A program made the position numbers and the translations under genes. Below the pieces are notes generated by a model. The model worked only from the letters and a program-made list of their open reading frames with translations. It made no database searches and had not been told where the DNA came from. Positions 1-46,905 of a DNA stretch of 46,905 bases are shown here, piece by piece. Position 1 is the stretch's first letter; each line of letters starts with the position of its first letter. Origin of the DNA: SAR202 cluster bacterium bin87 (lineage in GTDB: Bacteria; Chloroflexota; Dehalococcoidia; Lucifugimonadales; UBA3495); NCBI GenBank assembly GCA_002238825.1, contig MPNC01000018.1, positions 1-46,905 of the forward strand, written 5' to 3'.

Positions 1-28
1 ACATTGGTGAATGATTGGACCCGTCAAA

Positions 29-60
29 TGGCGGCAGCCCCCGAGTGGGAGCTGCCGCCA
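29..60 (-). terminator. Hairpin downstream of the FN3 gene
   Basis: A perfect 10-bp inverted repeat (TGGCGGCAGC and GCTGCCGCCA) encloses a 12-nt loop. It lies about 115 nt past the stop of the minus-strand FN3 gene. On that strand the hairpin is followed by TTTGA only, so the U-tract is poor; it may be a terminator or simply a stable 3' structure. Confidence 0.35.
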
Positions 61-174
61 GCAACGGATGTGTTTTCGATTTCCGGCTGACTGACATTTC
101 GGCTCCGATCCGGACGCCCGCTTGCTGCAGGCGCTGCGTTGGACGCAAGCCGGCTGCCGGAGCAGCCCAGCGGA

Positions 175-1872
175 CTAATTTGCCGCGCAACTGGAACCCG
201 ACACGTTCGTGTTCGCTCCGGCGCGGTTCTGTGAGCCCGCGACGCCGTGCTGGAAGTAGCACACGGTGGTCGTGCTGCGAACGTTCCCCAGGCCAACGGC
301 CCGCATGGTCACGTGATACCACCGGCCGGACTGCAGCCCGTCAAACGCGGCGCTGACCGCTTCGCGTCCGGGGCGCTTGATGCCGACGCGCTTGCCGGTG
401 TAGGTCTCACGCAGCACTGCCGTGTAGCCGGTCTGCTCCCCGCCTCGCGGCGGACCCCAGCTCACGACGGCCCGGCCGTCGTCCTCGTCGTCAAAGCCGG
501 TGACGAGGTTGCTGGGCGGATACATGTGCGTGTCGGCCTGCGCATACCGGAAGCTGGTCTCACCGTAGTAGTTGCTCTGCACGGCAACCTCGTAGCGTTT
601 GTTGCCCTCCAGGCCGTCAAAGACAACGCCGCCCTTCTGTCCCTCCTGGTACACGGTGCGGAACTTCGTGTCCTCGTTCGGCCAGCGATCAGGGCCGACG
701 CCGACTCGGCGCAGCGCGACGCGGTAGCCGGGCGGAGAGTGCGTGCTGCCCTCGTCGTCCGCGAACCACGTCGGGTTGATGACAGGCTTGAGCTTCCAGT
801 AGACGCTGAGCGAGCCCGGTATCTGGTCGCTGGGCTCCATGTACAAATCGGCGAAGGGCGAGTCCGGCCTGATGACGATTGCCTCGCATTCCGCCGTGCT
901 CTCGCCGTGCTCGTTGCCGGCCGAGACGCAGAGCTCGATTTCGTCGCCCATCTGGGCGGAAAAGCGGTGTTGCATCTTCGGAGCCGCCATTTTCACCGGC
1001 GCAGCGTCGCCCATGCGGAGGGTGTGATAGTCGGCGTTCTCCTGCGGGTCGGTGATCCAGACACCCAGCATGGCGCCGTTCTTGCCGTTGCCGCGACCGA
1101 CGGTGGCCTCGAACGTGGGCGGGTCCGGCGCTGGCCACAGGGTGGCCACCTCCGACCACGGGCTGGCTTCGCACTGCGGAGTGTGGCCCGTCACGCGGAA
1201 CTCGTAGCCTCGGCTAGGATTGAGCCCGCTCACGTCACGGTAGTAGGGCGAACTGGCCGCGTCGCTGACGGTCGATGCTCGAAGCCAGGGACCCGACTGC
1301 CACTTCTTCCCGATGGCGCGCTGCTGGACGGCGAACCAGTCGCCGCTGTCGCCCTCGGCCCGCCAAGTCAACCGAGCTTGGCTGTAGTCTGTCTGATCCC
1401 CGTCGTCGGTCGCATAGGAAACCGTCACGGCGGTCGGAGCCGGGAACTCCCCGACGCTGTACGAGTAGCGTTTGACGCCGACGGCGCCGGAACTGTCGTC
1501 CTTGGCAACGGCCCGCATCTGGACGACATAGACGTCGCCCGGCTCGATGGATTTGTTGGTTCTCACCGGCCAGTTTTGACCAGGCTGGCGATGGCTCGGC
1601 AGGTCAAGCCAAGTGCCCAGGGAGTCGCTGCGGCCCCACTTGACGCGGTACTGGTAGGAGTCGGCGCCTTCAACCGCTGTGTAGGATGCAACCAAGTAGG
1701 TGCGCGGATTCTCGGGGTCGCAGGCTGAGACCGCCGTCAGCGTCACCGTGGGCGCCGCCAGCGTCTCGCCGCCCTGGGCCGCCGCTGGCGCGGATGACCC
1801 GTAGGCCAGAACCGCCAGCAACGGCAACACCAGCAGCAACGGCCGGATCATTCTTTTCGTCATCATGCTCAT
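175..1872 (-). CDS. Secreted multi-FN3 domain protein
   Basis: Predicted exported protein of 565 residues made almost wholly of fibronectin type III-like beta-sandwich units; the likely role is surface display or adhesion, with no catalytic motif visible. Residues 1-33 form a signal peptide (MTKRMIR, a Leu/Val core, then APAAAQGG). Five FN3-like units follow at about 35-130, 135-240, 245-335, 335-445 and 450-555, recognisable by strand motifs such as YQYRVKWG, YEFRVTGH, YEVAVQSN and YHVTMRAVG. The ATG at 1872 is chosen because AAGGAG sits 11 nt upstream. The frame stays open to 2070, but that stretch is Arg/Pro-rich, lacks a ribosome site and would bury the signal peptide. No export partner or sortase motif is adjacent; the C-terminus (SGSSCAAN) is unremarkable. 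The function is inferred from architecture only. Confidence 0.85.
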   Translation of the reverse strand: MSMMTKRMIRPLLLVLPLLAVLAYGSSAPAAAQGGETLAAPTVTLTAVSACDPENPRTYLVASYTAVEGADSYQYRVKWGRSDSLGTWLDLPSHRQPGQNWPVRTNKSIEPGDVYVVQMRAVAKDDSSGAVGVKRYSYSVGEFPAPTAVTVSYATDDGDQTDYSQARLTWRAEGDSGDWFAVQQRAIGKKWQSGPWLRASTVSDAASSPYYRDVSGLNPSRGYEFRVTGHTPQCEASPWSEVATLWPAPDPPTFEATVGRGNGKNGAMLGVWITDPQENADYHTLRMGDAAPVKMAAPKMQHRFSAQMGDEIELCVSAGNEHGESTAECEAIVIRPDSPFADLYMEPSDQIPGSLSVYWKLKPVINPTWFADDEGSTHSPPGYRVALRRVGVGPDRWPNEDTKFRTVYQEGQKGGVVFDGLEGNKRYEVAVQSNYYGETSFRYAQADTHMYPPSNLVTGFDDEDDGRAVVSWGPPRGGEQTGYTAVLRETYTGKRVGIKRPGREAVSAAFDGLQSGRWYHVTMRAVGLGNVRSTTTVCYFQHGVAGSQNRAGANTNVSGSSCAAN

Positions 1873-2095
1873 ATTCACGGTTTCTCCTTGCAGGTCCGGC
1901 AGCTGTCCCGCCGCGGCCGGCAACGGTCGGCACAACGCCGGACACCCGCCGTGTGGGGGTTGATGGGTTGATGTTAGTGAAATGCTTCGTCGCCTTCGGC
2001 CGGTTAGCACCCTCTCCCGGGGTGGCCACTGCGCGTTTTTGAGTACGCCGGCGGGCAATTTCATTGCCAATTTGCGAAGGCCGAAACGAGGTTGA

Positions 2096-2564
2096 ACCTG
2101 AACCTGAGCAGGAAGAAACAGAACGCAGCCACGGCGCAGTCTTCCAACACGAGCACGGCTACGGCGTCGGTGTCGTCGGACCAGGCGATGCTCACGGTAT
2201 CCGCCCGAACTCGCGGCTCTGTGGTCATCACCGCAACGGCGGCAGGGTCTCCGACACCTTCACGGTGACGGTCAAGGCCGTGCCGGTGGTGGTGACGGCG
2301 ATCAGCGACGTTGCGGACCTGGCCGTAGGGAAGATGCGGGGCATCTCGCTGTCGGGCGCGTTCCAGGACCCTGATGGTGACGACCGGTGGGTCTCTCAGG
2401 TCGAGATGTCGGATCCAGGCGTCGTCTGGGCCTGGCCTTCGGCGGACAGCCTCACATTGACCGTTGAGGGGAGTGAGGCTGTCAGCTCGACCGTTACCGT
2501 GCACGCCCAGGACAGCGACGGCAACGCGGTCCGTGACACCTTCGCCGTGACGGTGACCGATTGA
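2096..2564 (+). pseudogene. Frameshifted Ig-like/cadherin-like repeat remnant
   Basis: The last ~105 codons read as a bacterial Ig/cadherin-like repeat: DTFTVTVKAVP, then FQDPDGDDR, then VTVHAQDSDGNAVRDTF and AVTVTD, a pattern common in tandem in surface proteins. The matching upstream half (ATASVSSDQAMLTVSA, GSVVITATA) lies in a different frame and ends in a stop near 2257; the frame switch falls around 2238-2247. Together they make about one and a half repeats of what was probably a much larger extracellular protein, with no signal peptide or start. I call it a decayed fragment; a short expressed protein starting at 2064 cannot be excluded but would have an unrelated N-terminus. Confidence 0.6.
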
Positions 2565-2623
2565 CGGTCGCCGTTGCGACACTCGTCGCAAGAGGGTTCG
2601 GCAATCGCTGACTGCACCACGAT

Positions 2624-2659
2624 GCTATAGTTGGCGTCCTGGCTATAGTTGACGCCCTG
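2624..2659. repeat. Tandem 18-bp direct repeat
   Basis: Two abutting 18-bp units, GCTATAGTTGGCGTCCTG and GCTATAGTTGACGCCCTG, differ at two bases. They sit about 75 nt upstream of the membrane-protein start. Each unit holds a TATAGT hexamer that could serve as a -10 element or operator half, so they may be a regulatory duplication; no good -35 is seen. Confidence 0.5.
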
Positions 2660-2731
2660 TCAGCCGTCAGCCGTAAAGTGGGCGACAGCGAGAGGGCTGC
2701 ATCGCCCACCCGTTATCCGGAGTTCAGGGAG

Positions 2732-3268
2732 ATGCGCCCATCCACGGAAGAAACTCAGGCCACCGCAGACGGTGGGCGTAAGGATGGTTCAACCGGCGCG
2801 CTCACTCGGGCCGCCCTGTTGACTGCGGCCGCCCTGCCCTGGTTCGCCGTGTTCTCGGGGACCTACGGCCTGTACTTCTACATCCTGGTGGCCGCCATGC
2901 TGCTGGCGGAGTGGCTGTCGATCCCTCTGCTGGCGGAGTTGCTGGTGATGCCTCTGCTGGTTCTGGCAGCGCTCCTGGGAGTTCTGCTGCTGTTGGTGAT
3001 GCCGGCCGGAACGATCTACGCTGCGCTCCGGCGTCCGCCCGCAGGGTGGGCGGGCCGGCTGACCCGAGCCGGCTGCTTGGTGTCGATGGGTTTCGCCTTC
3101 GTGTACTCAAGCCTGATGGTTGTGATGCTGGCGGTGTGGTTCCTGCAGGAGGGCGTTGACGACAGCTGGGGGCCGTTCCTGGCCTGGCGCATCGTCGTCA
3201 TGGTGATCGGGCTGTGGGCGACCTGGCGGGCCTGGCGGTGGCTGCGCCGGCGGCACAGCCACCACTGA
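2732..3268 (+). CDS. Small polytopic membrane protein
   Basis: A 178-residue integral membrane protein with no family I can name. After a polar N-terminus of ~25 residues (many Glu, Thr, Asp) it has about five hydrophobic segments, including LTRAALLTAAALPWFAVF, a long Leu/Ala-rich pair (LLAELLVMPLLVLAALLGV), and FAFVYSSLMVVMLAVWF, and ends in a basic tail RAWRWLRRRHSHH, which is expected to face the cytoplasm. The ATG at 2732 is preferred to the GTG at 2678 because GGAG lies 9 nt upstream. The next downstream gene is the winged-helix fragment; the two may have been one locus, but no coupling is evident. Confidence 0.65.
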   Translation: MRPSTEETQATADGGRKDGSTGALTRAALLTAAALPWFAVFSGTYGLYFYILVAAMLLAEWLSIPLLAELLVMPLLVLAALLGVLLLLVMPAGTIYAALRRPPAGWAGRLTRAGCLVSMGFAFVYSSLMVVMLAVWFLQEGVDDSWGPFLAWRIVVMVIGLWATWRAWRWLRRRHSHH

Positions 3269-3546
3269 ACGACGGGACGCGAGGGCTACCAGTGGGGGGC
3301 CTACCACACGGGCAGCGGACGCTCCCACAGCCTCTGGTTCGGGCACAGGGCCTTGCGCTACCCCTTTTGTCGCCGGATGCGCGTCAGGCGGCTCTCCGTG
3401 GCTCTGGCGTCGCCGTGGCGGGTCGTTGTTGTCGCTTGGACGCGCCACACACTGTTCGGCTGGAATCTCACACGAGCAACATTCCGGTTCCCCTGACGAG
3501 ACTGGCGCAACGAGATGCGGGCGCCCAGCCGCAGCCGGACGCCCGC

Positions 3547-3933
3547 GTGGAAAGGCCGGCGGTTCGGGCGGCCCTGCGCAAACGGCTGGAGCCCTCTCTG
3601 GGCGAGCCGTCGGGGCCCTTTGCCGCCGGCGGGCTGAGCATCGACTTCGCCCGCCGCCAGGTGGCCGTGGACGGCGCGCCGGTCGAGCTCACGGCCACCG
3701 AGTACGCGGTGCTCTACGAGCTGGCGGTGCACGCGCCTCGGGTGCTGACCCACCAGGTCCTGCTCCAGCGGGTGTGGGGTCCGGAGCGCGTCGGCGAGTC
3801 CTGGCTGCTGCGCAACATCGTGAGACGGCTCCGCCGCAAGCTGGGCGACGATGCCGACTACCCCAGGTACGTCCTCACCGAGCCCAGGGTCGGCTACCAC
3901 TTGGCCATCGGGGATGCGGAGGAGGACGGCTAG
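3547..3933 (+). pseudogene. OmpR/PhoB-type winged-helix fragment lacking its receiver domain
   Basis: The last ~105 residues are a clear Trans_reg_C winged helix: GGLSIDFARRQVAVDG, VELTATEYAVLYEL, VLTHQVLLQRVWG (recognition region), then LRNIVRRLRRKLGDD and a wing TEPRVGYHLA. It is preceded by a linker (VRAALRKRLEP) of the sort that follows a response-regulator receiver domain. No receiver or sensor sequence is found upstream; the open frame back to 3214 is low-complexity and overlaps the membrane-protein gene. It is therefore a 5'-truncated response regulator or, less likely, a free-standing DNA-binding protein starting at the GTG at 3547. No histidine kinase is nearby. The linker-winged-helix style is typical of Chloroflexota regulators, which supports the taxonomic guess. 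Confidence 0.6.
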
Positions 3934-4741
3934 GCGCTCGGATGCGCCAACGGGTTGTGCCTGCTGCAAAAGTGGCTAGGCGCGCGCACGGCGTTGCCCG
4001 AGACGGCAGGGACGGCAGATGCTGCTGGAACCAATTACGAGGATCAGGGCGGACGGGCCGTGTCTGATGATGAAACGGGGAAACAGGCCGAGGTGGTAGC
4101 CGACGACGGGTCGGGCTGCAAGACATGGGCGCAGGTCGCGCCGGACGTGGTGCGGCGGTACGGCAGTAGACAGAATCGGAACACGGCCAACAGCCGAGCG
4201 GCAGTGCCTGGGCGAAGACAGCGTGTCCGCGTGTGGAAGGCGTCAACCAGCGCTCTTCCGACGGCGCATGACGGCCGGAGTGGCTCGAGACGGGGTCTGG
4301 TGGAACAATTCCGCAGGTAAGGCCCAGGATCGCGTCACAGGGCCTGTGGCGCGGCGCTTCGGCTATGCTGCGAACATGTTGGAGCGGCTTCAAGAAGACG
4401 TGGAGCGGCGGCGCGAGGACGCATGCCGTCTGGCTAGCGGGGGAACCTCGTTGGCCAGATCAAAACCGACTACGGTTGGCGTTCCGACGCAGGAGCCGGC
4501 CGGCCGCACGTGTGGCGGTCGGCTGGTGCCGCGTCGTCAGGGCGGCGTGGTCAACGCGGTATGCTTCGGCTGCGGAGCGAGGGCGGCGGACGCCGGTAGC
4601 GCCGGGGCTGTGCGGCTGGAAAATGGATACCTGCTTGGCAGGTTGACAGAAGTTTGGCGGGGTAGTCCCATTACGATTGGATCAGCTCTGGGGTGACCCG
4701 TGCCAGGACCGAGGTCCGTACAGGCATGAGTTGCCGCCGAA
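3934..4741. other. Gap without a supportable gene
   Basis: Open frames here on both strands have Arg/Gly-rich, non-protein-like translations and no ribosome site. I see no RNA gene, transposase remnant or repeat copy. It may be decayed sequence following the truncated regulator. Confidence 0.5.
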
Positions 4742-4909
4742 CTAAGGAGGCGTGACCGTAGATGCTTCTGCAGGCTGTTTGGCGTCGAGTGAGGCCAGCC
4801 GGTGATTTTCGGCGTTGGCGGCCACGGCGGCGGCGGTAACTATAGCCATCAGCACGACAACGCCGAATGGGACGAGGATTGACTTCTTTTGCATGATCTT
4901 CTTGAGCAT
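4742..4909 (-). CDS. Small single-pass membrane or exported peptide (55 aa)
   Basis: A 55-residue product begins MLKKIMQKKSIL, followed by a hydrophobic run VPFGVVVLMAIVTAAAVAA and a polar tail ending TVTPP. This is a signal peptide or signal anchor with a short exported tail. GGGAG lies about 6 nt before the ATG. It is divergent from the Cys-Asp tail gene, with 61 nt between the two starts, so they may share a regulatory region. No known family. Confidence 0.5.
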   Translation of the reverse strand: MLKKIMQKKSILVPFGVVVLMAIVTAAAVAANAENHRLASLDAKQPAEASTVTPP

Positions 4910-4970
4910 GGTTTCTCCCGTGCCGCGTGGCGTGGCGGACCGACGCTGGGAAGGATACTGGAGGCTGGAG

Positions 4971-5651
4971 ATGCTTTACGACACCGCCAGGCTGGTCAAG
5001 CTTTACCTGGAGGCGTTGCCCGAGACCTGTGAAGGGGTGGAGCTGGAGACGCTCGAGAAACGGATACACGCCGACCTGCCGAGGAACCAGGGCAGGATCA
5101 GCGTTGAGGTGATTCTGCACCAGGCGGGGTGGTATAGGCACCATCACCGCCTGGCCGACGGCAGCGTCCAGCTGCAGGCGCGCCGGTGCTATTGCGTCAG
5201 GGATGATGTCCACGTCAACCAGGACACCATAAGCGCCTGCGAGGCGCGCAAAAGTATCCCGGCATCCAGCCCGCTGCCCATGGTCACGACGGACTACAGC
5301 ACCAACTTGGAGGGCGCCTTCTGGAACTGGGTCTGCAACCTTGACGACGCAGACGACCCGCGTGGGGACTTCATCCGAGATACTCGGGACCTGCTCGCGT
5401 TGGGCGGAGAGCCCGAGGAAGCTATGGTCGATGCTTGCTGCCAGGCAACGGCGGAGTACGTCAAACTCCGGACGCAGTGGGCGGCGTTCATGGGCGTCCA
5501 CCCGGAGGACGCCAGCCCGCTGAACGGAAAGGCCGTAGTCAGGGGAACCGAATGGTATTACGGCCGCTCCGAGGACTGCGACTGCGACCGTTGCAACGCT
5601 GATTGCGATTGCGACGAGGACTGCGACTGCGGGGATGGCGGCTACTACTGA
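4971..5651 (+). CDS. Unknown protein with Cys-Asp-rich C-terminal tail
   Basis: A 226-residue cytoplasmic protein. The N-terminal ~90 residues (LVKLYLEALPETCEGVELET...) look like a small helical/winged-helix fold. Residues ~115-175 (AFWNWVCNLDD, DPRGDFIRDTRDLL) resemble YozE/SAM-like small domains, a weak assignment. The last ~30 residues are a dense alternation of Cys and Asp/Glu (SEDCDCDRCNADCDCDEDC) ending GDGGYY, which would make a metal-binding tail. GGAGG sits 6 nt before the chosen ATG. The frame is open further upstream but runs through the divergent promoter region. A strong hairpin terminator follows. Function unknown; metal storage, sensing or a metal-dependent antitoxin are only guesses. 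Confidence 0.65.
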   Translation: MLYDTARLVKLYLEALPETCEGVELETLEKRIHADLPRNQGRISVEVILHQAGWYRHHHRLADGSVQLQARRCYCVRDDVHVNQDTISACEARKSIPASSPLPMVTTDYSTNLEGAFWNWVCNLDDADDPRGDFIRDTRDLLALGGEPEEAMVDACCQATAEYVKLRTQWAAFMGVHPEDASPLNGKAVVRGTEWYYGRSEDCDCDRCNADCDCDEDCDCGDGGYY

Positions 5652-5705
5652 GTAGCTGGCGTGTTACGATGCGGCGGCATGGATCCATCATGTCGATGCC
5701 TCCCG

Positions 5706-5736
5706 AGGCGGGCCGCGCTGACCACGCGGCCCGCTT
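5706..5736. terminator. Bidirectional hairpin between convergent genes
   Basis: A perfect 10-bp stem (GCGGGCCGCG / CGCGGCCCGC, extended by one G-U and one A-T pair) has a 7-nt loop. It lies between the stop of the + gene and the stop of the - gene, which face each other 95 nt apart. The following TTACGTT is only weakly U-rich, but the position is what a shared terminator needs. Confidence 0.7.
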
Positions 5737-5746
5737 ACGTTGCCCG

Positions 5747-6310
5747 CTAGGGCGGGAGGCGTTCGTCGGTGAGCTGGCCGACGAAGCAGCGGTCACGGCT
5801 GGTGGCGGTGGGTGCTTTGACGAGGACGCGTTCACCAGGCACGCCGTGGGCGTAGATCTTGGTGCCGACGACCAGGACACGGTCGTCCTGGTGGAGGGGG
5901 CCGACGTGATAACCGAGTTGCAGCTCGTGGATGCTGCTACCTGGTCTCAGGTGCTCCCCATAGTGACCGCGGCCGAGCGGTTCGCTTAGCTGGCCACCGC
6001 GCCAGTCCTCGCCGGAGATGGTGGAATGCAGGTACTCGATGGAGAACGACGCGCGGTCTGCGCCGTGGCATTCGACTGGCTCGGCAAGCCGGCCTTGTGT
6101 CGGAATTCGGACCACGTAGAAATACTCCTTCGTCGGCAGCGCCGAGTTGGCGGTAGCCGTCTCCAACGGAGGGATCTCGAGGATGCCGTCCTCGGCGCGG
6201 TCGATGATGGCGACGGCCACGGCAACCGCCGTGAAGGCGACGACGGTGCAGGCAAGGACCGTGAGAGCGTCGCGGCCGCCGCATTTGGCGAAGTTTCGGA
6301 AGATGCGCAT
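5747..6310 (-). CDS. Membrane-anchored exported protein, paralogue of the neighbouring lipoprotein
   Basis: A 187-residue protein with one N-terminal membrane segment (LTVLACTVVAFTAVAVAVAI) and an exported domain. That domain is homologous along its length to the lipoprotein two genes upstream: both share VRIPT(Q/E)GR, EPV(E/K)C, ASFS(I/V)EYLH(S/A)TI, (K/R)IYAHGVPGERVLV-like and the C-terminus CFVGQLTD(E/A)RLPP. The domain is mostly beta with two conserved cysteines (after EPV and in CFVGQ) that could form a disulphide. GAGGAG lies 8 nt upstream of the ATG. It is the last gene of the minus-strand envelope-protein operon. No family recognised. Confidence 0.7.
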   Translation of the reverse strand: MRIFRNFAKCGGRDALTVLACTVVAFTAVAVAVAIIDRAEDGILEIPPLETATANSALPTKEYFYVVRIPTQGRLAEPVECHGADRASFSIEYLHSTISGEDWRGGQLSEPLGRGHYGEHLRPGSSIHELQLGYHVGPLHQDDRVLVVGTKIYAHGVPGERVLVKAPTATSRDRCFVGQLTDERLPP

Positions 6311-6364
6311 GTTGTAGGCTCCTCGGTAGGGTTGCAGACAGGAAGCGCACCACCTGCCGCCGAA

Positions 6365-6532
6365 CTAGGGCGGGGCGGCGTCAGCGCCGTGTAGATCCTC
6401 CTTCAGTTCAGCCATGAACTCGGCCACGCTGCCGGTGGTGACCAACTCGCCTTGGGCAGCTTCCGCCATGGCGGCGAGCGTCGCTTCATTGGGCTCGAAG
6501 CACTCGAAGGCGTCGGTAACGGTGTCGGGCAT
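6365..6532 (-). CDS. RelB/DinJ-antitoxin-like small protein (55 aa)
   Basis: A 55-residue acidic protein, MPDTVTDAFECFEPNE followed by ATLAAMAEAAQGEL and VAEFMAELKED. The order 'N-x-x-T-hydrophobic-x-A-M-x-E-A-x-x-G' then 'S-V-x-E-hydrophobic-M-A-x-L' is the usual C-terminal pattern of RelB/DinJ-type antitoxins, the part that wraps the toxin; the N-terminal ribbon-helix-helix half is missing or replaced. GGAG(A) precedes the ATG with good spacing. It lies between the two paralogous exported-protein genes and no toxin gene is adjacent, so it is an orphan if it is an antitoxin at all. Confidence 0.5.
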   Translation of the reverse strand: MPDTVTDAFECFEPNEATLAAMAEAAQGELVTTGSVAEFMAELKEDLHGADAAPP

Positions 6533-6579
6533 AATTTTCTCCTCTGTTGGCCTCAGGCTGAGGCGTCGTAGTGCGGCGG

Positions 6580-7065
6580 CTAGGGCGGGAGGCGTGCGTC
6601 GGTGAGCTGGCCGACGAAGCAGGCGAATTTGGCGTAGTTGTGGTCCTTCCGAGAGTTGACGAGGACGCGTTCACTAGGCAGGCCATACACGTAGAGCCTG
6701 GAGCCGACGAGCTCGTAAGTATCATCGTGGGTGTTGTGCCTCACGACTACGCGTTCGCCATAGCGACCGCGAACTTCCATCGGTTCGGAATCACGGCGAC
6801 CGTGCCAGTCATCATGGGGGATGGTGGCATGCAGGTATTCGACGGAGAACGACGCGCGGCCACCGTGGTCTTGGCACTTGACGGGCTCGGAGAACCGTCC
6901 CTCGGTTGGTATCCGGACGATGTGGAAGGCCGCCTGCGGCGCAGGGGTGGCCGTGGGGGCGTGTTCGGGCTGGGGTGATGCCGGAGGCGTGGCGATGCCG
7001 CAGGCGACGAGGAAGGCGGCGAGGGCGACAATGGTGGCGAGGACGGATGTGCGGGCGATGTTCAT
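6580..7065 (-). CDS. Lipoprotein, paralogue of the membrane-anchored protein
   Basis: A 161-residue lipoprotein. The signal peptide ends in the lipobox LVAC-G at about residue 21, followed by a Pro/Ala/Thr-rich spacer (TPPASPQPEHAPTATPAP) that would lift the domain off the membrane. The globular part matches the downstream paralogue (see 5747-6310), including the final CFVGQLTDARLPP. The start is set by GGAG 8 nt upstream; longer frames would destroy the lipobox. The duplication with two different anchoring modes suggests two copies of one binding or inhibitor domain held at the membrane. No known function. Confidence 0.75.
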   Translation of the reverse strand: MNIARTSVLATIVALAAFLVACGIATPPASPQPEHAPTATPAPQAAFHIVRIPTEGRFSEPVKCQDHGGRASFSVEYLHATIPHDDWHGRRDSEPMEVRGRYGERVVVRHNTHDDTYELVGSRLYVYGLPSERVLVNSRKDHNYAKFACFVGQLTDARLPP

Positions 7066-7123
7066 GTTCCGGTCTCCGGGGCGGTTGGTGACGTGCTTGT
7101 TGATGATGGGCGCCAGTTGCCGG

Positions 7124-7399
7124 CTAGGCTGGAATGAACTCCGCAATTGGTTCCAAGCCGAGCTGCCGGATGCAGGCGCGGTATGCGGCCACGTCGCGGG
7201 TGCGGAACTCGTCGAGGATCTCCTCAATGGAGCGGCCTTTGAAATCCCGGTAGTCGTCCTCGAAGCACTGGGTGTGCTTGATGTAGGCGAGGAGATGTGA
7301 ATGGTGAACTACCCGCTGGCTGGCGGTCATGGTCGCTGGTTGGTGACAGCAGTCGCAACGCTGTCGCTTTTGTGTTTCGGTGTCGTTAGGCGAGTTCAT
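7124..7399 (-). CDS. Small cytoplasmic protein with CxCC motif
   Basis: A 91-residue protein with an N-terminal RCDCC cluster and two histidines (VVHHSH) that could bind a metal, then an amphipathic helical C-terminal half (DFKGRSIEEILDEFRTRDVAAYRACI). The ATG overlaps the stop of the DUF805-like gene as ATGA, and AGGAG lies 9 nt upstream, so translation is probably coupled. Unrecognised family. Together with its neighbours it belongs to the minus-strand envelope operon, though it has no export signal itself. Confidence 0.6.
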   Translation of the reverse strand: MNSPNDTETQKRQRCDCCHQPATMTASQRVVHHSHLLAYIKHTQCFEDDYRDFKGRSIEEILDEFRTRDVAAYRACIRQLGLEPIAEFIPA

Positions 7400-7758
7400 T
7401 TTCGTATTCTCCTGGGCGGGTTTTGATTCGAAGGGTTCCTGGTGATACTGGTTTGGTGATACTGGTTGTGCGGCTGTCCGGGGCTGAGGGCGCACCAGAT
7501 GACGACAGCTATGTTGACGAAGGGGACCAGGACGAGCATGGCAGCCAGCGGAGGCTGGCCCATATCCGACAGCCGGAAGGCGGTGAACGTCGTGGTGGCA
7601 ATGGTGCCGAAGGCGAGGGGACAGAGCAGGGCGAAGGGGAACGGCGAGGGGTGGCCGTCGAAGCTGGCGGGCAACGTGAATGCCACCGTGAAGTACCACA
7701 GGAACATGCAGACGAAGCAGGTTGCGACGATGCAGCCGATGTAGAGAGCGCGGCTCAT
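7396..7758 (-). CDS. DUF805-like membrane protein
   Basis: A 120-residue membrane protein with four hydrophobic stretches. The C-terminal half carries the DUF805 signature: AFRLSDMGQPPLAAMLVLVP (usually RLHD-x-G-x-S-x-x), then FVNIAVVIWCALSPG (usually 'IPLVN...W....PG'). The N-terminal pair of segments (YIGCIVATCFVCMFLWYF) also fits. The tail is polar (Asn/Gln/Thr). AAGGAGG stands 4 nt before the ATG. DUF805 proteins have no established activity. The gene is coupled by ATGA overlap to the downstream CxCC gene. Confidence 0.65.
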   Translation of the reverse strand: MSRALYIGCIVATCFVCMFLWYFTVAFTLPASFDGHPSPFPFALLCPLAFGTIATTTFTAFRLSDMGQPPLAAMLVLVPFVNIAVVIWCALSPGQPHNQYHQTSITRNPSNQNPPRRIRK

Positions 7759-7771
7759 TTTGCCTCCTTGC

Positions 7772-8002
7772 TCAGTAGGGCTGATATTTTTCGTGATGCC
7801 GCAGCGCCTTGACGACGCAGCCGATGATTAGCAGGAGCAGGGCCGCGATGATCGTCAGGGTGACGGCCGTGCTGAAGGCGGAGTAGCACCGCATGTTGAT
7901 GCTGAAGAAGTACCCGCCCGACGTGCAGACCAGCGTCCGTGCGACGAGGAGCAGGAGCGCCGCGGGCAGCAGGCCGAGGCCGGCCCATAGGATTTTGTTC
8001 AT
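7772..8002 (-). CDS. Small two-segment membrane protein (76 aa)
   Basis: Two hydrophobic helices (LWAGLGLLPAALLLLVA and VTLTIIAALLLLIIGCVV) are joined by a short Cys/aromatic loop, with the tail HHEKYQPY. The same YQPY ending occurs on the DUF805 remnant just upstream (HEYQPYY). GAGGAG lies 9 nt before the ATG. Unknown function; part of the envelope operon. Confidence 0.6.
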   Translation of the reverse strand: MNKILWAGLGLLPAALLLLVARTLVCTSGGYFFSINMRCYSAFSTAVTLTIIAALLLLIIGCVVKALRHHEKYQPY

Positions 8003-8015
8003 GTCATTTTTCTCC

Positions 8016-8190
8016 TCAGTAGTAGGGTTGATATTCGTGCGACTGTCCGGGGCTGAGCGCGCACCAGATCACGACGGCCATGCCGACTAACGGGACCAGG
8101 ACAAGCAGGCCGGCCAGCGACTGTTGGCCCATGTTGTGCAGCCGGAGGGCGGTGAGCGCCATGCTTGCGGCGATGCCAAAGGCGAGGGAT
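8016..8190 (-). pseudogene. 5'-truncated DUF805 paralogue interrupted by a repeat element
   Basis: From SLAFGIAAS onward this frame matches the C-terminal half of the DUF805-like neighbour (LRLHNMGQQSLAGLLVLVP, VIWCALSPGQ). Before that, the frame (back to 8282) reads an Arg/His-rich peptide encoded by a copy of the dispersed repeat, not by DUF805. The N-terminal membrane helices are gone. The junction is near 8190. It is either dead or expressed as a short fusion; I consider it broken by repeat insertion or deletion. Confidence 0.65.
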
Positions 8191-8325
8191 CTCGGCGTGG
8201 CCTTGGGGTGGCATTGTTCCCCGAATCGAAAGCGGCGCCTTGTGGTGGCGCCGCCGTGAAAGTGGTGAGGTGTGACGAACACCGGCCGCCCTGTAGTCGG
8301 GCGTGGCCGGCGTCTTGGGTCGGTG
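8190..8325 (+). repeat. Dispersed structured repeat, copy F (5'-truncated)
   Basis: This copy lacks the 5' hairpin but matches the rest, most closely copy E: GTGGCCTTGGGGTGG, then CGAAAGCGGCGCC, then GTGAAAGTGGTGAGGTGTGACG and CACCGGCCG. Its hairpin is CGGCGCC/GGCGCCG. It abuts copy A directly and forms the junction with the truncated DUF805 gene. Confidence 0.75.
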
Positions 8326-8342
8326 ATTTGCAGGATGTTGTC

Positions 8343-8510
8343 AGCGTGGCCAGTTTCGGCCGGAAACGGACCCCGGACGCGTTTTCGTGGCCTTGATGCG
8401 GAAATGTGCCGCCGGCGCGAAAACGGCGCCCTGTGGCTCCGTGGGGTGGAAGTGATGAGCAGTAACGAAACCGGCCGTACCGTCGGTCGGCGGCGGTCGG
8501 TCAGTCGTCA
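8343..8510 (+). repeat. Dispersed structured repeat, copy A
   Basis: Full-length copy. It has a GGCCG-GAAA-CGG(A)C hairpin at 8357-8370, a long-range stem CGTTTTCG (8380-8387) with CGAAAACG (8418-8425), and a 3' stem CCGGCCG (8471-8477) with CGGTCGG (8484-8490, one G-U pair). All six copies in the window lie on the plus strand and at gene borders. Confidence 0.8.
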
Positions 8511-8691
8511 ATCAGCGACGATTTGATTGTGTCAGTGGCGGATGATCAGGATCCACGGCCGGGTAGTCTCAATCTGGGGCGCTGTAGAATGCGCTTCGCG
8601 GCGCGCGGGTGACTGCGGCGACGCGCTGTTGGGTGCGGAGGTCAGGCGATGTGTTGCCGTTAGGTCGGCGCAGCAGGCAAGCCCTGAATAT

Positions 8692-8733
8692 TGCAGCCCG
8701 CCAACGAAGTGCAGAACTTCGTTGGCGGGCTGC
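8692..8733. other. 19-bp perfect hairpin in a gene-free stretch
   Basis: A perfect 19-bp inverted repeat (arms TGCAGCCCGCCAACGAAGT and its complement) has a 5-nt loop GCAGA. It sits in a ~450-bp stretch between repeat copy A and the Fic pseudogene that holds no credible gene. No T-run follows on either strand, so a simple terminator is doubtful. A small structured RNA, a protein-binding site or a recent palindromic insertion are alternatives. Confidence 0.7.
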
Positions 8734-8974
8734 AGTTACGTTGGCCTCAAGGCTGAAAGAATTTTGAACGTGGCGGTCGTCCTATCGGATTCCCAGTTCG
8801 CTGTGAGAACCCATCGGATGCTGGCTTGGCTCGGATTGCCAGCAGTGGCCTTATCGCTGTCGTCAGTGGCGGCCTGCGTGGCTGTTGATCGGCGAAGCTG
8901 TCAGCTTAGGGGTGGCGGATGGCTGTGGAGTACAGCACCGACGCCCCGGATTCGTGGAGGCTGGCTGTTACGGT

Positions 8975-9410
8975 TCACGGGAGCTGTTGGACACGGTAGG
9001 AAAAGGCCCGACCGCTGGTCTCGTCCTTAGCCAGGATACTGAGTTCTACCAAACGGGCCACGTCTTGTTCGGCGACTTCCTGCCCGCACCGCGTCATACG
9101 CCGGTAGCGAGGAGTCGTGATGTTGCCCGTCCAGCTGTCGATCAGGCGGTCGATGAACTTGACCTGCCGTTCGTTGAGGCTGTGACTTTGGGCGAACGCC
9201 TGCAAACTGGTGTAGCTCATGGCAGCGTTCGCTGTCTGCTGGCCATAACTCACGGCACCGATCAGGTAGTCTAGGAACCAGATTGTCCAGGATCACGCAT
9301 CCATTGAGCCCGACTGCGTGACCTGAAGCGCCTAGTAGTAATCGTCCCGCTGGCACGTGATCTCGGCAGACATGCTGTGGAGCTGCTGGGTGGTGCCGTG
9401 GCAGAGTGCT
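8975..9410 (-). pseudogene. Fic-family AMPylase remnant (C-terminal part)
   Basis: Reading one frame through two stops gives HSMSAEITCQRDDYY, stop, ALQVTQSGSMDA, stop, SWTIWFLDYLIGAV, then LNERQVKFIDRLID, GNITTPRYRRMTRC and a final GRAFSYRVQQLP. This is the end of Fic proteins: the MSAxIxxER-xxYY helix, the 'DITPWLxWFLxxL' helix and the C-terminal winged helix (LTTxxYxxLTxCSxxTAxRDLxxL). The catalytic HPFxxGNGRxxR region is absent. Stops are a TAG after DYY and a TGA at 9293-9295; a TAA lies further upstream. A short ORF from a GTG at 9253 could still make only the winged helix. Confidence 0.75.
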
Positions 9411-9522
9411 CGACACCGTGACGAATCTTATATCGGTCTTCTAGCCCTTTCAGGTAGGTCGTGTGACAACAGGCGAAAGGAGGGAGCGGATTGGGTTGCG
9501 AGACGGGATGGGGCAGAAGTTT

Positions 9523-9984
9523 TCAGGGCGCCGGTTTGGCGGGTGAGGTGATTGCCTCCGTCCCATACGGAGCGTATAACCAGCCCCGCTGGCTGGCGAA
9601 CTCCAACAACTTGCCGCTGGTGGACCTGCCATTTTTGCACTTGGGAAATACGATGTGCCAGTGGTGGGGATTGACCTTCGTTGGCTTGTGTTCCAAGGTG
9701 AGACCCAATGACGTAATCTCACGCATCGTAAGGCCAACAACGCCGGTTGAGCTCAGACCGCTACGGCGGTACCGTTCATAGCTCTGCTGAGCGTTGTAAA
9801 ACGGTGTACTGATATCGACTGAGGTGGCGAGATAGTCTTCATCTACGTTGCCATCTGGAGTAAGGCGTTCGTCGTCCTTTTTCCCTTTGAAATCTCGGTG
9901 CTGGAGGGTTTGTGATCTGAAATGCTTCGGGTGGATGTTTCTGAGAAATAATATGCCGTCGGCGGGGTTGGCACTGGTGGTCAC
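9523..9984 (-). CDS. Uncharacterised protein, second gene of a conserved pair
   Basis: A 153-residue protein: ILFLRNIHPKHF, DFKGKKDDERLTPDGNVDEDYLA, DISTPFYNAQQSYERY, STGVVGLTMREITSLGL, then NPHHWHIVFPKCKNG and KLLEFASQRGWLY. I recognise this layout (R-x-HPxxF near the N-terminus, '(L)SVD....A...Y', 'GV.G(V/L)T..E', 'NP.HA.I') from small uncharacterised bacterial proteins encoded just after a partner ending like the upstream gene here; this is recollection, not a search. The GTG at 9984 is chosen because AAGGAG lies 6 nt upstream; the ATG at 10011 has no ribosome site. The gene follows its partner after 61 nt. Confidence 0.65.
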   Translation of the reverse strand: MTTSANPADGILFLRNIHPKHFRSQTLQHRDFKGKKDDERLTPDGNVDEDYLATSVDISTPFYNAQQSYERYRRSGLSSTGVVGLTMREITSLGLTLEHKPTKVNPHHWHIVFPKCKNGRSTSGKLLEFASQRGWLYAPYGTEAITSPAKPAP

Positions 9985-10045
9985 AAGATGCTCCTTGGGG
10001 TCCAATGGCATCTACAGTGACTGCCAACCCCGTACTGGCGGTGGT

Positions 10046-10981
10046 TTAGCGGGCAAGCCTGCGGCCATGAGATGATACCCGGAGCTTTTGCCAAGCACTC
10101 GGTTGCGTTAGGTCGAGGGTTTCCTCGTGCTCTTTGTCGGTCTGGCTGTCCCACCATTCCCACAGGCCGGTTCGGTCTGTGAAATCGATTTCCAAACCAT
10201 GGTGCGTGTGGCCAACATACCATTCGATGTTGAAGTCTCCCGATTCCATGGGAAATATGAAAGGTATGGGCATGTCGGACGACCAATATTTGCTTAGGGA
10301 ACTCCTGAGCCAGCTGACGTCTTCGAGGCGTGGACCTCGGCTGTTAGGGCCGTTCCAGCCATTCGCGATGACTGAAAGTTCTTCCAGTTGTTGGTCCATG
10401 GTTTGCGTTGCCTCGTGAAGTATCTGACTGGCATTGTTATCTTCCGGCGTTGGGGGTGGAGGTGTTTGACGAGGGTTAAGCCCAGTTGCCATGGCTTCCT
10501 TGTATGCGTTGATTGCGATGTCGGTGACGCGGCAGGCGCTCATCGAAATGATCAGATGATGCCGAGTGGATTCAAAGTCTCGCAGAAGCTCTACGAGTCG
10601 GTCGGTGTTGATATGATCAGTAAGTCGTTCCAAAAGTATTCCCATGTTTTGGTTACGAGAAACACAGTCGCGAGCTAGGAGGACGACCTGGTCGCACGAC
10701 TCACGGTTCATCCACTGGTACTGGAAGTTGAAAGCCTTGGATGCCTCTTGTTGGGAACAGCCATGAGTGGTCAAGTATGAGCGGCGATCAGTGACGTTTA
10801 GGGCCATCATCTGGGGCAGATGACGCTTTGCTCGCGTTATGGTGTCGTTCCAGTCCTTAGGGGAGTGGTGTCGCACCGCGTTATCGATTGGTTCCAAATG
10901 ATCGTTGGGGGCAGACGCTTCGTCGAACCACTGGTCAATGATGCGGTGGGTGTCTGCGAGGGCTTGATTAGCGGTAGTCAT
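10046..10981 (-). CDS. Uncharacterised protein, first gene of a conserved pair
   Basis: A 311-residue protein. The N-terminal ~190 residues are helical and polar with no recognised motif (QWFDEASAPNDHLE, FNFQYQWMNRESCDQV), ending in a proline run (RQTPPPPTPED). The C-terminal ~110 residues form a separate domain: LEELSVIANGWNG, LEDVSWLRSSLSKYW, DMPIPFIFPMESGDFNIEWYV and HHGLEIDF. That domain corresponds to short stand-alone proteins with the pattern 'L..L.dGW', 'P.PY.yPT..G....EW', 'LEIDL', found next to homologues of the downstream gene (recollection). Here it is fused to an extra helical region. GAGGTG precedes the ATG by about 5 nt. Substrate and function unknown; such pairs may be toxin-antitoxin-like or defence-associated, but nothing in the sequence proves that. 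Confidence 0.65.
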   Translation of the reverse strand: MTTANQALADTHRIIDQWFDEASAPNDHLEPIDNAVRHHSPKDWNDTITRAKRHLPQMMALNVTDRRSYLTTHGCSQQEASKAFNFQYQWMNRESCDQVVLLARDCVSRNQNMGILLERLTDHINTDRLVELLRDFESTRHHLIISMSACRVTDIAINAYKEAMATGLNPRQTPPPPTPEDNNASQILHEATQTMDQQLEELSVIANGWNGPNSRGPRLEDVSWLRSSLSKYWSSDMPIPFIFPMESGDFNIEWYVGHTHHGLEIDFTDRTGLWEWWDSQTDKEHEETLDLTQPSAWQKLRVSSHGRRLAR

Positions 10982-11345
10982 TTTGCACCTCTTATACGAC
11001 TCATTGCGATTTCAGGATTTTCGAGGATGGGCAGGTGCTTTGGCATCGGATTTAGAGGCTCGACGAATCGGATGGTGCGTGAGCACCAGTTCGGCGGATG
11101 GCGACAACCTGTGGTAATACATGGATTTGTTTCCAGATGCCGAAAAGCGGGCTGCGCTGATCTCGGTGTGGAAGGTTTGCGGTATGTGGTGGACGCTGCC
11201 CTGCGGGGCCGAGTTGACAAGCTTGCCCGGGCGCGGATACGTTGGAACCCGCCCCCCAGCTGGAGCGAGAACACGTTGGAGGCCAGCGCACCTCGGTGGA
11301 TCGCCTTCGAAGAACTACCGGACGATCCTTCGTGGCCGCTGGACA
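10982..11345. other. Gap upstream of the two-gene module
   Basis: Several overlapping open frames exist on both strands but none has protein-like composition with a ribosome site. One minus frame (ending ...MSRIRGAK) overlaps the next start as ATGA, yet its sequence is Arg/Pro/Ser-rich and unconvincing. It may be the decayed 3' end of an older upstream gene. Confidence 0.4.
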
Positions 11346-11549
11346 TCAACAGTACATGATGTCGTGGACCGAGCCGGAGCAAATACCGTAGGGCGCACGC
11401 AGGTTGTCGAGTTGTTTGTCTGCTTCTCCTGCGCGAGCTGCCATCCCTCGGAGGCCGCCGACGGTGGGGTGGGCGGCTTTATAATCGCTGACTGTCGTCT
11501 GTGAGACAGGTTCGGCAGCGACGGTGAAGGCAATTTGGACGGTGGTCAT
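11346..11549 (-). CDS. Possible small protein (67 aa)
   Basis: Reads MTTVQIAFTVAAEPVSQTT, then GLRGMAARAGEADKQLDNL and ends GSVHDIMYC. A GGAG lies 6 nt before the ATG. The composition is protein-like and helical in the centre, but the short C-terminus and the decayed surroundings make truncation likely. No family recognised. Confidence 0.3.
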   Translation of the reverse strand: MTTVQIAFTVAAEPVSQTTVSDYKAAHPTVGGLRGMAARAGEADKQLDNLRAPYGICSGSVHDIMYC

Positions 11550-11632
11550 CAGTTGCTCCATAGCGATTATGTCTGGTAAGCGTCGCAAAGCTACTGTAGA
11601 ATTTCGAGAACGGAGAAAGGACCATAGTGGGT

Positions 11633-11671
11633 AACACCGGGAGTGGCTCCGCCCCAATTCTCGGTGTTTTT
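11633..11671 (+). terminator. Rho-independent terminator candidate
   Basis: AACACCG pairs with CGGTGTT across a ~22-nt loop, with AG/CT pairs possible inside after a bulge, and a T-run (GTTTTTAATTA) follows directly. The orientation suits plus-strand transcription, though no plus-strand gene is well supported upstream. Confidence 0.45.
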
Positions 11672-11705
11672 AATTATAGACCATGCCCCAGTTCCGACCG
11701 GATTG

Positions 11706-11742
11706 AACCTCCCTAAACCTGAAAATGAGGTTTAGGGAGGTT
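11706..11742. other. 15-bp perfect inverted repeat
   Basis: AACCTCCCTAAACCT and its exact complement flank a 7-nt loop GAAAATG. It is 35 bp from the preceding T-run hairpin, in a gene-free stretch. It could be a second terminator, reading either way, or the footprint of an element end. Confidence 0.65.
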
Positions 11743-11914
11743 GCGGGGCAGTGTAGGCAGGTCGTCAAATGTTGTCAATTGACTTTGCGGACATGCTTAG
11801 CGCCATGATAGATCACCGCCCAGGCTTCGCACGCCCATGGCAAGCTATGCCACGGGGCAAGAAAAGCTCGAGGATTGGGAACGGCCGCACAATGTCAGGT
11901 GCGTGATGAACGGC

Positions 11915-13177
11915 TCAGTCCGGTTCTATCCGGGCCGGGCTTCGAGTCCAGGCCGGGGCGGCAAGACTGCTGCGCTGACGCCGTTTCAGGTAGAGGAACA
12001 GGGCGAGAGCGGTGGTGGCGGCTATGGCCACCGAGATTCCACTGGCCTGGTCGCCGGAGATTGCGTATTGGAGCCACAGCAGAGTGGGGACCAAGGCCCC
12101 CACGGCGGTCGTCGCCCAGACGATGAGGAAGGCCGGCAATTGCGCCCTCCCTTCCCAATACGGTTTGGCGGCCAATATCGCCAGCGCCAGCGCCGCCGCG
12201 GTGAGGAAGCCGCACAGGATTGGCCCAAACCCATCAGCCCACGGCGCCAGCCCCGGAAAGGCCAGGGCAGCCCAGGCCAACGGCAAAGCGGTCGCCGACA
12301 GCGCCAGGATGCGCCGCTTGCCGGCGTGGGGCGGCCAACGCATCAAGAGGAACCCGGCGACCGGACCTGCGGTCGCCACGATCACAGTGGCCGCCAGCAG
12401 AAGCTCGACGTTCACGTGATCAATGAGCAGCGCCGGTTGATAGAGAAAACGGATTGCGCCAGCTGCGGCGGCGGTCACCGCTATTACCGTAGCGCTCTCC
12501 GGCCAGCGGCATTGTGCCAGGATTAACGCGAAGATAGAGAAGGACGCCAGCAACAGCAAAAGCATCGTCCAGAAAGCCGGAAAGGACCGCAACAATCCCC
12601 TACGGGCGGAAACTGAGAAGTCCGTGGGCGCGTATTTTTGCACGGCGACGCGCTGCCAGCCGCCATGGGTGCTGCCTACCACCACTCCCTGCGAGCCCAT
12701 GGCGATGATGACGTTGCCGCTGCGGTCGTCGTAGGCGATGCTTTGAGGAGCGGTAGTCACCACGACGAACGTTGCCCGATCCTGCAATATCCGGTTGGCG
12801 TCGTCCCGCAGGTACGCGGCGGAGTAAGCAGTTTCGGCGCCGCTGCGATGTGAGCGAGTGATTACGGCGCCGTCGATGGTGTAACGTCCGCGGGGCGTGG
12901 TCACTGCCGAACCTCCCCAGGTTACGCGACCTCTCCGGTTCGGGCTTGTCTCCGCAACCGGCTGCCAGTTGAGCCCGCCGTCGGAGCTTTGAAAGCGCTC
13001 CAACCCGCCGGTATCCGCCTCGACCAGGAGGGAGCCGTCGGCGCCAGTTCCGACCCGGGTGATGCCGAAATCGAAGGAGCAGGCCAGGGCTGCGACGGCC
13101 AGGCTCGCGCACACTGCGCCCAGAACGGGGCGAATACGGCGAAAGTTTGCCAGACACTGGCTCGGCGCGGTGTACAT
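11915..13177 (-). CDS. Membrane protein with extracytoplasmic Asp-box domain
   Basis: A 420-residue protein. The first ~33 residues form a signal peptide or anchor (LGAVCASLAVAALACSFDF), with a marginal lipobox-like ALAC. Residues ~35-190 are extracytoplasmic and beta-rich and include an Asp-box (SSDGGLNW), the BNR/YCF48-like propeller blade signature, plus Y-x-x-D-x-x-G turns (YDDRSGNVIIAMGS). Residues ~195-400 hold about seven membrane helices (FPAFWTMLLLLLASFSIFAL, VELLLAATVIVATAGPVAGF, LPAFLIVWATTAVGALVPT and others), ending in a basic tail. The start is uncertain because no strong ribosome site precedes the ATG. Only a partial propeller is present. Function unknown; sensing or assembly at the membrane is a guess. 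Confidence 0.65.
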   Translation of the reverse strand: MYTAPSQCLANFRRIRPVLGAVCASLAVAALACSFDFGITRVGTGADGSLLVEADTGGLERFQSSDGGLNWQPVAETSPNRRGRVTWGGSAVTTPRGRYTIDGAVITRSHRSGAETAYSAAYLRDDANRILQDRATFVVVTTAPQSIAYDDRSGNVIIAMGSQGVVVGSTHGGWQRVAVQKYAPTDFSVSARRGLLRSFPAFWTMLLLLLASFSIFALILAQCRWPESATVIAVTAAAAGAIRFLYQPALLIDHVNVELLLAATVIVATAGPVAGFLLMRWPPHAGKRRILALSATALPLAWAALAFPGLAPWADGFGPILCGFLTAAALALAILAAKPYWEGRAQLPAFLIVWATTAVGALVPTLLWLQYAISGDQASGISVAIAATTALALFLYLKRRQRSSLAAPAWTRSPARIEPD

Positions 13178-13182
13178 GACGT

Positions 13183-13464
13183 TCAGAGGCTGGGGCAGAT
13201 TACCGCAGCCGTCGGTGGCGTGTAAACGCGTTGTCTTGCGCGTGGGGCCGTTCCAAAACCGAAAGGCGCTTGGAGGCGGCACCCGGCGCGCGCCGACCGG
13301 CGCCTGGGTTTTGGTTGGTCCGGCGTACGTATCTGTGTTGCACCCGCGTGCGTCGTGACCGCTGCAGTCGTTGCAATGCCCAGAAGGAACAGGCCATAGC
13401 ATGCGGACATCGCCACCAGTCCTGTGACCCGCGCGGGATTATTCTCCGCAGGCGGTCCCACCAT
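13183..13464 (-). CDS. Possible small membrane protein upstream in the same operon
   Basis: A 93-residue frame begins MVGPPAENNPARVTG and has one hydrophobic segment (AMSACYGLFLLGIATTAAV), then an Arg/Pro-rich tail that looks out of frame. Its stop is only 5 nt before the start of the Asp-box membrane protein, which favours an operon, but there is no clear ribosome site. The tail may reflect a frameshift. Confidence 0.3.
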   Translation of the reverse strand: MVGPPAENNPARVTGLVAMSACYGLFLLGIATTAAVTTHAGATQIRTPDQPKPRRRSARAGCRLQAPFGFGTAPRARQRVYTPPTAAVICPSL

Positions 13465-13776
13465 GTGGATGAAGGTATTGCTCCGCTGAACGTCGGGGAA
13501 TTCGGTAGCGACGTCGCGTCCCGCGCTGGGCTACGGAAGTTGATTGGTGGTCGGCCGATGTGCTGACGGTGGAGCAATCAACTCCCCGTCATGTCGGAGG
13601 GCGTCATTGGGCTGCGGGAGGAAGAGTTTACGCAACCTCAATGTCAAAAACCGTGTTGCGGCGTTCGGAGTGCGTCACTGGGCTTTGGTTGGGACCTTGT
13701 GCATTTTGTCGCCAATTCCCATACCGGCACGGTTCAACTACGGGTAGCAGGTCGGCAGGTGAAACTTGCAGTATTC

Positions 13777-13866
13777 CTAGTTTTCGAGGGCGTCCAGCGG
13801 GCACTGCCGGTCCTGGCCGTCGCGGTGGCGGCATTGGATGCGGGGCTTTTCGACTGCTGCTGGCAT
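13777..13866 (-). CDS. Possible 29-aa small protein
   Basis: Reads MPAAVEKPRIQCRHRDGQD and ends CPLDALEN, with AAGGGG before the ATG. It has two cysteines and a compact charged core. It lies 64 nt after the stop of the PaREP1-like gene on the same strand. Too short for a family assignment. The rest of 13465-13776 holds nothing I can support. Confidence 0.3.
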   Translation of the reverse strand: MPAAVEKPRIQCRHRDGQDRQCPLDALEN

Positions 13867-13930
13867 GTTGGGTTCCCCTTGGTTCGATGGTGAGGCGATT
13901 TCGCTGCTCGAAGAGTCGGAACAGCCGAGA

Positions 13931-14290
13931 CTACGTTTGGTCCAGTAAGAGCAGGAGTTTGTCCATCAGGGTCTCTACGTCGTCAAGTCTTTCGGCCACT
14001 TCGTCGGTCGCCATGTCGTTCTCATAGAAGTTTTCGTGCAGGGCGCTGGCAGAGTCGAAGAGCCGGCGTATCTCGCCGTCGCCGGTTTCGGCGCGGATTC
14101 GGCTGGCCGCTCGGTGGTAGTGTCGGTGACGGTGGTGTTCCCAGCCGCGTTGTTCGGCGATGGCCTTGAGCATCTGGGCGGCGGCTCCCCAACCCTTCTC
14201 GGACGCCTGTGCCAGCTCGCCGTCGGCCAGTTCGTGTCTGGCCTGCGCCAGGAAACGCTCGCTGGCTTGTTGATACTGCTGAGAGGTCAT
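13931..14290 (-). CDS. PaREP1-like HEPN-type helical protein
   Basis: A 119-residue all-helical protein with the PaREP1-family layout: AxxELADGELAQASEKGWGAA, then MLKAIAEQRGW, a His-rich linker (EHHRHRHYHR), and LFDSASALHENFYEND with a leucine-rich C-terminal helix (LMDKLLLLLDQT). 'GD/E-L-x-QASEK-x-W-x-AA' and 'LHxNFYE' are the hallmarks. Such proteins are HEPN-like helical bundles often found near minimal nucleotidyltransferases or in mobile regions; no nucleotidyltransferase is seen here. AGGAG lies ~10 nt before the ATG; the longer open frame upstream belongs to the antisense of the next gene and is rejected. Confidence 0.65.
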   Translation of the reverse strand: MTSQQYQQASERFLAQARHELADGELAQASEKGWGAAAQMLKAIAEQRGWEHHRHRHYHRAASRIRAETGDGEIRRLFDSASALHENFYENDMATDEVAERLDDVETLMDKLLLLLDQT

Positions 14291-14402
14291 CGTCGGCTTC
14301 TCCTGTTGTCCTTGCATGGTAGCGAGCCGTAGTTGGACGGGCAATGGCGCGGGGGCGGTTTTCAGGAAGTTCGTTGGTTGCGAGTGTCGAAAATTCTCCT
14401 GG

Positions 14403-14843
14403 TCAGCTGACTGGGCTGGGAGCCATCCGGCGCCGTCCGCGGCGGGGCGTGGCGTCGAGCGCGTGGCAGACTTGGCACTGGTCGGCGAGGGTGCCGTCTG
14501 CGAAGAGCATCTTTTCGTTGCTGCACTGGTAGGTGCGAGCGATGGTCTCGAGGGCCCGGTCCAGCTCGCGGCTGTGGTTGGTTTCCGCGCTGCAGTGCTC
14601 CTCGAGCAGGTCGGCGTAGATCTGGGCGAAGCGGGCGTAGGCGGTGTGGTTGTTGCCTTTGCGGATGTCGGCGTTGCCGGCCTGGACCCAGATGGCGATG
14701 GTGTGAGGTCGGAAGTCGCCGCCGTGGTCTTCGGCGACGCGTGCGACGTCAACGTAGGTGCCGTTGCTTTCGGGGATGGCGCGGAAGATGGCGACCAGGT
14801 TCTGAGTGGTGAACTTGCCGACGCCAGGGCTCGGCGTCGTCAC
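14403..14843 (-). CDS. Unknown protein with HTH-like N-terminus and C-terminal CxxC
   Basis: A 146-residue product. Residues ~10-70 ([39 protein letters not shown]) look like a helix-turn-helix of the sort used by phage small-terminase or excision proteins. The middle is helical ([25 protein letters not shown]). The C-terminal part has YQCSNEKML and [10 protein letters not shown], possibly a small zinc site. The start is a GTG with a weak ribosome site. It could be a phage-derived DNA-binding protein; I do not recognise a named family. Confidence 0.5.
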
Positions 14844-15223
14844 GGTGGCCGCAGGTGGTTACATGACGTTCTTCTCTTGGCTGGGAGTGGCGCTTCTTGG
14901 TGGGACATGAGAAGCCGCCGACCGAGGTGGTCGGGAGCGGCTGCGGTGGGTTTGAGCAACTACTTTCTGGCTACTTCGTGGTGCCCGTCGGGGCGGGTCG
15001 TTGCCGGAGGTTCGGGCTTTCGGGAGTTGCCGTCGGTCGGCGACGGTTATGTAGAAATCCGCGCTGGGGCGACGGAGAGGCTTTCGACCGGCTCTGGTCG
15101 TGAAATTCGTGTACCTGCGGCGCTGGAGCCTCCCCGGGGCCGCTGTGGCGCGGAAATTTGGGCATCGGAGCTCCAGAGTGGACACCCGCCGTTCGCAGTT
15201 GGTCACGGCCGGTTCCTGCGCGT
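14844..15223. other. Gap between MutL remnant and the HTH-like gene
   Basis: No convincing gene. A 64-codon minus frame (MPKFPRHSGPGEAPAP..., stop near 14980) has GGAG before its ATG but is Pro/Arg-rich and disordered. Two GC-rich hairpins occur near 14912-14941 and 15030-15047 (CCGTCG/CGACGG) and could be 3' structures of the MutL transcript. Confidence 0.4.
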
Positions 15224-16513
15224 TCAGCGGCGTCGGAACTCCTGCTCCAGTCGTAACGTCGAGATCTGCACGACGGTAGGTCGGCCATGGGGGCAGTGGT
15301 GTGGCTCCGCCGTCTCGGCCAACTGCTTGATGATGGCCTGCATCTCATCTGGGCCCAGCGCGTCGCCGGCACGCACTGCCGAGTGGCAGGCTATGGTGGC
15401 GGCGACGGCCTGCTCCGGTGAGCTGATGACCTGCTCCGCGGCGAATTCGTCCAGCAGACGCTGGAGGACGTGTTCCGGCCTCGGGCAGTGCGGCGCCGTC
15501 AGTGACGACGGCAGCGCGTTGATCTGCCAGCACAGGTCGTTGAGGGGTTGCAGCTGGAAGCCCTGCTGTTTGATGAGTGCGAGATGCTGCATGAGGGTTT
15601 CGTGCTGGAACTCGTCGAGGGTGGCGCGCTCGGGGAGCATGAGGTTCTGCGCATCCGCTGCCTGGCTGGTGCGCCGGTCAAATACTTGGTCGAAGATAAC
15701 CCGTTCATGGGCGGCGTGCTGGTCTAGGACGTACAGGCCGTCGGGTCCGTCGGCCAGGATGAAGGTCAGCTGTGCCTGGCCGATGAGGCCAAGCTCGGGA
15801 ATGGTGCGTCGGAGGTTTTGCCCTGCCTGCAGGTCAGTGGTGACCAGCGGGTCTTCGATTGGTTGCGTACTGCGCCTTGCGCCATCTGGACGTCTCTCCG
15901 GTGCGCTGGGACTGTTCCTCTCCGGCGTGTGGCTTGGCCGTCCGGTTTCGACATCCGCCGGACTGCGTACATCTGGTACTTGGCCAAGCCTGGCGTGGTC
16001 CAGCGTTGGACCGCGGTAGCTGCGTTGGCTGCTATCTCTGAAGGGCCGGCTGGCGGGCTCGTGGATGGCGCCGTGGGCGGAGAGGGTTTCTAGGACGGCG
16101 CGTTGGATGGCGGCGAAGATCTTCGACTCGTGACGGAACCTGACCTCCTGCTTGGTCGGGTGGGCGTTCACGTCGACGGTCTCGGCGGGTACCAGCAGAT
16201 GGATGACGGCGATGGGCCTTCGGCCCATGGGCAGGGAGTTCGAGTAGCCCTGCTCGATGGCGTAGGCGAGGTTGCTGTTCTGGATCCAACGGCCGTTGAC
16301 GGTCACCGAGATGTCGTTGCGATTCGACTGGTGCAGGTCGGTGTTGCCGATGTGGCCGGAGACGTTGACATCGTCGGTTTAGAGCAGGACAGGCAGCATC
16401 TTGCTGGCGGTGTCGTGTCCCATGATGCTGAGGATGGTTTCTTGGAGCTTACTGGTACCGTCGGTGCGGAAGGTCGAATTGCCGTCGTTGTTGTACGTGA
16501 ACCCGACGTGCCA
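15224..16513 (-). pseudogene. mutL: 5'-truncated MutL with an in-frame stop
   Basis: The frame reads MutL from the middle of the transducer domain: FTYNNDGNSTFRTDGTS and IMGHDTASKMLPVLL, a TAA stop at 16379-16381, then VNVSGHIGNTDL, VNGRWIQNSNLAYAIEQGY, VDVNAHPTKQEVRFRHES, and the C-terminal domain with DQHAAHERVIFD, ACHSAVRAGD, HCPHGRPT and LEQEFRR. The whole GHKL ATPase domain (about 195 residues with the ATP-binding motifs) is missing. The endonuclease motif DQHA-xx-E-xxxx-E survives except for Asp in place of the last Glu. From the GTG at 16306 a 360-residue protein could still be made. Full-length MutL is ~550-650 residues. It probably cannot do mismatch repair. Confidence 0.85.
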
Positions 16514-16598
16514 ACGTAACGCACGTGAACAGCAGACCGGTCGGAATGACAAGCACAACTGGGTTTGCCTCACCTGAATGCTCACGCCACTGCTACAC

Positions 16599-16632
16599 TT
16601 GACACCCCGAACATCGGGGGATGTGCTACCGT
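16599..16632 (+). promoter_or_regulatory. Promoter with spacer inverted repeat
   Basis: A consensus -35 TTGACA (16599-16604) is followed by an inverted repeat CCCCGA-ACA-TCGGGG (16605-16619) and then TGTGCTACCGT, which may contain a weak -10. The palindrome fills the spacer, the classic place for a repressor operator. It would drive the membrane-protein gene starting at 16697. Confidence 0.4.
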
Positions 16633-16696
16633 CCGAACCGAAGAGAGTAAGCCTGAGTTTGGCGAGCATAGCCACGAGTCAGAGCCCAGATCGTAG

Positions 16697-17374
16697 ATGG
16701 AGACGACATTGTATGGGAGATGGGTCAAATGGGGACCGGCAGTTGTTGTCTGGGGGATGATATTCGTAGGTTCGGATGACCAAAGGCGACCGGTGGAGGC
16801 AACGTACATGAGCTCATTCTGGGAGTATTACTGCCAAATTGGATGGCGATGGAACGTGGCATTGTCGTTAGTGGCAGCGGCAATCTTCATAGATCGAAAT
16901 CTGACTTCGGACGCGGCAATGCTGCGCATTCCCATGATTGTCGGGTGCGGCAGTGGTTTGGTGTTGTTGAAAGAATTCCCCACTGAGTGGCCTAAAGAGG
17001 AAACTGAGTGGTTCAAAGTGGTCATCGCAGTAGCCGCCGCTGCGATATTGCTCTGGGGCGCCGGCCTAGTGGCGCATAACGCCATCGGAACATGGGTCGC
17101 AGGAAAAAGCATTGAGTCAGTGGGTGTTTGGCTCATAGTACTGGTGTTGCTGATGCTTTTGTTTGGCGCTGCTTATATTGTTGTGTGGCTGCGATGGTTG
17201 GCGCAGAAGATTTGGAAATCGTGCAGGCGCGGCGCCAACCTGCGGCTGGACGGTGGCAGTGATGGACATGACGATGGTGCCGCGGCCAAATGGGCCGAAG
17301 CGCGCCAATTAGCTGACGGGGCGCTGAAAGCGGCGCGAGAAGCCGGCCGGTTCGAACGTAATTCGCCTTCCTAA
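16697..17374 (+). CDS. Polytopic membrane protein, unknown
   Basis: A 225-residue membrane protein with about five hydrophobic segments (WGPAVVVWGMIFVG, WNVALSLVAAAIFI, IPMIVGCGSGLVLL, VVIAVAAAAILLWGAGLV, VGVWLIVLVLLMLLFGAAYIVVW) and a ~50-residue cytoplasmic tail rich in Ala, Arg and Glu (AEARQLADGALKAAREAGRF). No family motif. A weak ribosome site and the promoter-like TTGACA element support this start. The coding start lies next to the broken MutL 5' edge, so this locus may be the insertion that truncated mutL. Confidence 0.55.
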   Translation: METTLYGRWVKWGPAVVVWGMIFVGSDDQRRPVEATYMSSFWEYYCQIGWRWNVALSLVAAAIFIDRNLTSDAAMLRIPMIVGCGSGLVLLKEFPTEWPKEETEWFKVVIAVAAAAILLWGAGLVAHNAIGTWVAGKSIESVGVWLIVLVLLMLLFGAAYIVVWLRWLAQKIWKSCRRGANLRLDGGSDGHDDGAAAKWAEARQLADGALKAAREAGRFERNSPS

Positions 17375-17397
17375 TGTCGCATCTTGGGAACCGGTGA

Positions 17398-17680
17398 GAG
17401 GTCGGGACGGCCGGCCAGCGTGGCGTATTTGGCCCGCAGCCGGAAGCCGTGCTAAGGCTCGATGGACGTGATGGCTGTGGTCTTACCACTCTCGGCGTTG
17501 CTGCTTCAGCAGCTTGGTGTGGCGGACGAGCCACTCGGCCTGGTTGAAGTCGGATAGTGGCTTGGCCCAGTTCTGGTGATGGGCTTTGAACCAGATGGCC
17601 CACTCGCAGGAGTTCTCGCCGGTGAGTAGGCGGGGTAACCAGGTGGCCCAGATGTAGGGGTGTTCGCGTTGTTGCGGCAC
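17398..17680 (-). pseudogene. PD-(D/E)XK nuclease remnant, frameshifted and truncated
   Basis: Begins at a GTG with GGAGGAG 8 nt upstream and reads HPYIWATWLPRLLTGENSCEWA, then WFKAHHQNWAKP and KLLKQQRREW, stop. In another frame it continues GFRLRAKYATLAGRPDL before the sequence diverges. The order matches the N-terminal part of a RecB-type PD-(D/E)XK nuclease group in which 'TLAGRPDL' holds the first catalytic Asp (recollection of the family); the E-x-K strand that should follow is deleted. It is broken by a frameshift near 17480, a stop, and a 3' deletion abutting the membrane-protein gene. Confidence 0.5.
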
Positions 17681-17815
17681 GTCACGGCTCCTCCAAGTTA
17701 GGTAGCCGTCGTCGACGGACGTCAAATTGTTCGCTGTCCGTGCGGTCGTGCTACGGTTTGCTACCATCAAATTGGCGGTGGTCTCTCTGCGGGCCGACTG
17801 TGATGGAGGGGCAGT

Positions 17816-17844
17816 GTGACATATTGCGGATCTTTAAATATAAT
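17816..17844 (+). promoter_or_regulatory. Sigma70-type promoter
   Basis: GTGACA (17816-17821), a 17-nt spacer and a perfect TATAAT (17839-17844) in an AT-rich patch unlike the surroundings. It is oriented toward the VanZ-like gene and leaves a ~130-nt leader containing the small stem TTCGGG/CCGAAT. Confidence 0.65.
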
Positions 17845-17983
17845 TATGCGGCGAGGTGCAGTGTCAGGGGCTGCGGGTGACTCCTTTGGCTTTACACGTA
17901 TGTTCGGGTCCCGAATCTTCTTCGAGTCTAGTTTGTACGAATTGGGGGCGAATTGAGCGGGTTTGCATCCAGGAGGCTGAGAG

Positions 17984-18451
17984 GTGATAGAGGTTCTTGA
18001 GAGTGTCCTGATTTACGCCTTGGCGGCGGTTGCCATGGCGGGGTGGATGGTCCTGCTGTTTTTAGTTGACGGCAACCAAGTGATGCGGGCATACAGGCTG
18101 GCGCTTACGGGAGTACTCAGGGGTAAGGCTGAGCGTCCGCGTTGTTTAGTTGGCTGGTTTCTGCCATCAAGCCGGTCGTGGTGGCGAGCCAAAGTGGTGC
18201 ATGTCCTGACCTTTCTGTTCTTATCATTCGTCGTATGCCGTCTTTTGGCGTTGGTACCGGGTGTTCCTGGTTTACTGTCGGTTGTTCTGGGTTGTGCGCT
18301 GGTTGTGGGTTTTGGCTATTTGACGGAGGCGCTCCAGGGTGCTGCTGGCCGGGGATCCTGTCTTCAGGATGTCCTGGTTAACGCCGGAGCGGGAGTGCTG
18401 GGTGGTGTGGCTGCTTTCCTTTACCTGCAATGTTATGCGGTGGGTGCGTAA
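17984..18451 (+). CDS. VanZ-like small membrane protein
   Basis: A 155-residue protein with four membrane helices. The C-terminal half carries the VanZ-like pattern: GFGYLTEALQGAAGRGSCLQ then DVLVNAGAGVLGGVAAF (usually 'E.lQ....R..s..D...N..Ga..G'). VanZ-like proteins are small membrane proteins, in one case linked to teicoplanin resistance, but most have no known role. The GTG start is supported by AGGAGG 7 nt upstream and by the TATAAT promoter. No vancomycin-resistance genes are nearby. Confidence 0.55.
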   Translation: MIEVLESVLIYALAAVAMAGWMVLLFLVDGNQVMRAYRLALTGVLRGKAERPRCLVGWFLPSSRSWWRAKVVHVLTFLFLSFVVCRLLALVPGVPGLLSVVLGCALVVGFGYLTEALQGAAGRGSCLQDVLVNAGAGVLGGVAAFLYLQCYAVGA

Positions 18452-18463
18452 CCCTTCCGGGAA

Positions 18464-18777
18464 GTGGGTAGGCGAAAATTTGCCGTGTTGTACATTGCGC
18501 AGCGTGCCGCTGTGGGGATCGTTTTCGTGATACCAATCGGCGTCGCAGTTTCGGCGAGCATGGATCCCGTGGACGATGGGACAGCATTCTGGTTGGTCTG
18601 TTCACTGGTGCGTCCAGCGTGGGTCTGGTCACCAGTTGTATTGCTTTGGTCTTGATCTTCGCACCCGCAATCCTGTGGGAGGCGTCGGTTGGGGGACGTG
18701 CTAGGCGGCGTCATCGCCCTTCCGGTCCGTTGCTCCGGTGGGAGTCTCCAAGACGTGGTAGCCCGGGGGCACGGTAG
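18464..18777 (+). pseudogene. Frameshifted small membrane protein, perhaps RDD-like
   Basis: One frame gives AQRAAVGIVFVIPIGVAVSAS, another, one base away from about 18586, continues ILVGLFTGASSVGLVTS, ALVLIFAPAILWEASVGGRAR and a basic tail to a stop at 18777. Joined, they resemble an RDD-type membrane protein (Arg near the first helix, two helices, then a G-x-x-x-G-x-R tail). The assignment is tentative; a single indel would explain it. Confidence 0.35.
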
Positions 18778-18791
18778 ATTAACGGCCGAGG

Positions 18792-19019
18792 TCACCGTTG
18801 TCGAGGGGTCGCGGCTTCGGAGCTTTGTTCACCGTTCACTGCGTCCAGTTGTCTAGCACGGGGAGCCCCCATTCCGCGAAGGTGCGGTAGTAGAGCTCGA
18901 AGGCAGCTCGCCAGCCCTCGGTCTTGGGCTCGGCCATTGACGAGAAGCGAATATGCGTAGGCGTCGGCGAGAATAAAGACGAGTCTGTGGGAAAGACTGT
19001 TGTTGAAGAGCAGCCTCAT
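18792..19019 (-). pseudogene. Degenerate DUF5615 PIN-like toxin
   Basis: The ATG overlaps the stop of the antitoxin-like gene as ATGA. The first 22 residues, MRLLFNNSLSHRLVFILADA, match the start of DUF5615 (Mut7-C/PIN-like) toxins, normally MRLLFDENLSxRLV. The first catalytic Asp is replaced by Asn, and homology ends after residue ~24; the rest of the 75-codon frame is unrelated. In another frame a 34-codon piece (MAEPKTEGWRAAFELYYRTF) suggests a second fragment joined here. A full toxin is ~110 residues. It is almost certainly inactive. Confidence 0.6.
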
Positions 19020-19774
19020 GGGTTGCCCGGTGATGTCAGAACTAAGCGCCGTTCGCGGGCAGCGGCGAAGGCGAAGCAGGCCAGGAAAACCTCTGTGGTG
19101 AGTTCTGGGAAATCGCTCAGTATCTCCTGCTGCGTCATGCCGGATGCCAGGTATTCGAAGATGTCGCCGACGGTGATGCGTGTTCCCCTGATGCACGGTT
19201 TGCCGAAGCGCCGGTGTGGGTCGATGGTGATTATCTGTCGGTAGTCCGCTTGGTTTCCGCCGTGCTCTGCGTCGTCCTGCGACGGCTTGAAGAGCAACTC
19301 CACGGGCTGGACGCCGGTAAGATTGGCGCCGTCAAGGTTGGTTCGACCCAAGTCTATGTTGGTGAAGTCAACGCCGGTTAGGTCTGCCCGGCTGAGGCTT
19401 GCTGCCTCGAGCTTCGCGCCGGCGAGGTTCGCGTAGGCCAGATCCGCTGCGGTCAGGTCCGCGTTTTCTAGGCGGCTGCCGGAAAGGTTAGCACCGTAGA
19501 GGTATGCGCCGAAACATCTGCTGCGCTGGAGGTCGGCGTTGATGAGGACAGCGTCTCCGAGAATGGCGTTCGACAGGTGTGCCCGCTTGAGGTTCACACC
19601 AACGAGCCTGATGGGCTTGTTGTCCCGTTGTGCATGGCTGCCGTCTTCAGTTTCGAGGAAAGCGTTGGGGATGTTCGCCGCCGAGAAGTCCGGCTCAAAG
19701 TCTTGGTCCTCGCGTCTCCAGTTCCAGGCGACGGCGCCTTCGAGTAGCCATTCGATGTGCTGTTGATTAGCCAT
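19016..19774 (-). CDS. Pentapeptide-repeat protein fused to a DUF433 antitoxin domain
   Basis: A 252-residue protein. Residues ~55-155 are pentapeptide repeats, A(D/N)LxX type, e.g. VLINADLQRS, GANLSGSRLENADLTAADLA, TNLDGANLTG, forming a right-handed quadrilateral beta-helix that can mimic DNA or mediate binding. Residues ~178-242 are a DUF433 winged helix: ITIDPHRRFGKPCIRGTRI, TVGDIFEYLASGMTQQEIL and FPELTTEVFLACFAFA. DUF433 proteins are normally ~75-residue antitoxins paired with DUF5615 toxins, and such a toxin start follows by ATGA overlap. The ATG at 19774 is preferred to the TTG at 19792 (AGGA ~9 nt upstream, weak). The fusion is unusual. With the toxin dead, this protein may persist for another role. 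Confidence 0.8.
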   Translation of the reverse strand: MANQQHIEWLLEGAVAWNWRREDQDFEPDFSAANIPNAFLETEDGSHAQRDNKPIRLVGVNLKRAHLSNAILGDAVLINADLQRSRCFGAYLYGANLSGSRLENADLTAADLAYANLAGAKLEAASLSRADLTGVDFTNIDLGRTNLDGANLTGVQPVELLFKPSQDDAEHGGNQADYRQIITIDPHRRFGKPCIRGTRITVGDIFEYLASGMTQQEILSDFPELTTEVFLACFAFAAARERRLVLTSPGNP

Positions 19775-20111
19775 TGGGGCCGTCCTGTTCAAAGACCATT
19801 ATCCCCGAAACCGGGAGCATTTTCTCATCCCTGCATCGCGGCGGCACGCTCATCTTTTCGGTGGATTGGAGTTTGGGCAACACCAGCGTCTGCGGCAAGG
19901 GTCTCCGAGTCACGTGGTATTATGGTCGACCTACACAGGGGTCGTAGTGCTGGGCGTGGCATTGGGCTGGCTTCGGGCAGCCTGGCCGGGCAAGTTTTCT
20001 TGTCCGATATTTTTCGTCGCGTGACTTTTCCTCAGCCAAAACGGCGTGTGTTCTCTTGGTTGCATACGACAGGACGAAAGAGAGAAGTGTGTTTTGGACG
20101 AGTGCCCTGAA
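19775..20111. other. Divergent intergenic region
   Basis: It separates the minus-strand fusion antitoxin from the plus-strand unknown gene. It contains a TATTAT hexamer at 19918-19923 but no matching -35. I see no gene or repeat copy. Confidence 0.4.
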
Positions 20112-21221
20112 ATGTTCATTACAACCTACTCACGTTATGGCGGGCTAGTTTCTACTGCCATCAGCACCACCGAGAAACGTCCTGCGGCATCAGGTTTTGT
20201 CCCACCGGACCTAAGAGCGGTATATTCTTCGTCCAGATTTGTTGAGGGCAGGAAGGTCGTATACGGGAGCATACCCCATACCATAGATGAAACTGCCAGA
20301 CCGATCTTCCGCGCGCAGCGCTTGCTTAGGGAAAACCACGAAGCCGAATCGAGAAGGCGACCCTCCGGAAGGACCCTTGACCTCGGAGGCAACTCAAGGT
20401 CCTATGAGTTGTTGCCGGGGGACGACACGGACGCCTTCCTCCACATGCAGGAAGCGGTACTGAAGGATGCTCTGTTGCTCACCGGCATACACGTCCGGAC
20501 GCTTTTGGAGGATTTTAGTGGGATCGGGAACCTCCCAATCCCAGTGTATGACCGCAGAGGGGACAGAGTCGGTGACGTCTCGCTTGCTCGGGTATTCAAC
20601 ACGTTATCTCATTACCGATATTGTGTTGTTTCTGGTCCGTTTGTTCACGACATGTTCTCAAAGGAGGCACAGCTAGGGCCTGACGACTTGTCAGGGACGA
20701 AGATGAAGACTAACGAGGTCGGTGACGCGGTCCTGGAATTTCTTTCCAAAATCCGGGTGCGGGATTTCGTAGGCGTTCTGCGGGCGAGGCTTGAGAAGTT
20801 GACGGTCAGGTCTAGCAGGCGCGAGATGATGTTCTTGGTACAGAACGTGCAAGCATTGGACAGAATAGTTTGTGACCGCTCTCTATCCGACGATATGCCG
20901 GAATTCATGCAATTCCTCGCCGAGCGAGCAGGCGTCGGGAAGGAACGCGTAGTTCCGGATAAAGATTTCATAAACCTGTCGTCATCCAATTGGCTCCGGC
21001 GCACTGGCATCCCGAACTTCCAAATCGCTAGTGTCCTCAGTAGTAAGATGATTCAGATGGACCTAGCCTTGAGCGAGGATGAGATCGGACCACGGAGAGT
21101 GGCGATGTTTAGTTGGGACGAGTTCTTTGGGAGACTGATACAAGCCCACGGAAACGAGCCACTCGTGCTCTACGGCGTACTGCGGTTGAGGGTCGAAGCT
21201 CTGGATAATGCCGGCAGGTAG
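20112..21221 (+). CDS. Unknown 369-residue protein
   Basis: No recognised domain. Length is 369 residues from the ATG (MFITTYSRYGG). The frame is open upstream to a GTG at 20046, but neither start has a strong ribosome site. The N-terminal third is basic and polar (RRRPSGRTLDLGG). The middle is helical and hydrophobic (LKDALLLTGIHVRTLLED, VFNTLSHYRYCVVSGPFVHD), where 'NTLxHYRY' recalls HEPN-type helices though the catalytic RxxxxH is not clear. The C-terminal part is mixed (DKDFINLSSSNWLRR, VAMFSWDEFFGRL). A hairpin terminator follows. It is next to the DUF4268-like nuclease gene on the same strand, in a defence-rich stretch. Confidence 0.6.
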   Translation: MFITTYSRYGGLVSTAISTTEKRPAASGFVPPDLRAVYSSSRFVEGRKVVYGSIPHTIDETARPIFRAQRLLRENHEAESRRRPSGRTLDLGGNSRSYELLPGDDTDAFLHMQEAVLKDALLLTGIHVRTLLEDFSGIGNLPIPVYDRRGDRVGDVSLARVFNTLSHYRYCVVSGPFVHDMFSKEAQLGPDDLSGTKMKTNEVGDAVLEFLSKIRVRDFVGVLRARLEKLTVRSSRREMMFLVQNVQALDRIVCDRSLSDDMPEFMQFLAERAGVGKERVVPDKDFINLSSSNWLRRTGIPNFQIASVLSSKMIQMDLALSEDEIGPRRVAMFSWDEFFGRLIQAHGNEPLVLYGVLRLRVEALDNAGR

Positions 21222-21245
21222 TTGCGCGCGAGTGCGCGCTGATAA

Positions 21246-21282
21246 GGAGCACAGGCGAAGAAACCCGTGTGCCCGCTCCTCA
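21246..21282 (+). terminator. Terminator candidate after the unknown gene
   Basis: AGGAGC...GCTCCT with inner ACA-GG/CC-TGT pairs forms an imperfect hairpin, followed by CACTGTCTTTC. Just before it is a short GCGCGC-GAGT-GCGCGC stem (21224-21239). Together they probably end transcription of the 20112-21221 gene. Confidence 0.4.
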
Positions 21283-21566
21283 CTGTCTTTCACGCGTCCT
21301 TTTTCTTTATCGTGGCTGTGCTCAATGAATTTCTCCTTGTCGGCATTCGGCTGATTTGGGTGTGTTCGTTGACCTTGCGGAATAAACCAGCTGTGGCGTC
21401 GAGGGGCCTCATGCCGTCGCATGCCTTGGCCCGCTGCTCGATAGGCCGTCCGGTTTGCCTTTCTCTCAGTCCGGTCGGAGGTCAGATTGCCTTCTCGCCG
21501 GCCGATTGGTACATTGCCGTTGACGGTGCGGGTCCCTTACGAGAATTTCTTTTGGAGGCGGGCGTC

Positions 21567-22553
21567 ATGGCAGATGTAGTTATTGGACGAATGGAGTGGG
21601 TGGACCTCCGGTCGGTGTGGCCTCATGAGGAACGGAATTTCACGCCATGGCTGCTGGAGAATTTGGACCTGCTGAGCGGGGCCCTCGGAATCGAACTGCA
21701 CAGTCCCTCCAAAGAGGTGTCGCTTCGCGGGGCGGGTAGGGCCGACATCGTGGCGTACGTGAGGTCGGATGCTGGCGACGAGAAAGCGGTGATCGAAAAC
21801 CAGTTTGGGATGGGTGACGAAGAGCATTTCACCAGATTGCTGGGGTACGCGGAAGCGGCGGACGCCAGTGTGTTGGTTTGGGTGGCCAGCGAGTTCAGCC
21901 GGCGGCACGAAAAGCTGGTGAAGTGGTTCAATCGGCGAGCCGGCGCCGGCTTGGCGGTTTACTTGGTGGAAGCCAGTGCTTGGCGAATTGGCGATGTCGT
22001 TGGCCTGTTCTTGGTCGTGCGGGAAGGACCGCAACCGGTACTGACCAGGCCAAGCTTGGTGACCAGGACCCTTGCCACCAGCCTGGGCGATTTCTACCGG
22101 CCACTGGTGGCCCGGTTGAGGGCGTCTGGCGTCCCAACAGTAGGTCGAGGCGGATACCGAGGCCGTTGGCGGTCGTTTCCGACTGGCCAGGCAAATGTCC
22201 TGTACGCCCTGGGCGTGGATCGGGGCAGGATGTGGATTTTCTGTGGTTTCCTCGGCTTGGAAACGGCGAGGGCTTACCCAAGCCCGGAGGACAGGCGAGA
22301 CGAGATAAACGCTGCGCTGGCAGAACTGGATGCCGATGCCGAGGTGGAATGGGATCAGGGAGGTCGGGATCATTGGGTTTCCATAAGCCGAGACCTGTTC
22401 GGCGCTGGGGACGCGTATGATGAGGAGAGCCGGGATTGGATGTTCGACAACTTCCTTGGGTTCAGGGGGACAATACAACCGTTTCTGGACGAGTTGTTCT
22501 CCGACGACCGTTTGGATGAGCAAACCGACCGCGAGGGACTGTCTGCGGAGTAG
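21567..22553 (+). CDS. DUF4268-like PD-(D/E)XK family nuclease
   Basis: A 328-residue protein. Residues ~10-115 form a predicted restriction-endonuclease-like core: WVDLRSVWPHEERNFTPWLL, then GRADIVAY (Asp60) and AVIENQFGMGDEEHFTRLLGY, where the catalytic pair is E77-N-Q79 instead of E-x-K, followed by ASVLVWVASEF. This order (WPHE..FTPWL, AD(I/L), VIENQ, (T)DxxHLxxLLxYA) is typical of the uncharacterised ENQ nuclease-like proteins with a C-terminal DUF4268 domain, and the C-terminal half here (ISRDLFGAGDAYDEESRDWM) fits that length. GGAGG sits 8 nt before the ATG; the longer upstream frame is rejected. Such proteins are often solitary in mobile or defence regions. DNA cleavage has to be inferred. 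Confidence 0.75.
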   Translation: MADVVIGRMEWVDLRSVWPHEERNFTPWLLENLDLLSGALGIELHSPSKEVSLRGAGRADIVAYVRSDAGDEKAVIENQFGMGDEEHFTRLLGYAEAADASVLVWVASEFSRRHEKLVKWFNRRAGAGLAVYLVEASAWRIGDVVGLFLVVREGPQPVLTRPSLVTRTLATSLGDFYRPLVARLRASGVPTVGRGGYRGRWRSFPTGQANVLYALGVDRGRMWIFCGFLGLETARAYPSPEDRRDEINAALAELDADAEVEWDQGGRDHWVSISRDLFGAGDAYDEESRDWMFDNFLGFRGTIQPFLDELFSDDRLDEQTDREGLSAE

Positions 22554-22721
22554 ACATCGCGAACGTCATTGTCGAAGTGTCAGACAACACGAGGTTGGGG
22601 GCCCGTGAGCGCTGGTCACTCAGTCCGCCGGTGGCGGCCGGCGTCGCCGCCATGATGAGGCAGTTCGCGTGGCGCTGACGCGTGCGGCGCTTCGGGTTGA
22701 TGGCCGTCGCTGCTTGGTCAA

Positions 22722-22890
22722 TAGCGTGTGGGTCGGTCTAGTTTCGGCCGGAAACGGCCCTCGGGCGCGTTTGCGTGGCCTCGAGGTGGAATTCTGTACC
22801 GATGCGAAAACGGCGCCCTGCGGCGCCGTTTGGGGTGAGAGCGGGGCTGGTGACGGAACCGGCCGGTGGGCTGCGGTCGCCGGTGCCGTT
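22722..22890 (+). repeat. Dispersed structured repeat, copy B
   Basis: Full-length copy 3' of the DUF4268-like gene. It has the ideal 5' hairpin GGCCG-GAAA-CGGCC (22746-22759). The long-range stem pairs GGCGC-GTTT with AAAC-G-GCGCC. Its central hairpin is perfect, AAACGGCGCC-CTGC-GGCGCCGTTT (22808-22831). The 3' stem is ACCGGC/GCCGGT. It directly abuts a transposase fragment. Confidence 0.8.
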
Positions 22891-23220
22891 GGTCCGGGAC
22901 AGGCAGGTCTGCAACGACCAGCACTACGAGAAGCCCGAGGGCCGGTGGCTGTGGATAGTGTGCCTCCTGCCCTGCCGCTCGGCGAAGTGGAAGGCCGAGT
23001 ACAAGAAACGTCCGGTGATCAAGCGGCACTTCAGCAGCGCCAAGTACAGCTGGCTGCTGGATACCCATCGTCACCTGAACATCGGGAAGGTGTCGCTGAA
23101 CGTGGCGATGTCGACGCTGGCCCACTTGGCTACGGCCCGCGCCCATCTCAAAGCCGACGACTACCCCCGCATGAGGCACATGAGGATACGACTGCCCCAA
23201 GCGCAGGGCGCAAGCCGAAC
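22884..23220 (+). mobile_element. DDE transposase C-terminal fragment
   Basis: The frame reads RWLWIVCLLPCRSAKWKAEYKKRPVIKRHFSS..., with KYSWLLDTHRH, MSTLAHLATARAHLKADDY and MRHMRIRLPQ. 'SxxWKxxYxKRxxIERxFSxxKxxxxL..H' and the following 'MS.LA..A.A' are the ending of DDE transposases of the IS1182/IS1634/IS4 sort, after the last catalytic Glu region. The N-terminal two-thirds are missing and no terminal inverted repeats are seen. Exact IS family uncertain. Nothing further is supportable between 23220 and the operon promoter. Confidence 0.6.
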
Positions 23221-23509
23221 TGGACAAATTTCGCCGCCGCCGGCCTGCCGCGACCTCGGTTGCGGCTGTTGTATCCGGTGGCGTGAAGTGGCGTAACGCG
23301 TAGCCAGTTGGACATCAAGATCACGTATCCGACCCCGAAGAGGGTCAAACCAAGCTGGAGGTGGAGCAGAAGGTCTATCTTGGCATCGTGGCGGTGCTGG
23401 TGCTTCATCAACTCAACACCGCGAAGCGAGTGGCATAATGTCAGCAAATTTCAAGCCGCCAAAAGATGACACAGATGGACGAGCGAGGCGGCATGTGTCG
23501 GAGAGCAAA

Positions 23510-23518
23510 TGCTAAAAT
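23510..23518 (+). promoter_or_regulatory. Extended -10 promoter of the four-gene operon
   Basis: TGCTAAAAT matches the extended -10 form TGnTAAAAT, and would place the start of transcription ~25 nt before the GTG of the first gene. No good -35 is present, consistent with an extended -10 promoter. The operon has no visible operator. Confidence 0.4.
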
Positions 23519-23550
23519 CGCATGGAAATTACCGGCTGTGAAGGTGCAAA

Positions 23551-24420
23551 GTGACCGAGAATACAGAGACTGTGGTTTATCGTTCCCTCAGTTTGGGCGC
23601 AGGTGTACAGAGTTCGGTTTTGGCTCTGCTGTTGAGCAGGTCCGACCCGCAACTGCTCGAGTTGGGGTATCCCCAGCCGGATGTTGCTGTGTTTGCCGAC
23701 ACCGGATGGGAACCGCATTACGTTTACGCACACTTGGACTGGCTTGAGTCCCAACTGAACTACCCGCTGGTGAGGGTTTCCGCAGGTGATTTGCGCTCCA
23801 ATATTAAACTCGGGCGAACTGTTTCAGGGCATCAGTTCATTGATGTCCCGTTCTTCTTGGTAGACGAGAACGGCAAGAAAGGCATGCTGCGCCGCCAATG
23901 CACAAATCACTACAAGATCAAACCCATCTATCGGAGCATCAGGAAGTTGGCTGGAGGGCGTCCGGGCCGACCATTTCCTGCCGATACCCACGTCGAGATG
24001 TGGTTGGGAATCTCTCTCGATGAGGTTGGGCGGATGAAGCCCAGCAGGGAGACTTGGGTCGAACATCGCTGGCCCTTGGTTGACTTGGGCATGTCGCGCA
24101 GTGATTGCTTGGATTGGTTTTCGTCTGAGTACCCGGGTCGCTACCTGCCTCGCTCCGCCTGTGTGATATGTCCCTATCGTTCCGACGAACACTGGCTTGA
24201 GCTGAAGCATTCTGAACCTAGCAGTTTTGAAGAGGCGGTTAGATTCGACCGTTGGTTGCGGCATAATAAGTCCAACCCCGTTCGACAGATTCTGAACGGC
24301 CGTCCCTATCTTCATTCAGCGCGTCGGCCCCTTGCGAGTGTCATTGCAGCACGGGAATCTGAAGGGCTGGAAAACATCAACCATTTCAACGAAGAGTGCG
24401 AGGGCCTTTGTGGTATCTGA
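23551..24420 (+). CDS. PP-loop ATPase of the PAPS reductase-like family
   Basis: A 289-residue enzyme of the CysH/PAPS-reductase-like PP-loop superfamily, which adenylates a substrate before thiolation or amidation, or transfers sulfur. The PP-loop is SLGAGVQSS (residues 13-21), followed by VAVFADTGWEP. Other family signs are RRQCTNHYKIKP (~114-125), WLGISLDE (~151-158), RWPLVDLGMSRSDCLDW, the cysteine pair SACVICPYRS (C204, C207) and the C-terminus ECEGLCGI (C283, C287), which could ligate a metal or Fe-S cluster. It differs from true CysH and from DndC (~500 residues). The GTG start has AAGGTG 5 nt upstream. The stop overlaps the helicase start by 11 nt. Inferred role: nucleic-acid or nucleotide modification linked to the helicase-GHKL-nuclease genes that follow. 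Confidence 0.8.
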   Translation: MTENTETVVYRSLSLGAGVQSSVLALLLSRSDPQLLELGYPQPDVAVFADTGWEPHYVYAHLDWLESQLNYPLVRVSAGDLRSNIKLGRTVSGHQFIDVPFFLVDENGKKGMLRRQCTNHYKIKPIYRSIRKLAGGRPGRPFPADTHVEMWLGISLDEVGRMKPSRETWVEHRWPLVDLGMSRSDCLDWFSSEYPGRYLPRSACVICPYRSDEHWLELKHSEPSSFEEAVRFDRWLRHNKSNPVRQILNGRPYLHSARRPLASVIAARESEGLENINHFNEECEGLCGI

Positions 24421-25669
24421 GCAGAACCCGAGCGTAATCGTTCCTAGATTTGCTCTGCACGCCTATCAACGCCAGGTGCTCCGGGACATCCTTGGAACTT
24501 TGGCCTTGCCCGAGCGCCGCGTGGTCGCTCATTTGCCTACTGGGGCTGGGAAAACGCGTATAGCTGCCCATGCTGCGTGTCGGATTTTGAACGACAGCGA
24601 CACCGGTCGCTCTCTTGTCATCTGGCTGGCGTCAACCGAGGAATTGTGCGAGCAAGCTGCTGAGACGTTGGCTGCTGCTTGGGCAAGTCTTGGTCAAAGG
24701 GAGATTGCCGTACACAGGTGTTGGGGCGCGACTCGTTTGGATTCGGCCCGACTGGACGCTGGTTTCCTCATTACTGGGTTGGCCAAGTTGCGCTCCGTCG
24801 CGAGTCAAGACCTTACCCTCTTGCCTCAACTGGCTGGTCGCACCTCTGGCGTCATATTTGATGAGGCACACCAGGCGGTTGCGCCGACCTATTCATTTCT
24901 GATTGAACAACTGTGCAGCGTGAGGCCACCGCTGCTCGGTCTCACTGCTACGCCGGGTCGGACGGCGAATCTTTCCGGTGCTGATTATGATCTCGCTGAG
25001 ATGTTCAATCGCCATAAGGTTTCTATAGACGCCCAGGGCTATGACAGCCCCGTTACGTATTTGATCCAGAATAGGTACCTCGCCAATCCGCATTTCATAC
25101 CTGTAGCGTTTTCTTCGCAGATTCCTATTTCTGATCCGCCCTCCGGTGCAGACTATAGTCTCGGTGATTTGGATAGATTGGGTCGCGACCAGCAACGTAT
25201 TTCGACGATAATCGGCCTCGCCAAAGATGCCGTTCAACGACATCAAAGAACGATTGTGTTTTGTCCCTCCGTCGGCAACGCTGTGACCTGCCATAGTCAT
25301 TTGGTAGCGGATGGGATCAGATCTTACGTCGTTACCGGTGAGACGCCTGCTGATGACCGCAGAGTTGCGATTGAAGTTTTCAAAAGTGATGATGCCGAGC
25401 ACATGGTCATGCTCAACTTTGGCGTTCTCACTGCGGGTTTTGATGCTCCGCGGACCCGTTGCGTCATAATAGCCCGTCCTACGACCTCTCTAGTGCTTTA
25501 CTCTCAGATGGTAGGCAGGGCCTTGCGGGGGCCCCGAGCTGGCGGGAATGCAACTGCTGAGGTCTACACCGTGGCAGACACGAATTTGCCTGGTTTCGGC
25601 TCTGTAGCCGATGCCTTCACGAATTGGGAGGAATTATGGTCGGACATGCGGATGTCCTCGGCGACGTAG
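24410..25669 (+). CDS. Superfamily II DEAH-box helicase
   Basis: A 419-residue ATP-dependent nucleic-acid helicase or translocase. It has motif I HLPTGAGKT (residues 41-49), motif II DEAH (151-154), motif III TATPGR (179-184), a second RecA fold with IVFCPS and GFDAPRT, and motif VI QMVGRALRG (366-374). It is compact, with no extra nuclease or DUF1998 domain, and closest in style to the ComFA/RecG-like or type I/III restriction-associated helicases. The start is a GTG at 24410 with GAGGG 5 nt upstream, overlapping the PP-loop gene by 11 nt. Its end overlaps the GHKL gene by 34 nt. Probably unwinds or moves along DNA for the effector nuclease. Confidence 0.85.
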   Translation: MVSEQNPSVIVPRFALHAYQRQVLRDILGTLALPERRVVAHLPTGAGKTRIAAHAACRILNDSDTGRSLVIWLASTEELCEQAAETLAAAWASLGQREIAVHRCWGATRLDSARLDAGFLITGLAKLRSVASQDLTLLPQLAGRTSGVIFDEAHQAVAPTYSFLIEQLCSVRPPLLGLTATPGRTANLSGADYDLAEMFNRHKVSIDAQGYDSPVTYLIQNRYLANPHFIPVAFSSQIPISDPPSGADYSLGDLDRLGRDQQRISTIIGLAKDAVQRHQRTIVFCPSVGNAVTCHSHLVADGIRSYVVTGETPADDRRVAIEVFKSDDAEHMVMLNFGVLTAGFDAPRTRCVIIARPTTSLVLYSQMVGRALRGPRAGGNATAEVYTVADTNLPGFGSVADAFTNWEELWSDMRMSSAT

Positions 25670-27504
25670 ATCGCAGTCTGTTCCCGAGCAGCTTCACAAT
25701 CCGCGCTTTGAGGGATAGTCGCTATCACAATTCGGCGTATGCAATAGCCGAATTGATCGACAATGCCGTTGAGGCTGGTGCTCCCCACATTGAGCTGCTC
25801 TGCATGGAAGAGCCAACTCCCGGGCAAGCGCGGACACGGCGCCGTGTCTCGGAGATTGCTGTCCTTGACAACGGCCCGGGGATGGACGTGAAGACTCTAT
25901 TGGAAGCTCTCAAGTTTGGGGGAGGAACTCGCCACGATTCTGTCAGGGGGATTGGGAAATACGGTATGGGGCTACCCACTTCGTCCATGTCCCAGTGCAA
26001 GAAGGTCGATGTTTGGACTTGGCAGGACGGGCCAAATTCGGTCTGGCACTCCAGTATTGACGCTGATGCCATTGAGCGAGGCGATCATCTTGTCCCTCTT
26101 CCTGACCAAGAGACTCCCCTCCCTGACGTTTGGCGGCGCGCCGGTAGCGACACGATAATCCAGGGGCGCTCCGGGACTCTCGTTAGATGGAGCAAATTGG
26201 ACAAAATCCAATGGAAAACCAGTCGCGGAATAATTGACAACACATCCCGTGAAGTTGGGCGGATCCACCGCCACTACATTGATGCCGGCATACACGAGAT
26301 AAAGGCCGCCGCCTTTCTCAAAATCTCACCTGACGCTCTTGAGCAGGTAACGACCTTTGTTGCCAACGACCCACTGTACTTGATGGCTCGTACATCCGTC
26401 CCGGAGCCCCCATGGGATGAACAACCGATGTTCCAACCATGGGGCGAGCCGCGGTACTACACCTCGACTGGTGAGGGTGGCAAGGAGGTTACGATTGAGG
26501 TCAAGTATTCCATCGTGAGGCCGGAGGCTCTGCGAACAGATGGCCTCTCGCAAAATCCCGGTAACACCGAACGCGGTAGGCATGCGCGTCACAACATTGG
26601 CGTCTCGGTCGTGCGCGAGGACAGGGAGATAGTTCTCGAAGATGCCTTCCTTAGGGAAGGTGGTAGCGCTGAAAACCCCCAAAACCGATGGTGGGGCTGT
26701 GAGGTTCTCTTTTGGCGTGATTCTGATGAGCTTTTTGGGGTCGACCACAACAAACAGATGGCAGCGAATTTCACCCAGGCTGCCAAAACTTTGGCTCGTG
26801 ATGACCGTCCGAATCAGGTCGTGTTGGACGAGCTCGGAATAGATGACGATCTCATTTACCAGATCGTGGGGGACATCCGCGACCAGACTCGTGCGATGAT
26901 GGGCCAGATTCGCCAGATGTTTGCGCAGAAGCGGACCCCGCCTCCCAGACCTGGTCCCGGTCCCAGCACTCCGGAGCATACCGCTGTGAAAACGGCAACT
27001 GAAGCAGACCGTGAGGCCGTGTCATCTGGGGTAGAACCCCCTACCAAGACCGACATTGATCGGGATCAAATCCCTCCTGAGCAAAGGGAGGAGGGTTTGA
27101 CCGAGCAATTTGTTGAGCTAGGCCAGGCACGCGAGGATGCTCAGAAGTTGGCTAGGCATCTGGTTGAGGAAGACCTTTCATATCAGTTCAATTCTTCCCA
27201 GCTCGATGGGTCGCTCATGTTCAATGTGCGCTCTAACCAGGCGGTCCTGCATATCAATCTCAACACTGACCATCCGATCTATGACCTTCTCAGCCACATC
27301 GAAGGAGACTTGGATTCCAGTTTGGATCCAGACGACCCCGCTTTCCAGGCCAGCGTCGCGATTCGTCTTTTGCTTTCCTCTTGGGCCCGCATGGAAGACC
27401 AAACCGAAATTCGGGAAGATCGGATCCGCATTCAGAACATCGCCATCAATTGGGGGCGCCACGTTGAAAAGGTGATCACTCACCTTAGGGAGCGCAGCGA
27501 GTGA
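25636..27504 (+). CDS. GHKL (MORC/HSP90/MutL-type) ATPase
   Basis: A 622-residue protein with an N-terminal GHKL ATP-binding fold: N-box AIAELIDNAVEAGA (E39, N43), VLDNGPGM (D78, G80, G82), the ATP lid GIGKYGMGL (~105-113) and GTLVRW (G180-T181). After this comes a transducer-like region (~200-410), a Pro-rich linker (RTPPPRPGPGPSTPEH, ~430) and an acidic/helical C-terminal domain (~480-620). Such proteins close like a clamp on ATP. MORC- and MutL-like versions have been described in restriction and anti-phage operons. The ATG follows GGGAGG by 4 nt and lies inside the helicase 3' end. The stop overlaps the next GTG as GTGA. It is likely the ATP-gated clamp of a multi-protein DNA-targeting complex. 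Confidence 0.85.
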   Translation: MVGHADVLGDVDRSLFPSSFTIRALRDSRYHNSAYAIAELIDNAVEAGAPHIELLCMEEPTPGQARTRRRVSEIAVLDNGPGMDVKTLLEALKFGGGTRHDSVRGIGKYGMGLPTSSMSQCKKVDVWTWQDGPNSVWHSSIDADAIERGDHLVPLPDQETPLPDVWRRAGSDTIIQGRSGTLVRWSKLDKIQWKTSRGIIDNTSREVGRIHRHYIDAGIHEIKAAAFLKISPDALEQVTTFVANDPLYLMARTSVPEPPWDEQPMFQPWGEPRYYTSTGEGGKEVTIEVKYSIVRPEALRTDGLSQNPGNTERGRHARHNIGVSVVREDREIVLEDAFLREGGSAENPQNRWWGCEVLFWRDSDELFGVDHNKQMAANFTQAAKTLARDDRPNQVVLDELGIDDDLIYQIVGDIRDQTRAMMGQIRQMFAQKRTPPPRPGPGPSTPEHTAVKTATEADREAVSSGVEPPTKTDIDRDQIPPEQREEGLTEQFVELGQAREDAQKLARHLVEEDLSYQFNSSQLDGSLMFNVRSNQAVLHINLNTDHPIYDLLSHIEGDLDSSLDPDDPAFQASVAIRLLLSSWARMEDQTEIREDRIRIQNIAINWGRHVEKVITHLRERSE

Positions 27505-28352
27505 ATCCGTGCGAATCACATGGGGATGTTTTGCTGAAGTCGGCCGCTGGCGCTGGTCGTGTGTTGATCGTGGCTCCCTACATCAAGGTCGATGTGCTCA
27601 AAAGAGTATTGGGCGTCGTCAGCCCCGATGCGTCGATCACTTGTGTGACCAAATGGACCCCCCACGATCTCGCATCAGGCGTATCAGACATCCAATGTCG
27701 TGATGCTGTGATAAGCCATGGTGGTTCGTTCAAGCTCCATTCGTCGCTCCATGCCAAGTACTACCGCTTCGATGACATCGTCCTCGTTGGCTCCGCCAAC
27801 TTGTCATCCGCCGCGATGGGCTGGGCCCGATTCTCGAATGTGGAGATCTTGTGTACTCCGGCGGTTGATTTTGGTGCCTCTTCCTTTGAACGATGGGTGC
27901 TCCAGAATGCGCGGGAAATAAGCGACCACGAGTTTCTCCTCTGGGAATCGATCCTGAAGACTGCGGTAAGTGGCTTCGAACACGTAATTGCTCAGCCATT
28001 TTTCATTGACGACTGGAGGCCGGCTACGAGGGATCCTCGCCATCTAGAGGTTGCTTACTGCGGCAGTGCCGACCAGATTGCATCATTCGATGAGCAGAGC
28101 GCAGTGATTCGAGATTTACAGGCCATGCGAATCCCGGAAAGCATGACTATCGAAGAGCTTCGAGTATGGGCCTCCGCGTGTCTTCTCTCCTCGCCGTTTG
28201 TGACGGATGTGATTACTTTGGGTGGTGACCATGAGGACGAAGCTTCCGCCGTATTGGCCGAGAGATACGGGCTCTCGATGGCTGAAGCCCGGCGGAGTAG
28301 ACAGACGGCGGTGAACTGGCTGATATATCTAGGATTATCGGGTTCTGATTAG
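27501..28352 (+). CDS. Phospholipase D-like (HKD) nuclease
   Basis: A 283-residue protein with one HKD motif, HAKYYRFDD (H84, K86, D91), followed by VGSANLSSAAMGWARFSN, the GSxN part of the active site. A single motif implies a homodimer, as in bacterial Nuc-type nucleases. The N-terminal part (VLIVAPYIKVDVLKRVL) is the usual first strand-helix of the fold. The C-terminal ~110 residues (IEELRVWASACLLSSP, EARRSRQTAVNWLIYLGL) form a helical domain that may bind the partners. Translation is coupled to the GHKL gene by a GTGA overlap. It is the last gene of the operon and the best candidate for its effector. Confidence 0.85.
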   Translation: MNPCESHGDVLLKSAAGAGRVLIVAPYIKVDVLKRVLGVVSPDASITCVTKWTPHDLASGVSDIQCRDAVISHGGSFKLHSSLHAKYYRFDDIVLVGSANLSSAAMGWARFSNVEILCTPAVDFGASSFERWVLQNAREISDHEFLLWESILKTAVSGFEHVIAQPFFIDDWRPATRDPRHLEVAYCGSADQIASFDEQSAVIRDLQAMRIPESMTIEELRVWASACLLSSPFVTDVITLGGDHEDEASAVLAERYGLSMAEARRSRQTAVNWLIYLGLSGSD

Positions 28353-28671
28353 ACATACGAGGGGGTAAATCCTGTCCTGCATGAGTTCTTGGCGATTGCG
28401 GTTTAACCCGAATCCACCGAAGGGATGCGGCGGCGGCGGTCAGACGAGGGATGAAGGGTCAGGGAATGTGCTGGCGAGGACCTGATGCCGATGAAATGGA
28501 CGATGCGGGGGGTGTGCCCCACGCCAGGGGGATGTTGACGGCCGTTGGTAGAGGCGTTGGGAGCGATTTTCAGCGCAGGTCGCAGGCGGAGACCCTCAGG
28601 GGCGCAGCCTAGGGCGCTGATGGTCCAGGCGTAGGGTGTCATCGTGGACAAGTCAAAGGCCAAGGGCGGCG

Positions 28672-28992
28672 TCAGGAGGGGAGCGGTACAGCGCGCAGCT
28701 TCGCCAAGGCGGAGCAGAACTGATTTTGCCAGGGCCAGCCCTGGGGCAGATGAAGGGTGAGGCGGCGTGCCTTGCGGGTGAGCCGTCCGGCCAGGGAGAA
28801 GAAACTTCTCCTGAGGGTCTTGGTGGTGATCATCTGCTCGCCCAGACCGATGCGCGTTGTCCAGTGAGCCAGGTTATGGGCCATGACCTGTACAGCCCGG
28901 CGGCGTTGGCGGGGAAGTGTCCCGAAGGTAGATGGTTGAGCCCTACGCCGTACTTGAGACCGCGGATGGCGTTCTCGATCTCGGTGTGGTAT
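28672..28992 (-). mobile_element. IS1380-family transposase fragment, frameshifted
   Basis: One frame gives HTEIENAIRGLKYGVGLNHL then PSGHFPANAAGL; after a frameshift near 28893-28905 another gives VQVMAHNLAHWTTRIGLGEQ, TTKTLRRSFFSLAGRLTRKA, RRLTLHLPQGWPW and ends ALAKLRAVPLPS. This is the conserved C-terminal third of IS1380-type (DDE_Tnp_1) transposases. The N-terminal two-thirds are absent. The ~320 bp on its 3' side (28353-28671) hold no gene and may be IS flank. Confidence 0.75.
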
Positions 28993-29055
28993 CGGGGTCT
29001 GCTTCGCCGTAATGTACGCCATTACTCGCTGGAGGGGTTCTGGTTGTGACCGTGG

Positions 29056-29286
29056 TCACGCGGGTGATGGTTGCCAGCATTGCCGGGGACCTGCCGGGAT
29101 TCCAATCGGGACGAAACGGTGGTCGTTTGCGACCCCCTCGCGCTGTTGTGGAGAAGTTCGACACTTGCCGGAGCGACACGCCACCGTGGTTGGAAAGTTT
29201 CTCGCCGCGTCCACGTGTGTGGTCTCGCCGCAGTCGTTGCATTGGAAGTCCAGGTAGTGGCTCCAACTGCTAACCAGTTTCATCAT
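29056..29286 (-). CDS. Small zinc-ribbon-like ORF, possibly truncated
   Basis: Reads MMKLVSSWSHYLDFQCNDCG, then ETTHVDAARNFPTTVACRSGKC and an unstructured tail. CxxC ... CxxxxC spaced by ~20 residues is a plausible zinc ribbon. AGAGG lies 9 nt before the ATG. The C-terminal ~35 residues look foreign, and the IS1380 fragment is adjacent, so the 3' end may have been replaced. Confidence 0.35.
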   Translation of the reverse strand: MMKLVSSWSHYLDFQCNDCGETTHVDAARNFPTTVACRSGKCRTSPQQREGVANDHRFVPIGIPAGPRQCWQPSPA

Positions 29287-29621
29287 CTGCTGCTACCTCT
29301 GCGTCATAGGCCGTATCTGTCGCGGTGTGCGACGTCGTGGTGGCAATCGCGCCCATCACAGAAGGGAGACGCTCTCAGCCCGTCCACAATCGGGCGTGCG
29401 AGTTTTTGGCGAGTTTCGCTGAACGGGATATGGTCCATGTGTGGACGATTTCGACGCTGTCCGGCTGTGGGGTCCGCTTGGGCCGGCATTACGAAGCGGG
29501 GTCTCGGCGCCGGGCTCCCGGGCAGTCGGGCGATTGGATGGATCCCCCGTCGTTATGATTTCGACAATCAACGGCGTGGTCTGGGCGGCGTGCCGCTTCG
29601 GACAGCACGGGAGCGATTGGT
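29287..29621. other. Upstream region of the giant surface-protein gene
   Basis: No supportable gene; frames on both strands are Arg/Pro/Ser-rich. It must contain the promoter of the giant gene, but I find no clear sigma70 pair. Confidence 0.4.
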
Positions 29622-32600
29622 ATGTCGAGCAAGGTTTTCAGGATGTGGCCGACGTTGGCGCTGGCGTTGTTGGTGGCGGCGGTCTGGCATTGGGGCGTTC
29701 CGGCGGAACCGGCTGCGGCGCAGACTGTGCCCGCATCGACACCAGCGAGTCGGCTCTCCGTCAATTGGCAGTGGACTGGAGGTACAGTCAGACTGTCGGC
29801 GAGCGGTCTTACGCCGGACACCAGAGCGTTTGCCTATGTTCTATGGTCGGCCGATTCGGCTCCTTCTTGCCGCGACATGTCGGTCGTTGCCAATCAGGTT
29901 GGCGACGACCTGGTGGATAGTGACGGCGACGTGGCCTTCACGTTGATGGTGGAGCCGCCTCGTTTCCAAGCTGGCGACCACAATTATCTCTGCGTCATTG
30001 ACGGGTTGCAGCGTGGCATTGACCTGGCTCCTCTCCGGCTGCGGGTAGTGGAGCGGCCGCCTTATTACCGCATGCGTCTTGACGTGACGAGCATAGTGCA
30101 GGCGCCTGACGACGACTACGTAGGGGGCGCCATGCCTCGGCATTTCGCCGTCGTTGACGGCCGTCATTGGGACAACTGGAGGTTGCCGCAGCGTCGTACC
30201 TTCGGGATTGCGGGGAGGCTGGGGCACATGTCGAACTTGGGGCAGACTGCCACCGCCGATCCAGTGCTGTTTCCCGGCGTCGGCGGTGGAGTGGAAGTGG
30301 CCAACTCGTTCACCACCGGCGGAGTGGCTTCCGACCGTTTCGTGATCAGCAGCGTCGTTGTCGACTTCGGCGCCAACGCGCACAACGCCAGAGTCGGCAT
30401 CTACTCTAATGACGTGGCTGCGGGTGGACAGCCGGGTGTTCGGATTGGCAGCGACCTGCATTGGTCCGGCGTCAGCAAGAGCGGGGAGGTCACCTTTGCC
30501 CGTGGCGACCTTTTCTTGGCCGGTGACACTACGTATTGGCTGGTTTTCAAGTCGAACGTCGCGCAAGGCTCCGAGGAGCCCATAGTGAGGACGGTCGACA
30601 ACGGCAGTGAGGATGACGGCGGGCTTGCGAGTTGGTCCATTGGGGACTCCTACAAGTATCGCAACGGGAGTACGGGCGATTGGAGTACGTTTGATGGCAG
30701 CAGTCGCGTTCTGCGGTTTCGCGTCAACGTTGCCGAGGCTACTCCCAAGGGTGTCGACGTGATGCCGACCGCGTTGTCGGTGTCCGAGGGTTCCTCGAGC
30801 ACCTACAGGGTGAGGCTGAATGCACCCCCGGCCAGTGCGGTTACGGTCACGGTGAGCAAGGGGGGCGGCGGGGACACGGACCTGACCGTGGACACAGACC
30901 CAAACACCGCGGACGACCAGAACACGCTGACCTTCACCACGGACAACTGGGAGACGTGGCAGAACGTGAGGGTGAAGGCCGCGCAGGACGACACGGACAG
31001 TTCGCACGGTGAAGCGACCTTCACCCACCGGGCAACGAGCTCGGACCCCGGTTACAACATCACTGATATTGCCAGCGTCACAGCCACCGAGGCCGATGAC
31101 GACGACGGTGCCGCGCCCACGTGCGCCTCGGCGACGGTGGTCGGCGATGAGCTGACGATAACGTGCGACGAGGCCATGAAGATCAATTCCAGGCCTGCCG
31201 AGAGTGCTTTTGCAGTGACTGTTGATGGTGTGAAGCGTGATGTGAGCGGTTATACCATTTCGGGCTCTGTTGTGATTCTGGATCTGGTCCGCCCTGTTGC
31301 GCCAGCCCAAACTGTGATGGTGGCTTACATCAAACCTGATGTGGGCGATGTTCTTGAGGACTGGGCGGGCCACGCCCTTCCGTCGTTTACGGAACCCATT
31401 GAGGCGACAAATGACTCGGATTATACGCCGCCGACCGTGAGCTCGGCGACGGTGAATGAAAATACGCTTGTCGTCGCCTTCAACGAAGAGTTGGCGGCGG
31501 CGGGCGGTTTGGACAACGGCGCCTTCGTGGTGAAGAAGACGACCGAGACCGGGGAGATTACCGTCGGCCTGAGCGGGTCGCCGGTCATCAACGGCAGGAC
31601 GGTGACTCTGACCCTGGCCAGCCCGGTGGTCTCAACCGATACCGATGTGGAGGTGAGCTACACCAAGCCGGACACTGGTTCCAACAACAAGCTGAAAGAC
31701 GTCGCCAACAATGAGGTGGGCAACTTCTCGCAAGCGGTGAAGATTGGTCGGTTGCATGACGGTCCTTTGGTGTCCACCTACGGCCAGTGGCATCGCTGCC
31801 AGGATCGCTTGGTGGGCGGTTCCGGGATCCGGTTGGGATGCAGTTGGGAGGAGCCCCCCGCTGGTGGTGGCAGCCAGGATGAGGTTTATCTGGAACCCGT
31901 GGAGCGCACTGCTGCGCCGGTGCAGGTGCCTGGCGACACGATGCAGCTGCGCATATTTCTGAATGACGCTGACCTGGGCGTTCGCAAGGCTGCGGAGCGT
32001 TACGTGGTCTTCTGGGGACCGGTGGACCTTTGGCTGCTGGGAGCAGGCAGCGGTATTGAACCCCAGGATTTCGTGATACAGGGAGAGCATCTGGCTGGAA
32101 TTCGCAGCCGCACGGTGGTCCAGGACGATCTGGTGAACGGGGCGTTCACCTTGGATCTGGAGCGCAGCTCCGCCAACTACCGGGGCGACACCTTTGTGGC
32201 TTTGGTTCCGTGCAACGACGACTACTTGGAGGGAAAGTTCGGCGGTGATGAATTCAACCGCGCTCAGCGAGCGTTTGGGGACTGTACTGAGCGTTCGGCT
32301 GCTGGCCTGCCTCCCCTGAATGAAGGTGATTCCGATTCGACTCCGAAGGGCGTTCAGGAGGCTTGGTCGCAGCACGACCCGCTCAGCGGCTTGGGGCTTT
32401 CCTGTAGCGTGACGCTCAGTGGTGAAGGGAGCCGCACCATTCGTTGCAGGAACGATCTGGTTAAGTCCGTGACCTGGGATGAGTACAAACACTGCATGGA
32501 CTTGCTTAGTTCGATTACCGAGGGCGGTTCCATCAAGTGCGGGATGGGACACCAGAGAAAGCCGTACGGTGCCTCTGCAACTACCAATTGGGGTTCTACG

Positions 32601-35600
32601 CGTTACAACGCGGCGATGGCCTTCTATGGATTTGTCATCGACTGGCAGCGGGGATATTCCGGCGGCCAGGGGCGGCCGGGTTGCGACGTCAACCTGCTGC
32701 CGTACCGCATCGTCGAGGACAGGTACGTTGGATTTCCAGATTTGGGCACCGGAAAGTGGCTGACCGGCGAGGTCGGCGGCGCCAGCGACGAGGATTGCAT
32801 TGCCGATCCGGACGAGGACGAGGTGACCGTCGGCTTCTACACCCCTGAGTCTGATGAGAGTTGGTCCGATGCACAGAAGGACTGGCATGACACGCATCCG
32901 GTGCACTTCGCGGTGTATGTCTCCGGCATGGCGTCGGAGTACGCCGGCGCCGTTGATGTCGGTGGCGTTGCTGATTGGAGGCGTGTTCCACTGGGAACTT
33001 GGGATGTGGATGAGTCAGTGCCCTACGGCAGGGTTCGGGGGTTGACCAGGCTTGGCCTGTGGTATCCGCACTCCGGAGCTGGCGTCAGTGAGGTTTCCGG
33101 CGTCAGGCTGCCTTCGATGGAGTCCATGAACGGTGGCAAGGGCCTGACCGTGCCGCGGGACTTTGCTGGTCTGGACGGGGTGGTGCGCCTTTACGTGGTG
33201 CCCTGTCTCCCGACGTACTCGGAGAGGGGCATTACACTGGGCGTCTGTGAGGACCTGCCGGCCAGGACGGGCCCGGTTTCTCCCGTCCTCTTCGGTTTGG
33301 AAGCTCGCCAGGTCGGCCCCTTCGGGTTCGACCGGAATACATCCATCATTGCGTACTCCATCGGCGTGACGGTGATCTTCCGCTCCGGTCCGGACGGCGA
33401 GGGGGTGTCGCGTTCCGTTTCGCATCCTCCCACGGTCAGGGAGCCTGCGGGCCATGTTTGCGGGCTTGTCTCGGTTGCGCCCGATGGCGGCAGCTCCTAT
33501 TGGCCCGAGGTCACAGTGCAGGGTGGGGCATGTGATCGTAACGACTTGAACGTCGTTCCGGTGACAATATCCAACGCCGGTGGCGCCGGCGATGACCGTC
33601 TGGTGGTTTACGCCACCGGCGGTCGCACCGAGGGTCTCGACAAGGTGCGCATGAGACGCGCCGGCGTTGATGCAGGCGACCGTGAATTTGGCCGTCTGGG
33701 CCTGCGTGAGCGAGAGTTCGTCTTGACCGGATCCGGTTCGGAGACTCTTCACGTCAGTGCCGACCTGGCCAATCGGAGCGGCGAAGTCTGGCTGGTTGCC
33801 TACAGTTGCGGCGGAACATCCCGTTCCGCGAGATGTCCTTCGGTCAACAGGGACCGCGTTCCCGTCGTCTATGACATCGCGGTTCCTTCCGCTTTCGTGA
33901 TCGTGGTCAAGTTCACGGCGGCCGCCGGTCTGAGGCACACTGAGCTTGCTCCGGTATGTCAGGGCGCCGACTGCGACATCGAAGTTGGCAAGGATGTTCC
34001 CGTGTTGCGTGAGGCGGTTCCTGATGCTCCTGATGGTACTTGCGGCGCAAGTTCCTATCCGTCGGCGCCTTCCGGCGGCTTGATCTACTGGCCTGACCGT
34101 TTGGTTTCCGGCGGCGCGTGCGCTCCCGATGGCCTCGAGGACGTGGAGGTGGCGTTCCACAACGCCACCGGCGTGGGCGGTCAGCGCCTCGTGGTGTATG
34201 CCACCGGCGGTCGTGGTCCTGGATTGGAAAGGGTCCAAGTCAACCGCGCCGGCGAACCTGCCGGCCGCGCCGGCCTGCGCCGGGTGGAATTCACGTTGGG
34301 GGCTGGTGAGACCAGCCGTGTTCTGGTGAGCCCGGACTTGGCGGACGACGATGGTCGGGTTCTGCTCCTTGCGTACCATTGTTCAGAGGGTTCTGGCGGT
34401 TGTCCGGCGGTGACGTCAGAAACGGACGCGGTAACCTACGCGGTGGACCGCCGTCCGCTGTTCCAGGTTTTGGTTCAGTACGACGACGAGCTGTTGTCGC
34501 CTTCCGGGTTGGCAATCTGTCGGGGCGACAGTTGCTCAGAGATCTACGAGTTGGAGCGATTTGAGAGGCCGCCTGGCCAGGATTGCTCGGCTTCGGCGTC
34601 TTACTCCGGTGGTGAGCTTTACTGGCCGGACCGCGTAGTGGCTGGTGGCGCCTGCGACCGCCGTGATTTGGACGACGTCACGGTCACGTTCAGTGCGCCT
34701 TCGTCGTCTTCCGAAGAACGCTTGTTGGTGTACGTCACAGGCGGGCGTTCGCCCGGTCTGGAGACAGTGAATGTCCGCAGGGAAGAGCCAGGGACTCCCG
34801 GTGTAGCGGTTGGGCGTTTTGACGTTTCTATTCCTTTCCCTGAGGATGTTGACGTAAACGGTTCCGGTGTTCGCGCCAACTTGGCTGCTGTGACTGGAGT
34901 CTTGGACGGAAAGGATTGGGTCCAGGATGGGTTGACTGCTGTCGAGAATCGGATTCTCGACGCGATGCGGCAGCTGGCTGGTCGTTATGAAGGTGCTGAG
35001 CGGGTCGCCGGGATGTCCTTCTTGGATCATGTTGACGACACTGACTATATTACCGTTATGGCCTTGGTTAAGGCTGCGGAGAAGGGCGTGGCTGATGACA
35101 TCGTTGAACATTCGGTTTTCGATGGAGACATTGACGACGATGAACGTTTATTGGTGATCGGTGCGTCCCAGTACTCCGACGGCGGAGTCGCCGCGGTCAC
35201 TGGTCGTCTCGATGAAGGAGAGTACGATGTCGAGATGGAAGAATCCTCCACTGCTGATACTCCGAGCTTGGTGGTCTGGGTTGCCCGTGATCAGAAGAGC
35301 GTCGGGGCGGTTCCTAATGCTGCCGATTTGGTGAAGGCTTCTGTGGAGTCCATGGAAGAAATGATGGGGCGTCCATTCCCAATCAGCCATGTGGTGATGT
35401 TCTTGGACTCTGGGATGTTCGCGCGTGGGAGCAGTTCTCATGGTTTCAACTACGGAGGCGTTGTTTTTGCTGTCCGTCCTGATCTCGAGCATCCTGCTCG
35501 GACCATTATTCATGAGGTGGCGCACTACTACTGGTACGGTGCTCGGATCTGGATTGACGAGGGAATGGCCGACACTGCCATTGCTGTGTTTGGGGCGAGG

Positions 35601-38108
35601 CCGAGCTTGGACGTTCCGATGGATCGGTTGGAGCGCAGCGAGGAAGAGTGTCCTCATTATGATAACCTCAGCGAACTGGATCCTGTTGCCGATGATCTGC
35701 CGAGAGTTGACGAGCTTTGCCCGTACTATCTGGGACAGCAGTTGTTCCTGGATTTGAGGGAGACCCTTGGTGTCGCCGACTTTCGCGCTGGCGTCCGTCG
35801 TCTTTACGACACCATATTAGCGAAGGAGGCTCAGGGGGTCCGATGGGGTTATTGGGCCAATGTAGATGACCTGAGGGAAGCTTTCTCCGGCAATGAAGTT
35901 GCTCAAGAGGTCATTGACCGTCACTGGTTCCCGGCAATATCTGGCTCGGTGGTCAGTGATTCCCCCTTCTTGGGCCGTTTGGGTTTGCGGCAGGAAACGT
36001 TGACGATTCCTGCTGACGGTGCGGCTACGGTCAGCGTAAGCCCTGACTTGGCGCGGTTGGACGGTCACGTCTGGTTGCTTGCCTACCGCTGCGACTCGTC
36101 GTACGGCGACAGTGGCTGTCCCGTACTGGGTACGCCTGTCCGTAACGGCTATGACCTTCCCAAAGGTCCTGACTTCGCCGTGCGCGTCAAGTACACCAAA
36201 GAGTCTGGCTTGACGCCTGCGGATCTTCAGGAGGTCTGTCGTGGGCAGCAGTGCGACATCGCGCATCCTTGGCTACGCCGTGCGGAGCCTTCAGTCGACG
36301 AATGCTCCGTTCAGTTGGGAGCGCACTGGGATTTCTGGCCCGACCGGGTGGTCCGCGGAGGTGGTTGCCACTTCCGTGGCCTTCACTACGGCTCCGTCGA
36401 TTTCCGTGCCGAAGGCGCAGAGAAGTTCGTGGTGTACACCACGGGCGGCGTCAAGCCTGGTCTTGACCTGGTGCGGGTTTACGGCGTGCTCGGGACAGAT
36501 GACAACACGGATGGGGAACAGTTGGGGCGCAGTGGGTTGAGAGAGACGCGAGTTGATCTCGCGCCCGGCGGAGAGGAGCAGGTGTGGGTGCGTTCCGACA
36601 TGGCCGATGACGACGGCAACGTGTGGTTGTTCGTCTACCGGTGCTTGACGGCCTACGGGGACGCGGGCTGTCCCTTGGTCGGTCGCGACGCAATACGGCC
36701 ATCTTATGACGTGCCCATCCGGCCGGCTTTCGTGGTCCGGGTCGGGTTCCTCGAAGCTGCGGACGCCAGCCGCTCCAGCCTGACGGTGGACTGCCCCCGT
36801 GGCGCGGGAACGTGCCAGCTCACGGCGACCTTCCGCACTGCTGACGGAGAGACTTTGCCTGGCACGGTGGAGTTCCGCGTGGACAACGGTGCTCTGGGCG
36901 CGACTGGCTCGACGGCACAAACCTCGACCAAGCGGAATGACGGAGGGCACCAGTTCAAGGAAACTCTGATCCTGCCGCCGGCTGGAAGCGTGGTCAACAT
37001 TGAGGCGGAACTCTTGGGTGACGGCGTAATCCTACTCGGACAGGCGGGAGTGGCCGGAACCCTCGACCGGCTGTCAGTGCGCGTGATGCGGTGCTCCGGC
37101 GAAGTGGCATCGTGTCATACCGAAGCTGCGGAAGAGGCCGAGGGCCTGTTGCCCGGCGAATGGTTCGTGCTGCGTGCGTCGGGCCACGACTCCGCCGGAA
37201 ACACGGTTTTCAGCACCGGCAGCGTTGCCCAGGCCATCTGCGCCGCCGGGCCTTCTGGCCCTTGGCCTACGTTCCGGCTCCGGTCAAACCACCTGAAGTC
37301 GTACAGTTACGGTGCGCCGCAGCCCGATGATCGCGGCCATGTCGGCTGCGCTATCCGAGTTGCGGACGACGCGCCGGTGGGCAGGCACAACATCGCCGTC
37401 TCCTACGGCGCGATGACCGTTCCGACTCAGGTCGCAGTAATCGTCGATAGGTCGAAACTCGGCTTCATTGGCCTGACGGGGCCTTCCCGCCTGGAGTCGG
37501 GGGAAGAAGGCGAATACACCGCGATTGGTTACACGATGGACGGCATTCCTGCGGCCTTTGACGGTGGCTGCCTGAAGTTGCGGGTGACCGGCCCGCTGGA
37601 GTCGAACGACGGCGGCTCGTCGGACGATCAATGTCTGACCGAGGGGTTGTCCCTCTCCGGAGAGAAGTTCACCGTCACGGCTAGTGACGATCTTCTCTAC
37701 AACACCGATGCTTCGGTGGGCGTAGAGTACGGCGGACGGAAAAGGGTCATGCACGTTCTGGTAGTGCCAGCCGAAGATGAAGCCGCTCCCTCGCCAGTTG
37801 CTCCGTCGTCGTCGCACATCACGGATTTGACCATTACGCCGGAAGGCTCTCAGTTGAGGGTCAGCTGGACGGCAAGTCCGACGGCTGACTTCGAGAGCCT
37901 GCGGGCGCAGGTCTGGCTGGTGATCGGCGGAGAGGACGTGTTCCTGCCCGGGTGCATGGGTGGCGAGCCCCATGACGTGTCGACTTACGAGGTCTTCTGC
38001 CTGCTGAGCTACGGCCAGTCGGGAGACGTTTACCACGCGGCGGTCGGCTTCCTTCGCCATGACGGCACTGCCGTGCCGGTTGAAACTGCCCAGTGGGTCC
38101 GGCCCTGA
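29622..38108 (+). CDS. Giant secreted multidomain protein with inserted zincin metalloprotease
   Basis: A 2828-residue exported protein. The signal peptide is 1-34 (ending PAAAQ). Then come a choice-of-anchor-R-like beta domain (~192-370; LGHMSNLGQTATAD, ANSFTTGG, VGIYSND), a Calx-beta-like repeat (~374-490; ALSVSEGSSSTYRVRLN), two SwmB-like domains (~496-600 and 600-705; VAFNEELAAAGG, VEVSYTKPD), an unassigned region to ~1270, and four ~190-residue repeats starting near 1273, 1470, 1649 and 2225. Each repeat has a (I/Y)YWPDR-type strand, GGAC, (L/V)VVYATGGR..GL, (S)xDLADxxGxVWLLAYxC and a CxxxxC motif. Repeat 3 is interrupted at ~1735-2113 by a metalloprotease-like domain with HEVAH (1964-1968) and WIDEGMAD (E1980). 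Ig-like domains and a C-terminal FN3 (~2728-2828) follow. GGGAG lies 8 nt before the ATG. A strong terminator follows. No cell-wall anchor is visible. Confidence 0.85.
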   Translation: MSSKVFRMWPTLALALLVAAVWHWGVPAEPAAAQTVPASTPASRLSVNWQWTGGTVRLSASGLTPDTRAFAYVLWSADSAPSCRDMSVVANQVGDDLVDSDGDVAFTLMVEPPRFQAGDHNYLCVIDGLQRGIDLAPLRLRVVERPPYYRMRLDVTSIVQAPDDDYVGGAMPRHFAVVDGRHWDNWRLPQRRTFGIAGRLGHMSNLGQTATADPVLFPGVGGGVEVANSFTTGGVASDRFVISSVVVDFGANAHNARVGIYSNDVAAGGQPGVRIGSDLHWSGVSKSGEVTFARGDLFLAGDTTYWLVFKSNVAQGSEEPIVRTVDNGSEDDGGLASWSIGDSYKYRNGSTGDWSTFDGSSRVLRFRVNVAEATPKGVDVMPTALSVSEGSSSTYRVRLNAPPASAVTVTVSKGGGGDTDLTVDTDPNTADDQNTLTFTTDNWETWQNVRVKAAQDDTDSSHGEATFTHRATSSDPGYNITDIASVTATEADDDDGAAPTCASATVVGDELTITCDEAMKINSRPAESAFAVTVDGVKRDVSGYTISGSVVILDLVRPVAPAQTVMVAYIKPDVGDVLEDWAGHALPSFTEPIEATNDSDYTPPTVSSATVNENTLVVAFNEELAAAGGLDNGAFVVKKTTETGEITVGLSGSPVINGRTVTLTLASPVVSTDTDVEVSYTKPDTGSNNKLKDVANNEVGNFSQAVKIGRLHDGPLVSTYGQWHRCQDRLVGGSGIRLGCSWEEPPAGGGSQDEVYLEPVERTAAPVQVPGDTMQLRIFLNDADLGVRKAAERYVVFWGPVDLWLLGAGSGIEPQDFVIQGEHLAGIRSRTVVQDDLVNGAFTLDLERSSANYRGDTFVALVPCNDDYLEGKFGGDEFNRAQRAFGDCTERSAAGLPPLNEGDSDSTPKGVQEAWSQHDPLSGLGLSCSVTLSGEGSRTIRCRNDLVKSVTWDEYKHCMDLLSSITEGGSIKCGMGHQRKPYGASATTNWGSTRYNAAMAFYGFVIDWQRGYSGGQGRPGCDVNLLPYRIVEDRYVGFPDLGTGKWLTGEVGGASDEDCIADPDEDEVTVGFYTPESDESWSDAQKDWHDTHPVHFAVYVSGMASEYAGAVDVGGVADWRRVPLGTWDVDESVPYGRVRGLTRLGLWYPHSGAGVSEVSGVRLPSMESMNGGKGLTVPRDFAGLDGVVRLYVVPCLPTYSERGITLGVCEDLPARTGPVSPVLFGLEARQVGPFGFDRNTSIIAYSIGVTVIFRSGPDGEGVSRSVSHPPTVREPAGHVCGLVSVAPDGGSSYWPEVTVQGGACDRNDLNVVPVTISNAGGAGDDRLVVYATGGRTEGLDKVRMRRAGVDAGDREFGRLGLREREFVLTGSGSETLHVSADLANRSGEVWLVAYSCGGTSRSARCPSVNRDRVPVVYDIAVPSAFVIVVKFTAAAGLRHTELAPVCQGADCDIEVGKDVPVLREAVPDAPDGTCGASSYPSAPSGGLIYWPDRLVSGGACAPDGLEDVEVAFHNATGVGGQRLVVYATGGRGPGLERVQVNRAGEPAGRAGLRRVEFTLGAGETSRVLVSPDLADDDGRVLLLAYHCSEGSGGCPAVTSETDAVTYAVDRRPLFQVLVQYDDELLSPSGLAICRGDSCSEIYELERFERPPGQDCSASASYSGGELYWPDRVVAGGACDRRDLDDVTVTFSAPSSSSEERLLVYVTGGRSPGLETVNVRREEPGTPGVAVGRFDVSIPFPEDVDVNGSGVRANLAAVTGVLDGKDWVQDGLTAVENRILDAMRQLAGRYEGAERVAGMSFLDHVDDTDYITVMALVKAAEKGVADDIVEHSVFDGDIDDDERLLVIGASQYSDGGVAAVTGRLDEGEYDVEMEESSTADTPSLVVWVARDQKSVGAVPNAADLVKASVESMEEMMGRPFPISHVVMFLDSGMFARGSSSHGFNYGGVVFAVRPDLEHPARTIIHEVAHYYWYGARIWIDEGMADTAIAVFGARPSLDVPMDRLERSEEECPHYDNLSELDPVADDLPRVDELCPYYLGQQLFLDLRETLGVADFRAGVRRLYDTILAKEAQGVRWGYWANVDDLREAFSGNEVAQEVIDRHWFPAISGSVVSDSPFLGRLGLRQETLTIPADGAATVSVSPDLARLDGHVWLLAYRCDSSYGDSGCPVLGTPVRNGYDLPKGPDFAVRVKYTKESGLTPADLQEVCRGQQCDIAHPWLRRAEPSVDECSVQLGAHWDFWPDRVVRGGGCHFRGLHYGSVDFRAEGAEKFVVYTTGGVKPGLDLVRVYGVLGTDDNTDGEQLGRSGLRETRVDLAPGGEEQVWVRSDMADDDGNVWLFVYRCLTAYGDAGCPLVGRDAIRPSYDVPIRPAFVVRVGFLEAADASRSSLTVDCPRGAGTCQLTATFRTADGETLPGTVEFRVDNGALGATGSTAQTSTKRNDGGHQFKETLILPPAGSVVNIEAELLGDGVILLGQAGVAGTLDRLSVRVMRCSGEVASCHTEAAEEAEGLLPGEWFVLRASGHDSAGNTVFSTGSVAQAICAAGPSGPWPTFRLRSNHLKSYSYGAPQPDDRGHVGCAIRVADDAPVGRHNIAVSYGAMTVPTQVAVIVDRSKLGFIGLTGPSRLESGEEGEYTAIGYTMDGIPAAFDGGCLKLRVTGPLESNDGGSSDDQCLTEGLSLSGEKFTVTASDDLLYNTDASVGVEYGGRKRVMHVLVVPAEDEAAPSPVAPSSSHITDLTITPEGSQLRVSWTASPTADFESLRAQVWLVIGGEDVFLPGCMGGEPHDVSTYEVFCLLSYGQSGDVYHAAVGFLRHDGTAVPVETAQWVRP

Positions 38109-38160
38109 TGTTGTGGGAATACCTCGGGTTTCCGCGTTTCAGGGTCTGCGAGGCCTGCTG

Positions 38161-38204
38161 CGTACCCGGACGGGGCAACCTCCACCTGTCCGGGTACGTT
38201 TTCT
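38161..38204 (+). terminator. Rho-independent terminator of the giant gene
   Basis: A perfect 11-bp stem CGTACCCGGAC / GTCCGGGTACG with a 16-nt loop is followed at once by TTTTCTT. It lies 52 nt after the stop. Confidence 0.85.
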
Positions 38205-38318
38205 TGAGTTAGACGCTGGGCAATGGCCCTCTGGACGGTCTCACCCGCTCACGGCGGCTGAGTTGACATAGGGGAGCGTTATCATCCGCCCGATTCTCAA
38301 CGTTTTGGAGGAACTTCG

Positions 38319-39176
38319 ATGATTACTGCTTTTCCCCCCGAAAATGCCAGCCGTTTTGTCATTTGGGGCGTCGTCGCCGTGCTGGCACTGGCGTTGGCCT
38401 TTGTGCCCGGTTCCGCCGGCGCTCAGACGCCCGGACCGGCGAAACCGGCGAATTTGACCGCGTACCCCGCCAACACGGAGGGTGAAATCATCCTGCACTG
38501 GGACGCCTCGAAGGGAGCAACGCATTACCGCGTCTGCCGCAGACCGGCGGACGGCTCCGGCAGATGGGGCTGCCTCGACAGCCCGGACAACAGCGCCCTG
38601 CTCACCCGCCTCCAGGTTGGCGCGGCGTACCACTTCGCCGTTGCCGCGCACGGCGAGTACCTGCATTCGTCCTGGGCTTGGACTGAAGCCGTGGTCGGGA
38701 TTCCGGAAGCCGCGCGTTGCCCTGTCACCGGGCTGCCGTTACCGGACGGATACCTGTCGGTAGGACAGACCACGACCCACGTGTCGGGGCGGACCTTCAC
38801 CCTCACCAGCATCACGCCAAAAGGGGGAATCACACAAGGCGAGTCCGATTTCCCGCCCTTGGCCGGCCGTCAGTACGTGGAAGTGTGCGGAAAGGTGACG
38901 GCGCCCGCCGGTGTGGAAAAGGACTTCGCACCGGGTAGCGACAACAACATGATCACCGACCGGGGCGTTGGTTTTCGGGTACCTGATGACCGCGTGACGG
39001 ACTGGTCGGAGGTAGGTGCCGTGCCGGAGGGCGAGACCCGCAGCGCGTGCGACGTGTGGGAAGTTCCCGCCGGTGCCGGAACCGTCTATTACGCGGTCAA
39101 CAACTGGCTGGAGCATCCGGGCGTTTATCGGGTTGAACTTTTTCCTGACGTGACCAACGTTTCGGCGAATGAGTAG
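38319..39176 (+). CDS. Secreted FN3-domain protein
   Basis: A 285-residue exported protein. The signal peptide spans ~1-36 (VIWGVVAVLALALAFVPGSAGAQ). One FN3 domain lies at ~40-128 (PANLTAYPANTEGEIILHWD, THYRVCRRPADGSG, YHFAVAAHG). A C-terminal domain at ~135-280 contains four cysteines (ARCPVTG, VEVCGKV, SACDVWEV) and a beta pattern (YYAVNNWLEHPGVYRVELF) that I do not recognise. GGAGGA precedes the ATG by 7 nt. It lies just after the giant surface protein but behind a terminator, so it is a separate transcript. The role is probably surface binding. Confidence 0.75.
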   Translation: MITAFPPENASRFVIWGVVAVLALALAFVPGSAGAQTPGPAKPANLTAYPANTEGEIILHWDASKGATHYRVCRRPADGSGRWGCLDSPDNSALLTRLQVGAAYHFAVAAHGEYLHSSWAWTEAVVGIPEAARCPVTGLPLPDGYLSVGQTTTHVSGRTFTLTSITPKGGITQGESDFPPLAGRQYVEVCGKVTAPAGVEKDFAPGSDNNMITDRGVGFRVPDDRVTDWSEVGAVPEGETRSACDVWEVPAGAGTVYYAVNNWLEHPGVYRVELFPDVTNVSANE

Positions 39177-39236
39177 AGGTTGGTTCGCCACGCGGTTGCC
39201 CGCCGGTGGTCGCATCTGACATCTGCTTTGCGTCGA

Positions 39237-39390
39237 TTAGTTTTGCCGGTTCGCCGCTTGTGACTGGCCTCGCTGCTGGGCTGCATCAGTCCGCTAGCTG
39301 GGGACGTCTCCCTCGAGGATGATGGAGTGGTGGACTGCCTCGTCAATGGCCGCAGTGGTCATGGGGTTGGCGAATTTTCCTTACGGCCGG
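39237..39390 (-). mobile_element. istB: IS21 istB (helper ATPase) C-terminal relic
   Basis: One frame reads GKFANPMTTAAIDEAVHHSI, then ILEGDVPS, a TAG stop, RTDAAQQRGQSQAANRQN and a TAA stop. This is the end of IstB-like helper ATPases (…ANPxxTxAAIDRLVHHSxIxEx-xVPSYRxDxAQxR). The AAA+ core is missing and an in-frame TAG replaces the Tyr codon. The rest of the 39177-39610 gap holds nothing else I can support. Confidence 0.6.
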
Positions 39391-39610
39391 CGGCTGACGA
39401 CGGCGGGCCGGCCGCCGGGGTATTGGTGCGGTTCGGGAGCGTGGGCCAATTACTCGGTGACGGCCTGCGCCCTGAGGATTACCGATAGCGGCCAACTGCG
39501 CGACCGGTTTGGAAACGACCGGTTGAAGTCCTCACGCTGGATTTATCCCCCGCTGGTCAGGCCAGCTCACTGTGTACCCGTACTTCTTTCGAGTTTCTGG
39601 CACATTCCGG

Positions 39611-40876
39611 TTACGGCGCTTGGGCGGGTCCAAGGACCCTGTAGCCATTGTTCTCCTCCGTCCGCTCGGCCACCGGCAATATCTCAACCACCACGTTGGC
39701 CAGGCCGACGACCTCGCCGTTCTCGTCGAAGCTGTAGCCATCACCGATTGCGCCGCTCCAGGTTATTCCGTAGAGGCAGTCCCTGAACGCATCGGCGTCC
39801 TGGTCGTCGTCGGTCTGGCGCAGACATTCCGCGGTGATGTAGAGGTCGTCGTATGCCGAGCCCACGTACCAGGAAAGGGTCAGGTAGTCATAGCGCTCCC
39901 TGAATTTTTGCAGCACCCGCTGTCCCTTCTCGTTGGACGGGTCAATGTCGGCCAGGATGGCCTTGACGCCCGTGGCGGCCTCACCGGCAATCTCCAGCGC
40001 CGTGGTTCCGGCCCCCACGTCCTCCGTGTAGATGGGACCCTGGTAACCCAGCTCTCTCAACTGTTTGATGATCGTACCGCCGGTGAATTCCGACTGCGCG
40101 GCCAGGTGAACGCCATCGGGGTTGGCGCTCACCAGCTTGGTCAGATACGTCCGGAAGTCGGCGATGTCCGAGGCGTAACGCTCCTCGGCCACCACTGTGC
40201 CGCCCAGCTTCAGGAACTGCTCGACGGAGGTCCGCCGAATGCCCTCGGCGTAGTCGGTGAGCTCCGTGACCGTTGCCAGCGTGCGTACACCGTCGGCCCA
40301 CATGACGTTGCCGGTTTCAAGGCCCCGTTGCTGGTCGCTCATGGCCGTGCGGAAGATGTAGTCGCCGGCATTGGCGATATCCGGATTGGTGGCCAGACCG
40401 GAGAAGAGGACCACGCCGTCGGCTTCGGCCAGGGGCGCCGCGCCGAGCATGGCGCCGCTGCACGAGGTGCCGAGGATTATTTTGACGCCGTCAACGTCGG
40501 TCAGTTTGTTGTAGGCGGTGATGGCGTCCTGGGCGGCGCACTTCGAATCCTCCACGACGAGTTCGAGCATACGGCCGTTGATACCGCCGGCGGCGTTGAC
40601 CTCGTCAGCTGCCATCTGCTTGGCCTGGACGGAAACGGTGCCGTAGGTTTCGCCCGGGCCGGTGAGAGATTCCATGACGCCGACCCGAAAAGGTTGGTCA
40701 GAAGCCGTCACCGCAACGGTGGTCTGCTCCGCAGTGGGTTGCTCCACCATGGTGGTGGTGGGTTGAGGCGGAGGAGCGGGGGGAGCGCCGTCGTTGCCCC
40801 CGCAGGCGATGGACGCGAGGACAGAAAGAGTCGCGACGGTGAGCGGAACGATCCAGTTCTTTGACAAAACACGCAT
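39611..40876 (-). CDS. ABC transporter substrate-binding lipoprotein, branched-chain amino acid type
   Basis: A 421-residue lipoprotein of the Leu/Ile/Val-binding (Peripla_BP_6) family, which captures amino acids, urea, amides or similar solutes for an ABC importer. The signal peptide ends in SIAC-GG (Cys25), followed by a Pro/Thr-rich linker to ~residue 58. The binding protein starts FRVGVMESLTGPGETYG, then AADEVNAAGGINGRMLELVV, ILGTSCSGAMLGAAPLAEAD, VVLFSGLATNPDIANAGDYIFRT (given in parts), WSGAIGDGYSFDENGEVVG. GGGAGG lies 5 nt before the ATG. No permease or ATPase gene is adjacent, so it is an orphan serving a transporter encoded elsewhere. The lipobox style is common in Chloroflexota. Confidence 0.9.
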   Translation of the reverse strand: MRVLSKNWIVPLTVATLSVLASIACGGNDGAPPAPPPQPTTTMVEQPTAEQTTVAVTASDQPFRVGVMESLTGPGETYGTVSVQAKQMAADEVNAAGGINGRMLELVVEDSKCAAQDAITAYNKLTDVDGVKIILGTSCSGAMLGAAPLAEADGVVLFSGLATNPDIANAGDYIFRTAMSDQQRGLETGNVMWADGVRTLATVTELTDYAEGIRRTSVEQFLKLGGTVVAEERYASDIADFRTYLTKLVSANPDGVHLAAQSEFTGGTIIKQLRELGYQGPIYTEDVGAGTTALEIAGEAATGVKAILADIDPSNEKGQRVLQKFRERYDYLTLSWYVGSAYDDLYITAECLRQTDDDQDADAFRDCLYGITWSGAIGDGYSFDENGEVVGLANVVVEILPVAERTEENNGYRVLGPAQAP

Positions 40877-41139
40877 TAGTCCTCCCTTGGGCGGTCAAAT
40901 GGCACGACGAGCGTTTTATCACCTGCCCGAATGGGCCGCAGGTAATTCTACGAGTTGGTGTTCGCTCAATCATGCAAGGCCATATGCGGTTCGAAATGAC
41001 TTTTCGTTCCTGAACCGAACGGCGGCACGGGAGAGCTGGGGAGGCCCGCCGTTCGGTTGGGCGAGGTTTCGGCCAGGTCTCCGCTCCGGCAGGCGCTGGC
41101 GTGGTGTACAAGTGCCTTTCAGCGAACCGCCCTACACGT
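40877..41139. other. Upstream region of the substrate-binding protein
   Basis: No gene supported. It holds the presumed minus-strand promoter of the lipoprotein gene, though no clear -35/-10 pair is seen, and leads into repeat copy C. Confidence 0.4.
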
Positions 41140-41320
41140 CCCATCGAATGATCGACATGGGAAACGGCCTCCGGCGCGTATTTGCTGCCTTGAGGTGAAT
41201 TCCTGTACTGGCGGGAAAAGGGCGCCACAGGGCCCCGTTGGGGTGAAAGCGATGGGCCGAAAACAAAACTGGCCGCTCCGACTACGGAGCGGCCAGCGTC
41301 GCCGTCGGTCGGCGATTGTA
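41140..41320 (+). repeat. Dispersed structured repeat, copy C
   Basis: The most diverged copy. Its 5' hairpin is reduced to GGGAAACGGCC. It keeps GGCGCGTATTTG, CTTGAGGTGAATTCCTGTAC, GAAAAGGGCGCC and TTGGGGTGAAAGCGATG. In place of the usual 3' stem it has a perfect 12-bp hairpin CTGGCCGCTCCG-ACTA-CGGAGCGGCCAG (41269-41296), then GTCGCCGTCGGTCGGCG. The primary sequence changed but a stem remains in the same place. Confidence 0.7.
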
Positions 41321-41822
41321 GTGGTTCGCCGCCGGTGACGGGACCTGGGCGGGTAGCCGCTGGTGCGTTGCTGAACTTCGCCAGAGTGCCCTGGTTTCTG
41401 CGCTGGGGCCGCCGTGCGCCCCTCTGACAGGTCTGGTGCAGATTTCCCTGCTGCGCGTAGAACGGACCTCAGCGTGGCTGATTGGACACGGTGGGCGTCG
41501 CTGGGCTGGGCCTGGACTCGGTGGTAACGGAACTGGCCGCCTCGTAGTTGATGTCGTACGGCGGAGCCGTCGGGCGGCGACCGTCAGGCAGAAAACCGCG
41601 CTGAGGCGCCGGAGAGGCCGTCGGGGCCCTGGAGGTAAAATCTCCACCTGGGGCTGGAGAGGCCGTCCAGGAGTACGAGGCGCGGGAAATCGCGGTGTCC
41701 TGGGATCAGTGTCTCAAGTGTGGACGCCGGCCATTTACGACTTCCCTATGGCGCCGTCGAGCGGATTCCTCCGGGGAATGGCATCAAGCCGGTTTCCTAG
41801 TTCTGGTCCGTGATGTTACAAA
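41321..41822. other. Gap with one coding-like scrap
   Basis: No complete gene. A plus-strand stretch around 41610-41760 reads EVKSPPGAGEAVQEYEAREI then AVSWDQCLKCGRRPF, which looks protein-like (CxxC) but starts after a stop and drifts into Arg-rich sequence. It may be a decayed fragment. Confidence 0.35.
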
Positions 41823-41864
41823 GAACTCCCGTCGGATCGTCGCCAAACTGCCCGACAGGAGTTC
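41823..41864. promoter_or_regulatory. 13-bp near-perfect inverted repeat before a micro-ORF
   Basis: GAACTCCCGTCGG and CCGACAGGAGTTC form a stem of 12 pairs with one mismatch and a ~16-nt loop. It lies just upstream of the ribosome site of the 30-codon plus-strand ORF and at the 3' end of the minus-strand 57-codon ORF. It could be an attenuator for the former or a terminator for the latter. Confidence 0.5.
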
Positions 41865-41877
41865 GAGGAGGAAGTGC

Positions 41878-42051
41878 TCATGATTGACCTGTTCCGAACC
41901 GGGGCAATGGTTTTCGGTCTGGCCGTGATATTCGCCGTAGCCGGCGTACTTCTCGGACGAGGAGGTAGATAGCCGACAGCATGAGGAGCATGCCGAAGGT
42001 CATCGTCCCATAGAGCAGCCAATTGGTGAGGTCATCGAGGCTGCATTCCAT
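41878..42051 (-). CDS. Small single-pass membrane protein (57 aa)
   Basis: Reads MECSLDDLTNWLLYG, a membrane helix MTFGMLLMLSAIYLLV, and a basic tail REVRRLRRISRPDRK; a typical type of small inner-membrane protein with the tail inside. GGAGG lies 5 nt before the ATG. It overlaps the antisense 30-codon ORF almost completely. No family known; of the two this one looks more like a gene. Confidence 0.5.
   Translation of the reverse strand: MECSLDDLTNWLLYGTMTFGMLLMLSAIYLLVREVRRLRRISRPDRKPLPRFGTGQS
41880..41972 (+). CDS. Possible 30-aa membrane micropeptide (antisense to the 57-aa ORF)
   Basis: MIDLFRTGAM followed by VFGLAVIFAVAGVLLGRGGR, one hydrophobic helix with a short basic end. GAGGAGG is 9 nt before the ATG. 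Its size and shape resemble type I toxin or regulatory micropeptides. It could equally be a fortuitous frame, since it is fully antisense to another ORF. Confidence 0.35.
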   Translation: MIDLFRTGAMVFGLAVIFAVAGVLLGRGGR

Positions 42052-42159
42052 TTTTGCCTCCGCAACGTTGGTGCCGCAACAAGGCTACAGGGTCGGAACC
42101 CGCCCCGGTACCTTGTCAAGCTGTTACGTAAGATTATCCGATAGCCGGATGAAGGAGCG

Positions 42160-42378
42160 CCGCTCCCGGGCCGACTTGGAGACTCTCTTGAGCTGGCGCA
42201 GGCCGTTGCCGCAGCTGGCGGCCACGACAACGCCACCTTCCACATTGGCAACGTGTACGAGATTCTCTTCGACGACTATTGCTTTGATGTCGCTCCCTGC
42301 TGCGCCGTGCTGATGCACTTTCCCGACAACCAGAGGGCGTTGCAGGAAGTCAGCCGTGTGTTGAAACCCGGTGCATGA
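42160..42378 (+). pseudogene. SAM-dependent methyltransferase fragment
   Basis: Reads DSLELAQAVAAAGGHDNATF, HIGNVYEILFDDYCFDV, CCAVLMHFPDNQRALQEVSR and VLKPGA, stop. This is the central part of a class I (UbiE/Methyltransf_11) methyltransferase: acidic loop, 'GD.y.LPF.D..FD', 'VL.H..D...AL.E..RVLkPGG'. The SAM-binding GxGxG motif I and everything after post-motif III are missing. It has no start and is a dead fragment. Confidence 0.65.
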
Positions 42379-42652
42379 CCGCCGGCTGCTAGATGACATG
42401 CGGGAGGTTCTATTCGTCCTTACCGGTTGCCGGCATGAGATGCAGAAGCCTTGGTCACGGGGTGGCATGGGCTTGGCAGCGCCGGAGGTGGCCTGTGGCG
42501 TCAAGGGGCGGGCGAGTCTTGGCGACTGGCATCCGGCAAACTCTGACGGTCAGGATTCGGGTGATGCTAAAGAGCGTTATCATTGGTCGCAGTTGTTGCA
42601 AGGCGGGGGGCTGACCAGGGCCCCTGGTAAAGCGGAGAACCGGAGGTTTCAG

Positions 42653-43015
42653 ATGGATCCTACGCAGTTGGGCGAACTGTTGCGACGCCATAAAGCGATT
42701 TCGGAATGTCAGCGGCTGTTGGTTGAGCGGCTGGGCCAAACCGGCCGGGATTTGGAGATTTTGGGGAAAGCCCTGCGTGAGGTACCTTCTGAAGTGAAGT
42801 TGCCCGATTCGAGCTTCCTTGCCTCGGCTAATGGGGCGGAACACAGGGTGCCTCATTCGGCACTGGACGTGGACATTTTGGTGAAACAGTTGAGTGACTT
42901 GGAAGACAACGCGACGGCTCTTCGTGAGATTGAGGCGAAACTGATTGAGGAAGGCTTCGGCGGTTACGTTCCGGGAGCCGGAGGGAACTCGGCCCAAGCG
43001 GCAACAGGCGGGTGA
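42653..43015 (+). CDS. Small coiled-coil protein, unknown
   Basis: A 120-residue protein: MDPTQLGELLRRHKAISECQ, then helices with heptad-like Leu (LLVERLGQTGRDLEILGKAL), a short linker, and a second helical part (LVKQLSDLEDNATALREIEA) ending in a Gly-rich tail. GGAGG lies 7 nt before the ATG. No family recognised. Repeat copy D follows its stop by ~100 nt. Confidence 0.55.
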   Translation: MDPTQLGELLRRHKAISECQRLLVERLGQTGRDLEILGKALREVPSEVKLPDSSFLASANGAEHRVPHSALDVDILVKQLSDLEDNATALREIEAKLIEEGFGGYVPGAGGNSAQAATGG

Positions 43016-43112
43016 CGGCAGTTGAGCAATTGTGGAGACGGACCAGGGCGACGCTGTTGTGGAGCCGATACCCGGTTGGATGGCCTTTCCGACAGAAGCG
43101 GAACGTTTCGGG

Positions 43113-43270
43113 GATGCTCCAACTTCCGCCGGAAACGGCCCCCGGGCGCGCTTTCGCGACCGTGATGCGGAAATTGTGCTAATGACGCTAAAACGGCGCC
43201 ACTCGGCGCAGTTAGTGTAAACGTGGTGTCCCAGAGGCGAAACCGTCCGCTCTGTCGCTGGTGGCGGTTG
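43113..43270 (+). repeat. Dispersed structured repeat, copy D
   Basis: 5' hairpin CCG-GAAA-CGG inside TTCCGCCGGAAACGGCCCC; GGGCGCGCTTTCG pairs with CTAAAACGGCGCC; a 3' segment GCGAAACCGTCCG...CGGT closes more loosely. It lies in the gap before the DUF433 antitoxin operon. Confidence 0.75.
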
Positions 43271-43445
43271 GCGTTCCTTCTGGGATGGTGCGCGCGGGTT
43301 CGAGGTGCCTGTAGGGATGTTCAACCGTAGAGACGCGGTAGTTTACGTAGAGCTTCGCCGGGAGGCGGCCAGACCGTGCGCCGCGTAGTGATGTAGTTTG
43401 AAATGGGGTATCACGAATCCCGATAGTCAAAGACAAACGCGGCCT

Positions 43446-43474
43446 TTGACCGTCCGCAGTTTCCAGCCTACGAT
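43446..43474 (+). promoter_or_regulatory. Promoter of the DUF433/DUF5615 operon
   Basis: TTGACC, a 17-nt spacer and TACGAT (43469-43474) form a good sigma70-type promoter, with the antitoxin ATG about 33 nt beyond the expected start point. The TTGACATCAGCCAATTATC that follows could be an autoregulatory site but has no clear symmetry. Confidence 0.55.
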
Positions 43475-43513
43475 TGACATCAGCCAATTATCTACACCAA
43501 CCGGAGCAGGAAT

Positions 43514-44257
43514 ATGACCAGTCCAGCCATTGCATTGCCCTTTGTGCGAGTCAAAATCGACCATCCGAACTATCCTGACCTTGGACAGCCCTGTCGAGTC
43601 GGCACCGCCGTCGGCATTCACGCCTACGACCCGTTCTACGAGGATTTAAAACGAGACCTGGACAGGGGAATGTCGCACAGCGGACCGTTTGACCCACAAA
43701 CGCTCCGGCCCATGTATGCCGGCGGAGAGGTCCCAGTATCTTTCCATCACACTGCCTGGCGAGTGACGGTCCGCAACTTGGCGACCGACATCGCCCTACC
43801 CGGCGAAATCGTGCACTACATCGACGACCTCGCGGCCCAAGCCGACGCCGCCCACAGCACGAATTGTGCCGTCAAACCGTCAGACACCGAGTTCAACGGC
43901 AACGCCATCGTCGGACTGCTACTGGAATCTGTCGAGGCAGAAGCTACAGCGGAAGTTTACGTGCTGCTCCAGTTCGCAAGGCGGGACTGGCACTGGCTCT
44001 CCTGCCCCGCCGCCGAACGACTGCCCAACACTCGCAACGGAGAGTGGGTGTTCCGCAGCACCAGGGTGCCACTCTCCATGTTCTTCGAACACCTGCAAGA
44101 AGGCGGCAACATTGACGACTTCATAGACGACCACGACACGGTTTCGAGAGAACAGGTCACCCAAGTCCTCCAGCACACGGCACTGGACTTGGACAAATAC
44201 GCAGATCCAAACCAGAGCACAACGTTCCCGACCTCCGCGGCAGCGCCAAGAACATGA
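43514..44257 (+). CDS. DUF433 antitoxin with large N-terminal extension
   Basis: A 247-residue protein. Residues ~176-228 are a DUF433 winged helix (GEWVFRSTRVPLSMFFEHLQ, DDFIDDHDTVSREQVTQVL), the DNA-binding antitoxin fold normally found alone in ~75 residues. The first ~170 residues are an extra domain of unknown type (VRVKIDHPNYPDLGQPCRVG, PVSFHHTAWRVTVRNLATDI, IVGLLLESVEAEATAEVYVL), beta-rich with a central helix. GGAGC(AGG) precedes the ATG. The stop overlaps the toxin start as ATGA. It is expected to neutralise the toxin and repress its own promoter. The N-terminal domain differs entirely from the pentapeptide partner seen at 19016-19774. Confidence 0.75.
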   Translation: MTSPAIALPFVRVKIDHPNYPDLGQPCRVGTAVGIHAYDPFYEDLKRDLDRGMSHSGPFDPQTLRPMYAGGEVPVSFHHTAWRVTVRNLATDIALPGEIVHYIDDLAAQADAAHSTNCAVKPSDTEFNGNAIVGLLLESVEAEATAEVYVLLQFARRDWHWLSCPAAERLPNTRNGEWVFRSTRVPLSMFFEHLQEGGNIDDFIDDHDTVSREQVTQVLQHTALDLDKYADPNQSTTFPTSAAAPRT

Positions 44258-44589
44258 GAGTGATGCTCGACCACTGCACGCCTGCCACCATACGACGGCA
44301 CCTCCCGGAACACGAGGTGTTCACCGCAGCACAGATGGGATGGCAGACCCACCAAAACGGGGAGATCATCGCAGCCGCAGAGGCGGCAGGCTTTGACACC
44401 TTCGTCACATCAGACCAGAACATCCCCAACCAAGTCAGTGTGCGAAACCGGCAGATCGCTATCATCGTGCTAACCAGCAACCACCGACCCAGTGTCGCGG
44501 CCCAAGCCGACGCAATATCCGAAGCCATCCACCAGACTCGGATGGGACAAGTCAACACAGTGAACACGCCAGACATCAGAACCCGCTGA
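44254..44589 (+). CDS. DUF5615 PIN-like ribonuclease toxin
   Basis: A 111-residue protein of the DUF5615/Mut7-C PIN-like family, toxins paired with DUF433 antitoxins and expected to cut RNA. It begins MRVMLDHCTPATIRRHLPEH (Asp6), then VFTAAQMGWQTHQNGEII (Glu37), AAGFDTFVTSDQNIPNQ (Asp54) and IAIIVLTSN, the typical order 'LLDEN..p.l...L..H.v.t....GW....NGeLl..A...gFDv.vT.D.nl..Q'. Acidic residues of the active site are present, so it looks intact. Translation is coupled by the ATGA overlap. Confidence 0.8.
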   Translation: MRVMLDHCTPATIRRHLPEHEVFTAAQMGWQTHQNGEIIAAAEAAGFDTFVTSDQNIPNQVSVRNRQIAIIVLTSNHRPSVAAQADAISEAIHQTRMGQVNTVNTPDIRTR

Positions 44590-45089
44590 ACGAGCCAACT
44601 CATGGCCACACCATGCCACAGTCATGCTGATTCGTCCCCAAGTCGGACAGTATGTGACGCGATAGCCCGTGGCCTTCCATTGGAAAACACCGACATATTT
44701 GCGGTAGTTAGCACGCTGACAATTGTCAGCGACTATCGGGATTCCTGACCCCCAGTTTCAAACTGCGTCATTACCGTGCGTCTCGACTTCTGCTGCCGCG
44801 GTCTCATCGTCGCTGCCGTAGTATGCAGCGGCGTGTGTTGTGGCAACTGGTGGTGGCTCTGAGCTACGGTTGGCTGTCACGGATATGACGTCGTGAAAAA
44901 CGCGACGCGCGAGGCGTTGTCTTGTTTAGTGGTGGGTGGCGTTTCCGGGTGGTATTCTGTCGCGATGGCCGTTTTGTTACTTTCCGAAACCAAGTTCACC
45001 ATCTTCCCGGAAAGTGCCCGTGTCCAAACTCTGGGAAAAGAGGATTCTCCGATCCTCAGGACAATGCCATCACAAATTGGAGGTTCTGC
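44590..45089. other. Gap with 16-bp palindrome
   Basis: No gene supported. The only clear structure is the perfect palindrome at 44715-44730. The rest is the leader of the PD-(D/E)XK gene, with no convincing promoter. Confidence 0.45.
44715..44730. promoter_or_regulatory. 16-bp perfect palindrome
   Basis: GCTGACAATTGTCAGC is fully self-complementary, the size and symmetry of a dimeric repressor operator. It is 125 nt after the DUF5615 toxin and 360 nt before the next gene. A related but shorter core, GTCAATTGAC, occurs at about 11774-11783. Confidence 0.5.
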
Positions 45090-46133
45090 ATGACCACATT
45101 GTTTTCCCGAGTAATTCCCAAGTTCACTACTCGGCTAGAGGATGTCGCAGTCGAATCGTTGGGGCACATCCTGACCGAGTCCAACGTCGCAAGGGAAGTG
45201 CTTCAACAGATGTTGAGCGTCGGAGGCGTTGAAATTGCGGCGTTGGGCGAGGTCAGGACGCAACCCAGCGGCGAGAGGGGAGAGAGACCGGACTTGTCTG
45301 TGGAAGATGCCCACGGTACTGAGCGGGTGTTGATTGAAGCCAAGTTCTGGGCCGCTCTGACGGATAACCAACCTGTCAGCTACTTGAAACGGTTGAGCGA
45401 CAGCGTTCCTTCGGTGCTGATGTTTGTTGTTCCCGTGCTACGAATGGAAACGCTGTGGCCTGAGGTGTGCCGGTTGTCGCGAGACGCGGGGTACTCCGTG
45501 CTGCCAGATTCTGAAACGGGAGGCCTGCGGAGCGCCGCCGTCAATGAGAGTGGACCCCGTTTGATGCTGACCAGTTGGGCTGCACTTCTCAATGCGATGT
45601 CTGCCCAGTCAAGTGGGGACCCTGTGATGCTGGCCGACATTCAGCAGCTACGTGGGTTGACCGAGCAAATGGATTCTGAGGCTTTCTTGCCGCTACGGCC
45701 TGAAGAATTTGCGCCATGGATTGCCCGTCGTATGCGACAACTACCAGGATTGATTGATGACGCGACCGACCGTGCGAGGGAGTTGGGTTGGGTAAGCACC
45801 GAGCGCTTGGCGCGGACCCCGCTGACATCAGGCTACGGGCGTTACATCCGACTCGCTGGTGTGTACGCGAGATTTGACATCAACTTTGATCATTGGGCAG
45901 AGCGCGGTGACACTCCGCTGTGGCTGTGGCTCTACAACGTAAACGACCTCGATGAGGAGGCCATCGGGGATCGACTGTCGACTTATGCTTTGGAGAAAAC
46001 CGGAGCCGAACTCAGCGAGGATTGGGTGTTGCCCATCATTCTGCCAACGGGTGAAGAGTACGAGACCGTGCTTCGTGCCGTGGTCAACACGCTCGTCGAC
46101 GTCGGCAGAGTCATCAATCCTGACGGTCCGTGA
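45090..46133 (+). CDS. PD-(D/E)XK nuclease-like protein
   Basis: A 347-residue protein. Residues ~30-90 form the nuclease core: a helix with LGHILTESNVAREVLQQML, then RPDLSVEDAHGTERVLIEAK, where Asp68 and Glu83-x-Lys85 fit the PD-(D/E)XK active site, then WAALTDNQPVSYLKRL. The C-terminal ~150 residues (FLPLRPEEFAPWIARRMRQL, YIRLAGVYARFDINFDHWAE) are a separate domain of unknown type, perhaps for target or partner recognition. GGAGG lies 6 nt before the ATG; the longer upstream frame is rejected. No methyltransferase is adjacent, so a solitary restriction- or abortive-type defence nuclease is a fair inference. Confidence 0.7.
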   Translation: MTTLFSRVIPKFTTRLEDVAVESLGHILTESNVAREVLQQMLSVGGVEIAALGEVRTQPSGERGERPDLSVEDAHGTERVLIEAKFWAALTDNQPVSYLKRLSDSVPSVLMFVVPVLRMETLWPEVCRLSRDAGYSVLPDSETGGLRSAAVNESGPRLMLTSWAALLNAMSAQSSGDPVMLADIQQLRGLTEQMDSEAFLPLRPEEFAPWIARRMRQLPGLIDDATDRARELGWVSTERLARTPLTSGYGRYIRLAGVYARFDINFDHWAERGDTPLWLWLYNVNDLDEEAIGDRLSTYALEKTGAELSEDWVLPIILPTGEEYETVLRAVVNTLVDVGRVINPDGP

Positions 46134-46291
46134 TTTCCTGACCACCGCGGTGACATTTCATCAGAGAAAGGGTGTCGGCGGCCGCCCGGACGGCTGTGTG
46201 GCGCAAAGAAGCGGCGTCTGGTGCCAGCAATGCAACTGGCTGCCACGTCGTCGGTGGCAGACTGCGTCGCCGTCGGTCCGCGCTTAGCAGA

Positions 46292-46450
46292 ACGTGGCCA
46301 GGTTCGTCCGCAAACGGCCCCTGGGCGCGTTTCCGTGGCCTTGAGGTGGAATTTGCTGTACCAATGCGAAAACGGCGCCTTGTGGCCCCGCGGTGAAAGT
46401 GGTGAGGTGTGACGAAACCGGCCGTCCTGTCGCCGGTATCCGGTGGCGGC
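46292..46450 (+). repeat. Dispersed structured repeat, copy E
   Basis: 5' hairpin CCG-CAAA-CGG (tetraloop changed from GAAA). GGGCGCGTTTCCG pairs with CGAAAACGGCGCC. Then GTGAAAGTGGTGAGGTGTGACG, shared exactly with copy F, and a 3' stem ACCGGC/GCCGGT. It lies about 160 nt 3' of the PD-(D/E)XK gene. Confidence 0.8.
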
Positions 46451-46579
46451 GTTGCTGGCCACTGTGATGGATCTCGGGGCTGTCGTCCAGGTGGAGTGTG
46501 CCTCGGGGTGCGGCCATTGGCTGTACTCGGGTCGGGGACCGTTTGAGGTCCTTGCCACTGACCGGTGTCGTTGTATGCT

Positions 46580-46905
46580 TCAGTCGTCCGCAGCGGAGAG
46601 CACGCTCGTGTATTCGGCGTTGCCGAAGTCGTCGAATTCGTCGTCTTCTTCAAATTCGACGTTCGCGTTGACGCTAATCGGCATTGTACTGTCGATCATT
46701 CCGTTGTTGCGCAACGCTTCTTGTAGGGCCTCGCGTCCACCGGAGATGGGCTTGTCCATGGCTTGAGCAATCAAGTTCAGCAGGGCTTCGCCGCGTTCCA
46801 CGAAGAATTGGTTGAAGTCGTCCGAATCTAGGGTTGCTTGGTTTATCCAATGGGATTCCAAGGCATGTTCAAGGTCACGGTTGGCGTTGCGCAGGTTGCG
46901 GATGT
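46580..46905 (-). CDS. 3' end of a gene leaving the window
   Basis: The frame is open to the window edge: IRNLRNANRDLEHALESHWI, then FNQFFVERGEALLNLIAQAM, DKPISGGREALQEALRNNGM and an acidic end NVEFEEDDEFDDFGNAEYTS. At least 107 residues of a C-terminus are visible. The helical 'GGREALQEALRN' part and Asp/Glu tail are not enough to name it. Its start is beyond the window. Confidence 0.6.
   Translation of the reverse strand, partial: IRNLRNANRDLEHALESHWINQATLDSDDFNQFFVERGEALLNLIAQAMDKPISGGREALQEALRNNGMIDSTMPISVNANVEFEEDDEFDDFGNAEYTSVLSAADD

Follow-up and report, generated by a model that had tools for sequence, protein, structure and literature searches.

A putative M1-like gluzincin domain nested in a loop of one beta-domain repeat of a giant Chloroflexota protein

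In the stretch of DNA analysed here (the window, 46,905 nucleotides, a whole contig of a 4.96 Mb genome, G000:C4), one open reading frame encodes a giant protein in which the third of four beta-domain repeats is interrupted by ~387 residues (~1729-2115) that contain an M1-like gluzincin domain. The best overall explanation, to which a probability of about 0.7 is given, is that an M1-like protease is nested in a loop of this repeat, that the host domain is intact and that the product is an exported, tethered zinc endopeptidase. The source is a marine Chloroflexota bacterium that probably lives with sponges.

Results

The giant protein and its interrupted repeat

The following features of the giant protein were delineated.

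29622..38108, + strand: ORF of the giant, putatively secreted protein, 2828 aa (translation, domain scans)
residues 204-370, N-terminal third: choice-of-anchor R domain
residues ~495-690, N-terminal third: two SWM/Ig-like repeats
33438..33986 (residues ~1273-1455), + strand: host repeat R1, uninterrupted (repeat alignment/profile)
34026..34541 (residues ~1469-1640), + strand: host repeat R2, uninterrupted (repeat alignment/profile)
34563..34805 (residues ~1648-1728), + strand: N half of R3, last strand LETVNV (profile positions 4-81)
34806..34865 (residues ~1729-1748), + strand: linker from host half to insert, without significant similarity to the repeats
34866..35939 (residues ~1749-2106), + strand: core of the M1-like gluzincin insert (homology, model)
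35967..36260 (residues ~2116-2213), + strand: C half of R3 (profile positions 71-168)
36273..36821 (residues ~2222-2400), + strand: host repeat R4, uninterrupted (repeat alignment/profile)

The N terminus resembles a signal peptide, and the known N-terminal domains are followed by four copies (R1-R4) of a beta domain of ~170 aa, with the hallmarks YWPDxxVxGGAC, VVYxTGG, GRxGLR and VSxDLAxxxGxVWL. Scanning of the giant protein revealed neither a recognizable wall anchor nor a transmembrane segment after the signal; the sole later long hydrophobic stretch is modest and lies near residue 1413, within R1. From its sequence features, the protein would be exported to the cell surface, and its attachment there is a guess because no wall anchor is recognized. 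The original prediction had a protease displayed on a rigid stalk. Neither the stalk nor the display gained support: the protein has the signal-peptide-like N terminus and the Ig-like/SWM domains, but the scans gave no anchor. The stalk remains an attractive image, which may by analogy be compared with the tetrabrachion-STABLE pair of Staphylothermus marinus (PMC5744192), where a long surface protein likewise holds a protease in a set position. The likeness is one of analogy only, since STABLE is an archaeal, subtilisin-type protease that is a polypeptide of its own and binds to a coiled-coil stalk.

A small fn3 protein is encoded immediately 3' of the giant ORF (38319-39176, + strand) and possibly belongs to the same surface system. 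Just upstream lies a defence-like gene cluster (21267-28352, + strand) with PDC-S11-like (21267), SspD-like (23551), helicase (24332), MzaB-like HATPase (25624) and PLD/DrmC-like (27501) members, the last three of which have a GC content of ~0.55, below that of their surroundings.

Stand-alone relatives of the insert

The insert matched independent proteins of other genomes from end to end, with E values down to 9e-33. These separate homologues are mostly 550-1400 aa long, and the longest frame among all family matches measures 1423 aa, the window's own frame of 2849 excepted. The family was present in 35 of the 98 related genomes (36 of 99 when the own genome is counted); at E <= 1e-10 the class set yielded it in 23 of 393 genomes and the phylum set in 20 of 301, and these sets overlap in part and include the own genome. 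Two paralogues are encoded elsewhere in that genome (L002, G000:C49, 606 aa; L007, G000:C32, 619 aa). Because several homologues (among them L019, L025 and L028) stop at the end of the domain, the C-terminal border of the insert is fixed independently.

Stand-alone members and insert share the whole domain, which consists of a region of helical W-x-D-G repeats followed by the catalytic core, together with the invariant residues, an invariant cysteine pair and, in place of GAMEN, a motif that lacks the glutamate (GFNYG in the insert, GTNxG as the family consensus). Unlike the insert, which lies within a larger ORF and has no signal peptide, lipobox or linker of its own, the stand-alone proteins carry a signal or lipobox, a Pro/Thr-rich linker, additional helical repeats and, in many cases, a beta domain at the C terminus. 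A simple pattern detected a lipobox in 20 of 48 scanned ORFs. It is thus common, not universal, and many family members appear lipoprotein-like, with proline/threonine-rich linkers too. None of the stand-alone members was seen within another domain, and a search of viral contigs with the insert found no relatives. The family is not recognized by Pfam or NCBIfam above cut-off.

Named carriers are Chloroflexota, Dehalococcoidia and SAR202 MAGs and two Acidimicrobiia MAGs; judged by their isolate codes, many of them seem to come from sponge metagenomes. The members in Acidimicrobiia (Actinomycetota; L053 and L058) could reflect horizontal transfer or a binning error. As a whole the exported M1-like gluzincin family is widespread in Chloroflexota (L002, L007 and relatives L009-L037, L047-L079 and L102-L120). 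Two open frames each contain two tandem protease domains (G005:C36:70450-73563, 1423 aa; G010:C1:570475-572847, 825 aa).

Predicted activity of the insert

The predicted catalytic features of the insert are as follows.

35442..35456 (residues 1941-1945), + strand: GFNYG, at the place of M1 GAMEN(WG), without glutamate
35511..35525 (residues 1964-1968), + strand: HEVAH, predicted zinc motif (H1964, E1965, H1968)
35559..35561, + strand: E1980 of WIDEG, predicted third zinc ligand, invariant
35649..35651, + strand: C2010, invariant; possible disulphide partner of C2033
35718..35726, + strand: C2033 (invariant) and Y2035 in CPYYLG; Y2035 aligns with the tyrosine of M1 YxKG

HEVAH and the other catalytic residues are invariant across 27 aligned homologues, and over the whole domain the insert has the full family set H, E, H, W, E, G, C, C, Y. 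One zinc would be bound by H1964, H1968 and E1980, with E1965 as the general base and Y2035 as a helper. Since all expected catalytic residues are kept, an active zinc endopeptidase would be expected. Nesting would tether both its ends and keep it at a single point of a large structural protein, and its likely substrates would be extracellular proteins, either matrix or seawater peptides used as nutrients or envelope proteins.

An enzyme that forms part of the chain of a structural protein is also ideally sited for self-processing. It could act during assembly as a maturation enzyme that cuts the giant protein or neighbouring envelope proteins, and not foreign ones; precursor cleavage is one of the two roles proposed for tetrabrachion-bound STABLE (PMC5744192). 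However, neither a cleavage site nor a partner is visible, and self-processing is not the general role of the family, because stand-alone relatives occur in many genomes in which the host repeat was not found. A role in maturation is therefore judged rather unlikely.

The insert might instead have kept its zinc site and lost cleavage, to serve as an inactive or binding domain. Its branch in the family tree is very long (1.61 changes per column), and an acidic DxDDGS stretch ahead of HExxH, present in many relatives, is lost. Against this, all five expected catalytic residues persist, as do the invariant cysteines and glycines, which makes such a loss of activity quite improbable.

Relation to the M1 peptidases

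AlphaFold2, run with a 47-sequence alignment, modelled most of the insert with a pLDDT of 80-96. The best structural matches were M1 catalytic domains, with Z scores of about 20 for 216-232 residues at 2.5-3.0 A (for 6koy, Z 20.3, 221 residues and 2.9 A), and Foldseek also returned an M1 match (E 2e-5). In a comparison of the family profile with the PDB, M1 aminopeptidases ranked first. The alignment with ERAP1 (E 7e-6) paired HExxH, the glutamate of WxxEG and the tyrosine of YxKG, so that Y2035 corresponds to the tyrosine of ERAP1 YDKG. Scans with the single protein against Pfam, NCBIfam and PDB gave nothing above cut-off; M1 emerged only via the family profile or the model. The catalytic fold is thus common to the insert and the M1 aminopeptidases (PF01433; for example the two-domain M1 of Deinococcus radiodurans, 6A8Z/6KOY; ERAP1; PepN), as are HExxH, the downstream glutamate in WxxEG and the YxxG tyrosine. 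Unlike these enzymes, the insert is nested in another domain. Together with the stand-alone homologues, the confident M1-fold model bears out that one repeat contains a complete gluzincin-type catalytic domain.

This resemblance, in structure and in profile, could mean that the insert belongs to the M1 aminopeptidases proper. Several differences make this distinctly unlikely. The spacing between HExxH and the glutamate is 11, versus 18 in the M1 motif HEXXH-x18-E. GAMENWG, which aligns with GFNYG in the insert and GTNxG in the family, is the place of the M1 aminopeptidase signature GAMENW, whose glutamate holds the substrate N terminus (PMC10343166), and this glutamate is replaced. In the model, helices (model residues 104-221) that correspond to the W-x-D-G repeats precede the catalytic strands and take the place of the N-terminal beta-sandwich domain of M1, which is absent. 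PF01433 scored 14.4 bits with the insert, against a cut-off of 27.7, and its best E value among the 27 homologues was 0.0017. Because the spacing, GAMEN and the N-terminal region differ and PF01433 remains below cut-off, the insert is called an M1-like gluzincin and not an M1 peptidase. It is probably an endopeptidase: with the GAMEN glutamate, the anchor for free N termini, absent, internal peptide bonds would be cut. The missing glutamate is the sole ground for this assignment.

The host domain in R3 and in other genomes

R3 is interrupted after ETVNVRRE and picks up again at GRLGLRQ. A host profile of 169 positions (A1) was built from copies 1, 2 and 4 only, with R3 left out. In a whole-genome search the N half of R3 matched positions 4-81 (E = 5e-21) and the C half positions 71-168 (E = 2e-26). 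The halves are complementary in the profile, and therefore the host domain is complete. This places the insert inside repeat 3, as the original prediction had it, and its ~380 residues came out at ~387. The motifs on which it drew were located as described (YWPDRVV 1667, VTGGRSPGL 1705, HEVAH 1964-1968 with E1965, WIDEGMAD 1977 and GRLGLRQ 2118), and the borders were refined to ~1749-2106 for the core and ~1648-1728 and ~2116-2213 for the halves. Short linkers connect the core to both halves.

The insertion site is a loop of variable length, of 7 to 15 residues in the other copies; in R4 it is also elongated (GVLGTDDNTDGEQ). R2 modelled alone is an all-beta domain (pLDDT 60), in which the break corresponds to the turn that links strands 69-72 and 78-81, where confidence is low. 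The AlphaFold2 model suggested by the original prediction was confident for the insert with its M1 catalytic fold. For the host flanks it was of low to moderate confidence, with strands on both sides of the insert and mixed results for the R3 halves. That the halves make up one domain is indicated by their complementarity in sequence more than by the model. A fold was not named for the host, as the best match in the PDB (Z 6.3) came from a weak model and was under the trusted level. Residues 1136-1200 (33027-33221), before R1, are possibly a very divergent fifth copy, with 3.5 bits only.

With four tandem copies and a weak host model, one could imagine that unequal recombination left the protease between two partial copies whose halves do not pair. 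Yet the halves join at profile positions 71-81 with no loss of host sequence, and the insert has no detectable duplicate of a host segment next to it. With the HMM, the N half could be aligned as far as profile position 99, a candidate duplication that was rejected; shuffles gave no signal. A direct repeat in the DNA at the insert borders was likewise discarded, being a match of 8 bases only, the same as in shuffled sequence. An origin by unequal recombination is accordingly considered improbable, and a clean insertion into the R3 loop is preferred.

The search for homologues without the insert yielded the host domain, uninterrupted, from two further species of this genus. It occurs there in exported proteins with Ig-like regions after the domain (G005:C109, G005:C2 and G006:C1). 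It is the same domain as R1-R4 (E to 7e-13 or better when the profile lacked the sequence concerned), but in single copy and without protease. The first repeat profile did not find the host domain in 393 genomes of the class, nor did the repeat profile find relatives among viral contigs and named genome contigs. The nested form has been seen in a single genome assembly, and no second nested case was found among about 740 genomes.

Composition and history of the insert

The GC content is 0.55 in the insert versus 0.62-0.66 on either side, with steps that coincide with the insert borders, and GC3 is 0.58 versus 0.65-0.75 in the rest of the gene. The codon-usage distance between insert and rest of the gene is 0.359 (sliding-window mean 0.249, sd 0.04), which exceeds that of almost every other stretch of equal length. 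Homologous domains elsewhere are often slightly GC-poorer than their surroundings, and the domain itself may thus account for some of the dip; GC3 was as low in none of 14. The GC step probably reflects different histories of host and insert. An assembly artefact, in which a foreign fragment was joined into the ORF, might account for this step and for the occurrence in one genome only, but is scarcely credible, as both joins are in frame and fall in one and the same loop of R3, all host residues are present and the insert family also occurs elsewhere in the same genome.

In the tree the insert groups with L010 and L011 (100/99), from another family and genus, and not with its own-genome paralogues. 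Because its branch is long, this place is not certain. YYLGQ and [RK]HW are found only in the insert, L010 and L011 in the alignment. The simplest account is that the structural domain existed first and later took up a protease domain whose donor was another lineage or an old paralogue; the catalytic domain of the separate, exported Chloroflexota gluzincins would have entered the variable loop between two beta strands of R3.

Discussion

Natural intradomain insertions form a broad known class, with 174,872 sequences and 202 insert superfamilies in one data set (PMC12328240), and the giant protein resembles them in that a domain is placed in a loop of a parent domain. What is new is the pair of insert and parent, neither of which is recognized by Pfam or NCBIfam. 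It is a clear natural case in which a loop of a ~170-residue beta domain has taken up an enzyme domain of ~360 residues. Controls are at hand in the three sister copies of this chain, which are uninterrupted, and in the copies of sister species, which lack the insert. An enzyme has been built into a structural protein with the chain unbroken.

Taken together, the data may be read, tentatively, as the domestication of a lipoprotein protease: a clean loop insertion that left the parent intact would have made it a functional internal part of a giant structural protein of the surface. The event would belong to one species of a sponge-associated Chloroflexota genus, and its product would be a fixed, doubly tethered cell-surface endopeptidase. 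Beyond this protein, the finding points to a family of exported M1-like proteases that is widespread among marine and sponge-associated members of the Chloroflexota, also occurs in two Acidimicrobiia MAGs and could shape the handling of extracellular proteins in these bacteria.
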